Below, one piece after another: positions 1 through 64,000 of a DNA stretch of 64,000 nucleotides. The stretch lies in contig RXIY01000023.1 of the NCBI GenBank assembly GCA_003963405.1, positions 1 to 64,000 of the forward strand, given 5' to 3'. Origin of the DNA: Hyphomicrobiales bacterium. GTDB lineage: Bacteria; Pseudomonadota; Alphaproteobacteria; Rhizobiales; Beijerinckiaceae. Made by a program: the position numbers and the translations under genes. The notes beneath the pieces are model-generated. The model was not told the DNA's origin, ran no database searches, and saw nothing but the letters and a program-made list of their open reading frames with translations. Positions within the stretch are counted from its first letter, which is position 1; every line of letters starts with the position of its first letter.

Positions 1-316
1 CGGCAATATCAACAACGCGCTGTTCTTCGCCAACAACGCGTTCGGGCTGGCGGGCTCTCCGCTCCCCGGAACCCCCGCCCAGATCGCCAACGCCACCCTG
101 CTGCAGAACGCCATCGCCAATTCCGGCATCTATGGCGGCTACCAGCAGAACGTGACGGCCGGCATCAACTGGTATCCGGACAATGGCGTCGCCTTCCAGT
201 TCAACGCCACGCACGTGATGTCGCTGAAGTCGCCGCTCAACTGGAACCCGCAGGCGATGTACGAGGGCGGATCGCATCCGACCTTCCTCGAACTGCGCAC
301 CAAGGTCTATTTCTAG
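1..316 (+). CDS. outer-membrane porin, 3' fragment
   Basis: The reading frame is open from base 2 to a TAG at 314-316 and encodes the last 104 residues of a protein that begins outside the window. The end alternates polar and hydrophobic residues (VTAGINWYPDNGVAFQFN, then LELRTKVYF) and finishes in a terminal Phe, the signature by which beta-barrel proteins are recognised for outer-membrane insertion. The GINWYPD strand near the end resembles the phosphate-selective porin O/P family, so a porin is the best guess. The substrate cannot be told from this fragment. A strong terminator follows 20 bases after the stop. Confidence 0.6.
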   Translation, partial: GNINNALFFANNAFGLAGSPLPGTPAQIANATLLQNAIANSGIYGGYQQNVTAGINWYPDNGVAFQFNATHVMSLKSPLNWNPQAMYEGGSHPTFLELRTKVYF

Positions 317-335
317 ACCGGACAGAGCGCCACGC

Positions 336-371
336 ATCTGCGCCCCCCAAACGGGGGCGCAGATTTTTTTT
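336..371 (+). terminator. Rho-independent terminator after the porin
   Basis: Perfect 12-bp arms at 336-347 and 353-364 enclose a 5-base loop and are followed by an unbroken run of T to 371. It ends transcription of the porin gene. It lies just before the convergent stop at 378 and may also limit read-through from the other side. Confidence 0.9.
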
Positions 372-377
372 CAGCCG

Positions 378-746
378 CTATTTTTTGTCTGCCGACGCGG
401 CCGCCGAGCCGACGAGCTTCTCGATCACATAAAGATTGAAGCTCACGTTGGAGACCACGCCGTCGAAGCAGATGGTCTTGAGTTCGTCCATTTTTTCATC
501 CGCCGGACGGGCGTAATAAATCTTCAGAACCTGTCGTCCGTTCGTCCAGACCGCATGTGTCTTGCCGTCGGCGCTCATGCCGCGCAGCAACTCCGCGTAA
601 TTGTGGTCGGAAATGTATTTCTCGGCCTTTGCCCGGTCGACGCAGCCCGTGATCTCCTCGGCCGGTTTTTGCGGCGCGGGCTCGGCATGGGCGCCGGCGC
701 AGGCGAAAGCCAGATACAAAGCGCATGTCCGTCCGAGAGTCTTCAT
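378..746 (-). CDS. small secreted protein of unknown function
   Basis: This encodes 122 residues. The N-terminus is a classical Sec signal peptide (MKTLGRTCALYLAFACAGAHA, cleavage predicted near residue 21), so the mature product should be a periplasmic protein of about 100 residues. Two cysteines in the mature part (in GCVDRAK and TICFDG) could form a disulfide. A DGKTHAVWTNGRQVLKIYY segment looks like beta strands. I do not recognise a family. The gene is convergent with the porin gene, and a purine-rich GGAGACC precedes the ATG. Confidence 0.6.
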   Translation of the reverse strand: MKTLGRTCALYLAFACAGAHAEPAPQKPAEEITGCVDRAKAEKYISDHNYAELLRGMSADGKTHAVWTNGRQVLKIYYARPADEKMDELKTICFDGVVSNVSFNLYVIEKLVGSAAASADKK

Positions 747-1227
747 GGTCTCCCTCCGAAGGGTTCGAACGCGGGACCGCCCGTGTCGAAGCGACCGGCT
801 TCGAGGACTTTGACACCGTGGCGGCTGATGGATCGAGCCACACTATATCCGTTTCGACGCGTCCAAAAGCGCGGAAGCGAAAGGCTTGCGATTTTCTCTT
901 GCGCATTCCGCGCCGGACGGGCCGAACGCCTCGCCGCGCCCATGCAGGGCCCGCCTCGTTCTGTTTCCTCGACCTTGCTGCGGCGAAAACGCCGCATTGA
1001 CCGCAGCCTGCGCTTGCTGTAGCAACGAACCGCTGCGCCGCAGCATGAGGCTGCTCCAGCCGCGTAGATCGGACAAACGCCCTTTGGGCGCCCGACCAGC
1101 TGTCGAGCCTCCTTCACATTTCCTAAGCGACGGCCCGATACGCGGGGCAGGTCTCCCTTTTACCGGATCGACCCAACCGCGCTCGAAGAGTGGGCCGCGG
1201 CGCGCGATCTCTCACGAAAGAACCTAA
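747..1227. other. gene-free stretch between the small secreted protein and the DEAD-box helicase
   Basis: About 480 bases separate two divergently transcribed genes. Several short open frames occur on both strands, but none has a ribosome site, signal peptide or recognisable composition, and they overlap one another as is usual at high GC. The stretch should hold the promoters of both neighbours. I see no convincing -35/-10 pair, tRNA or repeat. Confidence 0.5.
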
Positions 1228-2580
1228 GTGACCAAATTTTCCGATCTCGGCCTCGCCGAGATTCTGCTTCGCGCCCTCGATCGCGAGGGCTATGAGACTC
1301 CGACCTCCATTCAGGCCCAGGCGATCCCGTATCTTCTCCAGGGCCGCGATCTCCTCGGCATCGCCCAGACCGGCACCGGCAAGACGGCGGCTTTCGCTCT
1401 GCCGATCCTGGAACGGCTCGCCGCCGACCGGCGCCGGCCGGCGCCCTTCACGGCGCGGGCGCTGGTGCTTGCCCCGACGCGTGAGCTCGCCGCGCAGATC
1501 GCCGACAGTTTCCGCGCCTATGGGCAGTTCATGCGGCCGAGCGTCGGCGTCATCGTCGGCGGCGTTTCGCATCGCCCGCAGATCGACATGCTGGCGCGCG
1601 GGCTCGACGTGCTCGTCGCGACGCCGGGCCGGCTGCTCGATCATGTCGCGAGCGGCCGCATGCGGCTCGCCACGACGGAAGTGCTCGTGCTCGACGAAGC
1701 CGATCACATGCTCGATCTCGGTTTCATCGTTCCGATCCGCCAGATCGTCGCCAAGCTTCCCAAGCAGCGCCAGACGCTCCTGTTCTCGGCCACGATGCCG
1801 AAGGAGATCTCCGGGCTCGCGCAGGACATGCTGAACAATCCCGCCGAGGTCGCCGTGACGCCGGTCGCGACGACGGCCGAGCGCGTCGCGCAGCATGTGT
1901 TCCTCGTCGATGGCGGCGCCAAGCGCGACATGCTCATCGAACTGATGAACGACGCGGAGATTTCGCGCGCCATCGTCTTCACGCGCACCAAGCGCGGCGC
2001 CGATCGCGTGGCGCAGCATCTCGACGCGGCCGGGGTCGGCGCCGAGGCGATCCACGGCAACAAGAGCCAGAGCCAGCGCATCCGTGCGCTCGACTCCTTC
2101 CGCAAGGGCCGCACCCGCGTGCTGGTCGCGACCGACATCGCGGCGCGCGGCATCGACGTCGACGGCGTGACGCATGTCGTCAATTACGAATTGCCCGAGA
2201 CGCCGGAGGCCTATGTCCATCGCATCGGCCGCACCGCGCGCGCCGGCGCTTCGGGCCGGGCGATTTCCCTTTGCGACAATGGCGAGCGGCCACTGCTGCG
2301 TCAGATCGAAAAGGTCACGCGTCAATCGCTGCCCGTGACCGACCGGCGCAGCGACGACCAGCGTCACGAGGAGGCGGCTCCGGCCCGCCGGGGCGGTCGC
2401 GGCGGCGCGCCAAAGAGCAATGGCGGCGCCCGTCCGGCGCCGAAACATCCGCGCCGCGAAGGCGGACCGCACCGCGACGGCCCCCGTCCCGAGGGCGCCC
2501 CCCGCCCGGCGCGCGCGGCCAACGGCCAGAAGCGCCGCGCGTATGGCGGCGGCGGTCGACCGGCCGCGCCGCGAGGCTGA
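1228..2580 (+). CDS. rhlE: DEAD-box ATP-dependent RNA helicase, RhlE type
   Basis: The 450-residue protein has all the superfamily 2 helicase motifs: the Q motif (ETPTSIQAQAIP, about residue 22), Walker A AQTGTGKT (about 47-54), PTREL, the DEAD box in VLDEADHMLDLGF (about 153), SAT (about 189), and HRIGRTARAG (about 331). The last 80 residues are a disordered Arg/Gly/Pro-rich tail typical of RhlE helicases, which remodel rRNA or mRNA structure. The start is a GTG at 1228, chosen because family homology begins there (TKFSDLGLAEILLRAL). No good ribosome site is visible upstream. The exact RhlE subgroup is an inference. Confidence 0.9.
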   Translation: MTKFSDLGLAEILLRALDREGYETPTSIQAQAIPYLLQGRDLLGIAQTGTGKTAAFALPILERLAADRRRPAPFTARALVLAPTRELAAQIADSFRAYGQFMRPSVGVIVGGVSHRPQIDMLARGLDVLVATPGRLLDHVASGRMRLATTEVLVLDEADHMLDLGFIVPIRQIVAKLPKQRQTLLFSATMPKEISGLAQDMLNNPAEVAVTPVATTAERVAQHVFLVDGGAKRDMLIELMNDAEISRAIVFTRTKRGADRVAQHLDAAGVGAEAIHGNKSQSQRIRALDSFRKGRTRVLVATDIAARGIDVDGVTHVVNYELPETPEAYVHRIGRTARAGASGRAISLCDNGERPLLRQIEKVTRQSLPVTDRRSDDQRHEEAAPARRGGRGGAPKSNGGARPAPKHPRREGGPHRDGPRPEGAPRPARAANGQKRRAYGGGGRPAAPRG

Positions 2581-2704
2581 TGACGAAAGCCGTCCCGGAT
2601 CGGGGCGGCTTTTCACTTTGGCGGCGTCGCTTGCGGGCGCGCTTTCTTGCGCGCGGCCCCGGCTGCCTTAGATTGAGCCTGAAGCCAACGAGGGCGGCGG
2701 GCGC

Positions 2705-4162
2705 ATGTACGATCTTTTCATCATCGGCGGCGGGATCAACGGCTGCGCCATCGCGCGCGACGCGGCGGGGCGCGGGCTTTCTGTCCGGCTCGTCGAGCAG
2801 AACGATCTCGCAAGCGGCACGTCTTCCGCTTCGACGAAACTGATCCATGGCGGACTGCGCTATCTCGAACTCTATGAGTTTCGTCTCGTGCACGAGGCGC
2901 TTGCCGAGCGCGAGCTGCTGCTCGCCGCCGCGCCGCATGTGATCTGGCCGCTGAAATTCGTTTTGCCGCACGAGAGGGGTCTGCGTCCGGTCTGGATGCT
3001 GCGGCTCGGACTTTTCCTCTACGATCATCTCGCGCGGCGCAAGCGGCTCGAGGGCTCGCATATGGTGTCGCTGAAAGGCGATGCGCTCGGCGCGCCGCTG
3101 CGCGAGACCTATTCGGTCGGTTTCACCTATGCCGACTGCTGGGTCGATGATTCGCGCCTCGTCGCGATCAATGCGCTGGACGCCAAGGAGCGCGGCGCGA
3201 CGATCGGCGTCGGCGAGAAGCTCGTCGAGGCGCGGCGCGAGGCGGGGCGCTGGCTCGCGTCGCTGGAGGGCGGCGCGAAGATCGAAGCGCGCGCGCTCGT
3301 CAACGCCGCCGGGCCATGGGTGTCGCAGGTGATCGACGGCGCGCTGCACATCGCCTCGCGCAAGCATGTGCGGCTCGTGAAGGGCTCGCATCTCGTCACG
3401 CGCAAGCTCTATGAGGGCGCGCAGGCCTATATTCTGCAAAACCCCGACGGGCGCATCGTTTTCGTCATCCCCTACGAGGGCGACTTCACGCTCGTCGGCA
3501 CCACCGACGTGCCTTATGACGGCCCGCCGGGGTCGGTCGAGATCAGCGCGGCTGAAACGGATTATCTGCTCGCGGCGGTCAATCATTTCCTGCGTCGTCC
3601 GCTGAGCCGGGACGATGTCGTCTGGAGCTATTCGGGCCTTCGGCCGCTTTACGACGACGGCGCGCTCGACGCCTCCGTGGTGACGCGCGACTACGCCTTC
3701 GATCTCGACGCGCCCGTGGGCTCGCCACCCGCGCTTTCGGTCTTCGGCGGCAAGATCACCACGGCGCGCCGGCTCGCGGAACATGCGCTCGACGATCTTG
3801 CGCCCTATCTACCGCCGCATGGTGGCGCATGGACTCAAGGCGCCGTCTTCCCCGGCGGCGAGATGGCCTTTGACGCGTTCCTCGCGCATCTCGAGGCAGA
3901 AAAGCCATTCCTCGGCGGCGCCCTCGCCCTGCGACTCGCGCGCGCCTATGGGACGCGCGCGGAACGATTCCTCAAACATGCGCGGTCGATGTCGGATCTC
4001 GGCCGCGACTTCGGTTGCGGCCTCACGGAGGCCGAAGTGCGTTACCTCATCGAGAACGAATGGGCGCGCAGGGCAGAGGACGTCTTGTGGCGGCGCTCGA
4101 AACTGGGCCTGCATATGAACGAGGCGCAGCGGCAGGGCTTGCGTGATTTCATGGGCGCGTAG
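2705..4162 (+). CDS. glpD: glycerol-3-phosphate dehydrogenase, FAD-dependent
   Basis: GlpD oxidises sn-glycerol 3-phosphate to dihydroxyacetone phosphate at the inner membrane and passes electrons to quinone. The 485-residue protein opens with a Rossmann FAD motif (FIIGGGINGCAIARDAAGRG). It continues with the family signatures SGTSSASTKLIHGGLRYLE (about residues 36-54), LVGTTDVPYDG and SVFGGKITTARRLAEHAL (about 345), and then the C-terminal helical domain. Length fits the family. It stands alone, without glpF or glpK nearby. A G-rich sequence upstream of the ATG is a weak ribosome site. Confidence 0.93.
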   Translation: MYDLFIIGGGINGCAIARDAAGRGLSVRLVEQNDLASGTSSASTKLIHGGLRYLELYEFRLVHEALAERELLLAAAPHVIWPLKFVLPHERGLRPVWMLRLGLFLYDHLARRKRLEGSHMVSLKGDALGAPLRETYSVGFTYADCWVDDSRLVAINALDAKERGATIGVGEKLVEARREAGRWLASLEGGAKIEARALVNAAGPWVSQVIDGALHIASRKHVRLVKGSHLVTRKLYEGAQAYILQNPDGRIVFVIPYEGDFTLVGTTDVPYDGPPGSVEISAAETDYLLAAVNHFLRRPLSRDDVVWSYSGLRPLYDDGALDASVVTRDYAFDLDAPVGSPPALSVFGGKITTARRLAEHALDDLAPYLPPHGGAWTQGAVFPGGEMAFDAFLAHLEAEKPFLGGALALRLARAYGTRAERFLKHARSMSDLGRDFGCGLTEAEVRYLIENEWARRAEDVLWRRSKLGLHMNEAQRQGLRDFMGA

Positions 4163-4174
4163 CCACCTCCCTGT

Positions 4175-4210
4175 CCTTCCCCCGCTCTGCGGGAGAGGGG
4201 TGGGGAAGGG
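4175..4210. repeat. intergenic palindrome between convergent genes
   Basis: Nested inverted repeats lie between glpD and the acyl-CoA dehydrogenase stop. The outer arms are CCTTCCCC (4175-4182) and GGGGAAGG (4203-4210), and the inner stem is CCCGC/GCGGG around TCT. The sequence belongs to the CCCTCTCCC-type palindromes seen elsewhere in the window and may serve as a shared terminator, although it lacks a T run. Confidence 0.5.
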
Positions 4211-4214
4211 GGCT

Positions 4215-5948
4215 TCAGCCGCGCAACGTCTCCGCCGCCGCCGTCACCGACGGCGCGCCTTCCGTCACCATGCGCGCCAGTCCCGGCGCAGCGACGGCGA
4301 CGTTCTTTGCGAAGAAATGCGAAAGGGTTTCGTAGCGCGCGGCGTTGGGGTCGTTCTCGCGGCGCGCGCGGCGCGCGCCTTTCTCCAGTAGCGTCGCGCC
4401 GCGCGCGAGCGCGAAGAGCCGCAGATAGGGCGTGGCGCCCGCGAGCCCGTCGGCGGGCGCAGCTTTCATGGCGCGCGCCATGTAATCGCTCGCCTGCGCG
4501 AAGGCCTCCACCGCCTCGGCGACGGCGGCGAAGTCGCTTTCGTGCGCGATGGCGCGCATGTCGTCGATCTCGCGCCGCAGCGCGGCGCCTCCGGACATGG
4601 CGAGCTTGCGGCCGACGAGGTCGATCGCCTGAATGCCGTTCGTGCCTTCATAGATCGCGCAGATGCGCGCGTCGCGCATGAGCTGGGCGACGCCCGTCTC
4701 CTCGATATAGCCCATGCCGCCGAAGACCTGCACGGCGAGCGAGGTCGCCTCATTGCCGATGTCGGTCGCGAAGGCCTTGGCGACGGGGGTCAGCAGGCTC
4801 GCGCGTTCCTCGGCGTCCTTCGCGCGCCCAGGATCGGCGTCGCGATGGGCGCGGTCGATCGCCGCCGCGGTCTCGAAGCAGACGGCGCGCGCCGCCGCCG
4901 TGAGGCTCGCCATGGTGAGGAGCATGCGCGCCACATCGGGATGTTCGACGATGGCGCTCGTTTGCGCCGCGCCCGGCGCTCGGCCCTGCCGGCGCTCGCG
5001 GGCATAGGCGAGCGCCGCCTGGCTCGCCCGCTCGGCGAGCGCAACGCCCTGAAGACCCACCGAAAGACGGGCGTTGTTCATCATCGTGAACATGCAGGCG
5101 AGACCGTTGTGCTCTTCGCCGACGAGGAAGCCGAGGGCGTCCTCATAGATCATGGTGCAGGTGGGCGAGCCGTGGATTCCGAGCTTGCGCTCAATGCCCG
5201 CGCAGCGCAGCGCATTGCGCCGCGTGAAAGCGCCGGCCTCGTCGGGCAGGAATTTCGGCGCGAGGAAAAGAGAGATGCCCTTCACGCCGGGAGGCGCGTC
5301 AGGGAGCCGCGCCAGCACGAGATGCGCGATATTGCCGACGAGGTCGTGCTCGCCATAGGTGATGAATATTTTCTGGCCCGTGAGACGGTAAGACCCGTCG
5401 CCATTGCGCTCGGCGCGCGTGCGCAGGAGCGCGAGATCGGAGCCGGCCTGCGGCTCGGTCAGATTCATCGTCGCGGTCCATTCGCCGCTGACGATCCTGC
5501 GCAGATAGGTCTCTTTCAACGCCGCGCTGGCATGCGCCTCCAGCGCCTCGATGGCGCCGTGGCTCAGGAGCGGGCAGAGCGCGAAGGAGATATTGGCCGC
5601 GTTCCAGATTTCGGTGCAGGCGGCGTTGAGGAGAGCGGGCAGGCCCATGCCGCCATGCTCCGGCGCCGCGGCGAGTGCAGTCCAGCCGCCCGCCCGCCAT
5701 TGCGCATAGGCCTCGCGCCAGCCGGGCGGCGTGGTTACGGCGCCGTCGGCATAATGCGCGCCGACGCGGTCGCCGGTTCGGTCGAGCGGCAGCAACTGCT
5801 CCTCGGCGAATTTGGCCGCCTCGGCCAGCGTCTGCTCCGCGAGGCCCCCGGCGAGATCAGCGTAGCGCCCATCTGCCTCGAGCGCCTCCCGGCCCGCGGC
5901 GAGGCGAAGCGAAAAGATGAGGTCCTGAACCGGCGCGCGATAAGTCAT
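4215..5948 (-). CDS. acyl-CoA dehydrogenase with C-terminal extension (DmdC-like family)
   Basis: This flavoenzyme family introduces the alpha,beta double bond into acyl-CoA thioesters. The protein has 577 residues, longer than the classical 380-residue enzymes, as in the subgroup with an extra N-terminal segment (MTYRAPVQDLIFSLRLA) and a C-terminal acyl-CoA dehydrogenase domain. Visible signatures are TEPQAGSDLALLRTRAE, the FAD-site YEGTNGIQAIDLVGRKL and QVFGGMGYIEETGVAQLMRDARI. The start at 5948 is preceded by GAGGCTGGA. The frame stays open further upstream, but that stretch has no homology and is probably not translated. Substrate is unknown; 3-methylmercaptopropionyl-CoA or a fatty acyl-CoA is possible. 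Confidence 0.88.
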   Translation of the reverse strand: MTYRAPVQDLIFSLRLAAGREALEADGRYADLAGGLAEQTLAEAAKFAEEQLLPLDRTGDRVGAHYADGAVTTPPGWREAYAQWRAGGWTALAAAPEHGGMGLPALLNAACTEIWNAANISFALCPLLSHGAIEALEAHASAALKETYLRRIVSGEWTATMNLTEPQAGSDLALLRTRAERNGDGSYRLTGQKIFITYGEHDLVGNIAHLVLARLPDAPPGVKGISLFLAPKFLPDEAGAFTRRNALRCAGIERKLGIHGSPTCTMIYEDALGFLVGEEHNGLACMFTMMNNARLSVGLQGVALAERASQAALAYARERRQGRAPGAAQTSAIVEHPDVARMLLTMASLTAAARAVCFETAAAIDRAHRDADPGRAKDAEERASLLTPVAKAFATDIGNEATSLAVQVFGGMGYIEETGVAQLMRDARICAIYEGTNGIQAIDLVGRKLAMSGGAALRREIDDMRAIAHESDFAAVAEAVEAFAQASDYMARAMKAAPADGLAGATPYLRLFALARGATLLEKGARRARRENDPNAARYETLSHFFAKNVAVAAPGLARMVTEGAPSVTAAAETLRG

Positions 5949-6088
5949 TCCAGCCTCTTGAAGCGAATCACGGGCTGAATGTAGGGCGCCTCGGCCGCCC
6001 GCGCGCCTGCGACGCGGCTCTTCTTTCTCCTTCGCCTCCGGAGCGGTAGAGTAGGAGCCTTCCAACGCAATCGAAAGAGGCCGTTCGC

Positions 6089-6313
6089 ATGCCGCTTTAT
6101 GCCTTTCGCTGTCAGGACTGCGCTCATGAATTCGAAACGCTGGCGCGTTTCGAGGAGACCCCTGTCTGTCCGTCCTGTGGGGCGGCCCATGTCGAGCGGC
6201 AGCTGTCGCTGATCGCGAAGCCTGCCGCCGGGGGCGACGCGGGCGGGGGCGAAAGCTGCGCTGCAATGAGCGGCGGGACGCCTTGCGCGGGCTGTCCGGC
6301 GTTCGCCGCCTGA
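6089..6313 (+). CDS. FmdB-type zinc-ribbon protein
   Basis: This 74-residue protein begins with the FmdB/YgiT-like zinc ribbon (MPLYAFRCQDC), with Cys pairs at 8/11 and 27/30 that should bind one zinc ion. More cysteines follow in the Gly-rich tail (GGESCAAM, PCAGCPAF). Members are annotated as putative regulators because one lies beside formamidase genes, but their function is generally unproven. It is divergent from the acyl-CoA dehydrogenase. The ATG has only an AGAGG-like ribosome site. Confidence 0.8.
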   Translation: MPLYAFRCQDCAHEFETLARFEETPVCPSCGAAHVERQLSLIAKPAAGGDAGGGESCAAMSGGTPCAGCPAFAA

Positions 6314-6408
6314 CGCCGGGCGCCGCCGGGCGGGCGCAGGCAAGGAGGGAGAATTTCCCATAAAGCGCGCTTTCGCGTGAATAATGCGCTTTCGGCCGGT
6401 TTCGGCTG

Positions 6409-6436
6409 TTGACTTGCCGCTCTTTCGTGAGAATCT
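6409..6436 (+). promoter_or_regulatory. putative infC promoter
   Basis: A TTGACT (6409-6414) and a GAATCT (6431-6436) are separated by 16 bases, a reasonable sigma-70-like pair about 100 bases upstream of the infC start. A small inverted repeat (TCCGG ... CCGGA, near 6443-6463) lies in the resulting leader. This is a by-eye assignment. Confidence 0.35.
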
Positions 6437-6539
6437 CCCGTACTCCGGGACAAGCGTCCGGAAGAGCCTATATGCGCGTCAGTAGCGCAGATTGCCAATC
6501 GACGGCCGGGAGTTTCGGCCACTGGAAGGAGAACGATCC

Positions 6540-7082
6540 ATTCGCAGGCCAATGAAGAGCATGGCGGCGCCGCAGAAAGAAGGCCCCCGCATCAACCGTG
6601 AGATTCGCGCACGCGAAGTGCAGCTGATTGATTCCGAAGGCAAAAATCATGGCGTCGTTCAATTTCTGGACGCCCTGAACATCGCCGAGCAGGCTGGCCT
6701 CGACCTCGTCGAGATCGCGCCGAATTCTGCGCCCCCCGTATGCAAGATCCTCGATTATGGACGCTTCCGCTTCGCCGAGCAGAAGAAGGCCGCCGAGGCG
6801 CGCAAGAAGCAGAAGGTGGTCGAGGTCAAGGAAATCAAGCTGCGCCCCGGCATCGACGAGCATGACTATGACGTCAAGATGAAGGCCGTGCGTCGCTTCT
6901 TCGAGGAGGGCGACAAGGTCAAGGTGACCCTGCGCTTCCGCGGCCGCGAGATCGCCCATCAGGACATCGGCTACAGGCTGATGACCCGCGTGAAGGCCGA
7001 GACGGCCACCCTTGCCAAGGTCGAGCTCGAGCCCTCGATGGAGGGCCGCCAGATGGTGATGGTTCTCGCGCCGAGACAATAA
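6540..7082 (+). CDS. infC: translation initiation factor IF-3 (AUU start)
   Basis: IF-3 binds the 30S subunit, prevents premature 50S joining and proofreads start codons. From the ATT at 6540 the frame reads (f)[24 protein letters not shown], matching the MRRP-type N-terminus of alphaproteobacterial IF-3. The rest carries family signatures ([41 protein letters not shown]). The product is 180 residues, the normal size. A Shine-Dalgarno AAGGAG at 6526-6531 sits 8 bases before the ATT, whereas the later ATGs at 6552 and 6561 lack a site. An AUU start is the known basis of IF-3 autoregulation. rpmI and rplT do not follow here. Confidence 0.92.
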
Positions 7083-7131
7083 CAATTCGCTCGCCGGCGC
7101 GGCCGGCGGGGCTGGAAGGGGCCGTTTGAGA

Positions 7132-8043
7132 ATGTCGATTGCGCCGTCCTTGACTGTCATTGCTCGGGCGGCAGGGACAGCCGTCTTTTTGTGCGCTTGC
7201 GGGCCGGCGTCGCCTGTGTCCGCGCAGATGGCGCTTCCCGGCGCCGTGGAGCCGACGCCCGAAGGCACTGTCGCTTCGCCCCGACCGAAGAAGAAGCTCA
7301 GCAGCGGCGAGATGGGGTCGGCGCGCGGCCCCGTCGTCATGCCCAAGGCGCCATCCGAGGACACGATCGTCGGCAAGGCGCTGATGCTGGACGGCAACGG
7401 CAGCACGATCGAATTCGCGCGGAACGGGTCCGATGTCCAGGTCGTAAAGCTCACGCTGGCCGGCGACCGGCTGTCGCGTTCCGGCGAGGCGTGCCGGGTC
7501 GACATCGCCGGCATGCCCCTGAAGCTGACGCCACGCGACAGTGGCGCAGGGCTGCGCCGTTATCAACTCGCCGCCCTCACGGCCTGTCCGTTCACGCTCG
7601 ACGTTCTGGACGGCGCCATTCTCGTGACCAATGACGGCAAGGCCTGCGAGATCAAGGAGGCGGACTGCCGCGCCGATCCGAGCGGGCTCTGGGGAATGCC
7701 CGAGACCGACTTCGACCCCAAGAAGGCCGAGGAAATGCTCGGCGCCCGCGCCAGCGTCGAGAAGACGGTGCGCTCCGATTTCCGCGCGCTCTACGATCGC
7801 AACAAAGCGGACAAGCTGGTGCGCGGCTTCGTGGTGAAGGAGCAGGCGGGCTTTTCCTCCTGGCGCGAGGAAGTGTGCCGCTCCTACGCCAAGGAATCCG
7901 ACTTCGGCTATTGCGCCCTGCGCCTGACCGAGGCCCGCGTCATCGCCCTCGGCGCGCAGCTCGCGGGCGGGGTGAAGTTGCCCGAAGGCTATGCGGAGAC
8001 CGTCGCCGCCGAGGAAACCGCCGCCAAGGCGAAGAAGAAGTAG
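7132..8043 (+). CDS. exported protein of unknown function, weakly LprI-like
   Basis: About 303 residues from the ATG at 7132 (a TTG at 7126 is an alternative two codons upstream). An N-terminal hydrophobic segment ending in ASPVSAQ is a signal peptide. The middle holds repeated Cys residues (GEACRVDIAG, TACPFTLD, GKACEIKEADC). The C-terminal part (FSSWREEVCRSYAKESDFGYC, then ALRLTEARVIALGAQL) faintly resembles the Cys-containing repeat of lysozyme-inhibitor LprI-like proteins, which I offer only as a hint. It converges on the ABC permease gene with 17 bases between the stops and is probably unrelated to the lanthanide cluster. Confidence 0.65.
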   Translation: MSIAPSLTVIARAAGTAVFLCACGPASPVSAQMALPGAVEPTPEGTVASPRPKKKLSSGEMGSARGPVVMPKAPSEDTIVGKALMLDGNGSTIEFARNGSDVQVVKLTLAGDRLSRSGEACRVDIAGMPLKLTPRDSGAGLRRYQLAALTACPFTLDVLDGAILVTNDGKACEIKEADCRADPSGLWGMPETDFDPKKAEEMLGARASVEKTVRSDFRALYDRNKADKLVRGFVVKEQAGFSSWREEVCRSYAKESDFGYCALRLTEARVIALGAQLAGGVKLPEGYAETVAAEETAAKAKKK

Positions 8044-8060
8044 GGCGCCCCCGCCGGCGC

Positions 8061-8906
8061 CTATCCGCCCTTCCGCATCAGCATCCCACGCGCGGGGTCA
8101 TAGGCGATGATCGCGCCCGTTAGAAACACGCTCGTATAGGCGAGGACCGCGGTGAGCGAGGTCCATTCGATCTGCTGGTAGAAGGCGAAGCGTATCAATT
8201 CGACGGCGTGGGTGAAGGGATTGGCGAGACACACATAATAGAGCCAGGGGCTCGACTCCTTCACGCGCCAGAGCGGGTAGAGCGCGGAGGAGGCGAAGAA
8301 CATCGGGAAGATGACGAAGTTCATCACGCCCGCGAAATTCTCGAGCTGCTTGATCAGCGACGACAGCAACATGCCGAGCGCGCCGAGCATCAGCCCGCCG
8401 AGCGCCAGCGCCGGCAGCACGGTGAGATAGCCCCATCTGGTCGGCGGCTCGATCTCCCAGAAATAAGCAATCAGCAGAAAAGCGTAGACCTGCAGGATCG
8501 ACACGGCGACGCCCGCCATCAGCTTGGCGCCGAGCAAAAACCATCGCGGGAAGGGCGAGACGAGCAGCGTGCGCATATTGCCCATCTCGCGGTCGTAGAC
8601 CATGGAGAGCGACGACTGCATGCCGTTGAAGAGCTGGATCATCGCCATGAGGCCCGGCGCGATATAGACCTCGTAGAGCACATAGGTCTCGTAAGGCGGG
8701 ATGATCGAGACGCCCAGCACCTGCCGAAATCCCGCCGCGAAGATGAAGAGCCAGACGAGCGGCCGCACCAGCGCGGAGACGAAACGCTCGCGCTGATGCA
8801 GGAAGCGCAAGCCTTCGCGCCAGACGACGCCCATGAGGCAGATGAGATATTGGCGGGGCGTAAAGGAGCCCTCCCTCTCCGTCGTCATCGGCAAAAAGTC
8901 CTTCAC
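8061..8906 (-). CDS. lutF: ABC-2 type permease of the lanthanide/PQQ-associated ABC transporter
   Basis: The 281-residue membrane protein has about six hydrophobic segments (LVWLFIFAAGF, LMAGVAVSILQVYAFLLIAY, VLPALALGGLMLGALGMLL, VMNFVIFPMFFASSALYPLW, LTAVLAYTSVFLTGAIIAY) and the ABC-2 NPFTHAVELIRFA motif. It belongs to the family named for PQQ-dependent alcohol dehydrogenase ABC systems, which in methylotrophs forms the inner-membrane part of the lut lanthanide importer. The GTG at 8906 lies next to the stop of the ATPase gene; an ATG at 8888 is an alternative. It is the last gene of the operon. The symbol is assigned by analogy. Confidence 0.8.
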   Translation of the reverse strand: MKDFLPMTTEREGSFTPRQYLICLMGVVWREGLRFLHQRERFVSALVRPLVWLFIFAAGFRQVLGVSIIPPYETYVLYEVYIAPGLMAMIQLFNGMQSSLSMVYDREMGNMRTLLVSPFPRWFLLGAKLMAGVAVSILQVYAFLLIAYFWEIEPPTRWGYLTVLPALALGGLMLGALGMLLSSLIKQLENFAGVMNFVIFPMFFASSALYPLWRVKESSPWLYYVCLANPFTHAVELIRFAFYQQIEWTSLTAVLAYTSVFLTGAIIAYDPARGMLMRKGG

Positions 8907-8907
8907 C

Positions 8908-9651
8908 CTAACCCGCTCGGGCGTCGACGCCCGTGATCCTTGCGAAGGCGGCGCCGATGCTGTCGGCGTCCGCTTGCGTGGCGATCTCTCTCGCGCGCCC
9001 CGTCGCGAGCACCTTGCCCTGATGCAGGATCACGACCGGGTCGTCGTCCTCGATCTCGTCGATCAGATGCGTCGTCCACAACACGCCGAGCCCCTCGTCG
9101 CGCACGAGGCCGCGCACATGAGCAAGCAGATCGGCGCGCGCCTTGATGTCGAGGCCGACGGTCGGTTCGTCGAGCAGCAGCAGGCGCGGCTTGTGCAGCA
9201 GCGCGCGAGCAATTTCGACGCGGCGCATCTGCCCTCCGGAGAGGGCGCGCGCCTTGTCGTCGGCGCGTTCGGCGAGGCCGGCGCGGGCGAGCGCCTCAAG
9301 GCCGAGACGGCGCGCCTCCAGCGGGCCGATTCCATGCAGCGCCGCGTGATAAATGAGGTTTTGCATGAGGCTCAATTCGAGATCGAGCGTGCGCGCCTGG
9401 AAGACGACGCCGAGACGCCGCAACGCCGCGCCCGGCGCCCGCATGACATCGGCGCCGAGGATGTCGATCTCGCCGCTTCGCGCCGCATAGAGCCGCGTGA
9501 CGAGGGAGAAGAGCGTGCTCTTGCCGGCGCCGTTCAATCCCAGCAGCACGGTGAAACTGCCGGGCGCGACCGTGAAGGACACGTCGTCGAGCGCCTTGCG
9601 CGACCCGTAGGAATGGCTGACGTCTCTGATGTCGAGGGCCGGGACGCTCAT
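8908..9651 (-). CDS. lutE: ABC transporter ATP-binding protein of the lanthanide/PQQ-associated system
   Basis: This 247-residue nucleotide-binding subunit has Walker A GLNGAGKST (about residues 38-46), the signature LSGGQMRR, Walker B LLLLDEPTVGLD, and a switch histidine in TTHL. The pairing with an ABC-2 permease, a YVTN propeller and an unusual periplasmic protein is the arrangement found in PQQ-alcohol-dehydrogenase-linked and lut clusters. It starts 16 bases after the propeller gene and directly abuts the permease gene, so it sits in the middle of one operon. It energises import; the lanthanide substrate is inferred from context. Confidence 0.85.
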   Translation of the reverse strand: MSVPALDIRDVSHSYGSRKALDDVSFTVAPGSFTVLLGLNGAGKSTLFSLVTRLYAARSGEIDILGADVMRAPGAALRRLGVVFQARTLDLELSLMQNLIYHAALHGIGPLEARRLGLEALARAGLAERADDKARALSGGQMRRVEIARALLHKPRLLLLDEPTVGLDIKARADLLAHVRGLVRDEGLGVLWTTHLIDEIEDDDPVVILHQGKVLATGRAREIATQADADSIGAAFARITGVDARAG

Positions 9652-9667
9652 CGCGCCACACCCGCCG

Positions 9668-10633
9668 TCATTGCGGCGCCACCACGACGCCCCAGGGGAA
9701 GGAGCCGACGGGGATCGACTTGACCACCTTAAGACTGGCCACGTCGATCACGGAAATGTCATTGGAGACGCCATTGGCGGTGAGCAGATATTTCTCATCC
9801 GGCGTGAAGGCGAGATGCCAGACGCGCTGGCCGACGAGCAGATATTTCTCGACCTTCTTCGTCTCCGCGTCGATGACGGCGACGCGGTTCGCCGGCCCGA
9901 GCGCCACAAAGGCGCGCTTGCCGTCCTTCGTGATGGAAATGCCGATCGGCTGGATCGCCTCTTTCGACATGGCCGGAATCTCGAAGCTGATTTTCTGCTT
10001 GAGCACGCGTTTCACCGGATCGATCACCGCCACCGTGCCGCCGACTTCGGAGGAGACCCAAAGCTCCGAGCCGTCCTTCTTGAATTCGGCGAAGCGCGGG
10101 CGCCCGTCGACGAGAATATTGGCGACGATCTCCTTCGTCTGCGTGTCGATGAGATGCGCCATATTCGTCGTTTCGGACGTGTTGACGAGCAGCTTGCCGT
10201 CCGGGCTCACCGCCATGCCCTCTGGCTCGACGCCGACCGGAATGTCGCCGATCTGCTCCCTGCGCTTCACGTCGATCAAGGTGACGAGATTGTCGTTCTC
10301 ATTGGAGACGTAGATCGTGTCGCCGCCGGGGCTCAGCGCCAGAAGCTCCGGATCGGGGCCGGATGGCAGCTTGCCGGTGAGTTTCAGGGATTTCGTATCG
10401 AGCACCTGAATGGCGTCGTCGTCGCCGGCGCAAATGTAAAGTTCGGAGCCGTCTTTGTTCAGCTCGATGCCGCGCGGGCGCCGCCCCACTTTCACCGTCG
10501 CCGTCGCTTCGAGCTTGTCGGTGTCGATGACGGTGATGGAGTTGCCTTTTTCGTTGCTGATATAGGCCGTGTAGGCGCCTGCGGGGAGGGGCAGGAGGGA
10601 CGCCAGGAGGACGGCGGCGAAAAGCTTGCTCAT
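9668..10633 (-). CDS. periplasmic YVTN-repeat beta-propeller protein (PQQ/lanthanide-associated)
   Basis: The product is 321 residues with a signal peptide (MSKLFAAVLLASLLPLPAGA) and about seven repeats of the YVTN type (AYISNEKGNSITVIDTDKL, then repeats such as TIYVSNENDNLVTLIDVKR and LLTANGVSNDISVIDVASL). Its family is described as PQQ-dependent-catabolism-associated, and a beta-propeller is also encoded in the M. extorquens lut cluster. The ATG overlaps the stop of the preceding binding-protein gene (ATGA at 10630-10633), so the two are translationally coupled. A periplasmic role in metal or cofactor handling is inferred. Confidence 0.85.
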   Translation of the reverse strand: MSKLFAAVLLASLLPLPAGAYTAYISNEKGNSITVIDTDKLEATATVKVGRRPRGIELNKDGSELYICAGDDDAIQVLDTKSLKLTGKLPSGPDPELLALSPGGDTIYVSNENDNLVTLIDVKRREQIGDIPVGVEPEGMAVSPDGKLLVNTSETTNMAHLIDTQTKEIVANILVDGRPRFAEFKKDGSELWVSSEVGGTVAVIDPVKRVLKQKISFEIPAMSKEAIQPIGISITKDGKRAFVALGPANRVAVIDAETKKVEKYLLVGQRVWHLAFTPDEKYLLTANGVSNDISVIDVASLKVVKSIPVGSFPWGVVVAPQ

Positions 10634-11808
10634 TTCAACCTGCACTTGGTTTCGGGCTGATCGAGGCCCAGCGTATCGAGTTCGCTCACCTGATGCAGAA
10701 AGCCTTCCTGCGGCGAGACGGAGACGGTCATACGGCCGTCGGAGAGAAGGATCGGCTGGCGCAATTGCTGGTTCCACGGGCGCAGCGTCAGCCGCACGCC
10801 CTTGAAGGCCGCGATCGAGAATTCCGGGCTCGCCATGAAAGCGCGCAGCTTTTCCGGGTCGCCGGAATTGGCGCGCGTCGCCGCTTCGCCGATCATGCGC
10901 ATGGCGAGCCAGGCGTTGTTGTCGCGTGCATTCATCAGCCGGCGAAAGGTCGCCATGAAACGGTTCTGCAATTGATGCGCGCCCCATTGCTCATGGGCCG
11001 GGTCCCAGCTCGTCGGATAGAGTCCTGCCGAACCCGCGACCGGGCGCGGGTCCCAAGTGCGATAGGGAAGATAGCCTGCAAAGACCTCGCTCTCGTCGAT
11101 AGCGACGAGCGAATCGTAAGCGGGCGCGTTCTGGGTCAAGACCGGCATCTGGCGCTGCGTCTGCACGGAGCCGGAGTCGCTTCGCCGTCCGCCGCCCGTA
11201 TCCTCGTAAAGGCGTTCCTCGACGATCTTCGCGCCGAACTTCTTGGCGGCGCGGCGGTACGCCTGCGCCAGAAGTTCGTCTTCCGGATGCGAGCCCTTGA
11301 TGAGCAGCCATTTGCGCCATTGCTTCCAGACGAGATATTGCGCGAGCCCGTCCGCCAGCATGGCGCGCGTCGGCGTCACATGGATCACATTGGCGCGGCA
11401 GTCTTCCTCGCGCAGGCGTTCATCCGGCGCCGAGACGTTGAAGAGGAGCGCGCCTTTCGCCCTGGCGCGTTCGCTCGCCGCCAGCAGACGATCCGCATTC
11501 AGATCGGCGATGATGAAACGGGCGCCCTTGTCGACGAGCGCGTCGACAGCTGTTGCGGCATCGGCGCCGGCGTCGAGCTTCTCATCGATCGCTTCATAAG
11601 ACTGATTGGTGAATTTGCCGGTCGTATTATTGTCCGCCGCGCCGAGCAGGGCGCCGGCGAGCGTGTCGTCTGCGGCGGGAATGTCGAGGATCGAGAGCGT
11701 CTCGCGGGAGTGCTCCTGCCGCAGCACGCCGACCTTGATCGCGAGCGCATCCGCCGCGGCGGGCGCGGCGGCCAGCATTATAAGGAAAGCGGCGGCGAGG
11801 CTTTTCAT
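10630..11808 (-). CDS. lutA: periplasmic ABC substrate-binding protein of the lanthanide/PQQ-associated system
   Basis: This 392-residue exported protein has a signal peptide (MKSLAAAFLIMLAAAPAAADA) and a two-lobed periplasmic-binding fold resembling branched-chain amino-acid receptors (IKVGVLRQEHS; LLFNVSAPDERLREEDC; RKWLLIKGSHPED). It matches the binding protein of the PQQ-dependent alcohol dehydrogenase ABC family. In M. extorquens the equivalent LutA is needed for lanthanide uptake. A strong AGGAGG precedes the ATG. An 11-bp hairpin separates it from lanM upstream, and it overlaps the propeller gene downstream by 4 bases. The ligand itself is not evident from sequence. Confidence 0.82.
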   Translation of the reverse strand: MKSLAAAFLIMLAAAPAAADALAIKVGVLRQEHSRETLSILDIPAADDTLAGALLGAADNNTTGKFTNQSYEAIDEKLDAGADAATAVDALVDKGARFIIADLNADRLLAASERARAKGALLFNVSAPDERLREEDCRANVIHVTPTRAMLADGLAQYLVWKQWRKWLLIKGSHPEDELLAQAYRRAAKKFGAKIVEERLYEDTGGGRRSDSGSVQTQRQMPVLTQNAPAYDSLVAIDESEVFAGYLPYRTWDPRPVAGSAGLYPTSWDPAHEQWGAHQLQNRFMATFRRLMNARDNNAWLAMRMIGEAATRANSGDPEKLRAFMASPEFSIAAFKGVRLTLRPWNQQLRQPILLSDGRMTVSVSPQEGFLHQVSELDTLGLDQPETKCRLK

Positions 11809-11828
11809 GCCTCCTAAATGGCCGCTTT

Positions 11829-11862
11829 GGCGCGCGGGATCAAGTCGCCTCTCCCGCGCGCC
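11829..11862 (-). repeat. intercistronic hairpin between lanM and the transporter genes
   Basis: Perfect 11-bp GC-rich arms (11829-11839 and 11852-11862) enclose a 12-base loop in the 66-base gap between lanM and the binding-protein gene. No T run follows on the transcribed strand. It therefore looks more like an mRNA-stability or attenuation element than a full terminator, and could allow lanM to be expressed more strongly than the transporter. Confidence 0.65.
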
Positions 11863-11874
11863 CGAGCCCAGGGA

Positions 11875-12291
11875 TCAATGCGTGACGCGCAGCAGCTCCT
11901 TGCCGGGCTTGGAGGCAAGCTCCTTCTCGTCCAGCGTGCCGTCATTGTCCGGGTCGGCGTCCTTGAACAGCGCCGAGACGGCGGAGAGGAACTCGTCCTT
12001 GGTCAACGTGCCGTCATTGTCCGGATCGGCCGCGGCGAAGGCTTTCTTGGTCAGGCGGCCCTGAATCTCCTTCTTGTCCAGCGTGCCGTCATTGTCCTTC
12101 TCGAGCTTGCCGAACAGCTCTTCGGCGGGCTTGGTGATCTCGTTCAAATCCACGGTCGAGTCATTGTCCGTGTCGAGCTTCGCGACCGGCGACGCCTTGG
12201 CCGCCTTTTTGGCCAGGGCGGGCGAGACCGGCGCCGCGACGAGGCCGGCAAGCGCAAGCGCGCCCGCGAGAACAAATTTGTTGGCTTTCAT
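11875..12291 (-). CDS. lanM: lanmodulin-like lanthanide-binding EF-hand protein
   Basis: The product is 138 residues with a signal peptide ending in SPALA (about residue 27), so it is periplasmic. Four EF-hand loops lie at residues 40-51 (DTDNDSTVDLNE), 64-75 (EKDNDGTLDKKE), 89-100 (DPDNDGTLTKDE) and 113-124 (DPDNDGTLDEKE). Loops within each pair are only 12 residues apart, the spacing that distinguishes lanmodulin from calmodulin-like proteins, which have about 24. Pro at loop position 2 is present in EF3 and EF4 but not EF1 and EF2. GGAGCTGACA before the ATG is the ribosome site. Position beside a TonB receptor and an ABC importer matches the lut-lanM cluster. A calcium-binding role remains possible. 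Confidence 0.85.
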   Translation of the reverse strand: MKANKFVLAGALALAGLVAAPVSPALAKKAAKASPVAKLDTDNDSTVDLNEITKPAEELFGKLEKDNDGTLDKKEIQGRLTKKAFAAADPDNDGTLTKDEFLSAVSALFKDADPDNDGTLDEKELASKPGKELLRVTH

Positions 12292-12368
12292 TGTCAGCTC
12301 CACGTTCAGGAAGAACTCCCGAGATATATTGGAGCCGCTCCCGGTCCGCCAGTAGCGCGTCACGCGCC
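12292..12368 (-). promoter_or_regulatory. putative lanM promoter and operator region
   Basis: Between the receptor terminator and the lanM start, the minus strand carries a TATATC -10-like element (near 12324-12329). Directly upstream of it lies the 11-base palindrome GGAGCCGCTCC (12331-12341). Because a terminator closes the upstream gene, lanM must have its own promoter here. The palindrome position would suit an operator. No clear -35 is visible. Confidence 0.35.
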
Positions 12369-12394
12369 AAAAAAGAGCGGCCCCGAAGGGCCGC
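12369..12394 (-). terminator. Rho-independent terminator after the TonB-dependent receptor
   Basis: On the minus strand a perfect 7-bp stem GCGGCCC/GGGCCGC with a TTCG tetraloop (12377-12394) is followed by TCTTTTTT (to 12369). It lies 14 bases after the receptor stop and separates receptor transcription from lanM. Confidence 0.92.
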
Positions 12395-12407
12395 AAATCT
12401 GTCGGGG

Positions 12408-14828
12408 TCAGTAGGTGAATTTCACGCCGCCATAGATGCCGGTCGGCGGCCCGAGCGAGACCATGCGCGGATTTGTGTAGGTCAGGAAGGCGATGTCATT
12501 CGTGTCGAACCAGGAGCCGAAGGTTCTCGCGCGCGTGTTGGTCACATTCTCGAACAGGCCGTAGACCTGAAGGTTCGGCGTGATCTGATAGGAGGTGCGC
12601 AGGTTCAGCATGGCGTAGGACGGAAGCCGCGCGCCGATGTTGATCTCGTCGCCCCGGATATAGGACCCCGCAGTGTATTGGAAGTCGGCGCCCACCTTCC
12701 ACTGCGTCGTGACCGCGTAATCCGCGCCCGCCTTGAAGCGATGCGGCGCGACCGAGGAGAGATTGGCGCCGGGCGTCACCATGATCGAGCCATTGCCGTA
12801 AAGCTGCGCGAGCGGATTGTCGGGCGCGCCCAGCAGAATTGTCGAACGGAAGGTTGCGATCGTCATCGTATAGTTGACATAGGCCGAGAGACTCTCGTCC
12901 GCATAGCGCAGCGCCACTTCCACGCCCTCGCGCCGCGTCGAACCTGCGTTTGTGAAATAGCCGCGTCCGTTGATCGAACTGGGCACGGCAAGAATGTCGT
13001 TGAAGTTGTTGGTGCGGAAGACGCCGCCGCTCCACGTCACCACGCCGGGAAAATAGTCGCCCGCCGCCGGGAGGACCTTGGGGATTTCCACCGTGCCGCG
13101 CATGCCGAATTCCGTCGTGTTCGACTCGACCTGCTTGAGCGGCGGATCGGCGACAAGGAAGGTGTCGAGCAAACAGGGGCGCGCGGGGTCGGCGCAGCCG
13201 AGCTCGAGCGGCGTCGGCGCACGATTCGCCTCAGAGTAGCTGGCGTAGGCAAAGGTGTTCGGCAACACTTCATAGGTCGCGCCGGCCATAGGATTGATGC
13301 GCGTATAGACGCCCGCGCCGTTGAGCGCCGTGCCGCGCAGATCGTATAGGCTGATCCCCGCGCGATTGAACCGCGCGCCTGCGGTAATTTTCAGCCGGTC
13401 GGTGACGTCCAGCGTGTCGAGCGCATAGACGCCGAGATAGGAGTTGCCCGCAGTGACCTTTACGGGCGAGATGTCGCTCGCCGGCTCATCGACGAAATAG
13501 TTGATCCCCTGTACGGCGAGGGTCGGCGGAATAATTCCCAGCTCCTGGATGGCGCTGAAGGATGTCCAGCCCTGATCGAGGCTGGCGCCGAAGGTGATCT
13601 TGTTGTGGAAGCCGAAGTAAACGTCGTCGTTCGTCGCCTGCACGGTCCCGCCGATGGTGCGCGAGCGCGTCCAGGTGCGGTCGACGGCGCCGAGTTGAAC
13701 CTGTCCGTCGAAGAAATTCGGGATGGAGGTTGGATCGCCGTTGCTGTTTTCGCAGATGGCTTCGCCCGGCTCACACTCGAACTCGGTCGTATTGCCGTCG
13801 ACGCGGGCCTGGTCGAAAGCGCGGTAATGCACGTCGCCGAAGAGTTTCCAGCTCGGGCTCGCCTGCACATTGCCGTTGACGTCGAACATCGACAGCGTGT
13901 TCTTCTGCGACTGGGGCGTGGTGTACACAGCCCAGGGATTGCGCGTCACGTCTTCGACCGGTGCGGGGCCGGTGCCGTTGATCTTGTTGCCCGCGAGGGT
14001 CACATTGGCGTGGATCTCGGCTTGGTCGCCGCGGTAGCCGATGTCGCCGTAAAGGCGCTTGATGTGGCCGCCGGAGAAGTAGCGGTAACCATTGTCGCCC
14101 AGCGCCTCCAGCGCGAGATAGGCCGCGTAGGGGCCGGACTGCACGCCGAACTGGCCATAGCCCTGCCGTCGCCCCCGGCTGCCGCCGCGCCCGTCGATCT
14201 CGAGGCCCTGATAAGTGAAGCCGTTCTTCATATCGAGGACGACGGCGCCGCCGATGGCGTTCAGGCCGAAAAGCGGATTGCCGGTGACGATCGTCGAGCG
14301 GTCGATGGCGATGTTGGGGATCATGTCCCAATAGACATTGTCGCCCCAGGCTTCGTTGATGCGAATGCCGTTCTGATAGACGGCGAGGCCCTGCGGGGTG
14401 CCGGCGACCGGCGAGGCCAAGAAGCCGCGAAAATCGACTTGCGGCTGCAAAGGATTGCCGGTGACGTCGTTGACGCTCACGCCGGGGGATTGGCGAAGCA
14501 GATTGTCGACGAGCTCGAAGCCGCGCGTGTTCTGCAACTGTTTGGACGAGAGCGTGTAGGTCGCCGCCGGAACCGCATATTGAATGACGACCGGAGAGAC
14601 TTGCCCCGCGCCGGCGCCGGCGCCGGGCGCGGCGGGCTGGGCCGCGGGCGCAGCCGCAGCGGCGACGGGCCGGCTCGGACCCTGGGCGGCGGAGGGGCGC
14701 GCGGGACGCGGCGCCGTGGAGCGCAGGGGCGCGCCGCCGACTTCGATGGTCGGGAGGGTCTGCTGTGCAAGGGCGGTCGATGAGAGGAGCGCAGCGCCGA
14801 GAGTGGTCAGAGATCGAAGTTTAGCCAT
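12408..14828 (-). CDS. lutH: TonB-dependent outer-membrane receptor, probable lanthanide (lanthanophore) uptake
   Basis: The product is about 806 residues from the ATG at 14828, which begins a good signal peptide (MAKLRSLTTLGAALLSSTALAQ); ATGs at 14858 and 14888 are alternatives. A Pro/Ala-rich stretch of about 60 residues follows. Next comes the plug domain (LVDNLLRQSPGVSVNDVTGNP; GLAVYQNGIRINEAWGD; NPLFGLNAIGGAVVLDMKNG), then a 22-strand-type barrel ending in GIYGGVKFTY with an aromatic terminus. Such receptors move scarce metals or chelates across the outer membrane using TonB energy. Its place beside lanM and the ABC genes equates it with LutH of M. extorquens. Another ligand is possible. 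Confidence 0.85.
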   Translation of the reverse strand: MAKLRSLTTLGAALLSSTALAQQTLPTIEVGGAPLRSTAPRPARPSAAQGPSRPVAAAAAPAAQPAAPGAGAGAGQVSPVVIQYAVPAATYTLSSKQLQNTRGFELVDNLLRQSPGVSVNDVTGNPLQPQVDFRGFLASPVAGTPQGLAVYQNGIRINEAWGDNVYWDMIPNIAIDRSTIVTGNPLFGLNAIGGAVVLDMKNGFTYQGLEIDGRGGSRGRRQGYGQFGVQSGPYAAYLALEALGDNGYRYFSGGHIKRLYGDIGYRGDQAEIHANVTLAGNKINGTGPAPVEDVTRNPWAVYTTPQSQKNTLSMFDVNGNVQASPSWKLFGDVHYRAFDQARVDGNTTEFECEPGEAICENSNGDPTSIPNFFDGQVQLGAVDRTWTRSRTIGGTVQATNDDVYFGFHNKITFGASLDQGWTSFSAIQELGIIPPTLAVQGINYFVDEPASDISPVKVTAGNSYLGVYALDTLDVTDRLKITAGARFNRAGISLYDLRGTALNGAGVYTRINPMAGATYEVLPNTFAYASYSEANRAPTPLELGCADPARPCLLDTFLVADPPLKQVESNTTEFGMRGTVEIPKVLPAAGDYFPGVVTWSGGVFRTNNFNDILAVPSSINGRGYFTNAGSTRREGVEVALRYADESLSAYVNYTMTIATFRSTILLGAPDNPLAQLYGNGSIMVTPGANLSSVAPHRFKAGADYAVTTQWKVGADFQYTAGSYIRGDEINIGARLPSYAMLNLRTSYQITPNLQVYGLFENVTNTRARTFGSWFDTNDIAFLTYTNPRMVSLGPPTGIYGGVKFTY

Positions 14829-14980
14829 TGTGCCGGGGGCCACGAGTTGGATTTCCATGCTCCCGCTTATAGCGTTTCGCGCCCTCATCGTATCAACGGG
14901 AGAGGCTGCGCCCGCCAATATTCCCGGCCTGTGGCCTATTGGCTACAGTTCTGAAAAATAACGGTTTTATCGGGATCGTG

Positions 14981-16321
14981 TCATGACGGGTCCGGGAATT
15001 TTTCCCGAATTCGAGACGGTTTTGACCCAGATCGCCGCAGCTCCGCGGAAAGCTTCGCGCCGCCTCCGGGAGCATTCGTCAAGGTCAGCCTCCCGCCGAG
15101 CGCGGCGACGCGTTCGCTCATGCCTCTGAGCCCCAATCCGCCGCCCCCGCCCGCTGAAAATCCGGCGCCGTCGTCCTCGACCTCGATGCGCAGCGTTTCC
15201 TGTTCCCGAGAGACGCTCAGGCGGATTCGGCGCGCGCCGGAATGGCGGAAGGCGTTGGTCAGCCCCTCCTGCGCCACGCGATAGGCGGTGAGCGCCGTGG
15301 TTTCGTCGATCGGCCCGCGCGCGCCGTCGAGGGCGAGATCGATCGTCACGCCGGCCCGCGTCTCCCGCCAGCCGCGCGCGAGCGCCTCGAGCGCGTCGGC
15401 GAGGCCCATTTCGGAGAGCGCCGCCGGGCGCAGCCGGCCCAGAATGCGGCGGTTCACCTGCTGCAGCGCCGCGATCTGCGCGTCGATCTTCGTGCAGTCT
15501 TCAACGAGGACTTCGGGATCGGCGCCGCTACGGGCCTTGCGCGCCAACGCCCCGACGCCAGCGCGAATGGCGAAGAGGAAGGGGCCGATTTCGTCGTGAA
15601 GATCGCGCGCAATGTCGCGTCGCTCTTCGTCCTGCACATGAATCATGCGGCGCACCAGGCGCCGGTTTTCATCGTCCAGCCGTCGCAGCGTTGCAGCGAG
15701 CGCGTTGATCCGCTCTGCGATCAGGATGAATTCCGGCGGCCCATCGGCGCCCGCGCGCACGTCGTAGTCGCCTTGCTCCAGCCGCCGCAGCGCGTCCGAG
15801 AGCGCGCCGATGGGGCTCAATGTGCGGGAAACGGCGTAGGAGACGAGCGCGAAGGCGACGCCCGCGACGCCGGCCGCGCCGATCGCGAGCCAGACGATCT
15901 CCTCCCAAATCTCTGCGATTTCATCGGCCGGATTGGCGGCGATCTCCACGGCGCCGAGCGGCGTCGCGATTCGCGCGGGCGGCGGAGGGCGAAACACGAG
16001 CGCGCTGAACCAGTCGGGCGCGGGAGTCTTCGATTTCGGCGGCGGCTCGGCCTCGGCTTCGACGCCGACCCGCACGTGTCGCAGCCGCCGCACATCCTGG
16101 AGAAGGTCGTCGAGTTCGGCCTTGGGGTTCGCCGCGCCGCTCAGGCGGGGCAGAGTGGCCTCGACCAGATCGCGCGCGAGCCGCGTCGCGCCTTCGGCCT
16201 CTGCGCTGACGCGCGCGCCGGCGTGGAGAATCAGGAGCCCGACGCCAAAGGCCAGGCCGCAGACGATCACGCCGCCGAGCAGGAGAGACAGCCGCGCGCG
16301 CAAGGACAGACTTTGCAGCAT
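14981..16321 (-). CDS. membrane sensor histidine kinase, NarL/UhpB type
   Basis: The protein has 446 residues from the ATG at 16321 (MLQSLSLRARLSLLLGG). Two transmembrane segments (about 10-32 and 155-178) bracket a periplasmic sensor region of about 120 residues. A HAMP segment follows, then the HisKA_3 dimerisation domain with phospho-acceptor His in DEERRDIARDLHDEIG, and a HATPase with DDGAGF and GGGLGLRGMSERV. It is divergent from the response regulator at 16400 with 78 bases between. It lies upstream of the receptor gene on the same strand, so control of lanthanide or PQQ genes is a reasonable inference. The signal is unknown. Confidence 0.88.
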   Translation of the reverse strand: MLQSLSLRARLSLLLGGVIVCGLAFGVGLLILHAGARVSAEAEGATRLARDLVEATLPRLSGAANPKAELDDLLQDVRRLRHVRVGVEAEAEPPPKSKTPAPDWFSALVFRPPPPARIATPLGAVEIAANPADEIAEIWEEIVWLAIGAAGVAGVAFALVSYAVSRTLSPIGALSDALRRLEQGDYDVRAGADGPPEFILIAERINALAATLRRLDDENRRLVRRMIHVQDEERRDIARDLHDEIGPFLFAIRAGVGALARKARSGADPEVLVEDCTKIDAQIAALQQVNRRILGRLRPAALSEMGLADALEALARGWRETRAGVTIDLALDGARGPIDETTALTAYRVAQEGLTNAFRHSGARRIRLSVSREQETLRIEVEDDGAGFSAGGGGGLGLRGMSERVAALGGRLTLTNAPGGGAKLSAELRRSGSKPSRIREKFPDPS

Positions 16322-16399
16322 CGCCGCTTTCCTTATCCGTTGGCTGCAGACTTTACGAAGGCGGCGCCCGCGGTCAATCTTCAGGCGCGAGGAGGAAAG

Positions 16400-17017
16400 A
16401 TGCGGGTTCTTATCGTTGACGACCATCCGATCATTGTCGCGGGCTGCGCCGCCATGCTCGCGGGGGAGGGCGACATCGACGTCGTCGACGCGCGCGACGC
16501 GGAGACGGGTCTCGCCGCTTTCCTCGCGCACAGGCCGGATGTGACGGTCGTCGACATCGCCATGCCGGGCGTGTCGGGTCTCGAGCTGACGCGCCGTATC
16601 CTGCAGGAGGACCCCGCGGCGCGCATCGTCGTCTTCAGCATGAACGACGATCCGATCTTCGCCGCGCGCGCCATCGACGCCGGCGCGAAAGCCTATGTCA
16701 CCAAGAACGACGATCCCTATCTGCTGGTCACGGCGGTGCGCGAGGTCGCGGCGGGCGGCGTGTTTCTGATGCCGAAGATCGCCAATCAACTCGCCTTCGA
16801 GAAAGGCGGCGGCGCGGGTCCGCTCGCGGCCCTCACGGCGCGGGAGCTCGAGATCCTGCGCATGCTGGGCGCGGGACTGGGCATGAATGAAATCGCCGAG
16901 GCGACGCAGGTCTCCTACAAGACCATCGCCAATAGCTGCTCGATCATGAAGCGCAAGCTCGGCGCCCGTACGCCCATGGAGCTGATGAAGATCGCGCTGG
17001 AGCAGAAGCTGGCGTGA
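16400..17017 (+). CDS. LuxR/NarL-family response regulator
   Basis: The product is 205 residues. The receiver domain has acidic D7-D8, phospho-acceptor D52 in VVDIAMPG, and the conserved Lys in AYVTKND. A C-terminal LuxR-type helix-turn-helix follows (LTARELEILRMLGAGLGMNEIAEATQVSYKTIAN). A strong ribosome site GGAGGA (16391-16396) fixes the ATG at 16400, although the frame is open much further upstream. It is the obvious partner of the divergent histidine kinase. Targets are unknown, and neighbouring lanthanide, pqqA or peroxidase genes are candidates. Confidence 0.92.
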   Translation: MRVLIVDDHPIIVAGCAAMLAGEGDIDVVDARDAETGLAAFLAHRPDVTVVDIAMPGVSGLELTRRILQEDPAARIVVFSMNDDPIFAARAIDAGAKAYVTKNDDPYLLVTAVREVAAGGVFLMPKIANQLAFEKGGGAGPLAALTARELEILRMLGAGLGMNEIAEATQVSYKTIANSCSIMKRKLGARTPMELMKIALEQKLA

Positions 17018-17050
17018 TCCAGCGCCTGCTCCCTCGCGTCAGAGAGGGTC

Positions 17051-18082
17051 CTACTTCGCGTCCGGGAAGGGCTCGGGCGCCGAATAATTCGCCGGGACCG
17101 CCCCCGTCAGGCTGCCGAGGAAGGCGACGATGTCGGCCGTCTCCTGCGGAGACAACGACTTGCCGAGCTGCGTCTTCCCCATGATCTCCACGGCCTTCGC
17201 CAGTTGCGCGACCGAGCCGTCGTGGAAATAGGGGTCGGTCTTCGCCACGTTGCGCAGGCCCGGAACCTTGAAGACATAGAGGTCGGCGTCGTTCTTGGTC
17301 ACATCGGCCCGGCCCTTGTCGGGCGTCTTCACGCCGGTCTCTTTCCAATAGTCTTCGACGACCCCGAACTTCTGGAAGGAATTCCCGCCGACGCCCGGCC
17401 CATTGTGGCAGCCAGCGCAGCCCGTATCGATGAAGAGGCGCAGGCCGGAAAGCTCTTGCGGCGTCAGCGCCTTGAGGTCGCCAGCGAGGAAGGCGTCGAA
17501 TTTCGAGGGCGTGAGCAGCGTTCGCTCGAAGGCGGCGACGGCGAGGCCCCAGTTCTTTGAAGTCACAGGATCCTTTTCGCCGGGGAACGCCTTGGCGAAC
17601 GCCTCCGGATAAGCGGGCACGGCCTTCAGCTTGCCCATGGCCGCCGCCTGGTCGGGATTGCCGAAGCTCGCGGGGCCGAGCAGCGACTTTTCAGCCTGAT
17701 CCTCGAGCGATTCGCGGTCCCCGCGCCAATGCTGCTTGAAATTCAGCGCGGAGTTGAACACCGAAGGCGCATTGCGCGGATTCTCCTTGCCGAAGACGCC
17801 GATCGCCTTCGCTAGGCCGTCGCTCGCCTGCCTGTCCGGCAAATGGCAATGCGCGCAGCTCACATTGCCGTCCTCGGACACGCGGTTCTCGAAAAACAGC
17901 CGCCGGCCGAGCTCGACGCGGGCCGCCTGAACGGGGTCCTTGGCGACAGGGGCAGGGGGGAGCGGCTGAAAGAGAGCCTTCGCCTCGTCGAGGAGCTTTC
18001 CGGCGTCGGGCGCTCCGGCCCCCGCGGGCGCGGGCGTAAAGGTGGCGGCCAGAAGAAGGGCGGCGAGAATCGGATGTCTCAT
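17051..18082 (-). CDS. periplasmic di-heme cytochrome c peroxidase / MauG-like protein
   Basis: The product has 343 residues, a signal peptide (MRHPILAALLLAATFTPAPAGA) and two c-type heme motifs, CAHCH (about residue 79) and CAGCH (about 223), as in bacterial cytochrome c peroxidases and MauG. Family features include GRRLFFENRVS, RNAPSVFNSALN, FKVPGLRNVAKTDPYFHDGSV and LSPQETADIVAFLGSLTG. It either reduces hydrogen peroxide or, MauG-like, modifies a partner protein. GGAG lies 6 bases before the ATG. The stop faces the response-regulator stop. Its neighbour pqqA suggests a role in the PQQ-linked periplasmic electron chain, which is inference. Confidence 0.88.
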   Translation of the reverse strand: MRHPILAALLLAATFTPAPAGAGAPDAGKLLDEAKALFQPLPPAPVAKDPVQAARVELGRRLFFENRVSEDGNVSCAHCHLPDRQASDGLAKAIGVFGKENPRNAPSVFNSALNFKQHWRGDRESLEDQAEKSLLGPASFGNPDQAAAMGKLKAVPAYPEAFAKAFPGEKDPVTSKNWGLAVAAFERTLLTPSKFDAFLAGDLKALTPQELSGLRLFIDTGCAGCHNGPGVGGNSFQKFGVVEDYWKETGVKTPDKGRADVTKNDADLYVFKVPGLRNVAKTDPYFHDGSVAQLAKAVEIMGKTQLGKSLSPQETADIVAFLGSLTGAVPANYSAPEPFPDAK

Positions 18083-18123
18083 ATCAGCTCCGCGGGCGGC
18101 GCGGCCTCCTGGATTTTGGGCAA

Positions 18124-18188
18124 AAAAAATCGAGCCGAGTAAGAGACGCCGGCATGTCGCGGCGCTATTCCTACCGGCTCGATTTTTG
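18124..18188. terminator. long inverted repeat downstream of pqqA
   Basis: Perfect 13-base arms AAAAATCGAGCCG (18125-18137) and CGGCTCGATTTTT (18175-18187) lie about 40 bases after the pqqA stop. Each arm ends in a run of A or T, so the structure could terminate transcription in either direction. The 37-base loop contains a secondary GC-rich hairpin. Its place between pqqA and the peroxidase gene suggests that the two are separate transcripts. Confidence 0.6.
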
Positions 18189-18228
18189 TGGAGAGACCGC
18201 CGGAAAGGCGGCGACTCGCCTGAAATCC

Positions 18229-18306
18229 TTAGATTTCAGCCGACGAGTAGGCGGTGACTTCCATGCCCACGCAAACTTCGACGATCACAGGGGTGGTCCA
18301 GGCCAT
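18229..18306 (-). CDS. pqqA: PQQ precursor peptide PqqA
   Basis: This 25-residue peptide begins MAWTTPVIVEVCVGMEVTAY and ends SSAEI. Glu16 and Tyr20, in the EVTAY motif, are the two residues that PqqE cross-links to make pyrroloquinoline quinone, the cofactor of methanol dehydrogenases. A strong AGGAGG (ACGGAGGAAATACA-ATG) precedes the start. No pqqB, C, D or E gene follows. It is therefore a free-standing copy, possibly one of several in the genome, as is common in methylotrophs. Confidence 0.95.
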   Translation of the reverse strand: MAWTTPVIVEVCVGMEVTAYSSAEI

Positions 18307-18763
18307 TGTATTTCCTCCGTTTGGAACTCTGTCGGCTGCATCCTGCTCTTGAATGTCCTCGACTTCTCGGGTCGGGCGACGGGGGCAGGTTCGAGCTCGG
18401 CGAGAGCATTATCATGTTCATGTTGACGGTGCAATTGGCCCCCTCGCGAGCTGTTGGAGGGGCGGAAAGGCTACGACGGCGGTGGCCCCCCGGCTTTCCT
18501 CTTTTTTGCTCGAATCGCGCGCTTCGTCGCCTCCGGTCGGGCATATGGCGCCTAGGTTCTCGACACGGGGCCTGACGGCTGCTAGGCATAGTCCGCATTC
18601 GTTAGGGTCGCCGGCGACAGCGGCCCGGCCCGAAGCGCATCAAACAAAAAAGCCTTTGAGTTTTCCTCCGGCCGCCGGCATAGCGAGGGCGACTTCAGGC
18701 TCGCGCGGCAATGCGCCGCGCGGCATTTTCGACAACCGCCAAGCGGCACAAGGCAGGAAGCGG
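18307..18763. other. divergent control region between pqqA and fhcB
   Basis: About 457 bases separate two divergent C1-metabolism genes. The stretch should contain promoters for both pqqA (minus) and the fhc operon (plus). Apart from the pqqA promoter candidate and a GC-rich inverted repeat GCCCCCTC/GAGGGGC near 18438-18463, I see no gene. An open frame runs into fhcB from upstream but has no homology. Confidence 0.5.
18408..18434 (-). promoter_or_regulatory. putative pqqA promoter
   Basis: On the minus strand TTGCAC (18434-18429) and GATAAT (18413-18408) are 15 bases apart. They would start a transcript near 18401 with a leader of about 95 bases before pqqA. The spacing is short, so this is a tentative call. 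Confidence 0.3.
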
Positions 18764-19867
18764 ATGAGCAAGGCGACGCTCGACGGCAAAGCGATTGCGC
18801 TCGAAGACGCCTACAGGCAGGCGGCTCGCATTCTGAGCGGCGCGACTTTCCCTCTCGTCGGAGGGCTGGGGGCCGACGTTCCCGGCGCCCGTGCGGCGAT
18901 CCTGCTCGCGGAGCGGCTGCGGGGCGCCTTCGATCATCTGGCGTCGCGCGATTCTCTCGCGGACCTGGACGTGAAACGCTCCTTCGGCATGTTCACGACG
19001 ACGGCCAACGAGGCCCGCGTCCGCGCCGATGTGGTCGTGCTCGTCGGCCCCGGCCTGACCCGGCAATGGCCCGGCATGCTGGAGCGCCTTGCGCTCGATC
19101 AGCCGCCGCGCCATGGCTCGCAGGCGGGCCAGCCGCGCAAGGTCATCTGGCTCGGGCCGGATGCGAGCGAGGCCGGCGCCGTTCCGGGCGCCAAGATCAT
19201 CCCGGCGAGCCTCGAGGAAATTTCCGGCGTCTTTGCCGCATGGCGCGCGCGTGTCGGCGGCCGTCCCCTGGCGTTCGACACCGTCAAGCTCGAACTGATC
19301 GACGGCGTCGCCGAGACGCTGAAGGGCGCTCGCTTTGGCTGCTTCGTGTGGGCGGCGGCGATCGGGCTCGACGCGCTGGCCATCGAGATGATGCAGGCGC
19401 TCGTGACCGACCTCAACGTCACGACGCGTTTCACGGGCGTCCATATCGGCGGCCGCGCCGGCGCCGCGGGCGTCACCCAGACGGCGGGCTGGATGACGGG
19501 CTTTCCGCCGCGCACCGGCTTTGGCCGCGGCTATCCCGAGCACGATCCCTGGCGTTTCGAGGCCGCGCGCCTCGTGGACAGCGGCGAGGCCGACGCCGCC
19601 CTGTGGATTTCCGCCTTCGACGGCGAGGCTCCGCCCTGGGCGCGGCGGGACATTCCGCTCGTCACGCTGGCCCCGGCGGGCGCCGAGCCTGCGCATGGGC
19701 TTTACATCGAGGTTGGTCGGCCCGGCGTCACGCATGACGCCGTGCTCATGGCCCAGGAGACCGGCGGCCTGACGCTGCGCACGGCCACGGCGCCGACCGA
19801 CGCGCCGACGGTCGCGCATGTCATCGACGCCATCATGGCGAATGTTTCGGAGGTCGCGCCTTGCTGA
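18764..19867 (+). CDS. fhcB: formyltransferase/hydrolase complex subunit beta (formylmethanofuran dehydrogenase B homologue)
   Basis: The product is 367 residues from the ATG at 18764 (MSKATLDGKAIALEDAYRQAARIL). It resembles the molybdopterin-oxidoreductase-like B subunit of formylmethanofuran dehydrogenase (FPLVGGLGADVPGARAAILLAERL; GMFTTTANEARVRADVVVLVG). In methylotrophs the Fhc complex hydrolyses the formyl group to formate rather than acting as a redox enzyme, and FhcB is thought to lack the metal-pterin centre. It is the first gene of fhcBADC. Its TGA overlaps the TTG start of fhcA. Confidence 0.93.
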   Translation: MSKATLDGKAIALEDAYRQAARILSGATFPLVGGLGADVPGARAAILLAERLRGAFDHLASRDSLADLDVKRSFGMFTTTANEARVRADVVVLVGPGLTRQWPGMLERLALDQPPRHGSQAGQPRKVIWLGPDASEAGAVPGAKIIPASLEEISGVFAAWRARVGGRPLAFDTVKLELIDGVAETLKGARFGCFVWAAAIGLDALAIEMMQALVTDLNVTTRFTGVHIGGRAGAAGVTQTAGWMTGFPPRTGFGRGYPEHDPWRFEAARLVDSGEADAALWISAFDGEAPPWARRDIPLVTLAPAGAEPAHGLYIEVGRPGVTHDAVLMAQETGGLTLRTATAPTDAPTVAHVIDAIMANVSEVAPC

Positions 19868-21495
19868 CAGTTTTGCATGGCGGCCATGTCGTCGATCCGG
19901 CGACCGGCCGGGACGGCGTCGGCGACGTCTGGTTCGAAGACGGCCGCATCGTCGCGCCGCCCGCGGGCGGCAAAGCCGACAAGGAAATCGACTGCGCCGG
20001 CCATGTCGTCATGGCGGGAGCGATCGACATTCACTCCCACATCGCCGGCGGCAATGTGAACACGGCGCGCCTGCTGCTGCCGGAGCTTCACCGCGGGATT
20101 CGCGCGCGGCTTTCCGGCACGCCGCTCTCGACGGCCAAATGGTCGACCTATGAGACCGGGCGCCTTTACGCGCAGATGGGCTTCACCACGGTCGTCGAGC
20201 CGGCGATGGCGCCGCATCATTCGTTGCAGACGCATTTCGAATTGAACGACGTGCCGATCATCGACAAGGGCGCGCTGACCGTCCTCGGCAACGACGACTT
20301 CCTGCTGCGCCAGTTGCGCGCGGGCGAATCGGAAAGCGCGATAAACGACTATGTCGCCCAGACGGTGAGCGGCACGAAGTCGCTGGGCCTCAAATGCATC
20401 AATCCGGGCGGCTGCGAGGCCTTCAAGGAGAACATGCGCGCCTTCGGGCTCGACGACGAGGTGCCCTTCTACGGCCTCTCGTCGCGCAAGATTTTCCAAG
20501 CGCTACAGAAGGCGACGCAGGCTGTGGGCGTTCATCACCCGCTGCATCTGCACATGAACAATCTGGGCATCGCCGGCAATATTCAGACGGCGCTCGACAC
20601 GATCGACGCGTCGCAGGGCCTGCCGCTGCATCTGGCCCATGTGCAGTTCTACGCCTATGGCACGGAAGGCGCGAACGCCTTCTCCTCCGCCGCGGCGGCC
20701 TTCGCGGAGAAGATCAACGCCAATCCGAACGTCACGGTCGACGTCGGCCAGGTGATGTTCTCGCAGACGGTGACCATCTCTTCGGACGTGCTGAAGCAGT
20801 TCAACAGCATGCCCGGCGGCAGTCCGAAGAAGGGCGCGATTTTCGACGGCGACGCCAACGGCGGCGGCATCGTGCCCTACGCCTACAAGATATCGAACTA
20901 CTACAACGCCATCCAATGGGCGGCGGGCCTCGAGCTGTTCCTGCTCATCAAGAACCCCGAGCAGGTCTTCTTCACGACCGACCATCCGAACGGCGGCCCT
21001 TTCACCGCCTATCCGGAGCTGTTCGCGTTGCTGATGAGCGCGGATTTGCGCGCGCAGGTCATGTCGCGTCTGCCGGCCGAGGTGCTGGCGCACACGACGC
21101 TGCCGTCGATCACGCGCGAATATACCTACTATGAGCTCGCGCAGATGAGTCGCTCCGGCGCGGCGAAGCTCTTCGGCTTCACCGACCGTGGCGCGCTGGC
21201 GCCCGGCGCCATCGCCGATATTGCGATCTACAAGGAGAGCAGCGACAAGGCGGGCATGTTCCGCCGCGCGGCCTATGTCTTCAAGGATGGCGACCTCGTG
21301 GTGCGTGACGGCGAGGTCTCGCACTACCGTCGCGGCAGGACGCTGCACATCAGCCCGCGCTTCGACAAGGCCATCAACAAGCGGCTCGACAGCTATTACG
21401 AAGAGCTTTACGGGCTGCCGCGCGGCATTTTCGACGTGCCGGACGCAGCTCTGCCGCACAAGGACGCCTTTGCGGAGGTCGCATGCAAGGTATAG
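19861..21495 (+). CDS. fhcA: formyltransferase/hydrolase complex subunit alpha (amidohydrolase)
   Basis: The product is 544 residues, starting with TTG at 19861 inside the fhcB stop overlap. It is a metal-dependent amidohydrolase with the HxH ligand pair in AIDIHSHIAGGNVN (about residues 58-60), further histidines in VHHPLHLHMNNLG, and the conserved Asp-His in TTDHPNGGPF. As subunit A of formylmethanofuran dehydrogenase/Fhc it hydrolyses the formyl-methanofuran analogue to formate. This is the step that releases formate in the tetrahydromethanopterin C1 pathway. It overlaps fhcD by 13 bases. Confidence 0.95.
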   Translation: MLTVLHGGHVVDPATGRDGVGDVWFEDGRIVAPPAGGKADKEIDCAGHVVMAGAIDIHSHIAGGNVNTARLLLPELHRGIRARLSGTPLSTAKWSTYETGRLYAQMGFTTVVEPAMAPHHSLQTHFELNDVPIIDKGALTVLGNDDFLLRQLRAGESESAINDYVAQTVSGTKSLGLKCINPGGCEAFKENMRAFGLDDEVPFYGLSSRKIFQALQKATQAVGVHHPLHLHMNNLGIAGNIQTALDTIDASQGLPLHLAHVQFYAYGTEGANAFSSAAAAFAEKINANPNVTVDVGQVMFSQTVTISSDVLKQFNSMPGGSPKKGAIFDGDANGGGIVPYAYKISNYYNAIQWAAGLELFLLIKNPEQVFFTTDHPNGGPFTAYPELFALLMSADLRAQVMSRLPAEVLAHTTLPSITREYTYYELAQMSRSGAAKLFGFTDRGALAPGAIADIAIYKESSDKAGMFRRAAYVFKDGDLVVRDGEVSHYRRGRTLHISPRFDKAINKRLDSYYEELYGLPRGIFDVPDAALPHKDAFAEVACKV

Positions 21496-22391
21496 TTCGC
21501 AACGGCGTTCGGATCGACGACAGTTTCGCCGAAGCCTTCCCCATGGCCGCGACGGGACTCATCGTCACGGCGCCCACGCGCAAATGGGCCAATCAGGCGG
21601 CGGCGACGGCCACGGGCTACGCCACGTCCGTCATTGGCTGCGATTGCGAGGCGGGAATCGACGCTGAGCTTTCCGAAGACGAGACGCCCGACGGCCGTCC
21701 GGGCGTCAGACTGCTGTTCTTCGCCTTCTCGACGAAGGGCGCGGAGAAGGCGCTGGTCAATCGTGTCGGCCAGTGCATCCTCACCTGTCCCGGGACGGCG
21801 CTTTATTCGGCCTTCGACGGCGATCTGAAGATCAAGGTCGGCGATTCGATGCGCCAGTTCGGCGACAAATGGCAGACCTCGAAGGCGATCGACGGGCGCC
21901 GCTTCTGGCGCGTGCCCGTGATGGACGGCGAGTTCTTCGTCGAGGGCCAGGTCGGCGTGCTCAAGAAATGCGTCGGCGGCGGCAATCTGCTGGTGATGGG
22001 CGCCGATTGGGAATCGACCATGCGCGCCACCGAGGCGGGCGTGAACGCCATCCATGCGGTCCCGGACGCGATCATGCCCTTCCCCGGCGGCATCGTCCGC
22101 TCCGGCTCGAAGGTCGGCTCGCAATACAAGGGCATGAGCGCCTCGACCAATGACGCCTATTGCCCGACGCTGAAGGGCGTGACCAAGACCGCGCTGGAAA
22201 GCGATATCGGCTGCACGCTGGAGATCGTCATCGACGGTCTGAGCGACGAGGCGGTGCGTCAGGCCATGCGCGCGGGTCTGAAGGCGATCATCGATCTTGG
22301 GCCCGAGAAGGGCGCGAAACGCGTCGGCGCCGGCAACTACGGCGGCAAGCTCGGGCCGTTCCACTATCATCTGAAGGATCTGCTGCCGTGA
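21483..22391 (+). CDS. fhcD: formylmethanofuran--tetrahydromethanopterin formyltransferase
   Basis: The 302-residue protein is full-length Ftr/FhcD, which transfers the formyl group from tetrahydromethanopterin to the methanofuran-like carrier. Recognisable segments are MQGIVRNGVRIDDSFAEAFP at the start, QCILTCPGTALYSAFDG, KKCVGGGNLLVMGADW and the end GAGNYGGKLGPFHYHLKDLL. The ATG lies 13 bases inside the end of fhcA. Its stop overlaps the GTG of fhcC (GTGA), so the operon is coupled throughout. Confidence 0.96.
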   Translation: MQGIVRNGVRIDDSFAEAFPMAATGLIVTAPTRKWANQAAATATGYATSVIGCDCEAGIDAELSEDETPDGRPGVRLLFFAFSTKGAEKALVNRVGQCILTCPGTALYSAFDGDLKIKVGDSMRQFGDKWQTSKAIDGRRFWRVPVMDGEFFVEGQVGVLKKCVGGGNLLVMGADWESTMRATEAGVNAIHAVPDAIMPFPGGIVRSGSKVGSQYKGMSASTNDAYCPTLKGVTKTALESDIGCTLEIVIDGLSDEAVRQAMRAGLKAIIDLGPEKGAKRVGAGNYGGKLGPFHYHLKDLLP

Positions 22392-23197
22392 AGCCCTTCA
22401 CCTTCACGCTCCGCCAGGAGCCGCCGCAGCGCGTCGACCTCTCGGCGCTGACGCCCGACCGCCTCGCCGGCAAATCCCTTGCCGCGATCGAGAAGATCGA
22501 ACTCGGCACGACCCGCGCCTCGACCAAGGTCGGCGATCTGTTCAAGCTCGCCGAAGGCGATCTGAAAAATGTCCGCTACGAGGGCGGTTCGGCGCGCTTC
22601 GACCGGCTTGGCGCGAAGCTGCTGCCGGGCTTCTCGATCCATGTCGAGGGAGACGTGGGTCTTGAGCTCGGCCGCCTCGCCAAGGGCGGCGCGATCACGG
22701 TTTCCGGCGGGGCCGGGGCCTATGCCGCCTCCTGCAACGAGGGCGCGCATATCGAGATCAGAGGCGACGCGGGCGAGATGCTGGCGGCTCCGCTCGCCGG
22801 CGAGCTGGCCGGCATGTCGGGCGGGCGGGTCGTCGTGCGCGGCAAGGTTGGCGCGCGGGCCGGTGACCGGCTGCGGCGCGGCATTCTCATCATCGAGGGA
22901 GACGCCGGCGACGACCTCGGCTCCCGCTTCATCGCGGGCACCATCATCGCGCTGGGCAAAACCTCAGGCCGCGTTGGCTATCTCAACAAGCGCGGCTCCA
23001 TCATTCTGGCGCGGCGCCCAGAGATTCCGCCGACCTATGTCGACTGCGGACCGCATGTCTTCACCTTTGCGGGTCTTTTCGCCCGCGGCCTCAAGGCGGA
23101 CAGCGCCGCGGCCTCGGCGCTGCTCTCACAAAGACTGCAGCGTTTTGGCGGCGACACGGCGGTCTATGGCAAGGGCGAGATATTGACCCCCGCCTGA
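22388..23197 (+). CDS. fhcC: formyltransferase/hydrolase complex subunit gamma
   Basis: The product is 269 residues from the GTG at 22388, within the GTGA overlap. The C-terminal two thirds form the GXGXG beta-helix seen in formylmethanofuran dehydrogenase C and glutamate synthase (GGRVVVRGKVGARAGDRLRRG; IIEGDAGDDLGSRFIAGTI). FhcC is a structural partner in the Fhc complex. The order B-A-D-C is that of other methylotrophic bacteria. Confidence 0.94.
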   Translation: MKPFTFTLRQEPPQRVDLSALTPDRLAGKSLAAIEKIELGTTRASTKVGDLFKLAEGDLKNVRYEGGSARFDRLGAKLLPGFSIHVEGDVGLELGRLAKGGAITVSGGAGAYAASCNEGAHIEIRGDAGEMLAAPLAGELAGMSGGRVVVRGKVGARAGDRLRRGILIIEGDAGDDLGSRFIAGTIIALGKTSGRVGYLNKRGSIILARRPEIPPTYVDCGPHVFTFAGLFARGLKADSAAASALLSQRLQRFGGDTAVYGKGEILTPA

Positions 23198-23222
23198 CCG
23201 GCATTACCCTTGCTTGATATCA

Positions 23223-23244
23223 AACGCCGCCGATGGGCGGCGTT
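23223..23244 (+). repeat. GC-rich hairpin after fhcC
   Basis: Perfect 9-bp arms AACGCCGCC and GGCGGCGTT enclose a GATG loop, 26 bases after the fhcC stop and 18 bases before the next start. There is no T run, so it may slow polymerase or protect the fhc mRNA end rather than terminate fully. Confidence 0.5.
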
Positions 23245-23261
23245 CATGCAAGGGGTTGCCG

Positions 23262-23477
23262 ATGAATTTCGTCCAACTCATCCTGACTGTCTGCGCCATC
23301 TCCCAGCCGACGGCCTGCGACGAACGCCGGCTGACGCTCGAGTCCGCCACGGGCTCGACGCGCAACTGCGTCATGCAGGCCATGCCCTATATCGCCCAGT
23401 GGTCGGGCGAGCATCCCAATGTCACGGTCACGCGCTGGCGCTGCGTCACTCCGGGCGCCGAGGGCGACAAGATCTGA
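23262..23477 (+). CDS. small Cys-containing protein of unknown function
   Basis: The product is 71 residues from the ATG at 23262 (MNFVQLILTVCAISQPTACDERRL), preceded by AGGGG. The N-terminus is hydrophobic enough for a signal or anchor. Four cysteines (two near residues 11 and 19, then NCVMQAM and WRCVTPG) suggest disulfides in the periplasm. No family is recognised. It lies just after the fhc operon on the same strand. Confidence 0.55.
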   Translation: MNFVQLILTVCAISQPTACDERRLTLESATGSTRNCVMQAMPYIAQWSGEHPNVTVTRWRCVTPGAEGDKI

Positions 23478-23490
23478 GCCCCGCGAGCCG

Positions 23491-23808
23491 TCACACGATC
23501 GGATCGGGGTCGCGCGTGTTCTCGCGCCCTTCCTGGAGGATCATCCGGCCCGTCGACGCCGCGCGGCGGAACGCGCAGGCAGTCTGGTAACCCGGATCAT
23601 TGTACCAGGCCAGAGCCGTCTCCCTGTCGGGGAATTCGAGGATCACCAGCCGCTCGGCGAAGTGCGGCCCTTCGACTGTGGCGACCTCGTCGCCGCGCGT
23701 GAGGAATTTCCCACCATGGCGGGCGACGGTGGCGGGCGTCAGCGCCGTATATTTCCGATAGGTCTCCGGGTCGTGGATGGTCATCGTGCAAATGAAATAG
23801 GCGGGCAT
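23491..23808 (-). CDS. DUF1330 family protein
   Basis: The product is 105 residues, a ferredoxin-like-fold DUF1330 protein: MPAYFICTMTIHDPETYRKYTALTP, then HGGKFLTRGDEV and RLVILEFPDRETALAWYNDPGYQ. Members are small dimeric alpha-beta barrel proteins of unknown function, distantly related to EthD-type proteins. CAGGAG lies 6 bases before the ATG at 23808 but touches the ATG at 23814, so the downstream start is preferred. It is convergent with the small Cys-containing protein. Confidence 0.8.
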   Translation of the reverse strand: MPAYFICTMTIHDPETYRKYTALTPATVARHGGKFLTRGDEVATVEGPHFAERLVILEFPDRETALAWYNDPGYQTACAFRRAASTGRMILQEGRENTRDPDPIV

Positions 23809-23954
23809 CCACATCTCCTGACGATCGACTCGGGCCTTCAGTCATAGACGAGCAGAGCCGCCGCTGAAACCGAGGGCGCGCCGCCGTTTGCCGGAATGCC
23901 CCTGCGCGCCCATATCCTCCAGACAGGAACTTGAACAAGGCGCTGCTTGCCGCC

Positions 23955-26900
23955 ATGCCCAAAGACCCGCCGCCGCCCTTCGCCGCGCCCTATGGCCCGC
24001 CGGACGAGCTTCTCGCCGCGCGCCTGATTGCGAATCCGCCAGATTTCGAAACGCGCCGCGCCATCGGAGAGCTTGCGCGCAAGCTCATTCGCGGCATGCG
24101 CGGCGAGCGCGGCGCGCTTGGCGCCCTTGGCTCCCTTGGCGGCGTCGAGGACTTTCTTCACGAGTTCTCGCTCTCGTCCCGCGAGGGTCTCGCCGTCATG
24201 GCGCTGGCGGAATCCTTGCTGCGCGTGCCCGACGACGCGACCGCCGACCAGCTCATCGTCGACAAGCTCGCCGCGGGCGATTTCTCTCATCACGCGTCAG
24301 AGTCCGACGTGCTGCTCGTGCAGGCCTGCGCCTTCGCGCTGGGCTTCTCGGCGCGTCTCGTCGGGCAGGGGGAGCCGCGCGGCCTCGTCGCCGATCTGGC
24401 GCGACGCATGGGGCTTCCCGCGCTGCGCCTCGCCGCGCGGCAGGCCATGCGGCTCATGGGCGCGCATTTCGTCTTCGGCGAGACGATCGGCGACGCGCTC
24501 TCCCGCGCCAGGGGGCGCCGCGAGCGCTTTTCCTTCGACATGCTCGGCGAGGGCGCCCGCAGCGCGGCCGACGCCGCCCGCTATTTCGACGCCTATGCGG
24601 CGGCGATCGAGGCTATTGGCGCGCAGGCGGGCGCGGAACCGCTGCCCGCGCGCCCCGGCATTTCCGTCAAGCTTTCCGCCCTGCATCCGCGCTACGAGGC
24701 GATCTCGCGCGCGCGTGTGTTGCAGGAATTGCCGTCGCGCGTCCTGGAGCTCGCACGGCTCGCGCGCGACCGCGACCTCGCCTTCACAATCGACGCGGAA
24801 GAAGCCGACCGCCTCGAACTCTCGCTCGATGTTGTCGCGCGCGTGGTCGCCGATCCATCGCTTTCGGGCTGGGACGGTTTCGGTCTTGCCGTGCAGGCAT
24901 ACCAGAAACGCGCGAGCGCCGTGATCGATTACGCGCTGGCCCTCGCCGAGGCGCATGATCGCCGTTTCATGTTGCGTCTCGTCAAGGGCGCCTATTGGGA
25001 CAGCGAAATCAAGCGCGCGCAGGAGCGGGGGCTCGCCGATTATCCGGTCTTCACCCGCAAGGCGATGACCGATCTCAACTATGACGCTTGCGCCGCGCAG
25101 CTCTTTCACGCGCCGCGTCTCTATCCGCAGTTCGCCACGCACAACGCCCGCAGCGTCGCCGAAATTCTCGCCCGCGCCGGCAAGCGGACGGACTATGAAT
25201 TCCAGCGCCTGCACGGCATGGGCGAACCGCTTTACGAGGCGCTGGCCGCCATCAGCGACGCGCCCGTGCGCATCTATGCGCCGGTGGGGCCGCACCGCGA
25301 TCTTCTGGCCTATCTCGTCCGGCGGCTGATCGAGAATGGCGCGAATTCTTCATTTGTCGCGCGCGCCGCCGATCCCGAGACCCCCGAGGCGGCGCTCATC
25401 GCCGACCCGCATGACGCGATCGGCGATCCAGACCGCGCCCGCCATCCGCGCCTGCCTTTGCCGGCGGAAATCTACGAACCGCTGCGGGCGAATTCCAAAG
25501 GCGTCGAATTCGGCGACAGAGCCTCGCTCGCGGCGCTGTGCTCCGAAATCGGCGCGGCGCAGGGCTCCCATGAGGCGCATCCGACGATTTCCGCCGGGGC
25601 GCCGTCGCGTCCGGTTTTCTCGCCCATTGACGGCGCGGCCATCGGCCTCGTGGCGGAGAGCGACGAGACAACCGCGCGCGCCATGGTGGCCGACGCGGCG
25701 CGGGGCTTTCCCGCCTGGAATGCGACGCCTGTCGAAACGCGCGCGCGCATCATGGAGCGCGCCGCCGATCTGCTGGAGGCGCGGCGCGGCGTCTTTCTCG
25801 CGCTCTTGCAGAGCGAAGCCGGAAAGACGCTCGACGACGCCCTCGCCGAACTGCGCGAGGCGGCGGACATGTGCCGCTATTACGCCAATCAGGCGCGTCT
25901 CCTTTGTCGCGAGATCAGGCTTCCCGGCCCCACGGGCGAAGACAACCGGCTGAGCTACGGCGGGCGCGGGGTTTTCGTCTGCATCTCGCCGTGGAACTTC
26001 CCGCTAGCGATTTTCCTCGGGCAGGTCGTCGCCGCGCTCGTCGCCGGCAACGCGGCCGTCGCCAAGCCCGCGGAGCAGACGCCGCTTATCGCCGCAAGAG
26101 CCGTCGCGCTCCTTCATGAGGCGGGCGTCCCGCGCGCGGCGCTGCAACTGGCGACCGGCGCGGGCGAGATCGGGGCCGCGCTCGTCGCCGATCCGTGGAC
26201 GGCCGGCGTCGTCTTCACCGGCTCCGTCGAGGTGGCGCAGCACATCAATCGCGCGCTCGCTGCGCGCGCGGGCGCGCTCGCCCCGCTGATCGCGGAGACG
26301 GGGGGCGTCAACGCCATGATCGTCGATTCTACGGCGCTCATCGAGCAAGTGGTCGACGATGTGCTCGCCTCCGCCTTTCGCTCGGCGGGCCAGAGGTGCT
26401 CCGCGCTGCGGCTCCTCTGCCTGCAGGAGGAAATCGCGCCCGGCGCCATCGAGACCCTCATCGGCGCCGCGAAAGAGCTGCGCATCGGCGACCCGCGCGA
26501 GATCGGCGTGCATGTCGGGCCGGTCATCGACGCGGAGGCCAAGGACAGGCTCGACCGCTACATTGCCCGCGCCAAGGCCGAAGGGCGGCTGTTTTTTGCG
26601 GGGGAGGCCCCGGCCAAGGGAACCTTCGTCGCGCCGGCGGTCATTCGTCTCCGGCGCGCCTCGGAGTTGCGGGAAGAGGTTTTCGGCCCCGTGCTGCATG
26701 TCGCGACCTGGCGCGCGGCCGATTTCGAGGCGCTGATCGGAGAGATCGAGGCGAGCGGCTACGGGCTGACCTTCGGGCTCGAAACCCGCATCGAGGAGCG
26801 GATGCAGGCGGCGGCGCGCCGCGCGCCGGCGGGCAACATATATGTCAACCGCAACATGATCGGCGCCGTCGTCGGCAGCCAGCCTTTCGGCGGCTTCGGC

Positions 26901-27026
26901 CTCAGCGGCACGGGGCCCAAGGCGGGCGGCCCGGATTATCTGCGACGCTTCCTGCGCGAGACGACAGTGACCATCAATACGGCGTCGAGCGGCGGGGACG
27001 CCGGGCTGCTGTCGCTCGAGGAATGA
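23955..27026 (+). CDS. putA: bifunctional proline dehydrogenase / L-glutamate gamma-semialdehyde dehydrogenase
   Basis: PutA oxidises proline to glutamate in two steps. About 1023 residues. The proline dehydrogenase barrel shows [30 protein letters not shown] and [16 protein letters not shown]. The aldehyde dehydrogenase half shows [30 protein letters not shown] and the nucleophilic Cys in [12 protein letters not shown]. It lacks the N-terminal ribbon-helix-helix repressor domain of enterobacterial PutA, so it is an enzyme only, like many alphaproteobacterial members. A TTG at 23931 with a very close AGGA is an alternative start. It is divergent from the DUF1330 gene. Confidence 0.95.
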
Positions 27027-27155
27027 GTGCGACATTTGGCGCAAAAGGCCAGGCTTGAATCCGGCGCGGATGACGCAGAATTTTTCTCGTGTCGAGGCGA
27101 CGAACGTCGCTCAAATTTGTTTTTGGATGACCATTGTCTGAACGGAGGAGAAAAA

Positions 27156-27665
27156 ATGGCTCAGGAGCAAAACGCCCCGGTTAAAAAGGATGGTGGCGCG
27201 CTGATCTCTCCCGACATGTGGGACTGGCGCCCCTTCGAGGCGCTGCGTCGGCAGCTCGACCGTTTCTTCGACGAGGCGCCCTTGCAGAAACGCACAGGCG
27301 ACATGGAGCCTTTCGGATTCATGGGCTGGCAGGGAACGCCCCCCGTCGATTTCGTCGAACGCGACAACGAATATGAAGTCACGGTGGAGCTTCCAGGCCT
27401 CGACCAGAAGGACGTGGAAGTGAAGGTCGCCAACGGCGGGCTTGTGATCGGCGGCGAGAAGAAGATGGAGCGCGAGGAAAAGAACGAAGGCATGTTCTTC
27501 TCCGAACGGCGCTACGGCTCATTCAGGCGCAGCTTCCGCCTGCCGGAGAATGTCGATGTCGACAAGATCGAAGCGACGTTCGAAAAAGGCGTGCTGAAAG
27601 TGGTCCTGCCCAAGTCGGCCCAGACCACGAGTGAAGAGAAGAAGATCGACATTGCCGCGAAATGA
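27156..27665 (+). CDS. Hsp20/alpha-crystallin small heat-shock protein
   Basis: The product is 169 residues from the ATG at 27156, which has an excellent GGAGGAG site (27144-27150). The alpha-crystallin domain covers about residues 65-165 (PPVDFVERDNEYEVTVELPGL; GGLVIGGEKKMEREEKNEG; FRRSFRLPENVDVDKIEATFEKGVLKV, with each quoted part being a separate strand region). It keeps unfolding proteins soluble without ATP. A CTTGAA (27053-27058) about 100 bases upstream could be part of a heat-shock promoter, but no convincing -10 follows. Confidence 0.92.
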   Translation: MAQEQNAPVKKDGGALISPDMWDWRPFEALRRQLDRFFDEAPLQKRTGDMEPFGFMGWQGTPPVDFVERDNEYEVTVELPGLDQKDVEVKVANGGLVIGGEKKMEREEKNEGMFFSERRYGSFRRSFRLPENVDVDKIEATFEKGVLKVVLPKSAQTTSEEKKIDIAAK

Positions 27666-27680
27666 CCGTCGGTCCCGTGG

Positions 27681-27773
27681 ATGCCCGCGTCGAGCGCGGG
27701 CATGACGGGGGAGAGCGCCCCGGCATTCCTCGCAGCCGCCCTCGCCCGTCATGGCCGGGCCTGTCCCGGCCAT
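27681..27773. repeat. two dispersed-type palindromes after hsp20
   Basis: ATGCCCGCG (27681-27689) pairs with CGCGGGCAT (27695-27703), and ATGGCCGGG (27751-27759) pairs with CCCGGCCAT (27765-27773). Sequences of this look are common intergenic repeats in alphaproteobacteria. The first lies 16 bases after the hsp20 stop and could help end its transcript. Confidence 0.6.
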
Positions 27774-27777
27774 CCCT

Positions 27778-27891
27778 TCACCGCATCATATGACTCAGCG
27801 CCTCGAACAGGCCGAAGTCCACCGCGGCCAGCATCACGCCGATAAGCGCCGCCTGGGCGATGAAGCGATAGGTGTAATGAGATGCCCGCAT
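27778..27891 (-). CDS. putative 37-residue membrane micro-protein
   Basis: The minus-strand ORF starts with ATG at 27891, preceded by GGAAGG at a spacing of 5, and ends with TGA at 27778. The peptide starts MRASHYTYRFIAQAALIG and has one hydrophobic helix (about residues 10-31) between a basic N-terminus and a His-Met-Met-Arg end. This follows the positive-inside pattern of a single-pass protein. I do not recognise it. It lies alone between hsp20 and the MFS gene, and its composition and ribosome site are better than expected by chance. Confidence 0.45.
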   Translation of the reverse strand: MRASHYTYRFIAQAALIGVMLAAVDFGLFEALSHMMR

Positions 27892-28012
27892 CTTGCCTTC
27901 CCTAGGCGGGAGTTAGCGGGAGAACGGTGTCCGGCAAGCGGCCCGCGCGCCAAGATTTTCAAGGGAAAGCGCCTGCTGACCGAGGGCGCATGCTTCGTGC
28001 TAGAAGCAATGG

Positions 28013-29215
28013 ATGACTGACGATTCCCCTATCCGGACCGCCCGTCTCCGCCAGATTCCACCCAGCGTCTGGGCGCTGGGGCTCGTCTCTTTGCTCATGG
28101 ATTTCTCTTCGGAGATGATCCATGCGCTGCTGCCGGTCTATCTCGTCGGCGCGATGGGGGCGACCATGGCGGAGGTCGGCGTCATCGAGGGCGTCGCCGA
28201 GGCGACGGCGTCGGTGGTCAAGATTTTCTCGGGGGCCGTGTCGGACTGGTTCGCCAGCCGCAAGCTCCTTGCGATTCTCGGCTATGGCCTCGCGGCCGCG
28301 ACCAAGCCCATGTTTCCCCTCGCGCCCGATGTCGCCTGGGTGATGGCGGCGCGCTTCATCGACCGTGTCGGGAAGGGCATTCGCGGCGCCCCGCGCGACG
28401 CGCTCGTCGCCGACGTGACGCCGCCGGAATTGCGCGGCGCCGCCTTCGGCCTGCGGCAATCGCTCGACACGGTCGGCGCCTTTCTCGGCCCCGCCGTCGC
28501 CGTCGTCGCCATGTGGCTGACGGTCGGCGATATTCGGACGGTCTTCTGGGTCGCGACGATTCCGGCCGTTCTGGCCGTGATCGTCCTGGCCGCGGGCGTC
28601 AGCGAGCCGGAGAACACGCGCCCCGCGCGGCCGGCCCGCTTTCCGCTGCATTGGGAAGAGCTGAAACGGCTGGGCGGCCGGTTCTGGCTGGTCGTGGCGG
28701 TGGCGACCCTCTTCGGCCTCGCGCGCTTCTCCGAGGCGTTTCTCATTCTGAAGGCCGCGACCGTCGGCCTGCCGGACGCACTCGCGCCGCTCGTTCTGGT
28801 CGTCATGAACCTCGTTTACGCTGGCGCTTCCTATCCGGCGGGGTCGTTTTCGGACCGCGGTGACCGGATTTCCCCGCTGGCTGTCGGAATCTTCATGCTG
28901 CTCCTCGCCGATGTCGCCCTTGCTCAGGCGCAGTCGCTCCCGCTCGTCTGGGTCGGCGTCGTTCTGTGGGGGCTTCATATGGGGCTGACGCAGGGGCTTT
29001 TCGCGGCGCTCGTCGCGGACGCGGCGCCGGGGGCGCTGCGGGGCACCGCCTTCGGGGTGTTCAATCTTGCCGGCGGACTGGCGCTGTTGATCGCGAGCCT
29101 CGCCGCCGGGAAGCTCTGGGACGTTTATGGCCCGGGGGCGACCTTCGCCGCGGGCGGCGTTCTGGCCGCCCTGTCGCTCGCGGCGTTGCTCACGCTCGCC
29201 ATTGCCAGAAGGTGA
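28013..29215 (+). CDS. MFS transporter
   Basis: The product is 400 residues with about eleven to twelve hydrophobic segments in two halves separated by a cytoplasmic loop (ENTRPARPARFPLHWEELKRL). The loop between helices 2 and 3 (SGAVSDWFASRKLLAILGYG) is a degenerate form of the MFS signature, and FIDRVGKGIRGAPRDALVADV is typical of a YfcJ/multidrug-like subfamily. The substrate cannot be predicted. The gene is monocistronic by spacing. Confidence 0.85.
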   Translation: MTDDSPIRTARLRQIPPSVWALGLVSLLMDFSSEMIHALLPVYLVGAMGATMAEVGVIEGVAEATASVVKIFSGAVSDWFASRKLLAILGYGLAAATKPMFPLAPDVAWVMAARFIDRVGKGIRGAPRDALVADVTPPELRGAAFGLRQSLDTVGAFLGPAVAVVAMWLTVGDIRTVFWVATIPAVLAVIVLAAGVSEPENTRPARPARFPLHWEELKRLGGRFWLVVAVATLFGLARFSEAFLILKAATVGLPDALAPLVLVVMNLVYAGASYPAGSFSDRGDRISPLAVGIFMLLLADVALAQAQSLPLVWVGVVLWGLHMGLTQGLFAALVADAAPGALRGTAFGVFNLAGGLALLIASLAAGKLWDVYGPGATFAAGGVLAALSLAALLTLAIARR

Positions 29216-29347
29216 GCGGTCGAAGGAAATTCACTCCTTGGCCCGTGGTCGAAAATGGCGGAGTTGCGGCGCCGCACCATTTGAATTATCCACTTCTTAG
29301 AGCGCTTTTCAGAACCATTCCGTAGAGGCGCGAAAGAGGAAGCAAGC

Positions 29348-29755
29348 ATGGCAAACGCTGGAATCGACGAGCGCGCCGTAAGGCGCCCGCTGTCGCCGCA
29401 TCTGACCATCTTCAGGCCGTGGCTGACGATGGCGATGTCCATGGCCCATCGCATCACCGGGGCGGCGCTCTATCTGGGCATGGCGCTGATGGCGCTCTTT
29501 CTGCTCGGGGCCGGCTTTGGCGGGTGGCTGCACGCCCTTACCGGCTGGCTGGCCTCCGGCTTCATCGGCGGGTTGATCGTCTTCCTGACCACCTGGGCGA
29601 TTTTTCACCATCTGCTTGGCGGCGTGCGACACGCGCTCTGGGACCGCGTCCTGTATATGGATCCGCAGGGCCGGGAGTTCCTCGCGCAGGCTACCCTCTA
29701 TGGCGGTGTCGGTCTGACCGTGGCGCTGTGGATCTTGAAGTCTCTCGTCGGCTGA
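29348..29755 (+). CDS. sdhC: succinate dehydrogenase cytochrome b556 subunit
   Basis: The product is 135 residues with three transmembrane helices. Signatures are RPLSPHLTIFRPW at the start, SMAHRITGAALYLG and FHHLLGGVRHALWD, whose histidines ligate heme b. It anchors the SdhAB dimer and reduces quinone. AGAGGAAG lies upstream of the ATG. It heads sdhCDAB, with sdhD 14 bases downstream. Confidence 0.95.
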   Translation: MANAGIDERAVRRPLSPHLTIFRPWLTMAMSMAHRITGAALYLGMALMALFLLGAGFGGWLHALTGWLASGFIGGLIVFLTTWAIFHHLLGGVRHALWDRVLYMDPQGREFLAQATLYGGVGLTVALWILKSLVG

Positions 29756-29769
29756 GGAAAGGCTCGTCT

Positions 29770-30165
29770 ATGTCGGTTCCGACTCATTTCAAAAGCGGCC
29801 GCACGGGACAGGGGGCGGCCTATGTCTCCGATCGCGAGGGCTCCGTCCACGCGCATTTCATGCGCCTCTCGTCCTATGCGCTGGCGCCGCTGGGCCTCCT
29901 GTCCGCCTGGTGGCTTGCAGGCCTCGTCGGCAAGACGCTGGAGGGCGTGAAGGCCGAAATCGGCCGTCCGATTCCCGCCATTGTGCTGGTCGCTTTCGGC
30001 GTCCTCGGCATGATCCATGCGCGTCAGGGCATGATCGAAATCATCGAGGACTATGTCCACGACGCGGCGCTGAAGGAGAAGGCGCTTTACTGGAACAAGA
30101 TCGCCGCCATCGCGATCGCCGCCGCCTGGACGCTGGGGATCATGCTGATCGCAGCGCCGAAGTAA
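29770..30165 (+). CDS. sdhD: succinate dehydrogenase hydrophobic membrane anchor subunit
   Basis: The product is 131 residues with three membrane helices (about 36-55, 68-86 and 108-128). The conserved SVHAHFMRLSSYALAPLG and HARQGMIEIIEDYVHD segments mark SdhD. The YVHD tyrosine and aspartate lie near the quinone site in this family. It is the second gene of the sdh operon, 48 bases before sdhA. Confidence 0.93.
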   Translation: MSVPTHFKSGRTGQGAAYVSDREGSVHAHFMRLSSYALAPLGLLSAWWLAGLVGKTLEGVKAEIGRPIPAIVLVAFGVLGMIHARQGMIEIIEDYVHDAALKEKALYWNKIAAIAIAAAWTLGIMLIAAPK

Positions 30166-30213
30166 GCGCAGGTTTCAAAAGAAGAGCCGTACAACAATAA
30201 AAAGGCTGCAATC

Positions 30214-32046
30214 ATGGTTGCCACTGGCGCTGCGAATTCCGTTTCCATCGGCGGGCGGGCCTATCCGATCACCGACCACACATTCGACGTGGTCGTCGTC
30301 GGCGCCGGCGGCGCCGGCCTGCGCGCCGTGGTCGGCTGCGCCAAGGCGGGGCTGAACGTCGCCTGCGTGACCAAGGTCTTCCCGACCCGTTCGCACACGG
30401 TCGCGGCGCAGGGCGGCGTCGCCGCCGCGCTCGGCAACATGGGGCCGGACGAGTGGAAATGGCACATGTACGACACCGTCAAGGGCTCCGACTGGCTCGG
30501 AGACCAGGACGCGATCGAATATATGTGCCGCAACGCGCCGCAGGCGGTCTATGAGCTGGAGCACTGGGGCGTGCCCTTCTCGCGCACGACCGAGGGCAAA
30601 ATCTATCAGCGCCCGTTCGGCGGCATGACGACCGATTTCGGCAAGGGCCCGCCCGCGCAGCGCACCTGCGCCGCCGCCGACCGCACCGGCCACGCCATGC
30701 TGCACACCATGTACGGGCAGGCGCTCAAGCACGAGACGCAGTTCTTCGTCGAATATTTCGCGATCGACCTCATCATGGATAGCGAGGGCGCCTGCCGCGG
30801 CGTCGTCTGCCTGAAGCTCGACGACGGCACGATCCACCGCTTCCGCTCGGCGCTCACCATTCTCGCGACCGGCGGCTATGGCCGCGCCTATCTCTCCGCG
30901 ACATCGGCCCATACCTGCACGGGCGACGGCAACGCCATGGTGCTGCGCGCCGGCCTGCCGTTGCAGGACATGGAGTTCGTGCAGTTCCACCCGACCGGCA
31001 TTTACGGCGCGGGCTGCCTCATCACCGAGGGCGCGCGCGGCGAGGGCGGCTATCTCACGAACAGCGAGGGCGAGCGCTTCATGGAGCGCTACGCGCCCTC
31101 CGTGAAGGACCTCGCGCCGCGCGATATGGTCTCGCGCGCCATTACGGTCGAAATTCGCGAGGGCAGGGGCGTCGGCAAGCGCAAGGACCACGCCTATCTG
31201 CATCTCGAGCATCTCGATCCGCAGATTTTGCACGAGCGCCTGCCGGGCATTTCGGAGAGCGCGAAGATTTTCGCCGGCGTCGACGTGACGCGCCAGCCGA
31301 TCCCGATCCTGCCGACCGTGCATTACAACATGGGCGGCATCCCGACGAATTATCACGGCGAGGTGCTGCGCAAGGTGGACGGCAATCCGGACGCCGTGGT
31401 GCCGGGCCTCATGGCGCTCGGCGAAGCGGCCTGCGTCTCGGTGCATGGCGCCAATCGTCTCGGCTCCAATTCGCTGATCGACCTCGTCGTCTTCGGCCGC
31501 GCCGCGGGGCTTCGCGCCGCGGAACTCGTCACGCCCGGCCAGTCGCAGCCGGAGCTGCCGGCGGATTCGGCGGAACTGCCGCTCACGCGCCTCGACTTCT
31601 TCCGCAACGCCAATGGCGCGACGCCGACTGCCGAGCTGCGCGACAAGATGCAGCGCGTGATGCAGTCGCATTGCGCGGTTTATCGCACGGGCGAGGTGCT
31701 CGCCGAGGGCGTCGCGGGCATTCACGAGGTCTGGCGGGAGGCGGCGAACGCGAAGGTCTCCGACCGCTCGCTGATCTGGAACTCCGATCTCGTCGAGACG
31801 CTCGAATTCGACAATCTCATCGTGCAGGCGGTGGTGACGATGGAATCGGCCGCGAACCGAAAGGAATCGCGCGGGGCGCACGCCCGTGAGGACTTCCCCG
31901 AGCGCGACGACGCGAACTGGATGAAGCACACGCTGGCCTCGATCGATCGGGAGAGGAAGTCGGTTGGGATCGATTACCGGCCGGTGCACAATTACACCAT
32001 GACGAACGAGGTCGCTTACATCGAGCCGAAGGCGAGGGTTTACTGA
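30214..32046 (+). CDS. sdhA: succinate dehydrogenase flavoprotein subunit
   Basis: The product is 610 residues. It has the FAD-binding [14 protein letters not shown] motif, the His of [13 protein letters not shown] (about residue 61) that carries covalent FAD, and the active-site segments [21 protein letters not shown]-type and [18 protein letters not shown]. It converts succinate to fumarate in the TCA cycle. The gene sits between sdhD and sdhB, with only one base between its stop and sdhB. Confidence 0.97.
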
Positions 32047-32047
32047 A

Positions 32048-32833
32048 ATGGTCGAATTCACCCTCCCCAAGAACTCCGTCATCGCCGAGGGCAAGGTCTG
32101 GCCGAAGCCGGAGGGCGCGACGAATCTGCGCGAATTCAGGATCTACCGCTACAATCCCGACAGCGACGCCAATCCGCGCATCGACACCTTCTTCGTCGAC
32201 ATGGACGACTGCGGGCCGATGGTGCTCGACGCCATCATCTGGATCAAGAACAAGGTCGATTCGACGCTGACCTTCCGCCGCTCCTGCCGCGAAGGGATTT
32301 GCGGCTCCTGCTCGATGAATATCGACGGGGTGAATACGCTCGCCTGCACCAAGGGCATGGACGAGATCGAGGGGCCGATCAAACTCTATCCGCTGCCGCA
32401 TATGGGCGTGGTCAAGGACCTCGTGCCGGACCTCACCATCTTCTACGAGCAGCATGCGGCGATCGAGCCTTGGCTGCACGCGGGCGCCAATCCGGAGAAG
32501 GAGCGCCTCCAGTCGCCGCAGGATCGCGCCAAACTCGATGGACTCTATGAGTGCATTCTCTGCGCCTGCTGCTCGACCGCCTGCCCGAGCTACTGGTGGA
32601 ACTCCGACCGCTACCTCGGCCCCGCGGCGCTGCTCCAGGCCTATCGCTGGGTTCAGGATTCGCGCGACGAGGCGAAAGAGGAGCGGATCGGCTATGTCGA
32701 CGACACCTTCCGCCTCTACCGCTGCCATACGATCCTGAACTGCACCAAGGTCTGCCCCAAGGGCCTTTCTCCCGCCGCGGCCATCGCCGAACTCAAGAAC
32801 CTGGCGATCGCCGAGCAGGAGGCGGGCGCTTGA
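32048..32833 (+). CDS. sdhB: succinate dehydrogenase iron-sulfur subunit
   Basis: The product is 261 residues. The [2Fe-2S] ligands are in [16 protein letters not shown] with the later LACTKG. The [4Fe-4S] and [3Fe-4S] ligands are in [16 protein letters not shown] and [11 protein letters not shown]. It passes electrons from FAD to the quinone site. It is the last gene of sdhCDAB. Confidence 0.97.
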
Positions 32834-32836
32834 TCC

Positions 32837-32851
32837 CGCCGCATTGCGGCG
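32837..32851 (+). repeat. small hairpin after sdhB
   Basis: A perfect 6-bp stem CGCCGC/GCGGCG with an ATT loop begins 4 bases after the sdhB stop and is followed only by TTA. It is a weak transcript-end candidate. Confidence 0.3.
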
Positions 32852-32885
32852 TTAGGACGGCTCACTGTTTTGGGAGAACAAGGCC

Positions 32886-33263
32886 ATGCGTTCTAGCGCG
32901 CGTCTTTTTCGTGGATCCATCGTCTTCGCGGCTTTCCTGATCGGCGTGGGCGCCGAAGCCGCCATCGCCCAGGAATTGCAGCTCGACCCCAAGGCGCTGG
33001 ATACGTCCGGCGGCTCGTCTGTTCAGGTCAAGCGCAAGGGCAAGAAGGGCGCCGACGCCGCCGCGCAGCAGCCGGCGCAGGGCGGCAAGACCGGCGCGGC
33101 CGCTTCCGGGCCGAACCGCCAATTCGGAGAGCTCGAGGGCTGGTCGCCCGGCAAGGCGCCGCCCAAGCCCAAGGATAGCAGGGACCCGGACCCGGCGCCG
33201 AGCAAGAACAACACCGTCAATGTGACGCCCTCGGGCAATATGTCGGTCGGACTTCCCTTCTAA
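32886..33263 (+). CDS. secreted low-complexity protein of unknown function
   Basis: The product is 125 residues. A signal peptide (through about GAEAAIAQ, residue 29) is followed by a Lys/Ala/Gln/Gly/Pro-rich disordered region (KGKKGADAAAQQPAQGG; PPKPKDSRDPDPAPSKN) and a short conserved-looking end NTVNVTPSGNMSVGLPF. No family is recognised. It lies between sdhB and asd on the same strand, with GGGAGAACAAGGCC as the ribosome site. Confidence 0.6.
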   Translation: MRSSARLFRGSIVFAAFLIGVGAEAAIAQELQLDPKALDTSGGSSVQVKRKGKKGADAAAQQPAQGGKTGAAASGPNRQFGELEGWSPGKAPPKPKDSRDPDPAPSKNNTVNVTPSGNMSVGLPF

Positions 33264-33293
33264 CCGCCGGCCGGAGGCCGGATGGAGTTCAAA

Positions 33294-34328
33294 ATGGCGT
33301 ATAAGGTCGCCGTCGCCGGCGCCACGGGCAATGTGGGCCGCGAGATGCTCGACATTCTGGCGGAACGGCGCTTCCCGGTGTCGGAGGTCGTGCCGCTCGC
33401 CTCCTCGCGCTCTATCGGCCTCGAAGTCTCCTTCGGCGACAAGACGCTGAAGTGCAGGCATCTCGACACCTACGACTTCTCCGACACGGACATCTGCCTG
33501 ATGTCCGCGGGCGGAAGCGTCTCCAAGGACTGGTCGCCCAAGATTGGCGCACAAGGCTGCGTCGTCATCGACAACTCCTCGGCCTGGCGCATGGATCCGG
33601 ACGTGCCGCTGATCGTGCCGGAGGTCAACGCGGACGCGACGGCGGGCTTCACCAAGAAGAACATCATCGCCAATCCGAACTGCTCGACGGCACAGCTCGT
33701 CGTGGCGCTGAAGCCGCTGCACGACGCCGCGACCATCAAGCGTGTGGTGGTTTCGACCTATCAATCCGTCTCGGGCGCCGGCAAGGACGCGATGGACGAA
33801 CTCTTCGCGCAGACGCGCTCGGTCTTCGTCTCGGACCCGATCGAGGCCAAGAAATTCCCCAAGCGCATCGCCTTTAACCTCATTCCGCAGATCGACGTCT
33901 TCATGGAGGACGGCTTCACCAAGGAAGAGTGGAAGATGGTCGCGGAGACGAAGAAGATCCTCGATCCGAAGATCAAGCTCGTCGCCACCTGCGTGCGCGT
34001 GCCGGTCTTCATCTCCCATTCGGAGGCGGTGAACATCGAATTCGAGAAGCCGATCTCGGCGGATGAAGCGCGCGACATCCTGCGCGAGGCGCCGGGCGTT
34101 CTCGTCATCGACAAGCGCGAACCCGGCGGCTACATCACGCCGCATGAAGCGGCGGGCGAGGACGCGACCTATATTTCGCGCATCCGCGAAGATCCGACGG
34201 TCGATAATGGCCTCGTGCTCTGGTGCGTCAGCGACAATCTGCGCAAGGGCGCGGCGCTCAACGCCGTGCAGATCGCGGAAGTGCTTTTGAACCGCAAGCT
34301 GCTGACGCCGAAGAAGGCGGCGGCCTGA
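33294..34328 (+). CDS. asd: aspartate-semialdehyde dehydrogenase
   Basis: This enzyme makes aspartate semialdehyde for lysine, diaminopimelate, threonine and methionine synthesis. The product is 344 residues from MAYKVAVAGATGNVGREML. The NADP motif is GATGNVG. The catalytic Cys is in IIANPNCSTAQLVVALKPL (about residue 130), and STYQSVSGAG follows. The preferred start at 33294 has GGAG 6 bases upstream; an ATG at 33282 would add four residues. Confidence 0.95.
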   Translation: MAYKVAVAGATGNVGREMLDILAERRFPVSEVVPLASSRSIGLEVSFGDKTLKCRHLDTYDFSDTDICLMSAGGSVSKDWSPKIGAQGCVVIDNSSAWRMDPDVPLIVPEVNADATAGFTKKNIIANPNCSTAQLVVALKPLHDAATIKRVVVSTYQSVSGAGKDAMDELFAQTRSVFVSDPIEAKKFPKRIAFNLIPQIDVFMEDGFTKEEWKMVAETKKILDPKIKLVATCVRVPVFISHSEAVNIEFEKPISADEARDILREAPGVLVIDKREPGGYITPHEAAGEDATYISRIREDPTVDNGLVLWCVSDNLRKGAALNAVQIAEVLLNRKLLTPKKAAA

Positions 34329-34368
34329 GCGACTGTCCTGATTGCTTCGGGCGTCATAGCTATCCAAT

Positions 34369-34407
34369 GAAACAATCCGAGCCTGCGATACGGCTCTGGA
34401 TTGTTTC
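34369..34407. repeat. strong imperfect palindrome after asd
   Basis: GAAACAATCCGAGCC (34369-34383) pairs with GGCTC-T-GGATTGTTTC (34392-34407), leaving one bulged base and an 8-base loop, about 40 bases after the asd stop. It has no T run. The symmetry could serve as a transcript-end hairpin or a protein-binding site. Confidence 0.5.
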
Positions 34408-34543
34408 GGTGCTGCTCCCTCGCAATGAAATGACGGCGGGGAAACCCTGCCGCCCTGCGGGCCTGTGCGTGGCCGCACATCCACACCGATAGGCGTCAGC
34501 TACCTTCTCTCCATCAAACGACGCAGTCACATGGAGAGAGCAA

Positions 34544-34816
34544 ATGACGAACCTCGGCAAGATCATCACCGGCTCGATCGCGGCTCTGGCCCTGGCCAGC
34601 ACGATTGCCGCAACCCCGGCTTCCGCGGGCGGCTATTATTATCGCTCCGGCCCGGACGCGGGCGCCGTTGCTGGCGCGGCCATCGCCGGCATGGCGGTTG
34701 GCGCGATGGTCGGAGCCGCTGCGAGCCAGCCCCATTATGATTACGGCTACGGTCACCCGGGCTATGGCTACGCCTACGGACGCCATCACTACGGCTACGG
34801 CTATAATGGCTATTGA
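34544..34816 (+). CDS. small secreted Gly/Tyr/His-rich protein
   Basis: The product is 90 residues. The signal peptide runs to about ATPASA (residue 28). Next come a Gly/Ala-rich segment (AVAGAAIAGMAVGAMVGAAA) and a C-terminal YGYGHPGYGYAYGRHHYGYG-type low-complexity tail. Such small glycine-zipper-like exported proteins are frequent in Hyphomicrobiales and their role is unknown. A GAGAGAGCAA ribosome site precedes the ATG. Confidence 0.6.
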   Translation: MTNLGKIITGSIAALALASTIAATPASAGGYYYRSGPDAGAVAGAAIAGMAVGAMVGAAASQPHYDYGYGHPGYGYAYGRHHYGYGYNGY

Positions 34817-34961
34817 GACGTGGGTTCGCCAATGGGTTCGCCAAGGGGTTCGCTTGGGAGGGATCGGCGGCGGCGCCTCCCAGAGCAGAACAGCGGATAT
34901 GGCGTGACAACAGCCTTCCTGATCATTGCCGTCGCGCCTCGAATACGCCCGGCAGGACGCC

Positions 34962-35807
34962 TCACTTGCTGATCTTGAACAGCGCCGGGTCGGGCGTCTT
35001 GGTCTGGTCGATATTGAAGAGGCTGATCAGCGTCTCGTAGCCCTGCGGGTCCTTGACCTGCCATTGTTTCAGCTTGAACGTCTTGGGGTCGAAGATCAGG
35101 CGCAGATGCGACGTGCCGCCGAAGGTCGCCTTGTCCTCGATGAAGACGGCGACGCCGGAATCGTCGATCTGCACGTCCTGAACGGTCACGTCCTTTTCGA
35201 GGTCGATCTTTTCCTTCATCAGGAATTTGAGCGGCGTCTGATTGATAAAATAAAGGTCCTGCGTATTGAGCCGCCGATCGCGCACCGCGACCTGCGCGCC
35301 ATCCGCCACGACCTCCATGGTCGCGGGCTGGGCATATTCGAAACGGACCCGGCCGGCGCGCTGCACATGCAGCTTGCCCTCGGAGCGCAGCCCATCCGCG
35401 CCGATCTGCACGAAATCCGCCGTCATCACAGGCGAGGCGTTGAAAAAGGCGTTGGCGCGCTTGAGCGCCTCGTCTCGGGTGAGGGCCTTGGCCGGCTCTG
35501 GCGGGGTCGCCGGATTGGCGAGCTGCACCGGATCGCCGGGCTTCGCGGCCGTGGGCTTTGCAGTCTTCTTGCCCGCTTTGGCTGGTTTGGCGTCGGCGGG
35601 TTTGGCGTCAGCCGGCTTGTCCTGCGCAGGCTTGGCCTCCGCTGGCTGGACTTCGGCCGGCTTTGTTTCTGCCGGCTTTGCTTCTGCCGGCTTGGCGTCC
35701 GTCGGTTTGGCGCCCGAGGGTTGCGGCGCGGCTGGCGCGGTCTCCTCGGCGATGGCCGGCGCGGCCAGGGCGCATGCGAGGGCGATGGCGAGGGCGGTGT
35801 GCTTCAC
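34962..35807 (-). CDS. lolA: outer-membrane lipoprotein carrier protein with long repeat linker
   Basis: LolA carries lipoproteins across the periplasm from LolCDE to the outer membrane. The product is 281 residues starting with GTG at 35807 (signal peptide through APAIA). Residues about 22-90 are a Lys-Pro-Ala-rich repeat (AKPAE, TKPAE, AKPAD units). The LolA domain follows (ANAFFNASPVMTADFVQIGAD; GRVRFEYAQPATMEVVADG; FDPKTFKLKQWQVKDPQG). The linker is unusual in length and could reach across or bind peptidoglycan. The gene follows ftsK on the same strand with 106 bases between. Confidence 0.9.
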   Translation of the reverse strand: MKHTALAIALACALAAPAIAEETAPAAPQPSGAKPTDAKPAEAKPAETKPAEVQPAEAKPAQDKPADAKPADAKPAKAGKKTAKPTAAKPGDPVQLANPATPPEPAKALTRDEALKRANAFFNASPVMTADFVQIGADGLRSEGKLHVQRAGRVRFEYAQPATMEVVADGAQVAVRDRRLNTQDLYFINQTPLKFLMKEKIDLEKDVTVQDVQIDDSGVAVFIEDKATFGGTSHLRLIFDPKTFKLKQWQVKDPQGYETLISLFNIDQTKTPDPALFKISK

Positions 35808-35913
35808 GGGGGCGTCATCCGGTTTCAGGGGCCGAAGAGCGTTTTCGTAACATAACTTGGCGGAAATAGGGGCGTCGCGCCGTCGCACCCCCTTTCGCCG
35901 CCCGCGCCGCGCC

Positions 35914-38484
35914 TCACTCCGCCGCCTCTATATCGAAGGCGCCGCGGTCGACGCCGCCGCCCACCAGAATCTCGCGCTTGCCGGCGTGATTCGGGGCGGA
36001 GACGACGCCTTCCTTCTCCATGCGCTCCACCAGCGAGGCGGCCTTGTTGTAGCCGACCGACAGGCGGCGCTGGATGTAGCTCGTCGAGCATTTCTTGTCG
36101 CGCAGCACGATGGCGACGGCGCGGTCGTAGAGATCGCCGCCTTCCTCGGCGTCCATCGAGCCGGGCAAAGGGGCTTCGCCGTCGTCGCCCATGTCCTCGT
36201 CGTCGGCGGTGATGGCGTCGAGATATTGCGGGGCGCCCTGGGCCTTGAGATGGGCCACGACATGCTCGACCTCGGCGTCGGAGACGAAGGGGCCGTGGAC
36301 GCGTGAGATGCGGCCGCCGCCGGCCATGTAGAGCATGTCGCCCTGGCCGAGAAGCTGCTCGGCGCCCTGCTCGCCGAGAATGGTGCGGCTGTCGATCTTC
36401 GAGGTCACCTGGAAGGAAATGCGCGTCGGGAAATTGGCCTTGATCGTGCCGGTGATGACGTCGACCGAAGGACGCTGCGTCGCCATGATGAGATGAATGC
36501 CGGCGGCCCGGGCCATTTGCGCGAGACGCTGGATGGCGCCTTCGATGTCCTTGCCGGCGACGAGCATGAGATCGGCCATCTCGTCGACGATGACGACGAT
36601 ATAGGGCAGCGCCGCGAGATCCATCTCCTCGTGCTCGAAGATCGCCTCGCCCGTCTCGCGGTCGAAGCCCGTCTGCACGGTGCGGGTGATGGTTTCGCCC
36701 CGGGCCATCGCCTCGACGACGCGTGCGTTGTAGCCGTCGATGTTGCGCACGCCGAGCTTCGACATCTTCTTGTAGCGGTCCTCCATCTCGCGCACGGCCC
36801 ATTTCAGCGCGACCACCGCTTTCTTCGGGTCGGTGACGACGGGCGTGAGCAGATGGGGGATGTTGTCGTAGACCGAAAGCTCCAGCATCTTGGGATCGAC
36901 CATGATGAGGCGGCACTCTTCCGGCTTCAGCCGGTAGAGCAGCGACAGAATCATGGTGTTGATCGCCACCGATTTGCCGGAGCCGGTCGTGCCCGCGACC
37001 AGAAGATGCGGCATGCGGGCGAGATCGACGATCACGGGCTCGCCGCCGATGGTCTTGCCGAGCGCGATGGCGAGCTTGTGGTTCGAATGGATGAAATCCT
37101 CGCTCGCAACCAGTTCGCGCAGATAAACGGTCTCGCGGCGCTGGTTGGGAAGCTCGATGCCGATGGCGTTGCGGCCCGGCACGACGGCGACGCGCGCCGA
37201 GACAGCCGACATGGAGCGGGCGATGTCGTCGGCGAGGCCGATGACGCGGGAGGATTTGATCCCCGGCGCCGGTTCGAGTTCGTAAAGCGTCACGACCGGG
37301 CCGGGGCGCACATTGATGATGTCGCCGCGCACTGAGAAGTCTTCGAGCACGCCCTCCAGAACGCGGGCGTTCGATTCGAGGATGTCCTCGGAGACCTTGA
37401 CCGCCCCGCCGGTCTTTTTGGGTTCGGCGAGAAGTTCGACCTCGGGATAGTCATAGACGCCCAGCGCCGCCCGCGGGGGACGGGCGGCCTCTCGGGTGAC
37501 GCGGCGGGCGGGCGGCTGGGGCGCGGATGGCGCCGCGCCGCGCGCGGCCGGCGGAGCGGCGGCCGTCGCGGAGGCAAGGGGCCGCCTGGCCGGCGGCGCC
37601 TCGATGGGGTCGTCGTCGGTTTCGTCGTCGTCCTCGATCGGCGCCTGTCGCGCCCGGCGGGGCGCGTAGGGCATGTAAACTTCGATGTCGTCGAAGGTCG
37701 GCTCGACGCGCGGCGACGCGACGACGGGCTCTTCCACGACGGGGCGGGGCGCGCGGCTCTTGAGCTTCTCGACCAGGCGAACGAGCGAGGCTTTCGCCGC
37801 GAAGCCGAGATGGAACAGGGCGCCGATCGATATGAGGGCGAAGCCGGGCTCCCCGGCCTTGTCCTCGTCGTCCTCGAGGTAAGGCAGCGGCGCTTCGTCC
37901 TCGAAGAATTCGTCGCGCAGATCGCCCGGCGATTCAAAACCGAGGCCCATGGCGCCGCTGACAGAAAGAATGGCCACGAAGGCGGCGCCGAGGCCGAAGA
38001 TGGCCATGACCACGCCCGAGCCCGCGAACATTGTGCGCGGCACCGCGAGGATGGCGTCGCCGGCGACGCCGCCCAGCCCGGTCGGCAGCGGCCAGCGGTC
38101 GGTGGGCGGCAGCAGGGAGGCGGTGGCGGCGGTGGCGAATATGCCCGCGACCCAGAGCCCGAGACGCAGCGCGGCGCGTTCGATGCGGCCACGCCGGATC
38201 ATGCGTAGCCCCTGGGTGGCGAGCGGCAGGATCGCCGCAATCGCGCCGAATCCCACGAGCTGCATGAGAATATCCGCAACCGCCGCGCCCGGATGCCCGA
38301 GCAGGTTGCGGACATGGCCGCCCGTCGCATGGTTGAAGGAAGGATCCTGCGCAGACCAGCTCACGAGGGCGAGCGTCATGGCCGCGGCGCTTCCCACCAT
38401 CAGCGCGCCGACGGCCTCCGCCGCGCGCCGCGCCGAGAATTCGCGAAATTGTTCAGAAAAATGGTGAAAGCGATGGCTACGCAT
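35914..38484 (-). CDS. ftsK: DNA translocase FtsK
   Basis: FtsK pumps chromosome DNA at the division septum and activates dimer resolution. The product is 856 residues. Four N-terminal membrane helices lie within about residues 25-180. A Pro/Ala-rich linker of about 150 residues is followed by the motor with Walker [14 protein letters not shown], Walker [15 protein letters not shown] and [19 protein letters not shown]. The C-terminal gamma winged helix ([21 protein letters not shown]) reads polar KOPS sequences. The transcript runs toward lolA. Confidence 0.96.
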
Positions 38485-38697
38485 GTGAAAACAGGCCCGC
38501 GTGGGGTAGGCGCCGCCGTAAGAGCGCGCCGACCCCGCGAGGGTAAAAAACCTCGGTTAAGGCCCGCTTAACATGGGGTGATTTTTAGGCGATTGTTAAC
38601 AGAGGATTGGCGAGAGAAAAGCCTTTCCTGTCATTGGGTTGGGCTCAACATACGAGCCGGCGCCGCACCGCGGCGGCGCCTCTTTGGCGCAAGGATG

Positions 38698-39561
38698 CTA
38701 CCGGCCCGCCTCCGCGCAACAGGACGCCCCCTCCTCCCGCCTGCCGCCGGTGGCGATGATCTGGTTCAGCTCGGCCCCGTAGATGAAGATCATCGCCAGC
38801 GCGTAGAGGAAGACGATCGCCATCATGATCGAGGCGAGGCCCGCATAGGTCGAGACGTAGCTGCCGGCGAACTTCGCGAGATAGGCGCCGAAGCCCGCGC
38901 CGAAAGCGAGAGAGGCGACGAGCGTCAGCACGAGGCCGGGGGCCACCTTGAGCAGGCTTCGGCGCCCGGCCGGCAAAAGCTTGTGCGCGGCGAGCACCGC
39001 CAGCGCGACGACGCAGGAGGTGACGCCATAGCGCACCGGCGCGTAAAGCGGCTCGAGTTCATGCATCAGCCCCGGCGCGTGTTTTTCCGCAATCGCCCGC
39101 GCCAGCGGGGCGAGCACCATGAGAAAGGCGATGGCGAGCAGGGACGCCGCGCCGAGGAAGACATAAAGGATCGACTCGAGCCGCAACACCCACCAGGATC
39201 GCTCGTCGCGAATGTCATAGGCGCGGTTCAGGGCGATGCGCAGGGCCTCGACGCCGCTCGAGGAGAAATAGATCGCGAGCACGGCGCCAACCGTGAGCAG
39301 GCCGCCGCGAGGTTGCGTCAGCACATTGTGGATTTCCGCCGCGATGGGCTTGGCCACATTCGGCGGCCAGGTCTCGAAGATGAGCGCCGTCGCGGCGTCG
39401 GCCTCCTCGCGCATGCCGAAGAAGGCCGCGAGCGCGGTGACGAAGATGAGAAAGGGAAATAGCGAGGTGAGAATGGACAGCGCGATATGGCTGGCGATGG
39501 CCCAGCCGTCGTCGCGGTTGAGTTTCATATAGGCGTCGAAAAAGATTCGGATCAGCCGCAT
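38698..39561 (-). CDS. YihY/BrkB-family inner-membrane protein
   Basis: The product is 287 residues with about six membrane helices (first in ASHIALSILTSLFPFLIFVT). It carries the BrkB/YihY pattern, including FGMREEADAATALIFE and FSSSGVEALRIALNRAYDI. The family was once called ribonuclease BN but is an integral membrane protein of uncertain function. The N-terminus MRLIRIFFDAYMKLNRDDGWA is typical. Confidence 0.88.
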   Translation of the reverse strand: MRLIRIFFDAYMKLNRDDGWAIASHIALSILTSLFPFLIFVTALAAFFGMREEADAATALIFETWPPNVAKPIAAEIHNVLTQPRGGLLTVGAVLAIYFSSSGVEALRIALNRAYDIRDERSWWVLRLESILYVFLGAASLLAIAFLMVLAPLARAIAEKHAPGLMHELEPLYAPVRYGVTSCVVALAVLAAHKLLPAGRRSLLKVAPGLVLTLVASLAFGAGFGAYLAKFAGSYVSTYAGLASIMMAIVFLYALAMIFIYGAELNQIIATGGRREEGASCCAEAGR

Positions 39562-39571
39562 GGCGATCAGC

Positions 39572-40393
39572 CTAAACGCGACGGATGGCCGTGGCCAGCG
39601 GCAGCCGCTCGATCAGCGCCATGGCGGCCGCGGGGTTTCTCGCCTTGGCGCCGCGGATCACGTAGAGAAACACATCCCGCGCCGCGCGCCTCGGCGTGTT
39701 GGGGCTGAGGCGGGGAAGCTCCTCGGGGGCGCCGCCTGCGGCCCATGTCTGCGCCCGGTCCGCCCAGAGGTCGAGCCGCGCGGCGTCGTAGCCAGCGCGC
39801 CGGTTGGCCTGCGTCCCCATGATGCGCGCATAGACGAAAGGGGTGGTGAGGTCGGCGATCAGCGGGAAATCCGAGTCGCCCGCGATCACGATGGCGATGC
39901 GATGCGCCCGCGCCAGCGCGACGAAGGCCGAGGTTCTGAAGCTCTCGTTCCGCACTTCGATGGCGTGGCGCAAGGCGACGCTCTCCGCCTCGCGAGGAAG
40001 GGCGGCCAGAAAGCCATCGAAAAAATCCGGCTCGAATGTTCGGCTCGGCGGAAACTGCCAGAGGACGGGGCCGAGCTTCTTTCCGAGCGCGGCGACGCCG
40101 CTTTCGAAGAAGCGGCGGATGGCGTCCCGCGCCTCCTGCACACTGCGGCGGGTGACCGCGTAGCGCGGCGCCTTGACGCTGAAGACGAAGCCGTCGGGCG
40201 TGGCGTCGCGCCATCGGAGAAACGTCTCGCGCTTTTGCGTGCGGTAGAAGGTGGCGTTTATTTCGATCGAGGTCAGACGCCGGCTGGCGTATTCGAGCTC
40301 ATGCGCATGGGGAAGGTCTTGCGGATAGAAGACGCCGCGCCAGGGCGCGAAGCTCCAGCCGCCGACTCCGACATGGATGCGGCCCGCCGCCAT
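39572..40393 (-). CDS. DUF72 family TIM-barrel protein
   Basis: The product is 273 residues. Family signatures are RIHVGVGGWSFAPWRGVFYP at the start, SIEINATFYRTQ, FSVKAPRYAVTRR, LGPVLWQFPPS and AIEVRNESF. DUF72 (YecE-like) proteins have a TIM-barrel fold and unknown enzymatic role. The stop lies 10 bases before the BrkB-family start on the same strand, so the two are likely cotranscribed. Confidence 0.9.
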   Translation of the reverse strand: MAAGRIHVGVGGWSFAPWRGVFYPQDLPHAHELEYASRRLTSIEINATFYRTQKRETFLRWRDATPDGFVFSVKAPRYAVTRRSVQEARDAIRRFFESGVAALGKKLGPVLWQFPPSRTFEPDFFDGFLAALPREAESVALRHAIEVRNESFRTSAFVALARAHRIAIVIAGDSDFPLIADLTTPFVYARIMGTQANRRAGYDAARLDLWADRAQTWAAGGAPEELPRLSPNTPRRAARDVFLYVIRGAKARNPAAAMALIERLPLATAIRRV

Positions 40394-40487
40394 TCGCGCG
40401 CTCCCTTGGCCAGAGAGCGCAGATAGCGCGCGCGTTTCGCGGAGCGAGGGCGATCATGAGCCCCGCTCGGGCCGGCCGGTCGGGGCG

Positions 40488-40880
40488 TCAATACTTGCAG
40501 TTGGCGCCGTGCAGCTTGCCCAACGCCGCCAGTTCGTCGAGCGAGAGAACATGGTCCTGGTATTGGCAAGTGAAACCATCGGGGAATTTCCACGTCGGAA
40601 ACGCTATTGTTCCGCTGAGCCCCAGTTTTTGGCCCCAGTTCGGGTCATAGTTTGGGCAGGTATTATTCGCCTCGATATAGGTGACATACTGCCATGCGGA
40701 GTCGAACATCGCCTTCTGCGCCTGGCAGCGGGGGCAGTGGCATGAGCCGAACATCATCGCGCCGCTTTGTGTGAGGCATTTTGCGAAGTTTTCTTTTCTC
40801 CACCTCAAGACCATTGCGTAGATTATGGCGGCAAGAGCCGGGGAAATTATGATGACTGGAAAGTAATAATAGTCGGGCAT
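40488..40880 (-). CDS. membrane-anchored thioredoxin-like protein
   Basis: The product is 130 residues. One N-terminal transmembrane segment (about 7-25, FPVIIISPALAAIIYAMVL) leads to a thioredoxin-fold region with C49-P-R-C52 in a GSCHCPRCQAQKAMFD context, a later NNTCPNYDPN Cys, and TIAFPTWKFPDGFTCQYQDHV with the cis-Pro loop. The pattern resembles the thioredoxin domain fused to bacterial VKOR, here without the VKOR part. It probably exchanges disulfides outside the cytoplasm. The gene is visibly richer in A and T than its neighbours, which hints at transfer. Confidence 0.65.
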   Translation of the reverse strand: MPDYYYFPVIIISPALAAIIYAMVLRWRKENFAKCLTQSGAMMFGSCHCPRCQAQKAMFDSAWQYVTYIEANNTCPNYDPNWGQKLGLSGTIAFPTWKFPDGFTCQYQDHVLSLDELAALGKLHGANCKY

Positions 40881-41014
40881 AATTTTTTACTCGCGGAAGA
40901 ATTAAGAAACGGAAGTTAAGCTTATCCCGGTCGCCCCCGCCAGACGCGTTTTGTCGCACACACGCCCGCCGCCGCTTGCGGGCGTTTCGTACGGGCGCGT
41001 TCTGGTCCAAGGCC

Positions 41015-41716
41015 TCAAAACCTCGGGGCTGGATGGGAGGTCGGTTCGGGATCGACCCAGTCCTCGGCTTCGGTGACGAAACTCACGCCCCTGCTGTAAA
41101 GGAATTCGATGAGGCGCCGTTCGATGTCGTCGCGCAGGGCGAAATCGGGCTTGTAGGCGAGGCGGCGCCAGGGCAGGAGCGGGGGCTCGAGCGTCACGGC
41201 CAGGATATAATCTTCGGCAGGCTCGTCCCGCAGGGGTTTTCCCGCATGGGCGACGGCGACCCACAGGGGCGAGAAGCCTTTTTCGCCGATCGCAAAGCCC
41301 CAGCCATAATCCTCGCCCACGGGCTCGCCCATCTCGAGGCGGGCGCCGTCCTGGGCCTTGAGAAAATCGATGAACTCCTGTGCGAACTGCTTGCCGGGAT
41401 GGCCGTGGACGTTTTGCGCGCCGCTCGGGTCGCCTGCATAGCGGTCGGTCGTCGCCTCGAAGACCCGGCCGGCGTTCCTGTCCCGCGACATGACAACGGC
41501 CAGACGTACATTGGCGGCCGAGATCAGCGCCGCGAGCAGCGCGAAGGGAATGAGAAGCTCCTCTTCCGGCGTGAACTCGTACATCGCCATGGAAGGATCG
41601 AGCGCGACGTAAATCCCCGTCAGCACGCCGAACGGAAGGAGCAGAATCAGCGCGGCCAGCGTCGGCCCGGAAAGAAGGGCAGGCAATATCTTCCAGATCA
41701 GGCGACCTCTCGTCAT
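41015..41716 (-). CDS. membrane protein of unknown function
   Basis: The product is 233 residues from the ATG at 41716, which has GGGAG 6 bases upstream (another ATG is at 41731). Two hydrophobic segments (about 7-38 and 55-75) precede a soluble domain (GHPGKQFAQEFIDFLKAQDGAR; YGWGFAIGEKGFSPLWVAVAH). The C-terminal part ends EAEDWVDPEPTSHPAPRF. I recognise no family. Confidence 0.6.
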   Translation of the reverse strand: MTRGRLIWKILPALLSGPTLAALILLLPFGVLTGIYVALDPSMAMYEFTPEEELLIPFALLAALISAANVRLAVVMSRDRNAGRVFEATTDRYAGDPSGAQNVHGHPGKQFAQEFIDFLKAQDGARLEMGEPVGEDYGWGFAIGEKGFSPLWVAVAHAGKPLRDEPAEDYILAVTLEPPLLPWRRLAYKPDFALRDDIERRLIEFLYSRGVSFVTEAEDWVDPEPTSHPAPRF

Positions 41717-41836
41717 TCCAGGCTCCCGCATTCGACGAAGAAGCAGAAACTAGGCAAAGTCGCCGTCAAGGCAAAGGGGCTCCAGTCCCGCGCGACCTGA
41801 GAGGGATATTTTCCCGGCTTACGCAGGAGCGGCTCC

Positions 41837-42322
41837 ATGAAACTGATAAGCGACGCATTTTCCGACAATGGCGCGCTGCCGCCGCATTTCACAGGCGACG
41901 GCGAGGACATGTCCCCGGCGCTGGAATGGAGCGGCGCCCCGAGGGGGACAAAGAGCTTCGTCCTGCTCGTCGACGACCTCGACGCGCCGGGCGGCGTCTT
42001 CCACCACTGGGCCTGCTACGACATCCCCGCCTATCACTCGACGCTCGTCGAAGGCGCCGGACGCCCGGAGGGCTTCGAGGACTTCCGTCACGGCGTGAAT
42101 GATTTCGAGGAGCTCGGCTACAACGGCCCTGCGCCGCCGGAGGGCGACGGCCTGCACCGCTATCGTTTCCGCCTGCTGGCGCTCGACTGCGCCGAGCTTG
42201 CGATCCGCACCCATCCGACCTGCGAGGAAGTCGAGGCCGAGGCGTCGAGGCACGTGCTCGCGGAGGCGGAGCTCACGGGGCTCTACCGGCGTGAACTGGC
42301 CGGATCTTCTCCGCCGGGCTAA
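41837..42322 (+). CDS. YbhB/YbcL family (PEBP/Raf kinase inhibitor-like) protein
   Basis: The product is 161 residues with the phosphatidylethanolamine-binding-protein fold: MKLISDAFSDNGALPPHFTGDG, SPALEWSGAPRGTKSFVLLVDDLDAPGG, HHWACYDIP and YNGPAPPEGDGLHRYRFRLLAL contain the anion-pocket residues (separate segments). Bacterial members are of unclear function. An AGGAGCGGCTCC site precedes the ATG. Confidence 0.9.
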   Translation: MKLISDAFSDNGALPPHFTGDGEDMSPALEWSGAPRGTKSFVLLVDDLDAPGGVFHHWACYDIPAYHSTLVEGAGRPEGFEDFRHGVNDFEELGYNGPAPPEGDGLHRYRFRLLALDCAELAIRTHPTCEEVEAEASRHVLAEAELTGLYRRELAGSSPPG

Positions 42323-42343
42323 GGATGGCCGGGGAGCGGGGAG

Positions 42344-43402
42344 ATGGGCCTTTTCGATTTTCTGTGGCCCCGGCGGCGTCGGGAAAAAGCGGTCGATCCT
42401 GCAATCGAGGCCGTGGCGCGCGAGGTTTGCGCCAGTCTGGCCGCGCTCGGCCTCCATGTGGGGTCGCAAGGCCACGGGGCGCGCTTTGTCGAGATCAGGG
42501 CCTCGACCTCGCCGAAACTCGTCACCACGCCCGACGGAACCGAGGCGTCGGGCGTCGCGCTGCTGCTGGCCGGGGGATACGACCCGCCGGCCGTCGTCTT
42601 CGAGCAGATCAATTCGTTGGAGCCGGGGCTTGGCCGCCAGATGGTCGGCGCCGTTCTGGCGGGCGCGCGGACGCGGCCCGGCCTCTTCCCCCGCGTGAAG
42701 GTCAACGACCTCTCGCCCTTCCAGCGCGACGGCCGTCGCTGGTGGGAGAATGTCGCCGACGCCCATCCCGATTTCGACTGGCGCATCACCCACGACCCCG
42801 ACGCCTCGCACTGGCCCGCGGCGGCGAGGCCGGAGGAGATCGCCGCTTCCCCGGATTTCTTGCGCAGGCAAGAAAAGCTGCGCGCGCTCGCCGCGCACTT
42901 CGGCCACGATCCCGCAATCGTGACGCTCAGCCCCGAGCGGAAGGTCTTTCCCTTTCTCGGACAGAGCTTCGCGTCCGAGGGCGAGGCGACGCCCGACGGG
43001 CGCGTGACGCTCTATTACGATCCCGAGATGAGCGACGCCCGGCTCGGCTGCTGTCTCGCTCACGAGCTTCAGCATTTGCGCTATTTCGCGGTCCGCGAGG
43101 CCTGGCGCGCCGAGCTGCCGGACGGCCCGCTGCATCGCCGCTTCGCGCGCTTCACGCCGGAGCTGCTCGCGGCCCGGCGCGGCGTCTCGAATTATTCCAA
43201 CGAGCATTGGGACGCCTGGACAGGCGCGCGGCAGCCGCGGCTCTTTTCGGACGAACTCGCCGAGGGCGGGAGCGAGCCGATCAACGAGACGATCGCCGAG
43301 GTCGCCAAGGCGCTTTACAACTGGGGGCCGGATGTTCGGATCGACCCCGTGTGGCGTGAGCTCAGGGACGCGATCGACGCGGAATATGCGCGGCTTTCCT
43401 AG
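42344..43402 (+). CDS. unknown protein with HExxH metallopeptidase-like motif
   Basis: The product is 352 residues starting 21 bases after the PEBP-family gene. The N-terminal half is a mixed alpha/beta domain (DPAIEAVAREVCASLAALGLHVG; ASGVALLLAGGYDPPAVVFE). The C-terminal half holds H240-E-L-Q-H244 in CCLAHELQHLRYF and acidic residues E315 and E319 in PINETIAEVAKAL, which could complete a gluzincin-like zinc site. No named family is recognised, so protease activity is only a suggestion. Its TAG shares the CTAG tetramer with the convergent DUF3147 gene stop. Confidence 0.65.
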   Translation: MGLFDFLWPRRRREKAVDPAIEAVAREVCASLAALGLHVGSQGHGARFVEIRASTSPKLVTTPDGTEASGVALLLAGGYDPPAVVFEQINSLEPGLGRQMVGAVLAGARTRPGLFPRVKVNDLSPFQRDGRRWWENVADAHPDFDWRITHDPDASHWPAAARPEEIAASPDFLRRQEKLRALAAHFGHDPAIVTLSPERKVFPFLGQSFASEGEATPDGRVTLYYDPEMSDARLGCCLAHELQHLRYFAVREAWRAELPDGPLHRRFARFTPELLAARRGVSNYSNEHWDAWTGARQPRLFSDELAEGGSEPINETIAEVAKALYNWGPDVRIDPVWRELRDAIDAEYARLS

Positions 43403-43812
43403 ATGCCGACGCCCATGCGGCGCAGCACGGGGACCATCATCAGATAGGCCCCCGCCGTCGCGCCGATGGAGAGCCCGAGGCTCGCCCAGAAGCCGAAGCC
43501 GTACCGGATCAGCAGGGGCAGCGCCGGGAACAGCACGAGCGAGGGGATGATGAGCCAGAAGATCTGCGCCGAAAGCTCGGCGATTTTCAGGGGCGCCTCG
43601 CCGTCGATCCTGAGCCAGACGAAGGCGAGCAGGGAGGTGAGCGGCAGGGACGCGACGAAGGCCGCGAAAGCGGTGGAGCGCTTGGCGATTTCCGAAACAG
43701 CCACGATGAGGACGGCTGAAAGCAGGACTTTGACGGCGTAATAGAGCATGGTGGGCGGGACTGTAGTTTCCGGCGGCGGCTCCGGCAACGGCGGCTGTGC
43801 CTTTTTGCGCAT
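43399..43812 (-). CDS. DUF3147 family membrane protein
   Basis: The product is 137 residues from the ATG at 43812, or 116 from the ATG at 43749 (MLYYAVKVLLSAVLIVAVSE), which matches the family start better. Four hydrophobic helices are visible. KRSTAFAAFVASLPLTSLLAFVW is the DUF3147 signature. Function is unknown. The stop overlaps the stop of the convergent gene by three bases. Confidence 0.8.
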   Translation of the reverse strand: MRKKAQPPLPEPPPETTVPPTMLYYAVKVLLSAVLIVAVSEIAKRSTAFAAFVASLPLTSLLAFVWLRIDGEAPLKIAELSAQIFWLIIPSLVLFPALPLLIRYGFGFWASLGLSIGATAGAYLMMVPVLRRMGVGI

Positions 43813-43857
43813 GGCCCTATCTGACGCGGGGCCGCCTTTTTTCCGAAAGGAACTCCC

Positions 43858-44760
43858 ATGAGACAGATTGCCGGGGCTTTGTTCGCGACAGCCGGATTTT
43901 TCGCGGCCTCCTGCGGCGCGCGGGCGGAGATGGACTGGTCGGCCGTCGACGCGGCGGTCGGGCGGAAAGCGATGGTCAGCGGGCCGGTCCACAAATATGG
44001 CCTCCCGCGCACCGACCTTCATGTCACGCTGGACGGCGTCTCCGTCAAGCCCGGCCTCGCGCTCGGCGGCTGGGTCGCGTTCGAGCCCATAGTCGAGCCC
44101 ATGGGCCGGGGCGCCGCAATGATGGGCGACCTCGTCCTGACCGAGTCCGAGGTCGGCCCGGTCATGCGGGCGCTGCTCGACGGCGGCGTGGGGGTGACGG
44201 GGGTCCACAACCATCTGCTGCGCGCAAGCCCGGCGACCTTCTACATGCATGTCGCGGGCGAGGGCGACCCTGCCAGTTTGGCCCGGATCGTGCGGGACGC
44301 GCTGGCGCAGTCGAAGACGCCCCTCGAGGCGGCGGCGCCGGCCGGCGGGGAGCCCCCGAAGCTCGACTTCGACGCCGCGAAGATCGACCGGATTCTCGGC
44401 TTTCAAGGGAAAAACAACGGCGGAATCTATCAGTTCAGCATCCCCCGCGCGGAGCCCGTCCAGGCGCGCGGAATGACGGTCGCGCCAGCCATGGGAACGG
44501 CGATCTCCCTCAATTTCCAGCCGACCGGCGAGGGCAGGGCGGCGATCAGCGGCGATTTCGTGGCCCTGGGCAGGGAGGTCGAACCGCTGCTGAAGGCGCT
44601 GCAATCGAACGGGATCGAGGTCACCGCCCTCCACAACCACATGCTCGATGACGAGCCCCGGCTGTTCTTCGTCCATTTCTGGGCCAATGACGACGCGGCG
44701 AAGCTCGCGAAAGGGCTGAGGGCGGGCCTCGACGTCCTGCATCACGCCGGGCATAGCTGA
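43858..44760 (+). CDS. DUF1259 (LppY/LpqO-like) exported protein
   Basis: The product is 300 residues with a signal peptide (MRQIAGALFATAGFFAASCGARA). Two homologous halves are apparent: VTGVHNHLLRASPATFYMHVAGEGD in the first and VTALHNHMLDDEPRLFFVHFWANDD in the second. Each carries an HNH plus a later His that could bind metal. This matches DUF1259, found in exported proteins and lipoproteins of unknown role. GGAAC precedes the ATG. It is divergent from the DUF3147 gene. Confidence 0.88.
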   Translation: MRQIAGALFATAGFFAASCGARAEMDWSAVDAAVGRKAMVSGPVHKYGLPRTDLHVTLDGVSVKPGLALGGWVAFEPIVEPMGRGAAMMGDLVLTESEVGPVMRALLDGGVGVTGVHNHLLRASPATFYMHVAGEGDPASLARIVRDALAQSKTPLEAAAPAGGEPPKLDFDAAKIDRILGFQGKNNGGIYQFSIPRAEPVQARGMTVAPAMGTAISLNFQPTGEGRAAISGDFVALGREVEPLLKALQSNGIEVTALHNHMLDDEPRLFFVHFWANDDAAKLAKGLRAGLDVLHHAGHS

Positions 44761-44818
44761 CCGGTCTGCGGCTCGCCTTTCGCATCCGTCTGTGCTAACC
44801 CCGACGCTCCCCCGCAGG

Positions 44819-44845
44819 GGGCAAGAACAAATCGGGCAAGAACAA
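44819..44845 (+). repeat. 12-bp tandem direct repeat in the leader of the TPR protein gene
   Basis: GGGCAAGAACAA occurs at 44819-44830 and again at 44834-44845, a 15-base period, about 30 bases before the start of the TPR gene. It could be an activator-binding site or a simple duplication. Confidence 0.5.
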
Positions 44846-44875
44846 CGGGTCTGAAACGCAAGGGTCGCGCGAGAG

Positions 44876-45652
44876 ATGTCGGACATTTTCCATGAGGTCG
44901 ACGAGGACGTCCGCCGGGACAAGGCCGCCGAGTTGTGGCGGCGCTATCAGACGCCGATTTTCGTCGTCGCCTTTCTGATCGTCGCCGCGACCGGCGCCTG
45001 GAGCTATTATCAGGACAAGCGCCTGAAGGCGGCCGAGGCCGCGAACGCCCGCTATGTGGCCGCCGTGCAGCTCGCGGAAGAGGGCAAGAACGCCGAGGCC
45101 GCCGCCGCATTCGACGCCTTGGCCAAGGACGCCCCCAAGGGCTACGCCGCGCTCGCCCGCGTCCGCGCCGCCGAGGCGCGGCCGGATAAGACGCAGGCGC
45201 TCGCCGAGCTCAGCGCCATCGGCGAGGATCCGAACGTCGACAAGCTGACCCAGCAGATCGCGTTGCTGCGGGCGGCGCTAATTGTGCTAGAGGGCGACGA
45301 CCGGCAGAAGCTCGAGCGCGCGCTCGGCCCGCTGATGACCTCGGACGGCCCTTTCCGCTTCTCCGCGCAGGAGTGGAACGGCCTCGACGCTCTGTTCAAC
45401 GACGATTTCGACGAGGCCGAACGCGTCTTCGAGCAGGTGCTCGCCAACTCCGACGCCCCCCAGTCGATGCGCCAGCGCGCCTCGGCCTACAAGGGCCTGC
45501 TGCACGCCAAGCGCGGACCAAAGCCCGCTCCCGCTGCCTCCTCCGGCGGAACCGACGGCGGCAAGATCAATGTGACGCCGGTCATCGAACCGGAATCCGG
45601 CGGCGCCATGCCGGCGGGCACGGCGCCTCTCGAGGCGTCCCCGGCCAAGTAG
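44876..45652 (+). CDS. YfgM-like tetratricopeptide-repeat membrane protein
   Basis: The product is 258 residues. A short cytoplasmic N-terminus (MSDIFHEVDEDVRRDKAAELW) leads to one transmembrane helix (about 28-45), then a periplasmic TPR_21 region (AQLAEEGKNAEAAAAFDALA-like repeats) and a Pro/Ala-rich tail. This is the architecture of the YfgM chaperone that accompanies SecYEG. It precedes der as yfgM does in other proteobacteria, but bamB, usually between them, is absent here. Confidence 0.85.
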   Translation: MSDIFHEVDEDVRRDKAAELWRRYQTPIFVVAFLIVAATGAWSYYQDKRLKAAEAANARYVAAVQLAEEGKNAEAAAAFDALAKDAPKGYAALARVRAAEARPDKTQALAELSAIGEDPNVDKLTQQIALLRAALIVLEGDDRQKLERALGPLMTSDGPFRFSAQEWNGLDALFNDDFDEAERVFEQVLANSDAPQSMRQRASAYKGLLHAKRGPKPAPAASSGGTDGGKINVTPVIEPESGGAMPAGTAPLEASPAK

Positions 45653-45663
45653 CGCCCCTATCC

Positions 45664-45728
45664 CCCTCTCTCCGTCGGGGAGAGGGCAATTTTCGCCACG
45701 GCGTCGACCCTCTCCCGGCGGGAGAGGG
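45664..45728. repeat. pair of CCCTCTCCC-type palindromes before der
   Basis: CCCTCTCTCC/GGGGAGAGGG (45665-45687) and CCCTCTCCCG/CGGGAGAGGG (45708-45728, single-base loop) lie head to tail between the TPR gene and der. They match palindromes at 49387-49413 and 55455-55480. Confidence 0.65.
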
Positions 45729-45760
45729 TTTCGCGTTATAAAGGCTCGAAGAGTTCGCTC

Positions 45761-47164
45761 ATGTCCTTCTCGCTCGCCATCATCGGCCGCCCCAACGTCG
45801 GCAAGTCGACGCTGTTCAACCGGCTGACCGGCAAGAAGCTGGCGCTTGTCGACGACCGGCCCGGCGTGACCCGCGACCGGCGCGAGGGCGAGGCGAAGCT
45901 CGCCGATCTGCGCTTCACCATCATCGACACGGCCGGGCTGGAGGAAGGCGCGCACGCCACGCTCGAGGGGCGGATGCGCGCCCAGACCGAGAGCGCGATT
46001 CTCTCCGCCGACGCCATCCTTTTCGTGATCGACGCGCGGACGGGCGTGACGCCGGATGACAAATATTTCGCCGATCTCGTCCGCCGCGCCGGCAAGCCCG
46101 TGATCCTCATCGCCAACAAGGCGGAAGGCAGAGCGGGCGAAGGCGGCGTGCTGGAGGCCTTTTCGCTCGGCCTCGGCGATCCCGTTCCCTTTTCCGCCGA
46201 ACATGGCGAGGGCGCCGGGGCGCTCTATGAAGCCCTGCGCGAGGCGCTGCCGGAACAAACCGCCGAGCCTGCCGAGGACGAGGAGCAACAGGAGGAAAAT
46301 CTCTACGACGACGAAGAGGACGGCAGCGATCTCGACGTCACCAAGCCTCTGCGCATCACCGTGGTGGGACGGCCCAACGCCGGCAAATCCACGCTCATCA
46401 ATCGCATTCTCGGCGAGGAGCGGCTTCTCACCGGTCCCGAGGCCGGCATCACGCGCGACTCCATTGGCGTCGATTTCGTCTGGCGCGACCGCAAGATGAA
46501 GCTTTTCGACACGGCGGGGCTGCGCAAGCGCGCCCGGGTCGTCGACAAGCTGGAAAAACTCTCCGCCGCCGACGCGCTGCGCGCCGTGCGCTTCTCGGAG
46601 GTGGTCGTGCTCCTCATCGACTCGACCATCCCCTTCGAGAAGCAGGATCTGACTATCGCCGATCTCGCCGCGCGCGAGGGCCGCGCCTTCGTCATCGGGC
46701 TCGGCAAGTGGGACCTCGTGGAAGACAAGGGCGCGACGCTCGTCAAGCTGCGCGAGGACGCCGAGCGTCTGCTGCCGCAGGTGCGCGGCTGTCCGGTCGT
46801 GCCGGTCTCGGGCGCGACGGGGCAGGGGCTCGACAGGCTCATGGAGGCGATCCTCGCGACTCATGAAGTGTGGAACCGCCGCATCGCCACGGCGCGGCTC
46901 AATCGCTGGCTGTTGCAGGCGGTGGAGGAGACGCCGCCGCCGGCGGTGTCGGGCCGTCGCATCAAGATTCGCTACATGACGCAAGCCAAGTCGCGCCCGC
47001 CGCATTTCGTGCTGTTCGGCAATCAGCTCGACGAATTGCCGGCGAGCTACGAGCGTTTCCTCATCAACGGCCTGCGCAAGACCTTCGATCTCCCCGGCGT
47101 GCCGATCCGCATTTCACGAAAAGCGGGCGACAATCCATACGCCGGGAAGAAGAAGACGCGGTGA
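45761..47164 (+). CDS. der: ribosome-assembly GTPase Der (EngA)
   Basis: Der is an essential 50S assembly factor with two G domains. The product is 467 residues. G1 is [14 protein letters not shown] (about residue 8) and [15 protein letters not shown] (about 205), with DTAGLEE and DTAGLRKR switches. The NKAE motif is in the first domain, but GLGKWD replaces the canonical NKWD in the second. A C-terminal KH-like domain ends [18 protein letters not shown]. An acidic linker ([16 protein letters not shown]) separates the G domains. Confidence 0.95.
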
Positions 47165-47173
47165 GGCCGGCGA

Positions 47174-47773
47174 TCACTCGGCCGCATGGCCGATAAGCGC
47201 CGCGCGCACGGCGACGGCGAAGGCGTCGCGTATCGCGTCCTCCTGCGAGAAGCTGATCCTGAGCGCGCGGGGGATTTCGAGCTGCACGCCGGCGCCGCGG
47301 CGGCCCCTGTTGCAAATATTGTCGGGATGACGCCCCGCGAGCGGATGTCCGTCGCCCACGGGCTTGGCGCGAAAGCCGCTATTTAGAAGCTCGACGCAGA
47401 TGGCGTCACGCAAGGGCTCGTGCAATCCGCCAACCCAGATGGACGCGCCGTCCATCCCGTTCTTTCGGCCATGCACGCCGACCACGACTTCGGAAGCGGC
47501 GACGAGTTGCAAGGCTTGCGGCTCGTCGAAGCGCGTGGACGTAATATGCAGGCCGTCGCCTTTGGCGCGCAGCGTCAGACTTTCGAAGCAGTAGAAAGAA
47601 AAGCTTTCCCGGGCGATGGCGGCCGCGGCTTCCGACGTGCCGGGCTCGATATAGCCGCCATGCGGCGCCATGATCGCGATCGGCGACGGTCGCGCCGCGA
47701 CGCGGATGCGAAAATGCTCGCCCTCGGTCTCGCGCGCCGCAAGGGCGGCGAAGCTGTCATATTGATCCGGCAT
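47174..47773 (-). CDS. poly-gamma-glutamate hydrolase-like protein
   Basis: The product is 199 residues. MAPHGGYIEPGTSEAAAAIA, LHITSTRFDEPQAL, VVGVHGRKNG and GRHPDNICNRGRRGAGVQLEI match the PghP/YmaC-type family (zinc-dependent gamma-polyglutamate hydrolases first known from Bacillus phages), with His, Glu and His ligands conserved in place. It is cytosolic by lack of a signal peptide. Its substrate here is unknown. It is convergent with der and divergent from the methyltransferase. Confidence 0.82.
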   Translation of the reverse strand: MPDQYDSFAALAARETEGEHFRIRVAARPSPIAIMAPHGGYIEPGTSEAAAAIARESFSFYCFESLTLRAKGDGLHITSTRFDEPQALQLVAASEVVVGVHGRKNGMDGASIWVGGLHEPLRDAICVELLNSGFRAKPVGDGHPLAGRHPDNICNRGRRGAGVQLEIPRALRISFSQEDAIRDAFAVAVRAALIGHAAE

Positions 47774-47807
47774 TGAATGAAATTAGTCCCAGTAGGAGGT
47801 TGCCGCC

Positions 47808-48821
47808 ATGACCTTGAAGCCCTCGCCCGAAAAACTCCTGTCGCTCGGCATGTCCTTCTGGAACGCCAAGACGCTGCTGTCGGCGGTCGAGCTCGGCGTG
47901 TTCGACGCGCTCGCGCAAGCGCCGGCGGATTGCGAAACGCTGCGCGGAAAGCTCGGCCTGCATCCGCGTTCCGCGCGTGATTTCTTCGACGCGCTGGTGG
48001 CGCTGAAGCTCCTCGACCGGGATGACCAGAACCTTTATCGGAACACGGCGGAGACCGACTTCTTCCTCGTCCGCGGGAAGCCGAGCTATGTCGGCGGCAT
48101 GCTGGAGATGGCCAACGCCCGCCTTTACGAAAGCTGGGGGCATCTCACCGAGGCGCTGAAGACCGGCCGCCGCCAGAGCGAAAACAAGGAGGAGGGCGAC
48201 CTCTTCGCCGCGCTCTACGCCGACCCCGAGCGGCTGCGCGGCTTTCTCGCCGCCATGTCCGGCGTGAGCGCCGGCGCCGCCCGAGCCATCGCCGACAAAT
48301 TCCCCTGGGATCGCTACAAGAGCTTCATCGACATCGGCGCGGCGCAGGGCATGGTTCCGGTCACGATCGCCCGCGCCCATCCGCATCTGACCGGCGGCGG
48401 CTTCGACTTGCCGCAGGTCGGACCCGTCTTCGAGGGCTTCGCCGCCGCGAACGGCCTTACCAATCGGCTGCGCTTCTTCCCCGGCGACTTCTTCGCCGAC
48501 CCGCTGCCGCAGGCCGACGTGCTGATCATGGGACATATTCTGCACGACTGGGATCTGGCGCAGAAGCGGCTGCTGCTGAAGAAGGCTTATGACGCGTTGC
48601 CGCCCGGCGGCGCCCTGATCGTCTATGAGGCGCTGATCGACGACGAGCGGCGCGAGAACGCCTTTGGCCTGCTGATGAGCCTCAACATGCTGATCGAAAC
48701 GGCCGGCGGCTTCGATTACACGGGCGCCGACTGCCAAGGCTGGATGAAGCAGGCGGGCTTCTCCGAGAGCCGCGTCGAGCATCTCGTTGGTCCGGACGCC
48801 ATGGTGATCGGGGTGAAATAG
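47808..48821 (+). CDS. SAM-dependent O-methyltransferase (acetylserotonin O-methyltransferase-like)
   Basis: The product is 337 residues. An N-terminal winged-helix dimerisation domain ([21 protein letters not shown]) precedes a class I methyltransferase fold with the SAM motif [20 protein letters not shown] (about residue 173) and [21 protein letters not shown]. This is the family of small-molecule O-methyltransferases such as HIOMT and carminomycin methyltransferase. The product is unpredictable. AGGAGG lies before the ATG. Confidence 0.88.
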
Positions 48822-48955
48822 GCAGACGCCCGGGGCGAAAAGCGGCCGGGAAATGTCCGAAATCAGTTGGACGCGGGCTAGTTTTGAATTATTCTAAGAA
48901 AGCGTCGCCGGAGCCCTTCGCGGGATTCGCGCGTCAATTCTCCTTGGAGGCAATA

Positions 48956-49375
48956 ATGGCATCGCTCAAGGGCAGCAAGACCGAAGAGAACCTGAAGGCC
49001 GCTTTCGCCGGCGAATCGCAGGCGAACCGTCGCTATCTCTATTTCGCTCAGAAGGCCGACGTGGAAGGCTACAACGACGTCGCCGCCGTGTTCCGCTCGA
49101 CCGCGGAAGGCGAGACGGGCCACGCCCATGGCCATCTCGAGTTTCTGGAGTCTGTCGGCGATCCGGCCACCGGCCTGCCGATCGGCAAGACCGCCGACAA
49201 TCTGAAGGCCGCCGTAGCCGGCGAGACCCACGAATACACCGACATGTATCCGGGCATGGCGCGCTCGGCCCGCGAAGAGGGCTTCGAAGAGATCGCCGAC
49301 TGGTTCGAGACGCTCGCCAAGGCCGAGCGTTCGCATGCCGGCCGCTTCCAGCGCGCGCTCGACGAGCTGAAGTAA
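48956..49375 (+). CDS. rubrerythrin (di-iron domain only)
   Basis: The product is 139 residues from the ATG at 48956 with a TTGGAGG site. The four-helix di-iron domain shows [52 protein letters not shown] and [15 protein letters not shown], with the Glu/His ligands. The C-terminal rubredoxin domain of classical rubrerythrin is missing. It detoxifies peroxide or senses oxidants. It begins a three-gene cassette with the Fe-S protein and the DUF3501 protein. Confidence 0.93.
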
Positions 49376-49386
49376 ACGATAGGGCT

Positions 49387-49420
49387 CCCTCTCCCCGTCG
49401 AACGGGGAGAGGGCGATTTT
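49387..49420. repeat. perfect 12-bp palindrome after the rubrerythrin gene
   Basis: CCCTCTCCCCGT (49387-49398) and ACGGGGAGAGGG (49402-49413) with a CGA loop are followed by CGATTTT. It is a CCCTCTCCC-type intergenic repeat that could act as a partial terminator inside the rubrerythrin cassette. Confidence 0.7.
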
Positions 49421-49439
49421 CCCGCACGTCAGGACGAAC

Positions 49440-50783
49440 ATGAGAGAAGGCAGTCTCGAAGCGCCGATCCGGCATCCGCTGGACTGGGAGAATCCGGATT
49501 TCTACGACGAGGCGAAGCTCGACGCCGAAATGCGGCGCGTCTTCGACATTTGTCACGGCTGCCGCCGCTGCTTCAACCTGTGCGATTCCTTCCCGCGGCT
49601 GTTCGATCTCGTGGACGAATCGAAGAGCGGCGAGCTCGACACGGTCGCAAGCGCCGACTTCAAGAAGGTCGTGGACGCCTGCACGCTTTGCGACATGTGC
49701 TTCCTCACCAAATGCCCTTACGTGCCGCCGCACGAGTTCAATCTCGACTTTCCGCATCTGATCCTGCGCTATCGCGCCGTCGAGGCGAAGAAGCAGGGCG
49801 TCGGCGCCATTGATCATGCGCTCACCGAGACCGACCGCAACGGCAAATGGGCGACGCTGATTTCGGGCGCGGTCAATTGGGCGACGCGCCGCGGCAGCCC
49901 CCTGCGCGGCCTCGAAGAGAAATACGCCGGCATCGACAAGGACGCCGAACTGCCGGAATACGCCAGCCAGACGCTCGAGGCCAAGGCAAAGGCCAATCCG
50001 CCCGCCCGCGATGAAGCCGCGCCGGCGAAGGCCCGCAAGGCCGTGCTCTACGCGACCTGTTACGGCGACTACAACGACACCTCCATCGGCATGGCGGCGC
50101 TCGCGGTGCTGGCGAAAAACGGCGTCGAGACCAAGGTCGTGCATCCCCATTGCTGCGGCATGCCCAAGCTCGAACAGGGGCTGCTCGGCGAAGTGGCCGA
50201 GGCCGCGCGCAAGGTCGCCGCCGCCTTCGCGCCCTATATCGACGAGGGCTATGACATCGTGGCGCCCGTGCCGTCCTGCGCGCTGATGCTGAAGTTCGAA
50301 TGGCCGCTGATCCTGCCGAACGACGCGAGTGTGAAGCGTCTCGCCGAAGCGACCTTCGACTTGTCCGAATATGTCGTGGACATCGCCCGCAAGGAAGGGC
50401 TCGCCGACGGCATGGCGCCGATCGAGGGCGGCGTCGCCTTCCATATGTCCTGCCATTCGCGCGCGCAGAATTTCGGCCAGAAAGGCGCAGAGCTGCTCAA
50501 GCTCATCCCGCAGGCGGATGTCGCCGTCGTCGAGCGCTGCTCGGGGCATGGCGGCGCCTGGGGCTACAAAAAGGGCAATTTCGAAACGGCGATGAAGGTC
50601 GGCAAGCCGGCCATGCGCCAGCTCGATACGGCGGGCAAGAAGCATGTCGTGTCCGAATGCCCGCTCGCCGGCATTCATCTGGAACAGGGCATCGCGCGGC
50701 TCGCAGGCGACGCGCCGAAGCCCGAGCGCGTCGGCCATCCGATCGTGCTCATGGCGCGGGCTTATGGCGTCACGGGCGAGTAG
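49440..50783 (+). CDS. heterodisulfide-reductase/GlpC-like Fe-S oxidoreductase
   Basis: The product is 447 residues. Two ferredoxin-type [4Fe-4S] motifs lie at C38-C41-C44-C48 (CHGCRRCFNLC) and CTLCDMCFLTKCP. Two CCG-type motifs follow (HPHCCGMPKLEQG with preceding ATCYG; MSCHSRAQNFG with ERCSGHGG), as in HdrB or GlpC. It probably takes electrons from a donor to rubrerythrin or quinone. The neighbours rubrerythrin and DUF3501 form a set seen together in many proteobacteria. The partner is unknown. Confidence 0.9.
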   Translation: MREGSLEAPIRHPLDWENPDFYDEAKLDAEMRRVFDICHGCRRCFNLCDSFPRLFDLVDESKSGELDTVASADFKKVVDACTLCDMCFLTKCPYVPPHEFNLDFPHLILRYRAVEAKKQGVGAIDHALTETDRNGKWATLISGAVNWATRRGSPLRGLEEKYAGIDKDAELPEYASQTLEAKAKANPPARDEAAPAKARKAVLYATCYGDYNDTSIGMAALAVLAKNGVETKVVHPHCCGMPKLEQGLLGEVAEAARKVAAAFAPYIDEGYDIVAPVPSCALMLKFEWPLILPNDASVKRLAEATFDLSEYVVDIARKEGLADGMAPIEGGVAFHMSCHSRAQNFGQKGAELLKLIPQADVAVVERCSGHGGAWGYKKGNFETAMKVGKPAMRQLDTAGKKHVVSECPLAGIHLEQGIARLAGDAPKPERVGHPIVLMARAYGVTGE

Positions 50784-50811
50784 GCGGCAAAGCGTACGGA
50801 GCAGCAACGAG

Positions 50812-51402
50812 ATGACGACACGTCACGAACTCACCCGCGCCGACATCCTCCCTTGGGCGGAATACGCCAAAGGCCGCACGGAGCATCGCCGCCGCGTCAC
50901 CGCGATCAAGCGGAGCCGCCGCGTCGAGGTCGGTCCCTATGTGACCTTCTACTTCGAGAGCTTCGAGACCATGTGGCTCCAGGTGCAGGAAATGCTGCAC
51001 ATCGAGCGGGGCGGGGACGCGCAGATTCCCGAGGAGCTCGCGGCCTATAATCCGCTGATCCCCAAGGGTCGCGAGCTGGTGGCGACCTTTATGATCGAGA
51101 TCGACGACCCGCTGCGCCGTTCGCGCGTGCTGGCGGGCCTCGGCGGCATCGAGGAGACGGCCTTCATCGAAGTCGGCGGCGCGCGGGTCTTGGGCAAGGC
51201 GGAGGCCGACCAGGACCGCACTTCGGCCGAGGGCAAGGCCAGCTCCGTCCAATTCGTGCATTTCCCCTTCGCCGACGCGGAGGTCGCCGCCTTTCGGGAG
51301 CCCAATGCGCGGGTGATTTTGGGGTTGTCCCATCCCAATTACAGCCATATGGCCGTGCTGTCGGAGGCAACGCGGGCGGCGCTGGCGGGGGATTTCGCGT
51401 AA
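50812..51402 (+). CDS. DUF3501 family protein
   Basis: The product is 196 residues from the ATG at 50812. Conserved segments are LTRADILPWAEYAKGRTEHRRRV, VGPYVTFYFESFETMWLQVQEM and VQFVHFPFADAEVAAF. DUF3501 proteins are of unknown function and usually sit beside rubrerythrin and the Fe-S oxidoreductase, as here, so they are thought to act in the same oxidative-stress process. It is the last gene of the cassette. Confidence 0.88.
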   Translation: MTTRHELTRADILPWAEYAKGRTEHRRRVTAIKRSRRVEVGPYVTFYFESFETMWLQVQEMLHIERGGDAQIPEELAAYNPLIPKGRELVATFMIEIDDPLRRSRVLAGLGGIEETAFIEVGGARVLGKAEADQDRTSAEGKASSVQFVHFPFADAEVAAFREPNARVILGLSHPNYSHMAVLSEATRAALAGDFA

Positions 51403-51407
51403 CGGAC

Positions 51408-51638
51408 TCACTCCCTGGGTCGGCACCGCCATTGCGCGCAAACCTGAACCGTCCTGTGCGGCTCCAGCATGCAGGACCGTCTCGATGTGCATGTCGCGAC
51501 GGTCCCGGCGCCGCAATGCGGCGTGAAGGCCTCTCGAAGACAGGCGCGCTTGCTGGACAGATGCCAGGCTGACGCTGTGGGGATTTCCGCCAGGCTGAAA
51601 GCGAGCAGGGCGGCGGCGGCCAGGGTGATGCGACTCAT
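51408..51638 (-). CDS. small secreted Cys-rich protein
   Basis: The product is 76 residues from the ATG at 51638, with GGAG 6 bases upstream. A signal peptide (MSRITLAAAALLAFSLAEIPTASA is the region, cleaved near residue 24) leaves about 52 residues with six cysteines (ACLREAF, HCGAG, TCTSRRSC, VCAQWRC), so three disulfides are likely. No family is recognised. It converges on the DUF3501 gene. Confidence 0.6.
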   Translation of the reverse strand: MSRITLAAAALLAFSLAEIPTASAWHLSSKRACLREAFTPHCGAGTVATCTSRRSCMLEPHRTVQVCAQWRCRPRE

Positions 51639-51763
51639 TTCAAACTCCGTGCCAGGACAGATAGGGTCCTGCCATGGGCGCGGCGATGCGGCCACGGGAT
51701 TGTTGCGATCGGGCGCGCTTGCCTTTAAGCCGTGCGCCAGACCACTTGGCCAACGAGCTCTCC

Positions 51764-53353
51764 TTGACGACCCCGAACAACCGAGACCCCGTTTCGCGAC
51801 GGCGCACTTTCGCGATCATCTCGCACCCCGACGCCGGTAAGACGACGCTCACCGAGAAGCTGCTGCTTTTCGGCGGCGCTATTCAGCTCGCCGGCGCGGT
51901 GAAGGCCAAGCGCAACGCGCAGCAGACCCGCTCGGACTGGATGAGCATCGAGCGCGAGCGCGGCATTTCTGTCGTCACTTCCGTGATGACATTCGAATAT
52001 GCCGATTGCGTCTTCAACCTGCTCGACACGCCGGGCCACGAAGACTTCTCGGAGGACACCTATCGCACCCTCTCGGCCGTCGACTCGGCGGTGATGGTGA
52101 TCGACGCGGCCAAGGGCATCGAGGCGCGCACGCGCAAGCTTTTCGAGGTCTGCCGCCTGCGCGACATTCCGATCGTCACCTTCGTCAACAAGCTCGACCG
52201 CGAAGGCCGCGATCCCTTCGAGCTGCTCGACGAAATCGAGAAGACGCTCGCGCTCGACACGACGCCCATCACCTGGCCCATCGGCTCGGGCAAGAATTTC
52301 GCAGGCACCTATCGTTTCGCGACGAAGACGATCCGCAAGATCGACAAGGACGACGAACTCATCGAGACGCGCGGGCTCGACGATCCGATCTTCGACACGC
52401 TGCTGCCGCCGGGCGCCGCCGACGCCTGGCGGGACGAAGCCATGCTGGCGGAGGAGGGCTCCAAGCCCTTCGATCTCGCCGCCTTCCGCGAGGGGCATCT
52501 CACGCCGGTCTTCTTCGGCAGCGCGCTCAGGAATTTCGGCGTGCGCGACCTGATCGACGCCATGGCCGACTATGCGCCGAGCCCGCGCGCGCAGGAGGCC
52601 GACAAGCGCAGCGTCGAAGCGGGCGAGCCCAAAATGACCGGCTTCGTCTTCAAGATCCAGGCGAATATGGACCCCAATCACCGGGACCGCATCGCCTTCA
52701 TGCGCGTCTGCTCGGGCAAGCTCACGCGCGGCATGAAGGCGAAGCTCATTCGCACCGGAAAGAACATCCCGCTGAACGCGCCGCAATTCTTCTTCGCGCG
52801 CGACCGCTCCATCGCCGACGAAGCCTTCGCGGGCGACGTGGTGGGCCTGCCCAACCACGGCCAGCTGCGCATCGGCGACACGCTCACCGAGGGCGAGGAG
52901 ATCGTCTTTCGCGGCGTGCCGAGCTTCGCGCCGGAAATCCTGCGCCGCATTCTCATTTCGGACGCCATGAAGGCCAAGAAGCTGCGCGAGGCGTTGCAGC
53001 AGCTCGCGGAGGAGGGCGTCGTGCAGGTCTTCACGCCGCATGACGGCTCCGGCTCCATTGTGGGCGTCGTCGGCGCGCTGCAGCTCGACGTGCTCGCGAC
53101 GCGGCTCGAAGCCGAATATGGCCTCACGACGCGTTACGAGCAGCCGCGCTTCTCCATCTGTCGCTGGGTGACGTCAGACGATCCCGTGAAGCTCAAGAGC
53201 TTCGTGGACTCGCATGGCTCGAGCATCGCGGACGATCTCGACGGCGCGCCGGTCTTCATGTCGTCCTCGGCTTTTCAGCTCAATTACGACGCCGAGCGCA
53301 ACCCCGACATCAAATTCTCGGATGTGAAGGACTATCAGAAAAAGGCGGCTTGA
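51764..53353 (+). CDS. prfC: peptide chain release factor 3
   Basis: RF3 is a GTPase that releases RF1 and RF2 from the ribosome. From TTG at 51764 the product has 529 residues (MTTPNNRDPVSRRRTFAIIS), the usual family length and alignment start. Upstream in-frame ATGs at 51674 and 51686 and a TTG at 51746 would add residues without homology. The GTP motifs are HPDAGKTTLTEK, DTPGHEDF and NKLDRE. The domain with SDWMSIERERGISV distinguishes it from EF-G. Confidence 0.92.
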   Translation: MTTPNNRDPVSRRRTFAIISHPDAGKTTLTEKLLLFGGAIQLAGAVKAKRNAQQTRSDWMSIERERGISVVTSVMTFEYADCVFNLLDTPGHEDFSEDTYRTLSAVDSAVMVIDAAKGIEARTRKLFEVCRLRDIPIVTFVNKLDREGRDPFELLDEIEKTLALDTTPITWPIGSGKNFAGTYRFATKTIRKIDKDDELIETRGLDDPIFDTLLPPGAADAWRDEAMLAEEGSKPFDLAAFREGHLTPVFFGSALRNFGVRDLIDAMADYAPSPRAQEADKRSVEAGEPKMTGFVFKIQANMDPNHRDRIAFMRVCSGKLTRGMKAKLIRTGKNIPLNAPQFFFARDRSIADEAFAGDVVGLPNHGQLRIGDTLTEGEEIVFRGVPSFAPEILRRILISDAMKAKKLREALQQLAEEGVVQVFTPHDGSGSIVGVVGALQLDVLATRLEAEYGLTTRYEQPRFSICRWVTSDDPVKLKSFVDSHGSSIADDLDGAPVFMSSSAFQLNYDAERNPDIKFSDVKDYQKKAA

Positions 53354-53555
53354 CCGGCTTCGCCGCAGCCACTGTCGGCGCCGAGAGAGTCCGGATGGGG
53401 GCCCATGACCGGCGAGATGCTTAGACCCTCGCAGATGTGAAGGCCGCGCCGAGATGAGGCGCGCGCCCGCCATGGGCTGGCTCTCCACGAAGCGAAGCAA
53501 GGGTTTTTGACGCGCGCCGCCATATCTACCCCTCTGGCTTTCGAGAGGGTCGCCG

Positions 53556-53984
53556 ATGTTGCTGGCGCGCGCCGCAGCCGCCATTGTTGTCGCCGCGCTG
53601 ATCGCATCAACCCCTGCGCCAGCAAAGGCGTTGCGCCAGGAGGCGGGGGACGCGCGCAAATTCGAGTGCGTCTTCGGAAAAGAGGGGGCGTCGTCCAAGT
53701 TGACGATGAAGCTTGCTTCCAGGGACTTCGGGGAGGAGAGCGTCGTTTTTGTCGGCCGCATCTGGCTCGACAAGAAGCCGCTGTTCGGCCAACCGATCAA
53801 ATTTCTCTATTCCAAGACCGAAGAGGGCAAGGCCACGCTCGGCGCTGGCGTCCTGACGCAGAAGCGCACGCTCTACTACACCGAACTCTTCATCAACTTC
53901 GATCCCGAAAGTGGCAAGGCCACTTTCGAGGCGGCGACCGCCGGCGCGTCGACGACGCTTCAGGGCGATTGCAAGTTGAAATAG
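53556..53984 (+). CDS. secreted protein of unknown function
   Basis: The product is 142 residues. The signal peptide (MLLARAAAAIVVAALIASTP region, cleaved near APAKA) is followed by a beta-rich mature part (FECVFGKEGASSKLTMKLASR; VVFVGRIWLDKKPLFGQPIKF; TLYYTELFINFDPESGKATFE). Two cysteines at opposite ends (FECVF, GDCKLK) may pair. No family is recognised. It lies between prfC and glyA on the same strand, with GAGAGGG upstream. Confidence 0.6.
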   Translation: MLLARAAAAIVVAALIASTPAPAKALRQEAGDARKFECVFGKEGASSKLTMKLASRDFGEESVVFVGRIWLDKKPLFGQPIKFLYSKTEEGKATLGAGVLTQKRTLYYTELFINFDPESGKATFEAATAGASTTLQGDCKLK

Positions 53985-54163
53985 TGGGGCGCTTTGTGCA
54001 GCCTGTGACGCTACTACGCATCTTGCCGCTCTTCCCGTTGCGCCCGCGTCGTGATAATCGAGGCGCCTCAACTCGCGCGGCATGGAGAGCCGGTTGGTCC
54101 CGCGGCAGTCGGGCAGCCGTATTTTTTGCTTATCTTTCGCGCACTTAGGCTAGAGGAAATTCC

Positions 54164-55438
54164 ATGAGCCAGTCCGGTTTCTTCACCAACTCCGTCGCGC
54201 AGACCGACCCGGAGCTCGCCAAGGCTATCGAGCTCGAGCTCGGCCGTCAGCGCCACGAGATCGAGCTGATCGCGTCGGAGAACATCGTTTCCAAGGCGGT
54301 GATGGAGGCTCAGGGCTCGGTTCTGACCAACAAATACGCCGAGGGCTATCCGGGCAAGCGCTATTACGGCGGCTGCCAGTACGTCGATATCGCTGAAAAT
54401 CTCGCGATCGACCGCGCCAAGAAGCTCTTCAGCTGCGGCTTCGCCAATGTCCAGCCGAACTCCGGCTCGCAGGCGAACCAGGCGGTCTTTCTCGCGCTGC
54501 TGCAGCCGGGCGACTCCTTCATGGGCCTCGACCTCGCGGCTGGCGGCCACCTGACGCACGGCTCGCCGGTGAACCTCTCGGGCCGCTGGTTCAAGCCGAT
54601 CAGCTACACCGTCCGCAAGGACGATCAGCGCATCGACATGGATCAGGTCGCCGCGCTCGCCCGCGAGCACAAGCCGAAGCTCATCATCGCCGGCGGCTCT
54701 GGCTATTCGCGCATCTGGGATTTCGAGGCGTTCCGCAAGATCGCCGACGAGATCGGCGCCTTTTTCATGGTGGATATGGCCCATTTCGCCGGCCTCGTCG
54801 CCGCGGGCCTGCATCCCTCGCCGTTCCCGCATGCGCATGTCGTCACCACCACGACGCACAAGACGCTGCGCGGCCCGCGCGGCGGCATGGTGCTCACCAA
54901 TGACGAGGACATCGCCAAGAAGATCAACTCGGCCGTGTTCCCCGGCCTGCAGGGCGGCCCGCTCATGCACGTCATCGCCGCCAAGGCCGTCGCCTTCGGC
55001 GAGGCGCTGACGCCCGAGTTCAAGGCCTATCAGCAGCGCGTGAAGGACAATGCGCAGACGCTGGCGCAGACGCTCGTCGACGCCGGCTTCGCCATCGTCT
55101 CCGGCGGCACCGAGAACCATCTGATGCTCGTCGACCTGCGTCCGAAGAAGATCACCGGCAAGGCGGCGGAAGCGGCGCTCGGCCGCGCCCACATCACCTG
55201 CAACAAGAACGGCATCCCCTTCGATCCGGAGAAGCCCTTCGTCACCTCCGGCATCCGTCTCGGCACGCCGGCGGCGACCTCGCGCGGCTTCGGCAAGGAA
55301 GAGTTCAAGCAGGTCGGCGCTCTGATCGTCGAGGTGCTGGACGGCCTGTCGTCGAAGGGCGAAGAGGGCAACGCCGGCACGGAAGCGGCGGTGAAGGAAA
55401 AGGTCCACGCCCTGACCGCCAAGTTCCCGATCTACTGA
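54164..55438 (+). CDS. glyA: serine hydroxymethyltransferase
   Basis: GlyA joins methylene-tetrahydrofolate and glycine to make serine. In type II methanotrophs this is the entry step of the serine cycle as well as a biosynthetic enzyme. The product is 424 residues with [34 protein letters not shown], and the pyridoxal-phosphate Lys in [17 protein letters not shown] (about residue 232). GAGGAA precedes the ATG. The gene is followed by a palindrome and then nrdR. Confidence 0.97.
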
Positions 55439-55454
55439 TCGGCGATTGCGATTC

Positions 55455-55480
55455 CCTCTCCCCGCCTCGGCGGGGAGAGG
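55455..55480 (+). terminator. palindrome after glyA, possible terminator
   Basis: CCTCTCCCCGCC (55455-55466) and GGCGGGGAGAGG (55469-55480) form a near-continuous 12-bp hairpin 16 bases after the glyA stop, followed by CTTCT. It is another CCCTCTCCC-type repeat. A second, less perfect one lies at about 55494-55520. Confidence 0.5.
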
Positions 55481-55531
55481 CTTCTCACCCCATCCCTCTC
55501 CCGTCGCCGGGCGGGGGAGTAGGCTGTCCCC

Positions 55532-56011
55532 ATGCGCTGTCCCTATTGCGGCTCCTTCGACACGCAGGTGAAGGACTCGCGGCCCGCCGAGGATTCGTCC
55601 TGCATCAGGCGGCGGCGGGTCTGTCCGACCTGCGGCGGCCGCTTCACGACCTTCGAGCGCGTGCAGCTGCGCGAGATCATCGTCGTCAAGAAATCCGGCA
55701 AGCGCGCGCCCTTCGACCGTGACAAGCTCATGCGCTCGGTCGAGATCGCCCTGCGCAAGCGCCCGGTTGAGCCCGAGCGGGTCGAGCAGATGATTTCGGG
55801 CATTGTCCGCCAGCTCGAGAGCCTGGGCGAGGCGGAGGTCGAAAGCCGCCGGATCGGCGAACTCGTCATCGAGGGCTTGCGTTCGCTCGACGCGGTGGCC
55901 TATGTCCGGTTCGCTTCGGTCTATCGCGACTTCCGGGAAGCGCGCGATTTCAACGCCATCATCGACGAACTGGAGAGCGGCGGCGACTTCGCCGACGACG
56001 CCGACGACTAG
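55532..56011 (+). CDS. nrdR: transcriptional repressor NrdR
   Basis: NrdR binds NrdR boxes upstream of ribonucleotide reductase genes and senses (d)ATP. The product is 159 residues with a zinc ribbon (Cys at 3, 6, 31 and 34 in MRCPYCGS and VCPTCGG) and an ATP-cone ([23 protein letters not shown]). The stop TAG is immediately followed by the ATG of ribD. In alphaproteobacteria it commonly leads the rib-nusB series. Confidence 0.96.
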
Positions 56012-57136
56012 ATGAGCCTGCACACAAAGATACTCACGCCCGCGACCGACGACGCCTATATGGCGGCGGCCCTGGCGCTCGGCCGGCGCAACATGGGCCG
56101 CACCGCGCCCAACCCGGCCGTCGGCGCGCTGGTGGTGCGCGACGGGGTGATCGTGGCGCGCGGCTTCACCGCCGAGGGCGGCCGCCCGCATGCGGAGGCC
56201 ATAGCCCTCGCCGCCGCCGGCGAGGCCGCGCGAGGCGCGACGCTTTATGTCACGCTGGAGCCCTGTTCCCATCACGGCGCGACCCCGCCCTGCGTGGACG
56301 CCATCATCGCCGCCGGCGTCGCGCGCGTCGTCACCGCCATGGAGGACCCGGACCCGCGCGTCGCGGGCAGGGGCCACGCCATTTTGCGCGAAGCGGGAAT
56401 CGAGGTGCTCGTCGGCCCGGAGGCCGCGGCGGCGCGCTGCGATCATCTCGGCCATGTGCTGCGCGTCACCAAGCATCGCCCCATGGTGACGCTGAAGCTC
56501 GCGCAAACGGCGGACGGCTACGCCGCCGGCGCCGCTCACGATCCCCGCCTTCGGATCACCGGCCCGATCGCCGACGCCTACACCCATGTCCAGCGGTCGC
56601 TGCACGACGCCATCATGGTCGGCTCCGGCACGGCGCGCGAAGACGATCCGCTGATGACCGTTCGCCTGCCGGGCGTAGACGGGGCCGCGCGTCTGCGCGT
56701 GGTGATCGACCGCAAACTCGCCCTCTCGCCGCGCTCGCGCCTCGCCGCTACGGCGCGGGACGTTCCGCTGCTCGTCATCGCCGGCGCCGACGTTCCCGAA
56801 GAGGATGCGCGCGCCTTCGCGCATGTTACGGGCGCCGAGGTGGCGCGCGTTCCCACGCAGGAGGGGGCGGTCGACCTGCTGGCCGCGCTCCGGCTCCTTG
56901 CCGATCGCGGGATCACGCGCGTCTTCAGCGAAGGCGGGCCGCGCGTGGCCGAAAGCCTGCTGACCATGGGGCTCGCCGACGAGGTGATCCTGCACAAGGG
57001 CCTGAAGCCGCTGGGCCGCGAGGGCCGCCTCGCGCTGACCCCCGCCGCCCGCGCCGCGCTGGAGAGGCGTTACCGCATGATCGAAAGCCGCATGCTCGGC
57101 CCCGATCAAATGACGCGCTATGCGCGGATGGACTGA
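56012..57136 (+). CDS. ribD: bifunctional riboflavin deaminase/reductase RibD
   Basis: RibD catalyses the second and third steps of riboflavin synthesis. The product is 374 residues. The deaminase domain has zinc ligands in RPHAEAIAL and LEPCSHHGATPPCVDAII. The C-terminal reductase domain shows LKLAQTADGYAAG, DAIMVGSGTAREDDPLMTVR and VFSEGGPRVAESLL. It begins at the base after the nrdR stop. Confidence 0.96.
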   Translation: MSLHTKILTPATDDAYMAAALALGRRNMGRTAPNPAVGALVVRDGVIVARGFTAEGGRPHAEAIALAAAGEAARGATLYVTLEPCSHHGATPPCVDAIIAAGVARVVTAMEDPDPRVAGRGHAILREAGIEVLVGPEAAAARCDHLGHVLRVTKHRPMVTLKLAQTADGYAAGAAHDPRLRITGPIADAYTHVQRSLHDAIMVGSGTAREDDPLMTVRLPGVDGAARLRVVIDRKLALSPRSRLAATARDVPLLVIAGADVPEEDARAFAHVTGAEVARVPTQEGAVDLLAALRLLADRGITRVFSEGGPRVAESLLTMGLADEVILHKGLKPLGREGRLALTPAARAALERRYRMIESRMLGPDQMTRYARMD

Positions 57137-57157
57137 GCCGCTGGCGGAGAGAGACGC

Positions 57158-57763
57158 ATGTTCACCGGCATTGTGACAGACATTGGCGAGGTCGTTTCCG
57201 TCACGCCGCGCGGCGATCTGAGGCGGCTGCGCATCGGTTGCGCCTATGACGCCGAGACCATCGCGATCGGCGCCTCCATCGCCTGCGCCGGAACCTGCCT
57301 CACCGTCGTCGCCGTCGCGCGCGAAGAGGGGCGCACGGTGTTCGACGTCGACGCCGCCGCCGAGACGCTGGCGAAAACGACCGTGGGCGCATGGGCACAG
57401 GGGACGCGCATCAATCTTGAGCGCGCCCTGAAGATCGGCGATGAACTGGGCGGACATATCGTGACCGGGCATGTCGACGGCGTCGCGCGCATTCTCTCCC
57501 GCGACGATTTCGACGGCATGGGGCGGTTCTGGATCGAGGCGCCGCATGAGCTCTCGCGCTTCGTCGCGCAAAAGGGTTCGGTCGCGCTCGACGGCGCGTC
57601 GCTCACCGTGAACCAGGTCGAGGGCGACCGCTTCTCGGTCCTGCTCATCCCGCACACGCTGGCCGTGACGACCTTCGGCGGGCGCGGCGCCGGAGACGCG
57701 CTCAACATCGAAGTCGACATGATGGCGCGTTACGCGGCGCGGTTGAGTGGACGGGACGGCTGA
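57158..57763 (+). CDS. ribE: riboflavin synthase alpha chain
   Basis: This enzyme dismutates two lumazines to riboflavin. The product is 201 residues with two similar lumazine-binding barrels, starting MFTGIVTDIGEVVSVTPRG and LGGHIVTGHVDGVARILS. SLTVNQVEGDRFSVLLIPHTL lies in the second half. It lies 21 bases after ribD. The order and sizes fit the usual ribD-ribE-ribH arrangement. Confidence 0.95.
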   Translation: MFTGIVTDIGEVVSVTPRGDLRRLRIGCAYDAETIAIGASIACAGTCLTVVAVAREEGRTVFDVDAAAETLAKTTVGAWAQGTRINLERALKIGDELGGHIVTGHVDGVARILSRDDFDGMGRFWIEAPHELSRFVAQKGSVALDGASLTVNQVEGDRFSVLLIPHTLAVTTFGGRGAGDALNIEVDMMARYAARLSGRDG

Positions 57764-57826
57764 CAAGCCGTCGGGCATGTGACATAAGACGCAACTCCAA
57801 ATCAGCGATATCCGCGGCTTCTCGAC

Positions 57827-57859
57827 CCCCTCCCATCCTCCCCCCACAAGCGGGAGGGG
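57827..57859. repeat. loose inverted repeat between ribE and ribH
   Basis: CCCCTCCC (57827-57834) pairs with GGGAGGGG (57852-57859) across a 17-base pyrimidine-rich loop in the 183-base gap between ribE and ribH. It is a weaker member of the intergenic palindromes. I see no FMN riboswitch features in this gap. Confidence 0.4.
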
Positions 57860-57946
57860 ACATGTCGCCGCCTCGATAAGGGCCACGATCTTCGCCCTCC
57901 CCGGAACGCGGGCGAGGGTAGGGGACGGGCGCCGGAGTTCAAACGA

Positions 57947-58429
57947 ATGGCAGGTTTTTCTCCCGACGACATCGACGCTGCGCCTGTTCCCGGCGCTCGC
58001 ATCCTCGTCGTCGCGGCCAGGTTCAACGCCGATATTGTCGGCCTCATGCGAGACGGCGCTTTGGCGGCCATCGAGCGGCTCGGGGCGACCGCGACCGTGA
58101 TTGAGGTTCCCGGCGCGCTGGAAATCCCCTGCGCCGCCGCGATTGCGCTCGACGCGGCGGAGAAAGCCAGCGCGCCCTATGACGGGCTCGTCGCGCTGGG
58201 CTGCGTCATTCGCGGCGACACCTATCATTTCGAAATCGTCGCCAATGAAAGCTCGCGGGCGCTGACCGACCTCTCGGTCGCGCGACGGCTGCCGATGGGC
58301 AATGGAATTCTCACCGTGGAAAATGAAGGTCAGGCCGTCGTCCGCGCCGATCCGCGGCAAGGCGACAAGGGCGCGGACGCCGCGCTTGCCGCGCTGGCGC
58401 TCATTCGTCTGAAGCGGAGCCTCGCATGA
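57947..58429 (+). CDS. ribH: 6,7-dimethyl-8-ribityllumazine synthase
   Basis: The product is 160 residues. RILVVAARFNADIVGLMRDGALAAI, VIEVPGALEIPCAAAIALD, LVALGCVIRGDTYHFEIVANESSRAL and PMGNGILTVENEGQA are the four lumazine-synthase segments, with the catalytic His in DTYHF. The stop overlaps the start of nusB (ATGA). Confidence 0.96.
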   Translation: MAGFSPDDIDAAPVPGARILVVAARFNADIVGLMRDGALAAIERLGATATVIEVPGALEIPCAAAIALDAAEKASAPYDGLVALGCVIRGDTYHFEIVANESSRALTDLSVARRLPMGNGILTVENEGQAVVRADPRQGDKGADAALAALALIRLKRSLA

Positions 58430-58878
58430 GCCTCGACCAGCGCTCGGCCGCGCGCCTTGCCATCGTTCAGGCGCTCTATCAGATGGAAGTCGCGGGCAAG
58501 GGGCTCAACGAGATCTTCGCCGAATTCGAGTCGCACTGGATCGGCCGCGAGATCGAGGGCGTGCAATACAAGCCCGCCGAAATCGCTTTCTTCCGCGACG
58601 TGCTGCAGGGCGTGCTCACCGACCAAGTGGCCATCGACCGGCAGATCGACCGCGTGCTCTCGGGCGGCTGGCCGCTCGCGCGCATCGAGGCGGTGATGCG
58701 CGCGGCTTTGCGCGCCGGCGCCTATGAGCTGCGCGCCCGCAAGGATGTGCCGCCGCGCGTGGTGATCAAGGAATATGTCGACGTGACCGCCGCCTTTTTC
58801 GGACAGACCGAGTCCGGCATGGTGAATGCGGTTCTGGACAAGATCGCGCGCGAGGAGCGGCCGGGAGGCATGGGGTGA
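58426..58878 (+). CDS. nusB: transcription antitermination factor NusB
   Basis: NusB helps RNA polymerase through rRNA operons. The product is 150 residues, all-helical, with SAARLAIVQALYQMEVAGKG at the start and KEYVDVTAAFFGQTESGMVNAVLDKIA at the end. It overlaps ribH by 4 bases and precedes thiL by 24, so it belongs to the rib operon. Confidence 0.96.
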   Translation: MSLDQRSAARLAIVQALYQMEVAGKGLNEIFAEFESHWIGREIEGVQYKPAEIAFFRDVLQGVLTDQVAIDRQIDRVLSGGWPLARIEAVMRAALRAGAYELRARKDVPPRVVIKEYVDVTAAFFGQTESGMVNAVLDKIAREERPGGMG

Positions 58879-58902
58879 CCCCCTGAGGGGCGAGGCGGGC
58901 AG

Positions 58903-59853
58903 ATGAGCAGCCGCTACAGCGAAGACGAACTGATCGCCCGCGTGTTCGCGCCCATCGCCGGCCCCGCCGCGCTCGGCCTGAAGGACGACGCCGCGCTGCT
59001 GCCGGCCTCCACCGAGCCGCTCGTCGCCACCACAGACATGCTCGTCGCCGGGGTGCATTTCTTCGCCGACGATCCGCCTGCGGCGATCGCCAGCAAGGCG
59101 CTGCGCGTCAATCTCTCCGATCTCGCCGCCAAGGGGGCCGAACCCGCGGGCTTTCTGCTGTCGCTCGCGCTGCCGCCGGACTGGACCAACGACTGGCTCG
59201 AAGCCTTCGCCGCCGGCCTCGCGGCGGACGCCGCGGCCTATGGCGCGCCGCTCCTCGGCGGCGACACGGCCGCGACGCCGGGACCGCTGGCGATCTCCAT
59301 CGCGGCGCTCGGGCGGACGCCGCGCTTCACGCCGCGCACGGGGGCGCGTCCGGGCGACGCCGTCTTCGTCTCGGGAACCATCGGCGACGCGGCGCTCGGC
59401 CTCATCCTGCGGCGCGATCCCGCGCTCGCGGCGCGCCTCTCGCCGGGCGCCCGCGACTGGCTGCTCGACCGCTATCTGCTGCCGCGGCCGAGGCTCGACC
59501 TGATCGGAACGTTGCGCGCCAGCGCCAGCGCCGCCATGGACGTCTCCGACGGCCTCGCCGGCGATCTCGCCAAGCTGTGCCGCGCGTCGGGCGTCAGCGC
59601 CCTGGTCGAGGCGCCTCTGGTTCCGCTGTCGACGGCGGCGCAGGAGGCGATCGCGCTCGCGCCGGGCCTTCTGGAAACGGCCCTAACGGGTGGAGATGAC
59701 TACGAAATTCTGTTTACCGCCAATCCGGCTTTCACGCCGCCGCCGGGCGTCTTCCGCATCGGCGCCATTGTCGCGGGAACAGCCGCGCCGGTCTTCCGCG
59801 ACGCCTCGAAAACACAGATGATTTTCGCAAAAAGCGCGTTCAGCCATTTCTGA
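58903..59853 (+). CDS. thiL: thiamine-monophosphate kinase
   Basis: ThiL phosphorylates thiamine monophosphate to the pyrophosphate cofactor. The product is 316 residues: ALGLKDDAALLP, TTDMLVAGVHFFADDPPAAIASKALRVNLSDLAAKGAEP (segments of the ATP and Mg site), GGDTAATPGPLAISIAALG and AAMDVSDGLAGDLAKLC are visible. It closes the nrdR-rib-nusB series. Confidence 0.95.
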   Translation: MSSRYSEDELIARVFAPIAGPAALGLKDDAALLPASTEPLVATTDMLVAGVHFFADDPPAAIASKALRVNLSDLAAKGAEPAGFLLSLALPPDWTNDWLEAFAAGLAADAAAYGAPLLGGDTAATPGPLAISIAALGRTPRFTPRTGARPGDAVFVSGTIGDAALGLILRRDPALAARLSPGARDWLLDRYLLPRPRLDLIGTLRASASAAMDVSDGLAGDLAKLCRASGVSALVEAPLVPLSTAAQEAIALAPGLLETALTGGDDYEILFTANPAFTPPPGVFRIGAIVAGTAAPVFRDASKTQMIFAKSAFSHF

Positions 59854-60015
59854 ACCGCCATTGCCGCTTTGCCGCGTTTCTGGCAGAAAGTCCGCGGAAA
59901 TTCGCGGCGCCCCGGGCCGATTCGTCGGCGCGGACGCAATCCCTTTTTCCGTTTTGCGCGAACCTTTCGCGACCCTCCCGGCCGCCACGGCCGTGAAACG
60001 AAAAGGCGAACCCTA

Positions 60016-62208
60016 ATGGTTTTGTTTCTCACCATCGTCTTCGGACTCATGTCCGTCGCCTACGGCGTAAAGACGTCGCAGGAGCTGCTGGCGGCCGATC
60101 CCGGCTCGCAGCGCATGCAGGAGATTTCCGGCGCCGTCGCTGAAGGCGCGCAGGCCTATCTGAACCGCCAGTACAAGACCATCGGCATGGTCGGCGGCGT
60201 GATTTTCGTGCTGCTCGTCATCCTGCTCGGCTGGGCGGTCGCGTTCGGCTTCGCCATCGGCGCGGCGCTCTCGGGCGCGGCCGGCTATATCGGCATGAAC
60301 GTCTCGGTGCGCGCCAATGTCCGCACCGCGCAGGCGGCGACGCAGTCGCTCGCGGGCGGCCTCGACATCGCCTTCAAGGCGGGCGCGGTCACGGGCCTGC
60401 TGGTCGCGGGCCTCGCGCTGCTGGGCGTCGCGGTCTATTACGCGATCCTGACCTGGTTCGCCGGCTACACGGCCGCCGACCGCGTCGTGGTCGACGCGCT
60501 GGTGGCGCTCGGCTTCGGCGCCTCGCTGATCTCGATCTTCGCGCGTCTGGGCGGCGGCATCTTCACCAAGGGCGCGGATGTCGGCGCCGACCTCGTCGGC
60601 AAGGTCGAGGCGGGCATTCCGGAGGACGATCCGCGCAATCCGGCGACCATCGCGGACAATGTCGGCGATAACGTCGGCGATTGCGCGGGCATGGCCGCCG
60701 ACCTCTTCGAGACCTACGCCGTCACGGTCGTCGCGACTATGGTGCTGGCCTCGATCTTCTTCGCCGGTCAGGCCGGACTTGCGAGCGCCGTGCTCTATCC
60801 GCTCGCCATCGGCGGCCTCTCCATCGTCACCTCGATCGCAGGCACCTATTTCGTGAAGCTCGGCCAGGACGACACGGAGTGGGGCAAGTTCGCGGCGCCC
60901 TACTTCGAGAAGATCGGCCTCAAGAACGACTCCATCATGGACGCGCTCTACAAGGGCCTGATCGCCACGGGCGTGCTCTCCATTCCGGGTCTCTTCCTCG
61001 CGACGCTGTTCACCGTCGGCCTCGGCGAGGTCGGCAAGGTCAATGGCGAGCCGATCAACGGCTTCGCGCTGTTCCTGTGTGGGATCATCGGCCTCATCGT
61101 GACGGGCGCCATCGTCTACATCACCGAATATTACACCGCGACGGGCAAGCGCCCGGTGGTGTCGATCGCCCAGGCGTCGGTGACGGGTCACGGCACCAAC
61201 GTCATCCAGGGTCTCGCCGTGTCGCTCGAATCGACGGCCGCTCCGGCCGTGGTGATCGTGCTCGGCATCATCCTCACCTATCAGTTCGGCGGCCTCTACG
61301 GCACGGCGATCGCGGTCACGACGATGCTCGGCCTCGCTGGCATGATCGTCGCGCTCGACGCCTTCGGCCCCGTGACGGACAATGCCGGCGGCATCGCCGA
61401 AATGTCCGGCCTGCCGAAGGAAGTCCGCCAGTCGACCGACGCGCTCGACGCCGTCGGCAACACGACCAAGGCGGTCACCAAGGGCTACGCCATCGGCTCG
61501 GCGGGCCTCGGCGCGCTGGTGCTGTTCGCGGCCTATACGAACGACATCAAGCACTTTGCCGCGACAGGCGTCTCCTTCTTCAAGGGAATGGAGAACATCG
61601 ACTTCAGCCTGTCGAACCCCTTCGTGGTCGCAGGCCTGATCTTCGGCGGTCTCATTCCCTACCTCTTCGGCGGCATCGCCATGACGGCCGTCGGCCGCGC
61701 GGCCGGCTCGGTCGTCGAGGAAGTGCGCCGACAGTTCAAGGAGAAGCCCGGCATCATGGACGGCTCGGCCCGCCCGGATTACGGCCGCGCGGTCGACATG
61801 CTGACCCAGGCGGCGATCAAGGAAATGATCGTCCCCTCGCTGCTGCCGGTCGCGGCGCCGCTCGTGATGTTCATCGTGGTTCTGCTGCTTGGCGGCGGCA
61901 AGGCCAACGCCCTTGCGGCGGTCGGCGCTCTGCTCCTCGGCGTGATCGTGAATGGCGTCTTCGTCGCTATCTCCATGACCTCCGGCGGCGGCGCCTGGGA
62001 CAACGCCAAGAAGTCCTTCGAGGACGGCTTCGTCGACAAGGACGGCGTGAAGCACCTCAAGGGCTCCGAGGCGCATAAAGCCTCGGTCACGGGCGACACC
62101 GTCGGCGACCCCTACAAGGACACCGCCGGCCCGGCCGTGAACCCGGCGATCAAGATCACCAACATCGTCGCGCTGCTGATGCTCGCCATTCTGGCGCATT
62201 GGGGCTGA
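60016..62208 (+). CDS. hppA: membrane-bound proton-pumping pyrophosphatase, K+-independent type
   Basis: H+-PPase couples pyrophosphate hydrolysis to proton export. The product is 730 residues from the ATG at 60016 with about 16 membrane helices. Catalytic motifs are [37 protein letters not shown] (spanning about residues 195-230, with the acidic DVGAD and DDPR parts) and [13 protein letters not shown]. In [10 protein letters not shown] the Lys at 485 marks the K+-independent subclass, as in Rhodospirillum rubrum. The upstream open frame before 60016 is not part of the family. Confidence 0.95.
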
Positions 62209-62233
62209 TCCCGAAAGGATCGTGCGATCTTCA

Positions 62234-62265
62234 AAAGGGCGGGGGAGACCCCGCCCTTTCTGTTT
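62234..62265 (+). terminator. Rho-independent terminator after hppA
   Basis: Perfect 11-bp arms AAAGGGCGGGG (62234-62244) and CCCCGCCCTTT (62249-62259) with a GAGA loop are followed by CTGTTTTC. It lies 25 bases after the hppA stop. Confidence 0.9.
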
Positions 62266-62290
62266 TCCTGTCCCCGTGAGAAGAGGGCGC

Positions 62291-62656
62291 ATGATCGGCA
62301 AAGCGGGAAAGCGCGCGCGGCAGGCGGCCTTGCTCATGGCGGCGCTGCTGTGTTCGGCCTGTCTCTCGAATGTGCAGTCGCTCGGGCCGAATATGGCCCG
62401 CCTCGATCTCTCCGGGGTCGAGGCGGGGCCGGAGGACCTGGCGCTCCAGCAGCTTCTGGCGCTTGGCGCGCGGGAGACGCTCGCGCGGGGATATACGCAT
62501 TTCCGCTTCATCGATTGGGCGCCGGGCGCAACGCAGGTCGTGCAGCCGGGCCAGCCGCTCAGAGCCAATTTCGCCGTGACGATCGTGATGTTCCGGGAGG
62601 GAGAGCAGGGCTCGAACCCGGTTTTCGACGCGCGCCGGATCGCGCAGGCGCGGTAG
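62291..62656 (+). CDS. probable lipoprotein of the CC0125/CC1285 type
   Basis: The product is 121 residues from the ATG at 62291. A lipoprotein-like signal (AALLMAALLCSAC, lipobox Cys at about residue 24) is followed by a mature domain with ARETLARGYTHFRFIDWAPG and FAVTIVMFREGE. This resembles the small alphaproteobacterial lipoproteins named CC0125/CC1285, of unknown function. It sits between two almost identical terminators. Confidence 0.7.
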   Translation: MIGKAGKRARQAALLMAALLCSACLSNVQSLGPNMARLDLSGVEAGPEDLALQQLLALGARETLARGYTHFRFIDWAPGATQVVQPGQPLRANFAVTIVMFREGEQGSNPVFDARRIAQAR

Positions 62657-62681
62657 CGCCGCTCACCTTTCTCATGAAAAG

Positions 62682-62712
62682 AAAAGGGCGGGGGAGGGGA
62701 CCCCGCCCTTTT
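62682..62712. terminator. bidirectional terminator between the lipoprotein gene and fdsD
   Basis: Perfect 12-bp arms AAAAGGGCGGGG (62682-62693) and CCCCGCCCTTTT (62701-62712) enclose a 7-base loop. A/T runs on both sides suit two convergent genes. The stem is the same sequence as that of the hppA terminator 450 bases away. Confidence 0.85.
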
Positions 62713-62751
62713 CCGGCGCAGGAGGCTTCGGGGACGCTCGCCTCGAGCGCC

Positions 62752-63045
62752 TTACGCTTTCGGGGGGCCGTAATAGCCGGGTTTTTTTTGGGTCTCGTCC
62801 TCGAGCAGCTTCGCGCCCTCGACGACATGCGGCGCGAGGCCGGCGCCGCCGGATGCGATGAGCGCCAGCAGCTCCTGACGCATGCGCGGGTCCCAATAGG
62901 TCCGCAAGTGATTGCGGATCCCTTCCGCGCGCCGCTCCGGGGGATAGGGCGCGAAGAAGTCTCCGATCTGATTGGCCATCAGAACGATGCGATCCAGCGC
63001 CATCACCGGCGCGCCGTCCGGGCCGCTCTGCTGCGTCGCGCTCAT
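62752..63045 (-). CDS. fdsD: NAD-dependent formate dehydrogenase delta subunit
   Basis: The product is 97 residues from the ATG at 63045. LDRIVLMANQIGDFFAPYPP, AEGIRNHLRTYWDPRMRQEL and the end KKPGYYGPPKA are typical of FdsD, a small protein needed for assembly or sulfuration of the molybdenum formate dehydrogenase. The ATG overlaps the fdsA stop (ATGA). It is the last gene of the fds operon. Confidence 0.93.
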   Translation of the reverse strand: MSATQQSGPDGAPVMALDRIVLMANQIGDFFAPYPPERRAEGIRNHLRTYWDPRMRQELLALIASGGAGLAPHVVEGAKLLEDETQKKPGYYGPPKA

Positions 63046-64000
63046 TCTGCGGGCTCCAGTTCGCGGGTCGAGGGTCTGGCGCCCTCGGCGGCGCCTGCGC
63101 CGGAATGGGCCGCGATGCGCACGACATCGACCGCCGTGACCTTGTATTCCGGACAGTTCGTCGCCCAGTCCGAGAGATCGGACGTTACGGCGTTCGCCTT
63201 CGACTTGGCGTGATGGAACGTCGTGTAAACGACACCCGGATTGACGCGGGCCGACAGGCGGGCGCGCAGCTCGATCTCGCCGAAGCGGCTCGCGACGCGC
63301 ACGAAATCGCCGTCCTTCACGCCGCGCGCCGCCGCGTCCTCGGCGTTGATCTCCAGCACGTCCTCCGGATGCCAGAGAGAGTTCGGCGTGCGCCGCGTCT
63401 GCGTGCCGACGTTGTACTGCGAGAGAATGCGCCCCGTCGTCAGCAGCAGCGGATACTGATCCGAAGTGCGCTCGGCCGTCGGCACATATTCCGTCAGCAT
63501 GAAGGTGCCGCGGCCATTGGCGCGCGGGAACTTCTCGCGATGCAGAACCTCGGTGCCTTCGGGCGCGCTCTCGTCGCAGGGCCACTGCGCCGAGCCGATG
63601 CGGTCGATCAGATCAAAACTCATGCCGCGATAGGCGGGCGACAGCCGCGCGATCTCGTCGAGCACCTCGCCGGGATTGGAATAGGAGGCCGGATACCCCA
63701 TGGCGTTCATGAACTTTACCGTAATCTCCCAGTCCTGATAGCCCGCGAGCGGCTCCACCACCTTGCGCACGCGCGAAACGCGCCGCTCGGCGTTGGTGAA
63801 GGTGCCGTCCTTCTCCAGCGACGACGAGCCGGGGAAAAAGACATGGGCATATTTCGACGTCTCATTGAGGAAGAGGTCGTGGAGCACGACGCATTCCATG
63901 TTCTTCATGGCGGCGATGACGTGATGCTGGTTCGGATCGCTCTGAACCGGATCTTCGCCCATGACATACATGCCCTTGAACGAGCCCGCGACGGCGGCGT
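63042..64000 (-). CDS. fdsA: NAD-dependent formate dehydrogenase alpha subunit, 3' part
   Basis: The last 318 or so residues of the molybdopterin subunit are present. The gene enters from beyond base 64000. It begins in FKGMYVMGEDPVQSDPNQHH and has FFPGSSSLEKDGTFTNAERRV, the molybdopterin-dinucleotide-binding domain with YPLLLTTGRILSQYNVGTQTRR, and GVVYTTFHHAKSKANAVTSD. It oxidises formate to carbon dioxide with NAD, the last step of methane and methanol oxidation and a match for the Fhc pathway encoded upstream. Confidence 0.95.
   Translation of the reverse strand, partial: AAVAGSFKGMYVMGEDPVQSDPNQHHVIAAMKNMECVVLHDLFLNETSKYAHVFFPGSSSLEKDGTFTNAERRVSRVRKVVEPLAGYQDWEITVKFMNAMGYPASYSNPGEVLDEIARLSPAYRGMSFDLIDRIGSAQWPCDESAPEGTEVLHREKFPRANGRGTFMLTEYVPTAERTSDQYPLLLTTGRILSQYNVGTQTRRTPNSLWHPEDVLEINAEDAAARGVKDGDFVRVASRFGEIELRARLSARVNPGVVYTTFHHAKSKANAVTSDLSDWATNCPEYKVTAVDVVRIAAHSGAGAAEGARPSTRELEPAE

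Follow-up and report, generated by a model that had tools for sequence, protein, structure and literature searches.

A candidate operator and a linked MxaYB-type two-component pair at a probable lut-lanM locus of Methylocystis

Judged from the protein families that they encode, six contiguous genes on the minus strand of the 64,000-nucleotide stretch of DNA analysed here, referred to as the window, very probably form a lut-lanM operon for the uptake and trafficking of lanthanides; the host belongs to the genus Methylocystis. Uptake operons of this kind are already known; what appear to be new are the operator and the linked sensor associated with it. The palindrome TCGGGA-N5-TCCCGA, which on its sequence and placement is a candidate operator of the lanthanide regulon, lies upstream of both lutH and lanM with one mismatch in each copy, and the search listings from which the literature was mainly judged held no recognisable description of a lanthanide operator or motif. 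We propose, tentatively and with a confidence well below even, that this dyad serves as operator for a lanthanide regulon common to Methylocystis, Rhodoblastus, Bradyrhizobium and other Alphaproteobacteria, and that a lut-linked MxaYB-type pair senses lanthanide and switches lutH and lanM in opposite directions through one differently placed site, in a methanotroph whose calcium enzyme has been lost.

Open reading frames place lutF (ABC-2 type permease; 8061..8906), lutE (ABC ATPase; 8908..9651), lutB (exported YVTN beta-propeller; 9668..10633), lutA (periplasmic binding protein; 10630..11808), lanM (lanmodulin, 138 aa; 11875..12291) and lutH (TonB-dependent receptor; 12408..14828) together on the minus strand, between positions 8061 and 14828, where the first-pass annotation had seen the same six families. 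Five of the six proteins pass the curated cut-offs of NCBIfam models: LutF scores 395 bits with TIGR03861 (cut-off 241) and is 92-95% identical to its counterparts at three other Methylocystis loci, LutE 338 bits with TIGR03864 (302), LutB 506 bits with TIGR03866 (287; scored with a translation starting at 10591, not 10633), LutA 472 bits with TIGR03863 (414) and LanM 148 bits with NF053806 (135). The start of lutB, read from the sequence, is the ATG at 10633, which overlaps the lutA stop codon (ATGA); the propeller is LutB in the published naming, as given in the available part of PMC9291206. LutH carries the Pfam domains Plug and TonB_dep_Rec_b-barrel and starts at the ATG at 14828 or, alternatively, at 14858.

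The annotation's match to the lut cluster of Methylorubrum extorquens AM1/PA1 (lutA-I and lanM in the available text of PMC7391723) is borne out, since LutA, LutB, LutE, LutF, LutH and LanM are common to both, five of the families lie over their cut-offs and LutH matches reciprocally. A Methylobacterium LutH (query P0003, from locus L249, where the order is lutA-B-x-E-F-G-H-lanM) matched a single gene in the window's own genome, the receptor described here, with 44% and 41% identity in two pieces of that gene. The forward search, in Methylobacterium-group (g9) genomes, gave matches of 39-46% identity that fall mostly in lut clusters: inside the cluster in G130, G147 and G008, as the second-best copy in G049, and on a different contig from lutA in G083 and G108. 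A strong lutH match is present in 36/39 Methylocystis genomes. The gene order differs, as had been remarked, from that of M. extorquens, being here H-lanM-A-B-E-F, a rotation. The earlier view that the extra exported lut proteins are missing holds in part: LutG and any LutC/LutD-type exported protein between lutB and lutE are absent from the cluster, whereas LutB is present as the YVTN propeller and a different contig carries a homologue of the positional LutG (G000:C77:1632-2207; 39% identity, E 1.2e-33). A protein from the LutC/LutD position (P0001) found no match in the own genome, in a search run without a positive control; in AM1, loss of lutD had no significant effect on growth and loss of lutC a small one, according to the available text of PMC7391723.

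By analogy with the M. extorquens mutants, LutH would carry a chelated lanthanide across the outer membrane, LutA would hand it to the LutE/LutF ABC transporter, LutB would have a helper role in the periplasm, LanM would act as a periplasmic lanthanide buffer and the imported metal would be used by XoxF methanol dehydrogenases. Family membership was computed here, and it is from this analogy that we infer the transport role. The NCBIfam names of the ABC genes, 'PQQ-dependent alcohol dehydrogenase system', were rightly anticipated by the first-pass annotation and cover the same genes as 'lut'. They could be taken to mean that these genes serve PQQ- or alcohol-related transport, that LutH takes up some other chelate (iron, cobalamin) and that lanM is adjacent by chance, a reading with which the wider spread of the binding protein (70/149 family genomes at E <= 1e-30) than of LanM (56/149 at E <= 1e-3) would also agree. 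We consider it most improbable. In M. extorquens these families, in an order of which the present one is a rotation, make up the lut cluster, and mutants of that cluster show defects in the uptake or distribution of La (PMC7391723, in the part available); the receptor matches LutH reciprocally, and no named NCBIfam receptor model, including those for siderophores, haem and B12, lies over its cut-off, which speaks against an unrelated iron or cobalamin system. A sequence search of solved structures with the receptor likewise gave no match. Adjacency of lanM and lutA is kept in 14/14 Methylocystis-type loci (L114-L127), with lutH immediately upstream of lanM in 8 of these.

LanM starts at the ATG of MKANKF, with a signal peptide judged by eye, and bears out the four-EF-hand, lanmodulin-like protein noticed at first pass: its four loops, DTDNDSTVDLNE, EKDNDGTLDKKE, DPDNDGTLTKDE and DPDNDGTLDEKE, are separated by 12, 13 and 12 residues, and its best PDB match is lanmodulin 6mi5 (E 6.6e-26). 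We take PDB 8fns to be the same protein as 6mi5. The hallmarks listed in the available part of PMC10232371 (four EF hands, a separation of 12-13 residues, at least one Pro at position 2 and fewer than 200 residues) are all present. M. extorquens-type lanmodulin (6mi5) has in common with LanM the four loops, their 12-13 spacing and the Pro at position 2 of EF3 and EF4; LanM differs from it in having no Pro at position 2 of EF1 and EF2, Glu at position 1 of EF2, Thr at position 9 of EF3 and Asp for Asn at position 1 of EF4. Because of the missing prolines and the Glu of EF2, its affinities may differ from those of the lanmodulins studied. LanM is not unusual for its family: Pro at position 2 in EF3 and EF4 alone occurs more often than any other pattern among the fetched sequences (53/105 and 5/5 distinct cores, a split into Methylocystis and others that is unreliable, as duplicates assigned to short loci were counted as 'other').

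The copy of the dyad before lanM, TCGGGAGTTCTTCCTGA (12306..12322, minus strand; dyad scan), is centred some 23 nt ahead of the lanM ATG. The copy before lutH, TCGGGAAAAATTCCCGG (14992..15008, minus strand; dyad scan and alignment), has its centre some 172 nt before the ATG at 14828, within the final codons of the kinase gene, and between it and lutH an alignment of 15 Methylocystis upstream regions reveals a conserved block, CGTTATTTTTCAGAACTGTAGC (14942..14963, minus strand), that is a probable promoter region. Between lutH and lanM lies a predicted intrinsic terminator (12377..12394, minus strand) with 7 G-C pairs followed by a T run and an RNA fold z-score of -2.07, in a region with 13 terminator-like sites against 8.6 expected; placed after lutH, it would allow lanM to be controlled separately.

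With at most one mismatch, the dyad precedes 39/68 distinct lutH genes as against 40/3000 random windows, and 0/52 XoxF/MxaF-type genes, both gene sets being counted after removal of sub-threshold profile scores and duplicate upstream stretches; on this count its role as an XoxF/MxaF-type promoter element is rejected. In 2.51 Mb of non-redundant fetched DNA the perfect dyad occurs 36 times with a spacer of 5 and no more than twice with any other spacer length between 0 and 15; the remaining 119 permutations of the half-sites reach 9 sites at most at spacers 4-6. Because the dyads are for the most part orthologous, standing in front of lutH in related species, these counts are not of independent events. 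All but three of the perfect dyads (33/36) precede lutH (28), lanM (3) or a PQQ quinohaemoprotein dehydrogenase (2). A perfect dyad is also seen in a convergent region in L137, and others within kinase coding sequence in L017 and L161. Elsewhere in the species, 400 kb of sequence contains no perfect dyad and one with a single mismatch, compared with the two single-mismatch dyads at lutH and lanM in the window; the parts of G000 and G163 fetched around dehydrogenase genes and around the positional lutG have none with at most one mismatch.

The kinase gene upstream of lutH (14981..16321, minus strand) encodes HisKA_3, HATPase_c and HAMP domains over cut-off and a weak LapD_MoxY_N match below it, and a LuxR-type response regulator with Response_reg and GerE domains is divergently encoded at 16400..17017 on the plus strand. 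Alignment and a tree identify the two as paralogues of MxaY and MxaB. With the MxaY/MxaB lanthanide-switch system (PMC5018670; arrangement in Methylosinus and Methylocystis in PMC9291206, each in the part available) the lut-linked pair has in common the divergent layout and a motif before the second membrane helix; it differs in forming a clade of its own, separate from the mxa-linked one, in lying by lut rather than mxa, and in being kept in a species in which neither mxaF nor mxaI was found. The pair also stands beside lanM-lutABEF in Methylosinus L133 and L161, and adjoins fhcB and a MauG-type gene. Neither the pair nor the dyad accompanies the lutH genes of five Methylobacterium-group loci, a difference from the locus described here (M. 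extorquens itself lies outside this sample).

By analogy with its paralogue, the kinase/regulator pair probably senses periplasmic lanthanide, and the response regulator may bind TCGGGA-N5-TCCCGA, although its link to the dyad is circumstantial. MxaY is active in the absence of lanthanide. Following that model, the phosphorylated regulator would, without lanthanide, activate lutH from the far upstream site and repress lanM from the site beside its start codon, and addition of lanthanide would reverse both effects; we hold these regulatory steps with a confidence that runs from tentative to, at best, evenly balanced. Published directions of lutH and lanM expression agree with the scheme in part. 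According to the available parts of the sources, lanthanide lowers lutH-type genes and raises LanM in Methylocella (PMC9291206), and lanM goes up with La in RH AL1 on pyruvate (PMC8316094; carbon source per PMC10848612). The published behaviour of lanM is not uniform (PMC12482762, PMC10848612): in RH AL1 a change of La between 50 nM and 1 uM strongly lowered lanM (PMC10848612), and in M. trichosporium OB3b LanM could not be detected with confidence (PMC12482762).

Two other readings of the dyad have to be weighed. As a perfect inverted repeat with a 5-nt spacer it could work at the RNA level, as a terminator or leader hairpin, and not be a binding site for a protein, and the lutH copy here does lie at the end of the kinase gene; we regard this as quite improbable, since no T run follows the dyad in 15 aligned Methylocystis regions and its copies, found in several genera, precede lutH, lanM and a dehydrogenase gene at spacings that vary. 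That the dyad is bound by another regulator (MxaB itself, or an unlinked metal-responsive repressor) while the pair has another target, such as formaldehyde oxidation, has a probability only somewhat below even. Such a regulator would accommodate the lutH dyads of L073, L083 and L304, which have no pair within 6 kb, the perfect dyads in convergent and kinase-coding positions, the fhcB and MauG-type neighbours of the pair, and Methylosinus, where the pair is present and the lutH dyad has 3 to 5 mismatches in L266, L318 and L319 and 2 in L210. The OB3b lutH-like receptor falls with Ce (PMC12482762, in the part available) though Methylosinus lutH lacks a good dyad, which implies that a lutH response does not need one. 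Against an unlinked regulator, dyad and pair co-occur above expectation outside Methylocystis, where a dyad with at most one mismatch is found at 9/19 lutH genes that have the pair within 6 kb and at 1/20 that do not (Fisher p 0.003, uncorrected for kinship; genes under the per-profile score threshold dropped beforehand); both are missing together from the five Methylobacterium-group loci, and the pair's family is already tied to a lanthanide switch (PMC5018670, in the part available).

The search for xoxF elsewhere in the genome, suggested at first pass, found dehydrogenases with the mark of the lanthanide type, a second Asp two residues after the catalytic Asp: D-H-D in L002 and D-F-D in L003 of the own genome, and D-Y-D in four copies in the same-species assembly G163. 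Neither MxaF nor MxaI was found in either of the two assemblies of the species, nor was any piece 90% identical to Methylocystis MxaF; G163 has a fragment of a broken dehydrogenase gene, interrupted by stops, that shares 45-54% identity with the MxaF query. At other loci (L070, L083, L254), dehydrogenases beside lutH or lanM that match the XoxF profile were rejected as xoxF, as an Ala at the metal position marks them as mxaF. Because no MxaF or MxaI was found, the lanthanide uptake route is predicted to be essential on methane in this species, whose methane oxidation is taken from the genus and not from its own genes. A literature case like a Methylocystis without mxaF is Methylosinus sp. Ce-a6, a related, lanthanide-dependent methanotroph that has lost functional MxaF (PMC7104280, in the part available), and the tables of PMC12482762 may hold others. 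The Ce-a6 genome (L133) has lanM-lutA-B-E-F with the pair nearby; its deletion left a truncated mxaF (PMC7104280), whereas here MxaI is missing and no 90%-identical piece of MxaF was seen.

The available text of a 2024 review on the MxaYB-type system and the PedH/PedE switch states that the exact mechanism remains unknown (PMC11845868). A short, specific site before lutH and lanM, together with an adjacent candidate sensor, makes the question of lanthanide sensing directly testable. If the dyad is a true operator it would offer a tag by which to search genomes for lanthanide genes, and dyad and sensor, if true, could be a part for rare-earth detection. In a Methylocystis without the calcium enzyme, lanthanide supply would limit methane oxidation.

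The six genes that the first-pass annotation placed together on one strand of the window (8061–14828) are present as described, on the minus strand in the order lutH, lanM, lutA, lutB, lutE and lutF, and five of them pass curated NCBIfam cut-offs: the LutF-type permease (TIGR03861), the ATPase LutE (TIGR03864), the YVTN propeller LutB (TIGR03866), the binding protein LutA (TIGR03863) and lanmodulin (NF053806). The sixth encodes a TonB-dependent receptor with Pfam plug and barrel domains, for which no named receptor model reaches its cut-off in the NCBIfam search. The genes are tightly spaced, with lutA and lutB overlapping as ATGA, 16 nt between lutB and lutE, and 1 nt between lutE and lutF provided that translation begins at the 8906 GTG; a terminator is predicted between lutH and lanM (12377–12394). 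Beside lutF, on the plus strand, a gene at 7126–8043 encodes a 305-residue protein that has no Pfam or NCBIfam match at E ≤ 0.01 and is conserved at that position in Methylocystis (66–88% identity).

The interpretation of these genes as a lanthanide uptake cluster is supported. The arrangement lutA-lutB-x-lutE-lutF-G-lutH-lanM is found at three Methylobacterium-group loci (L249–L251, with the proteins at x and G read from L249 alone). The window order, which had been noted to differ from that of M. extorquens, is a rotation of the M. extorquens one. In the reciprocal search that had been proposed, LutH of L249 finds the window receptor as its sole match in the latter's genome. In the forward direction the window receptor has matches of 39–46% identity in the Methylobacterium group; those of G130, G147 and G008, and a second copy in G049, sit within a lut cluster, and those of G083 and G108 are on a different contig from lutA. 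The statement that the extra exported lut proteins are not seen holds only in part: the YVTN protein is LutB in published naming (PMC9291206), and a homologue (39% identity) of the protein at the LutG position is encoded on contig C77 of the same genome. A search of that genome with the small exported protein whose gene sits between lutB and lutE, run without a positive control, gave no match. M. extorquens lutH mutants are reported to leave more La in the medium and to form no La deposits, and lutA, lutE and lutF mutants to accumulate La in the periplasm (PMC7391723). Such functions would carry over to the window genes by orthology only.

Of 149 family genomes, 56 have a LanM match, which exceeds the cut-off in 34. 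In a scan with a LanM alignment, the nearest records that carry a name belong to Methylocystis. The window protein matches 6mi5, a lanmodulin, best among PDB entries (E 6.6e-26), with a weaker match to 8dq2 (E 7.1e-15), which we take to be Hans-LanM. Its EF loops (DTDNDSTVDLNE, EKDNDGTLDKKE, DPDNDGTLTKDE and DPDNDGTLDEKE) and the 12/13/12 spacers between them display lanmodulin hallmarks described in the literature (PMC10232371).

Among 14 Methylocystis-type loci (L114–L127), lanM is followed by lutA in all, lutH directly precedes lanM in eight, and 13 have a kinase and a regulator upstream, the contig of the fourteenth stopping at lanM. Strong LutH matches (E 2.1e-245 or better) occur in 36 of the 39 genus genomes searched, the exceptions being G174 (a fragment), G165 (a weak match) and G159 (no match); next-best matches within each genome are far weaker, except in G150, which has a second full copy. 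A 193-kb contig of G150 (C4, locus L254), which may be a plasmid, groups mxaF and an MxaYB pair with lutA, lutH and an apparently frame-shifted copy of lanM; the other lutH of G150 is located elsewhere. One Methylocystis lutH (L068, G017:C6:117872–120211) contains a single in-frame TGA.

The window pair comprises an MxaY-type histidine kinase (14981–16321, minus) and a divergent MxaB-type LuxR-type regulator (16400–17017, plus). In a tree of 30 kinases, five mxa-linked kinases and one from Methylosinus form a single clade (support 1.0) separate from the lut-linked Methylocystis kinases, and all 30 share a D/N-E-x-x-E-x-W stretch right before the second membrane helix. MxaY of M. buryatense is described as active without lanthanum, and as becoming constitutively active on substitution of a Glu that is widely conserved but not part of the recognised kinase domains (PMC5018670). 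Adjoining the regulator is a gene for a MauG/MbnH-type dihaem cytochrome c peroxidase (17051–18082, minus), which is retained in 13 of the 14 Methylocystis-type neighbourhoods and whose product falls below the curated cut-offs for both MauG and MbnH. In some Methylocystis the kinase gene is separated from lutH or lanM by a gene for a DUF1614 membrane protein (L256:12318–13223 by Pfam match; L257, L124, L118 and L072 by eye); there is none at that location in the window.

Two conserved features, an inverted repeat and a further block, emerged from an alignment of the regions upstream of lutH in 15 Methylocystis loci. The repeat, TCGGGA-N5-TCCCGA, has 36 perfect sites in 2.51 Mb of non-redundant fetched DNA, where the same half-sites at every other spacer from 0 to 15 occur 0 to 2 times each and the other 119 half-site permutations at spacers 4–6 reach at most 9. 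Perfect dyads precede lutH (28), lanM (3) and a quinohaemoprotein dehydrogenase (2), and three lie elsewhere, one of them between convergent genes and the other two within the coding sequence of a kinase; the DNA was selected for lanthanide genes and many dyads are orthologous, such that neither these counts nor those that follow are independent events. With up to one mismatch and within 300 bp upstream, the dyad is found at 39 of 68 distinct lutH genes, 6 of 117 lanM, 2 of 3 quinohaemoprotein dehydrogenase, 3 of 38 regulator and 1 of 30 lutE genes, and at none of the XoxF/MxaF-type (52), kinase (32), lutA (62), lutB (50) or lutF (29) genes; random 300-bp windows contain it in 40 of 3000 cases, true sites included. 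Separate placements before lanM in Methylocystis and Bradyrhizobium, the dehydrogenase in Bradyrhizobium and lutH in Rhodoblastus argue for a shared regulator. The window has two one-mismatch copies, before lutH (14992–15008) and lanM (12306–12322); 400 kb of other stretches from the same species contain no perfect dyad and a single one-mismatch copy (spacer G+C 3/5). A looser 16-base pattern with one mismatch yields seven window matches against 3.7 expected, which is not significant. At an uncultured Rhodoblastus locus (L137:12991–15114), exbB/exbD/tonB-like genes, identified by eye, diverge from lutH with a dyad between them, and are possibly a dedicated energiser of lanthanide uptake.

Outside Methylocystis, the dyad tends to accompany the sensor pair. 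Among 39 lutH genes at 38 loci, scored as linked if the pair or one member lies within 6 kb, and with p values uncorrected for kinship, perfect dyads are present at 6 of 19 with and 0 of 20 without the pair (p 0.008), dyads with up to one mismatch at 9 and 1 (p 0.003), and with up to two at 11 and 3 (p 0.008). Against this association, Methylosinus loci L133 and L161 carry a lut-linked pair beside lanM-lutABEF, yet no good dyad was found at Methylosinus lutH (3–5 mismatches in L266, L318 and L319; 2 in L210), and in Methylocystis the pair is distant from 3 of the 14 lutH genes scored, of which two have a perfect dyad.

We infer each regulatory step of the following model. Without lanthanide the kinase would be active and the regulator phosphorylated, which at the dyad far upstream of lutH would activate uptake and at the dyad beside the lanM start would block lanM; with lanthanide, the reverse would apply at both genes. 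These directions agree with Methylocella proteomics, in which LanM is reported 26- to 39-fold up and lutBAH homologues 3- to 5-fold down (PMC9291206), with the reported repression of the M. extorquens lutH promoter by La (PMC7391723), and with the La-dependent rise of lanM in pyruvate-grown RH AL1 (PMC8316094; PMC10848612). Strain OB3b partly disagrees: LanM could not be detected there with confidence, and Ce lowers lutH (PMC12482762) even though the Methylosinus lutH genes examined have no good dyad. Also in part against the model, a change in La concentration (50 nM against 1 µM) strongly lowered lanM in RH AL1 (PMC10848612).

A search for xoxF elsewhere in the genome, as had been suggested, was positive: the window assembly (G000; 4.64 Mb, 122 contigs) encodes one XoxF-type dehydrogenase with the lanthanide-type D-x-D motif (D-H-D), one quinohaemoprotein (D-F-D) and one contig-edge fragment. 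The same-species genome G163 (6 contigs) has four D-Y-D XoxF-type genes, a broken dehydrogenase fragment with stops, and two further dehydrogenases scoring nearly equal to those of G000. Of 11 genomes searched with a Methylocystis MxaF query, 7 contain genes 90–100% identical to it, the others being G000, G163, G057 and G180; MxaI (PF02315) is present in 26 of 39 genus genomes (22 of 30 good ones) and was found in neither G000 nor G163. With no MxaF or MxaI found in either assembly of the species, its methanol oxidation is probably lanthanide-dependent, as is described for Methylosinus Ce-a6 (PMC7104280).

Taken as a gene cluster, the window lut-lanM genes add one more example to a known type; a specialist would be surprised by the sensor linked to them, by the dyad and by the apparent lack of a calcium enzyme. 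With methane oxidation presumed by analogy with the genus Methylocystis, the window species is a probable lanthanide-only methanotroph.
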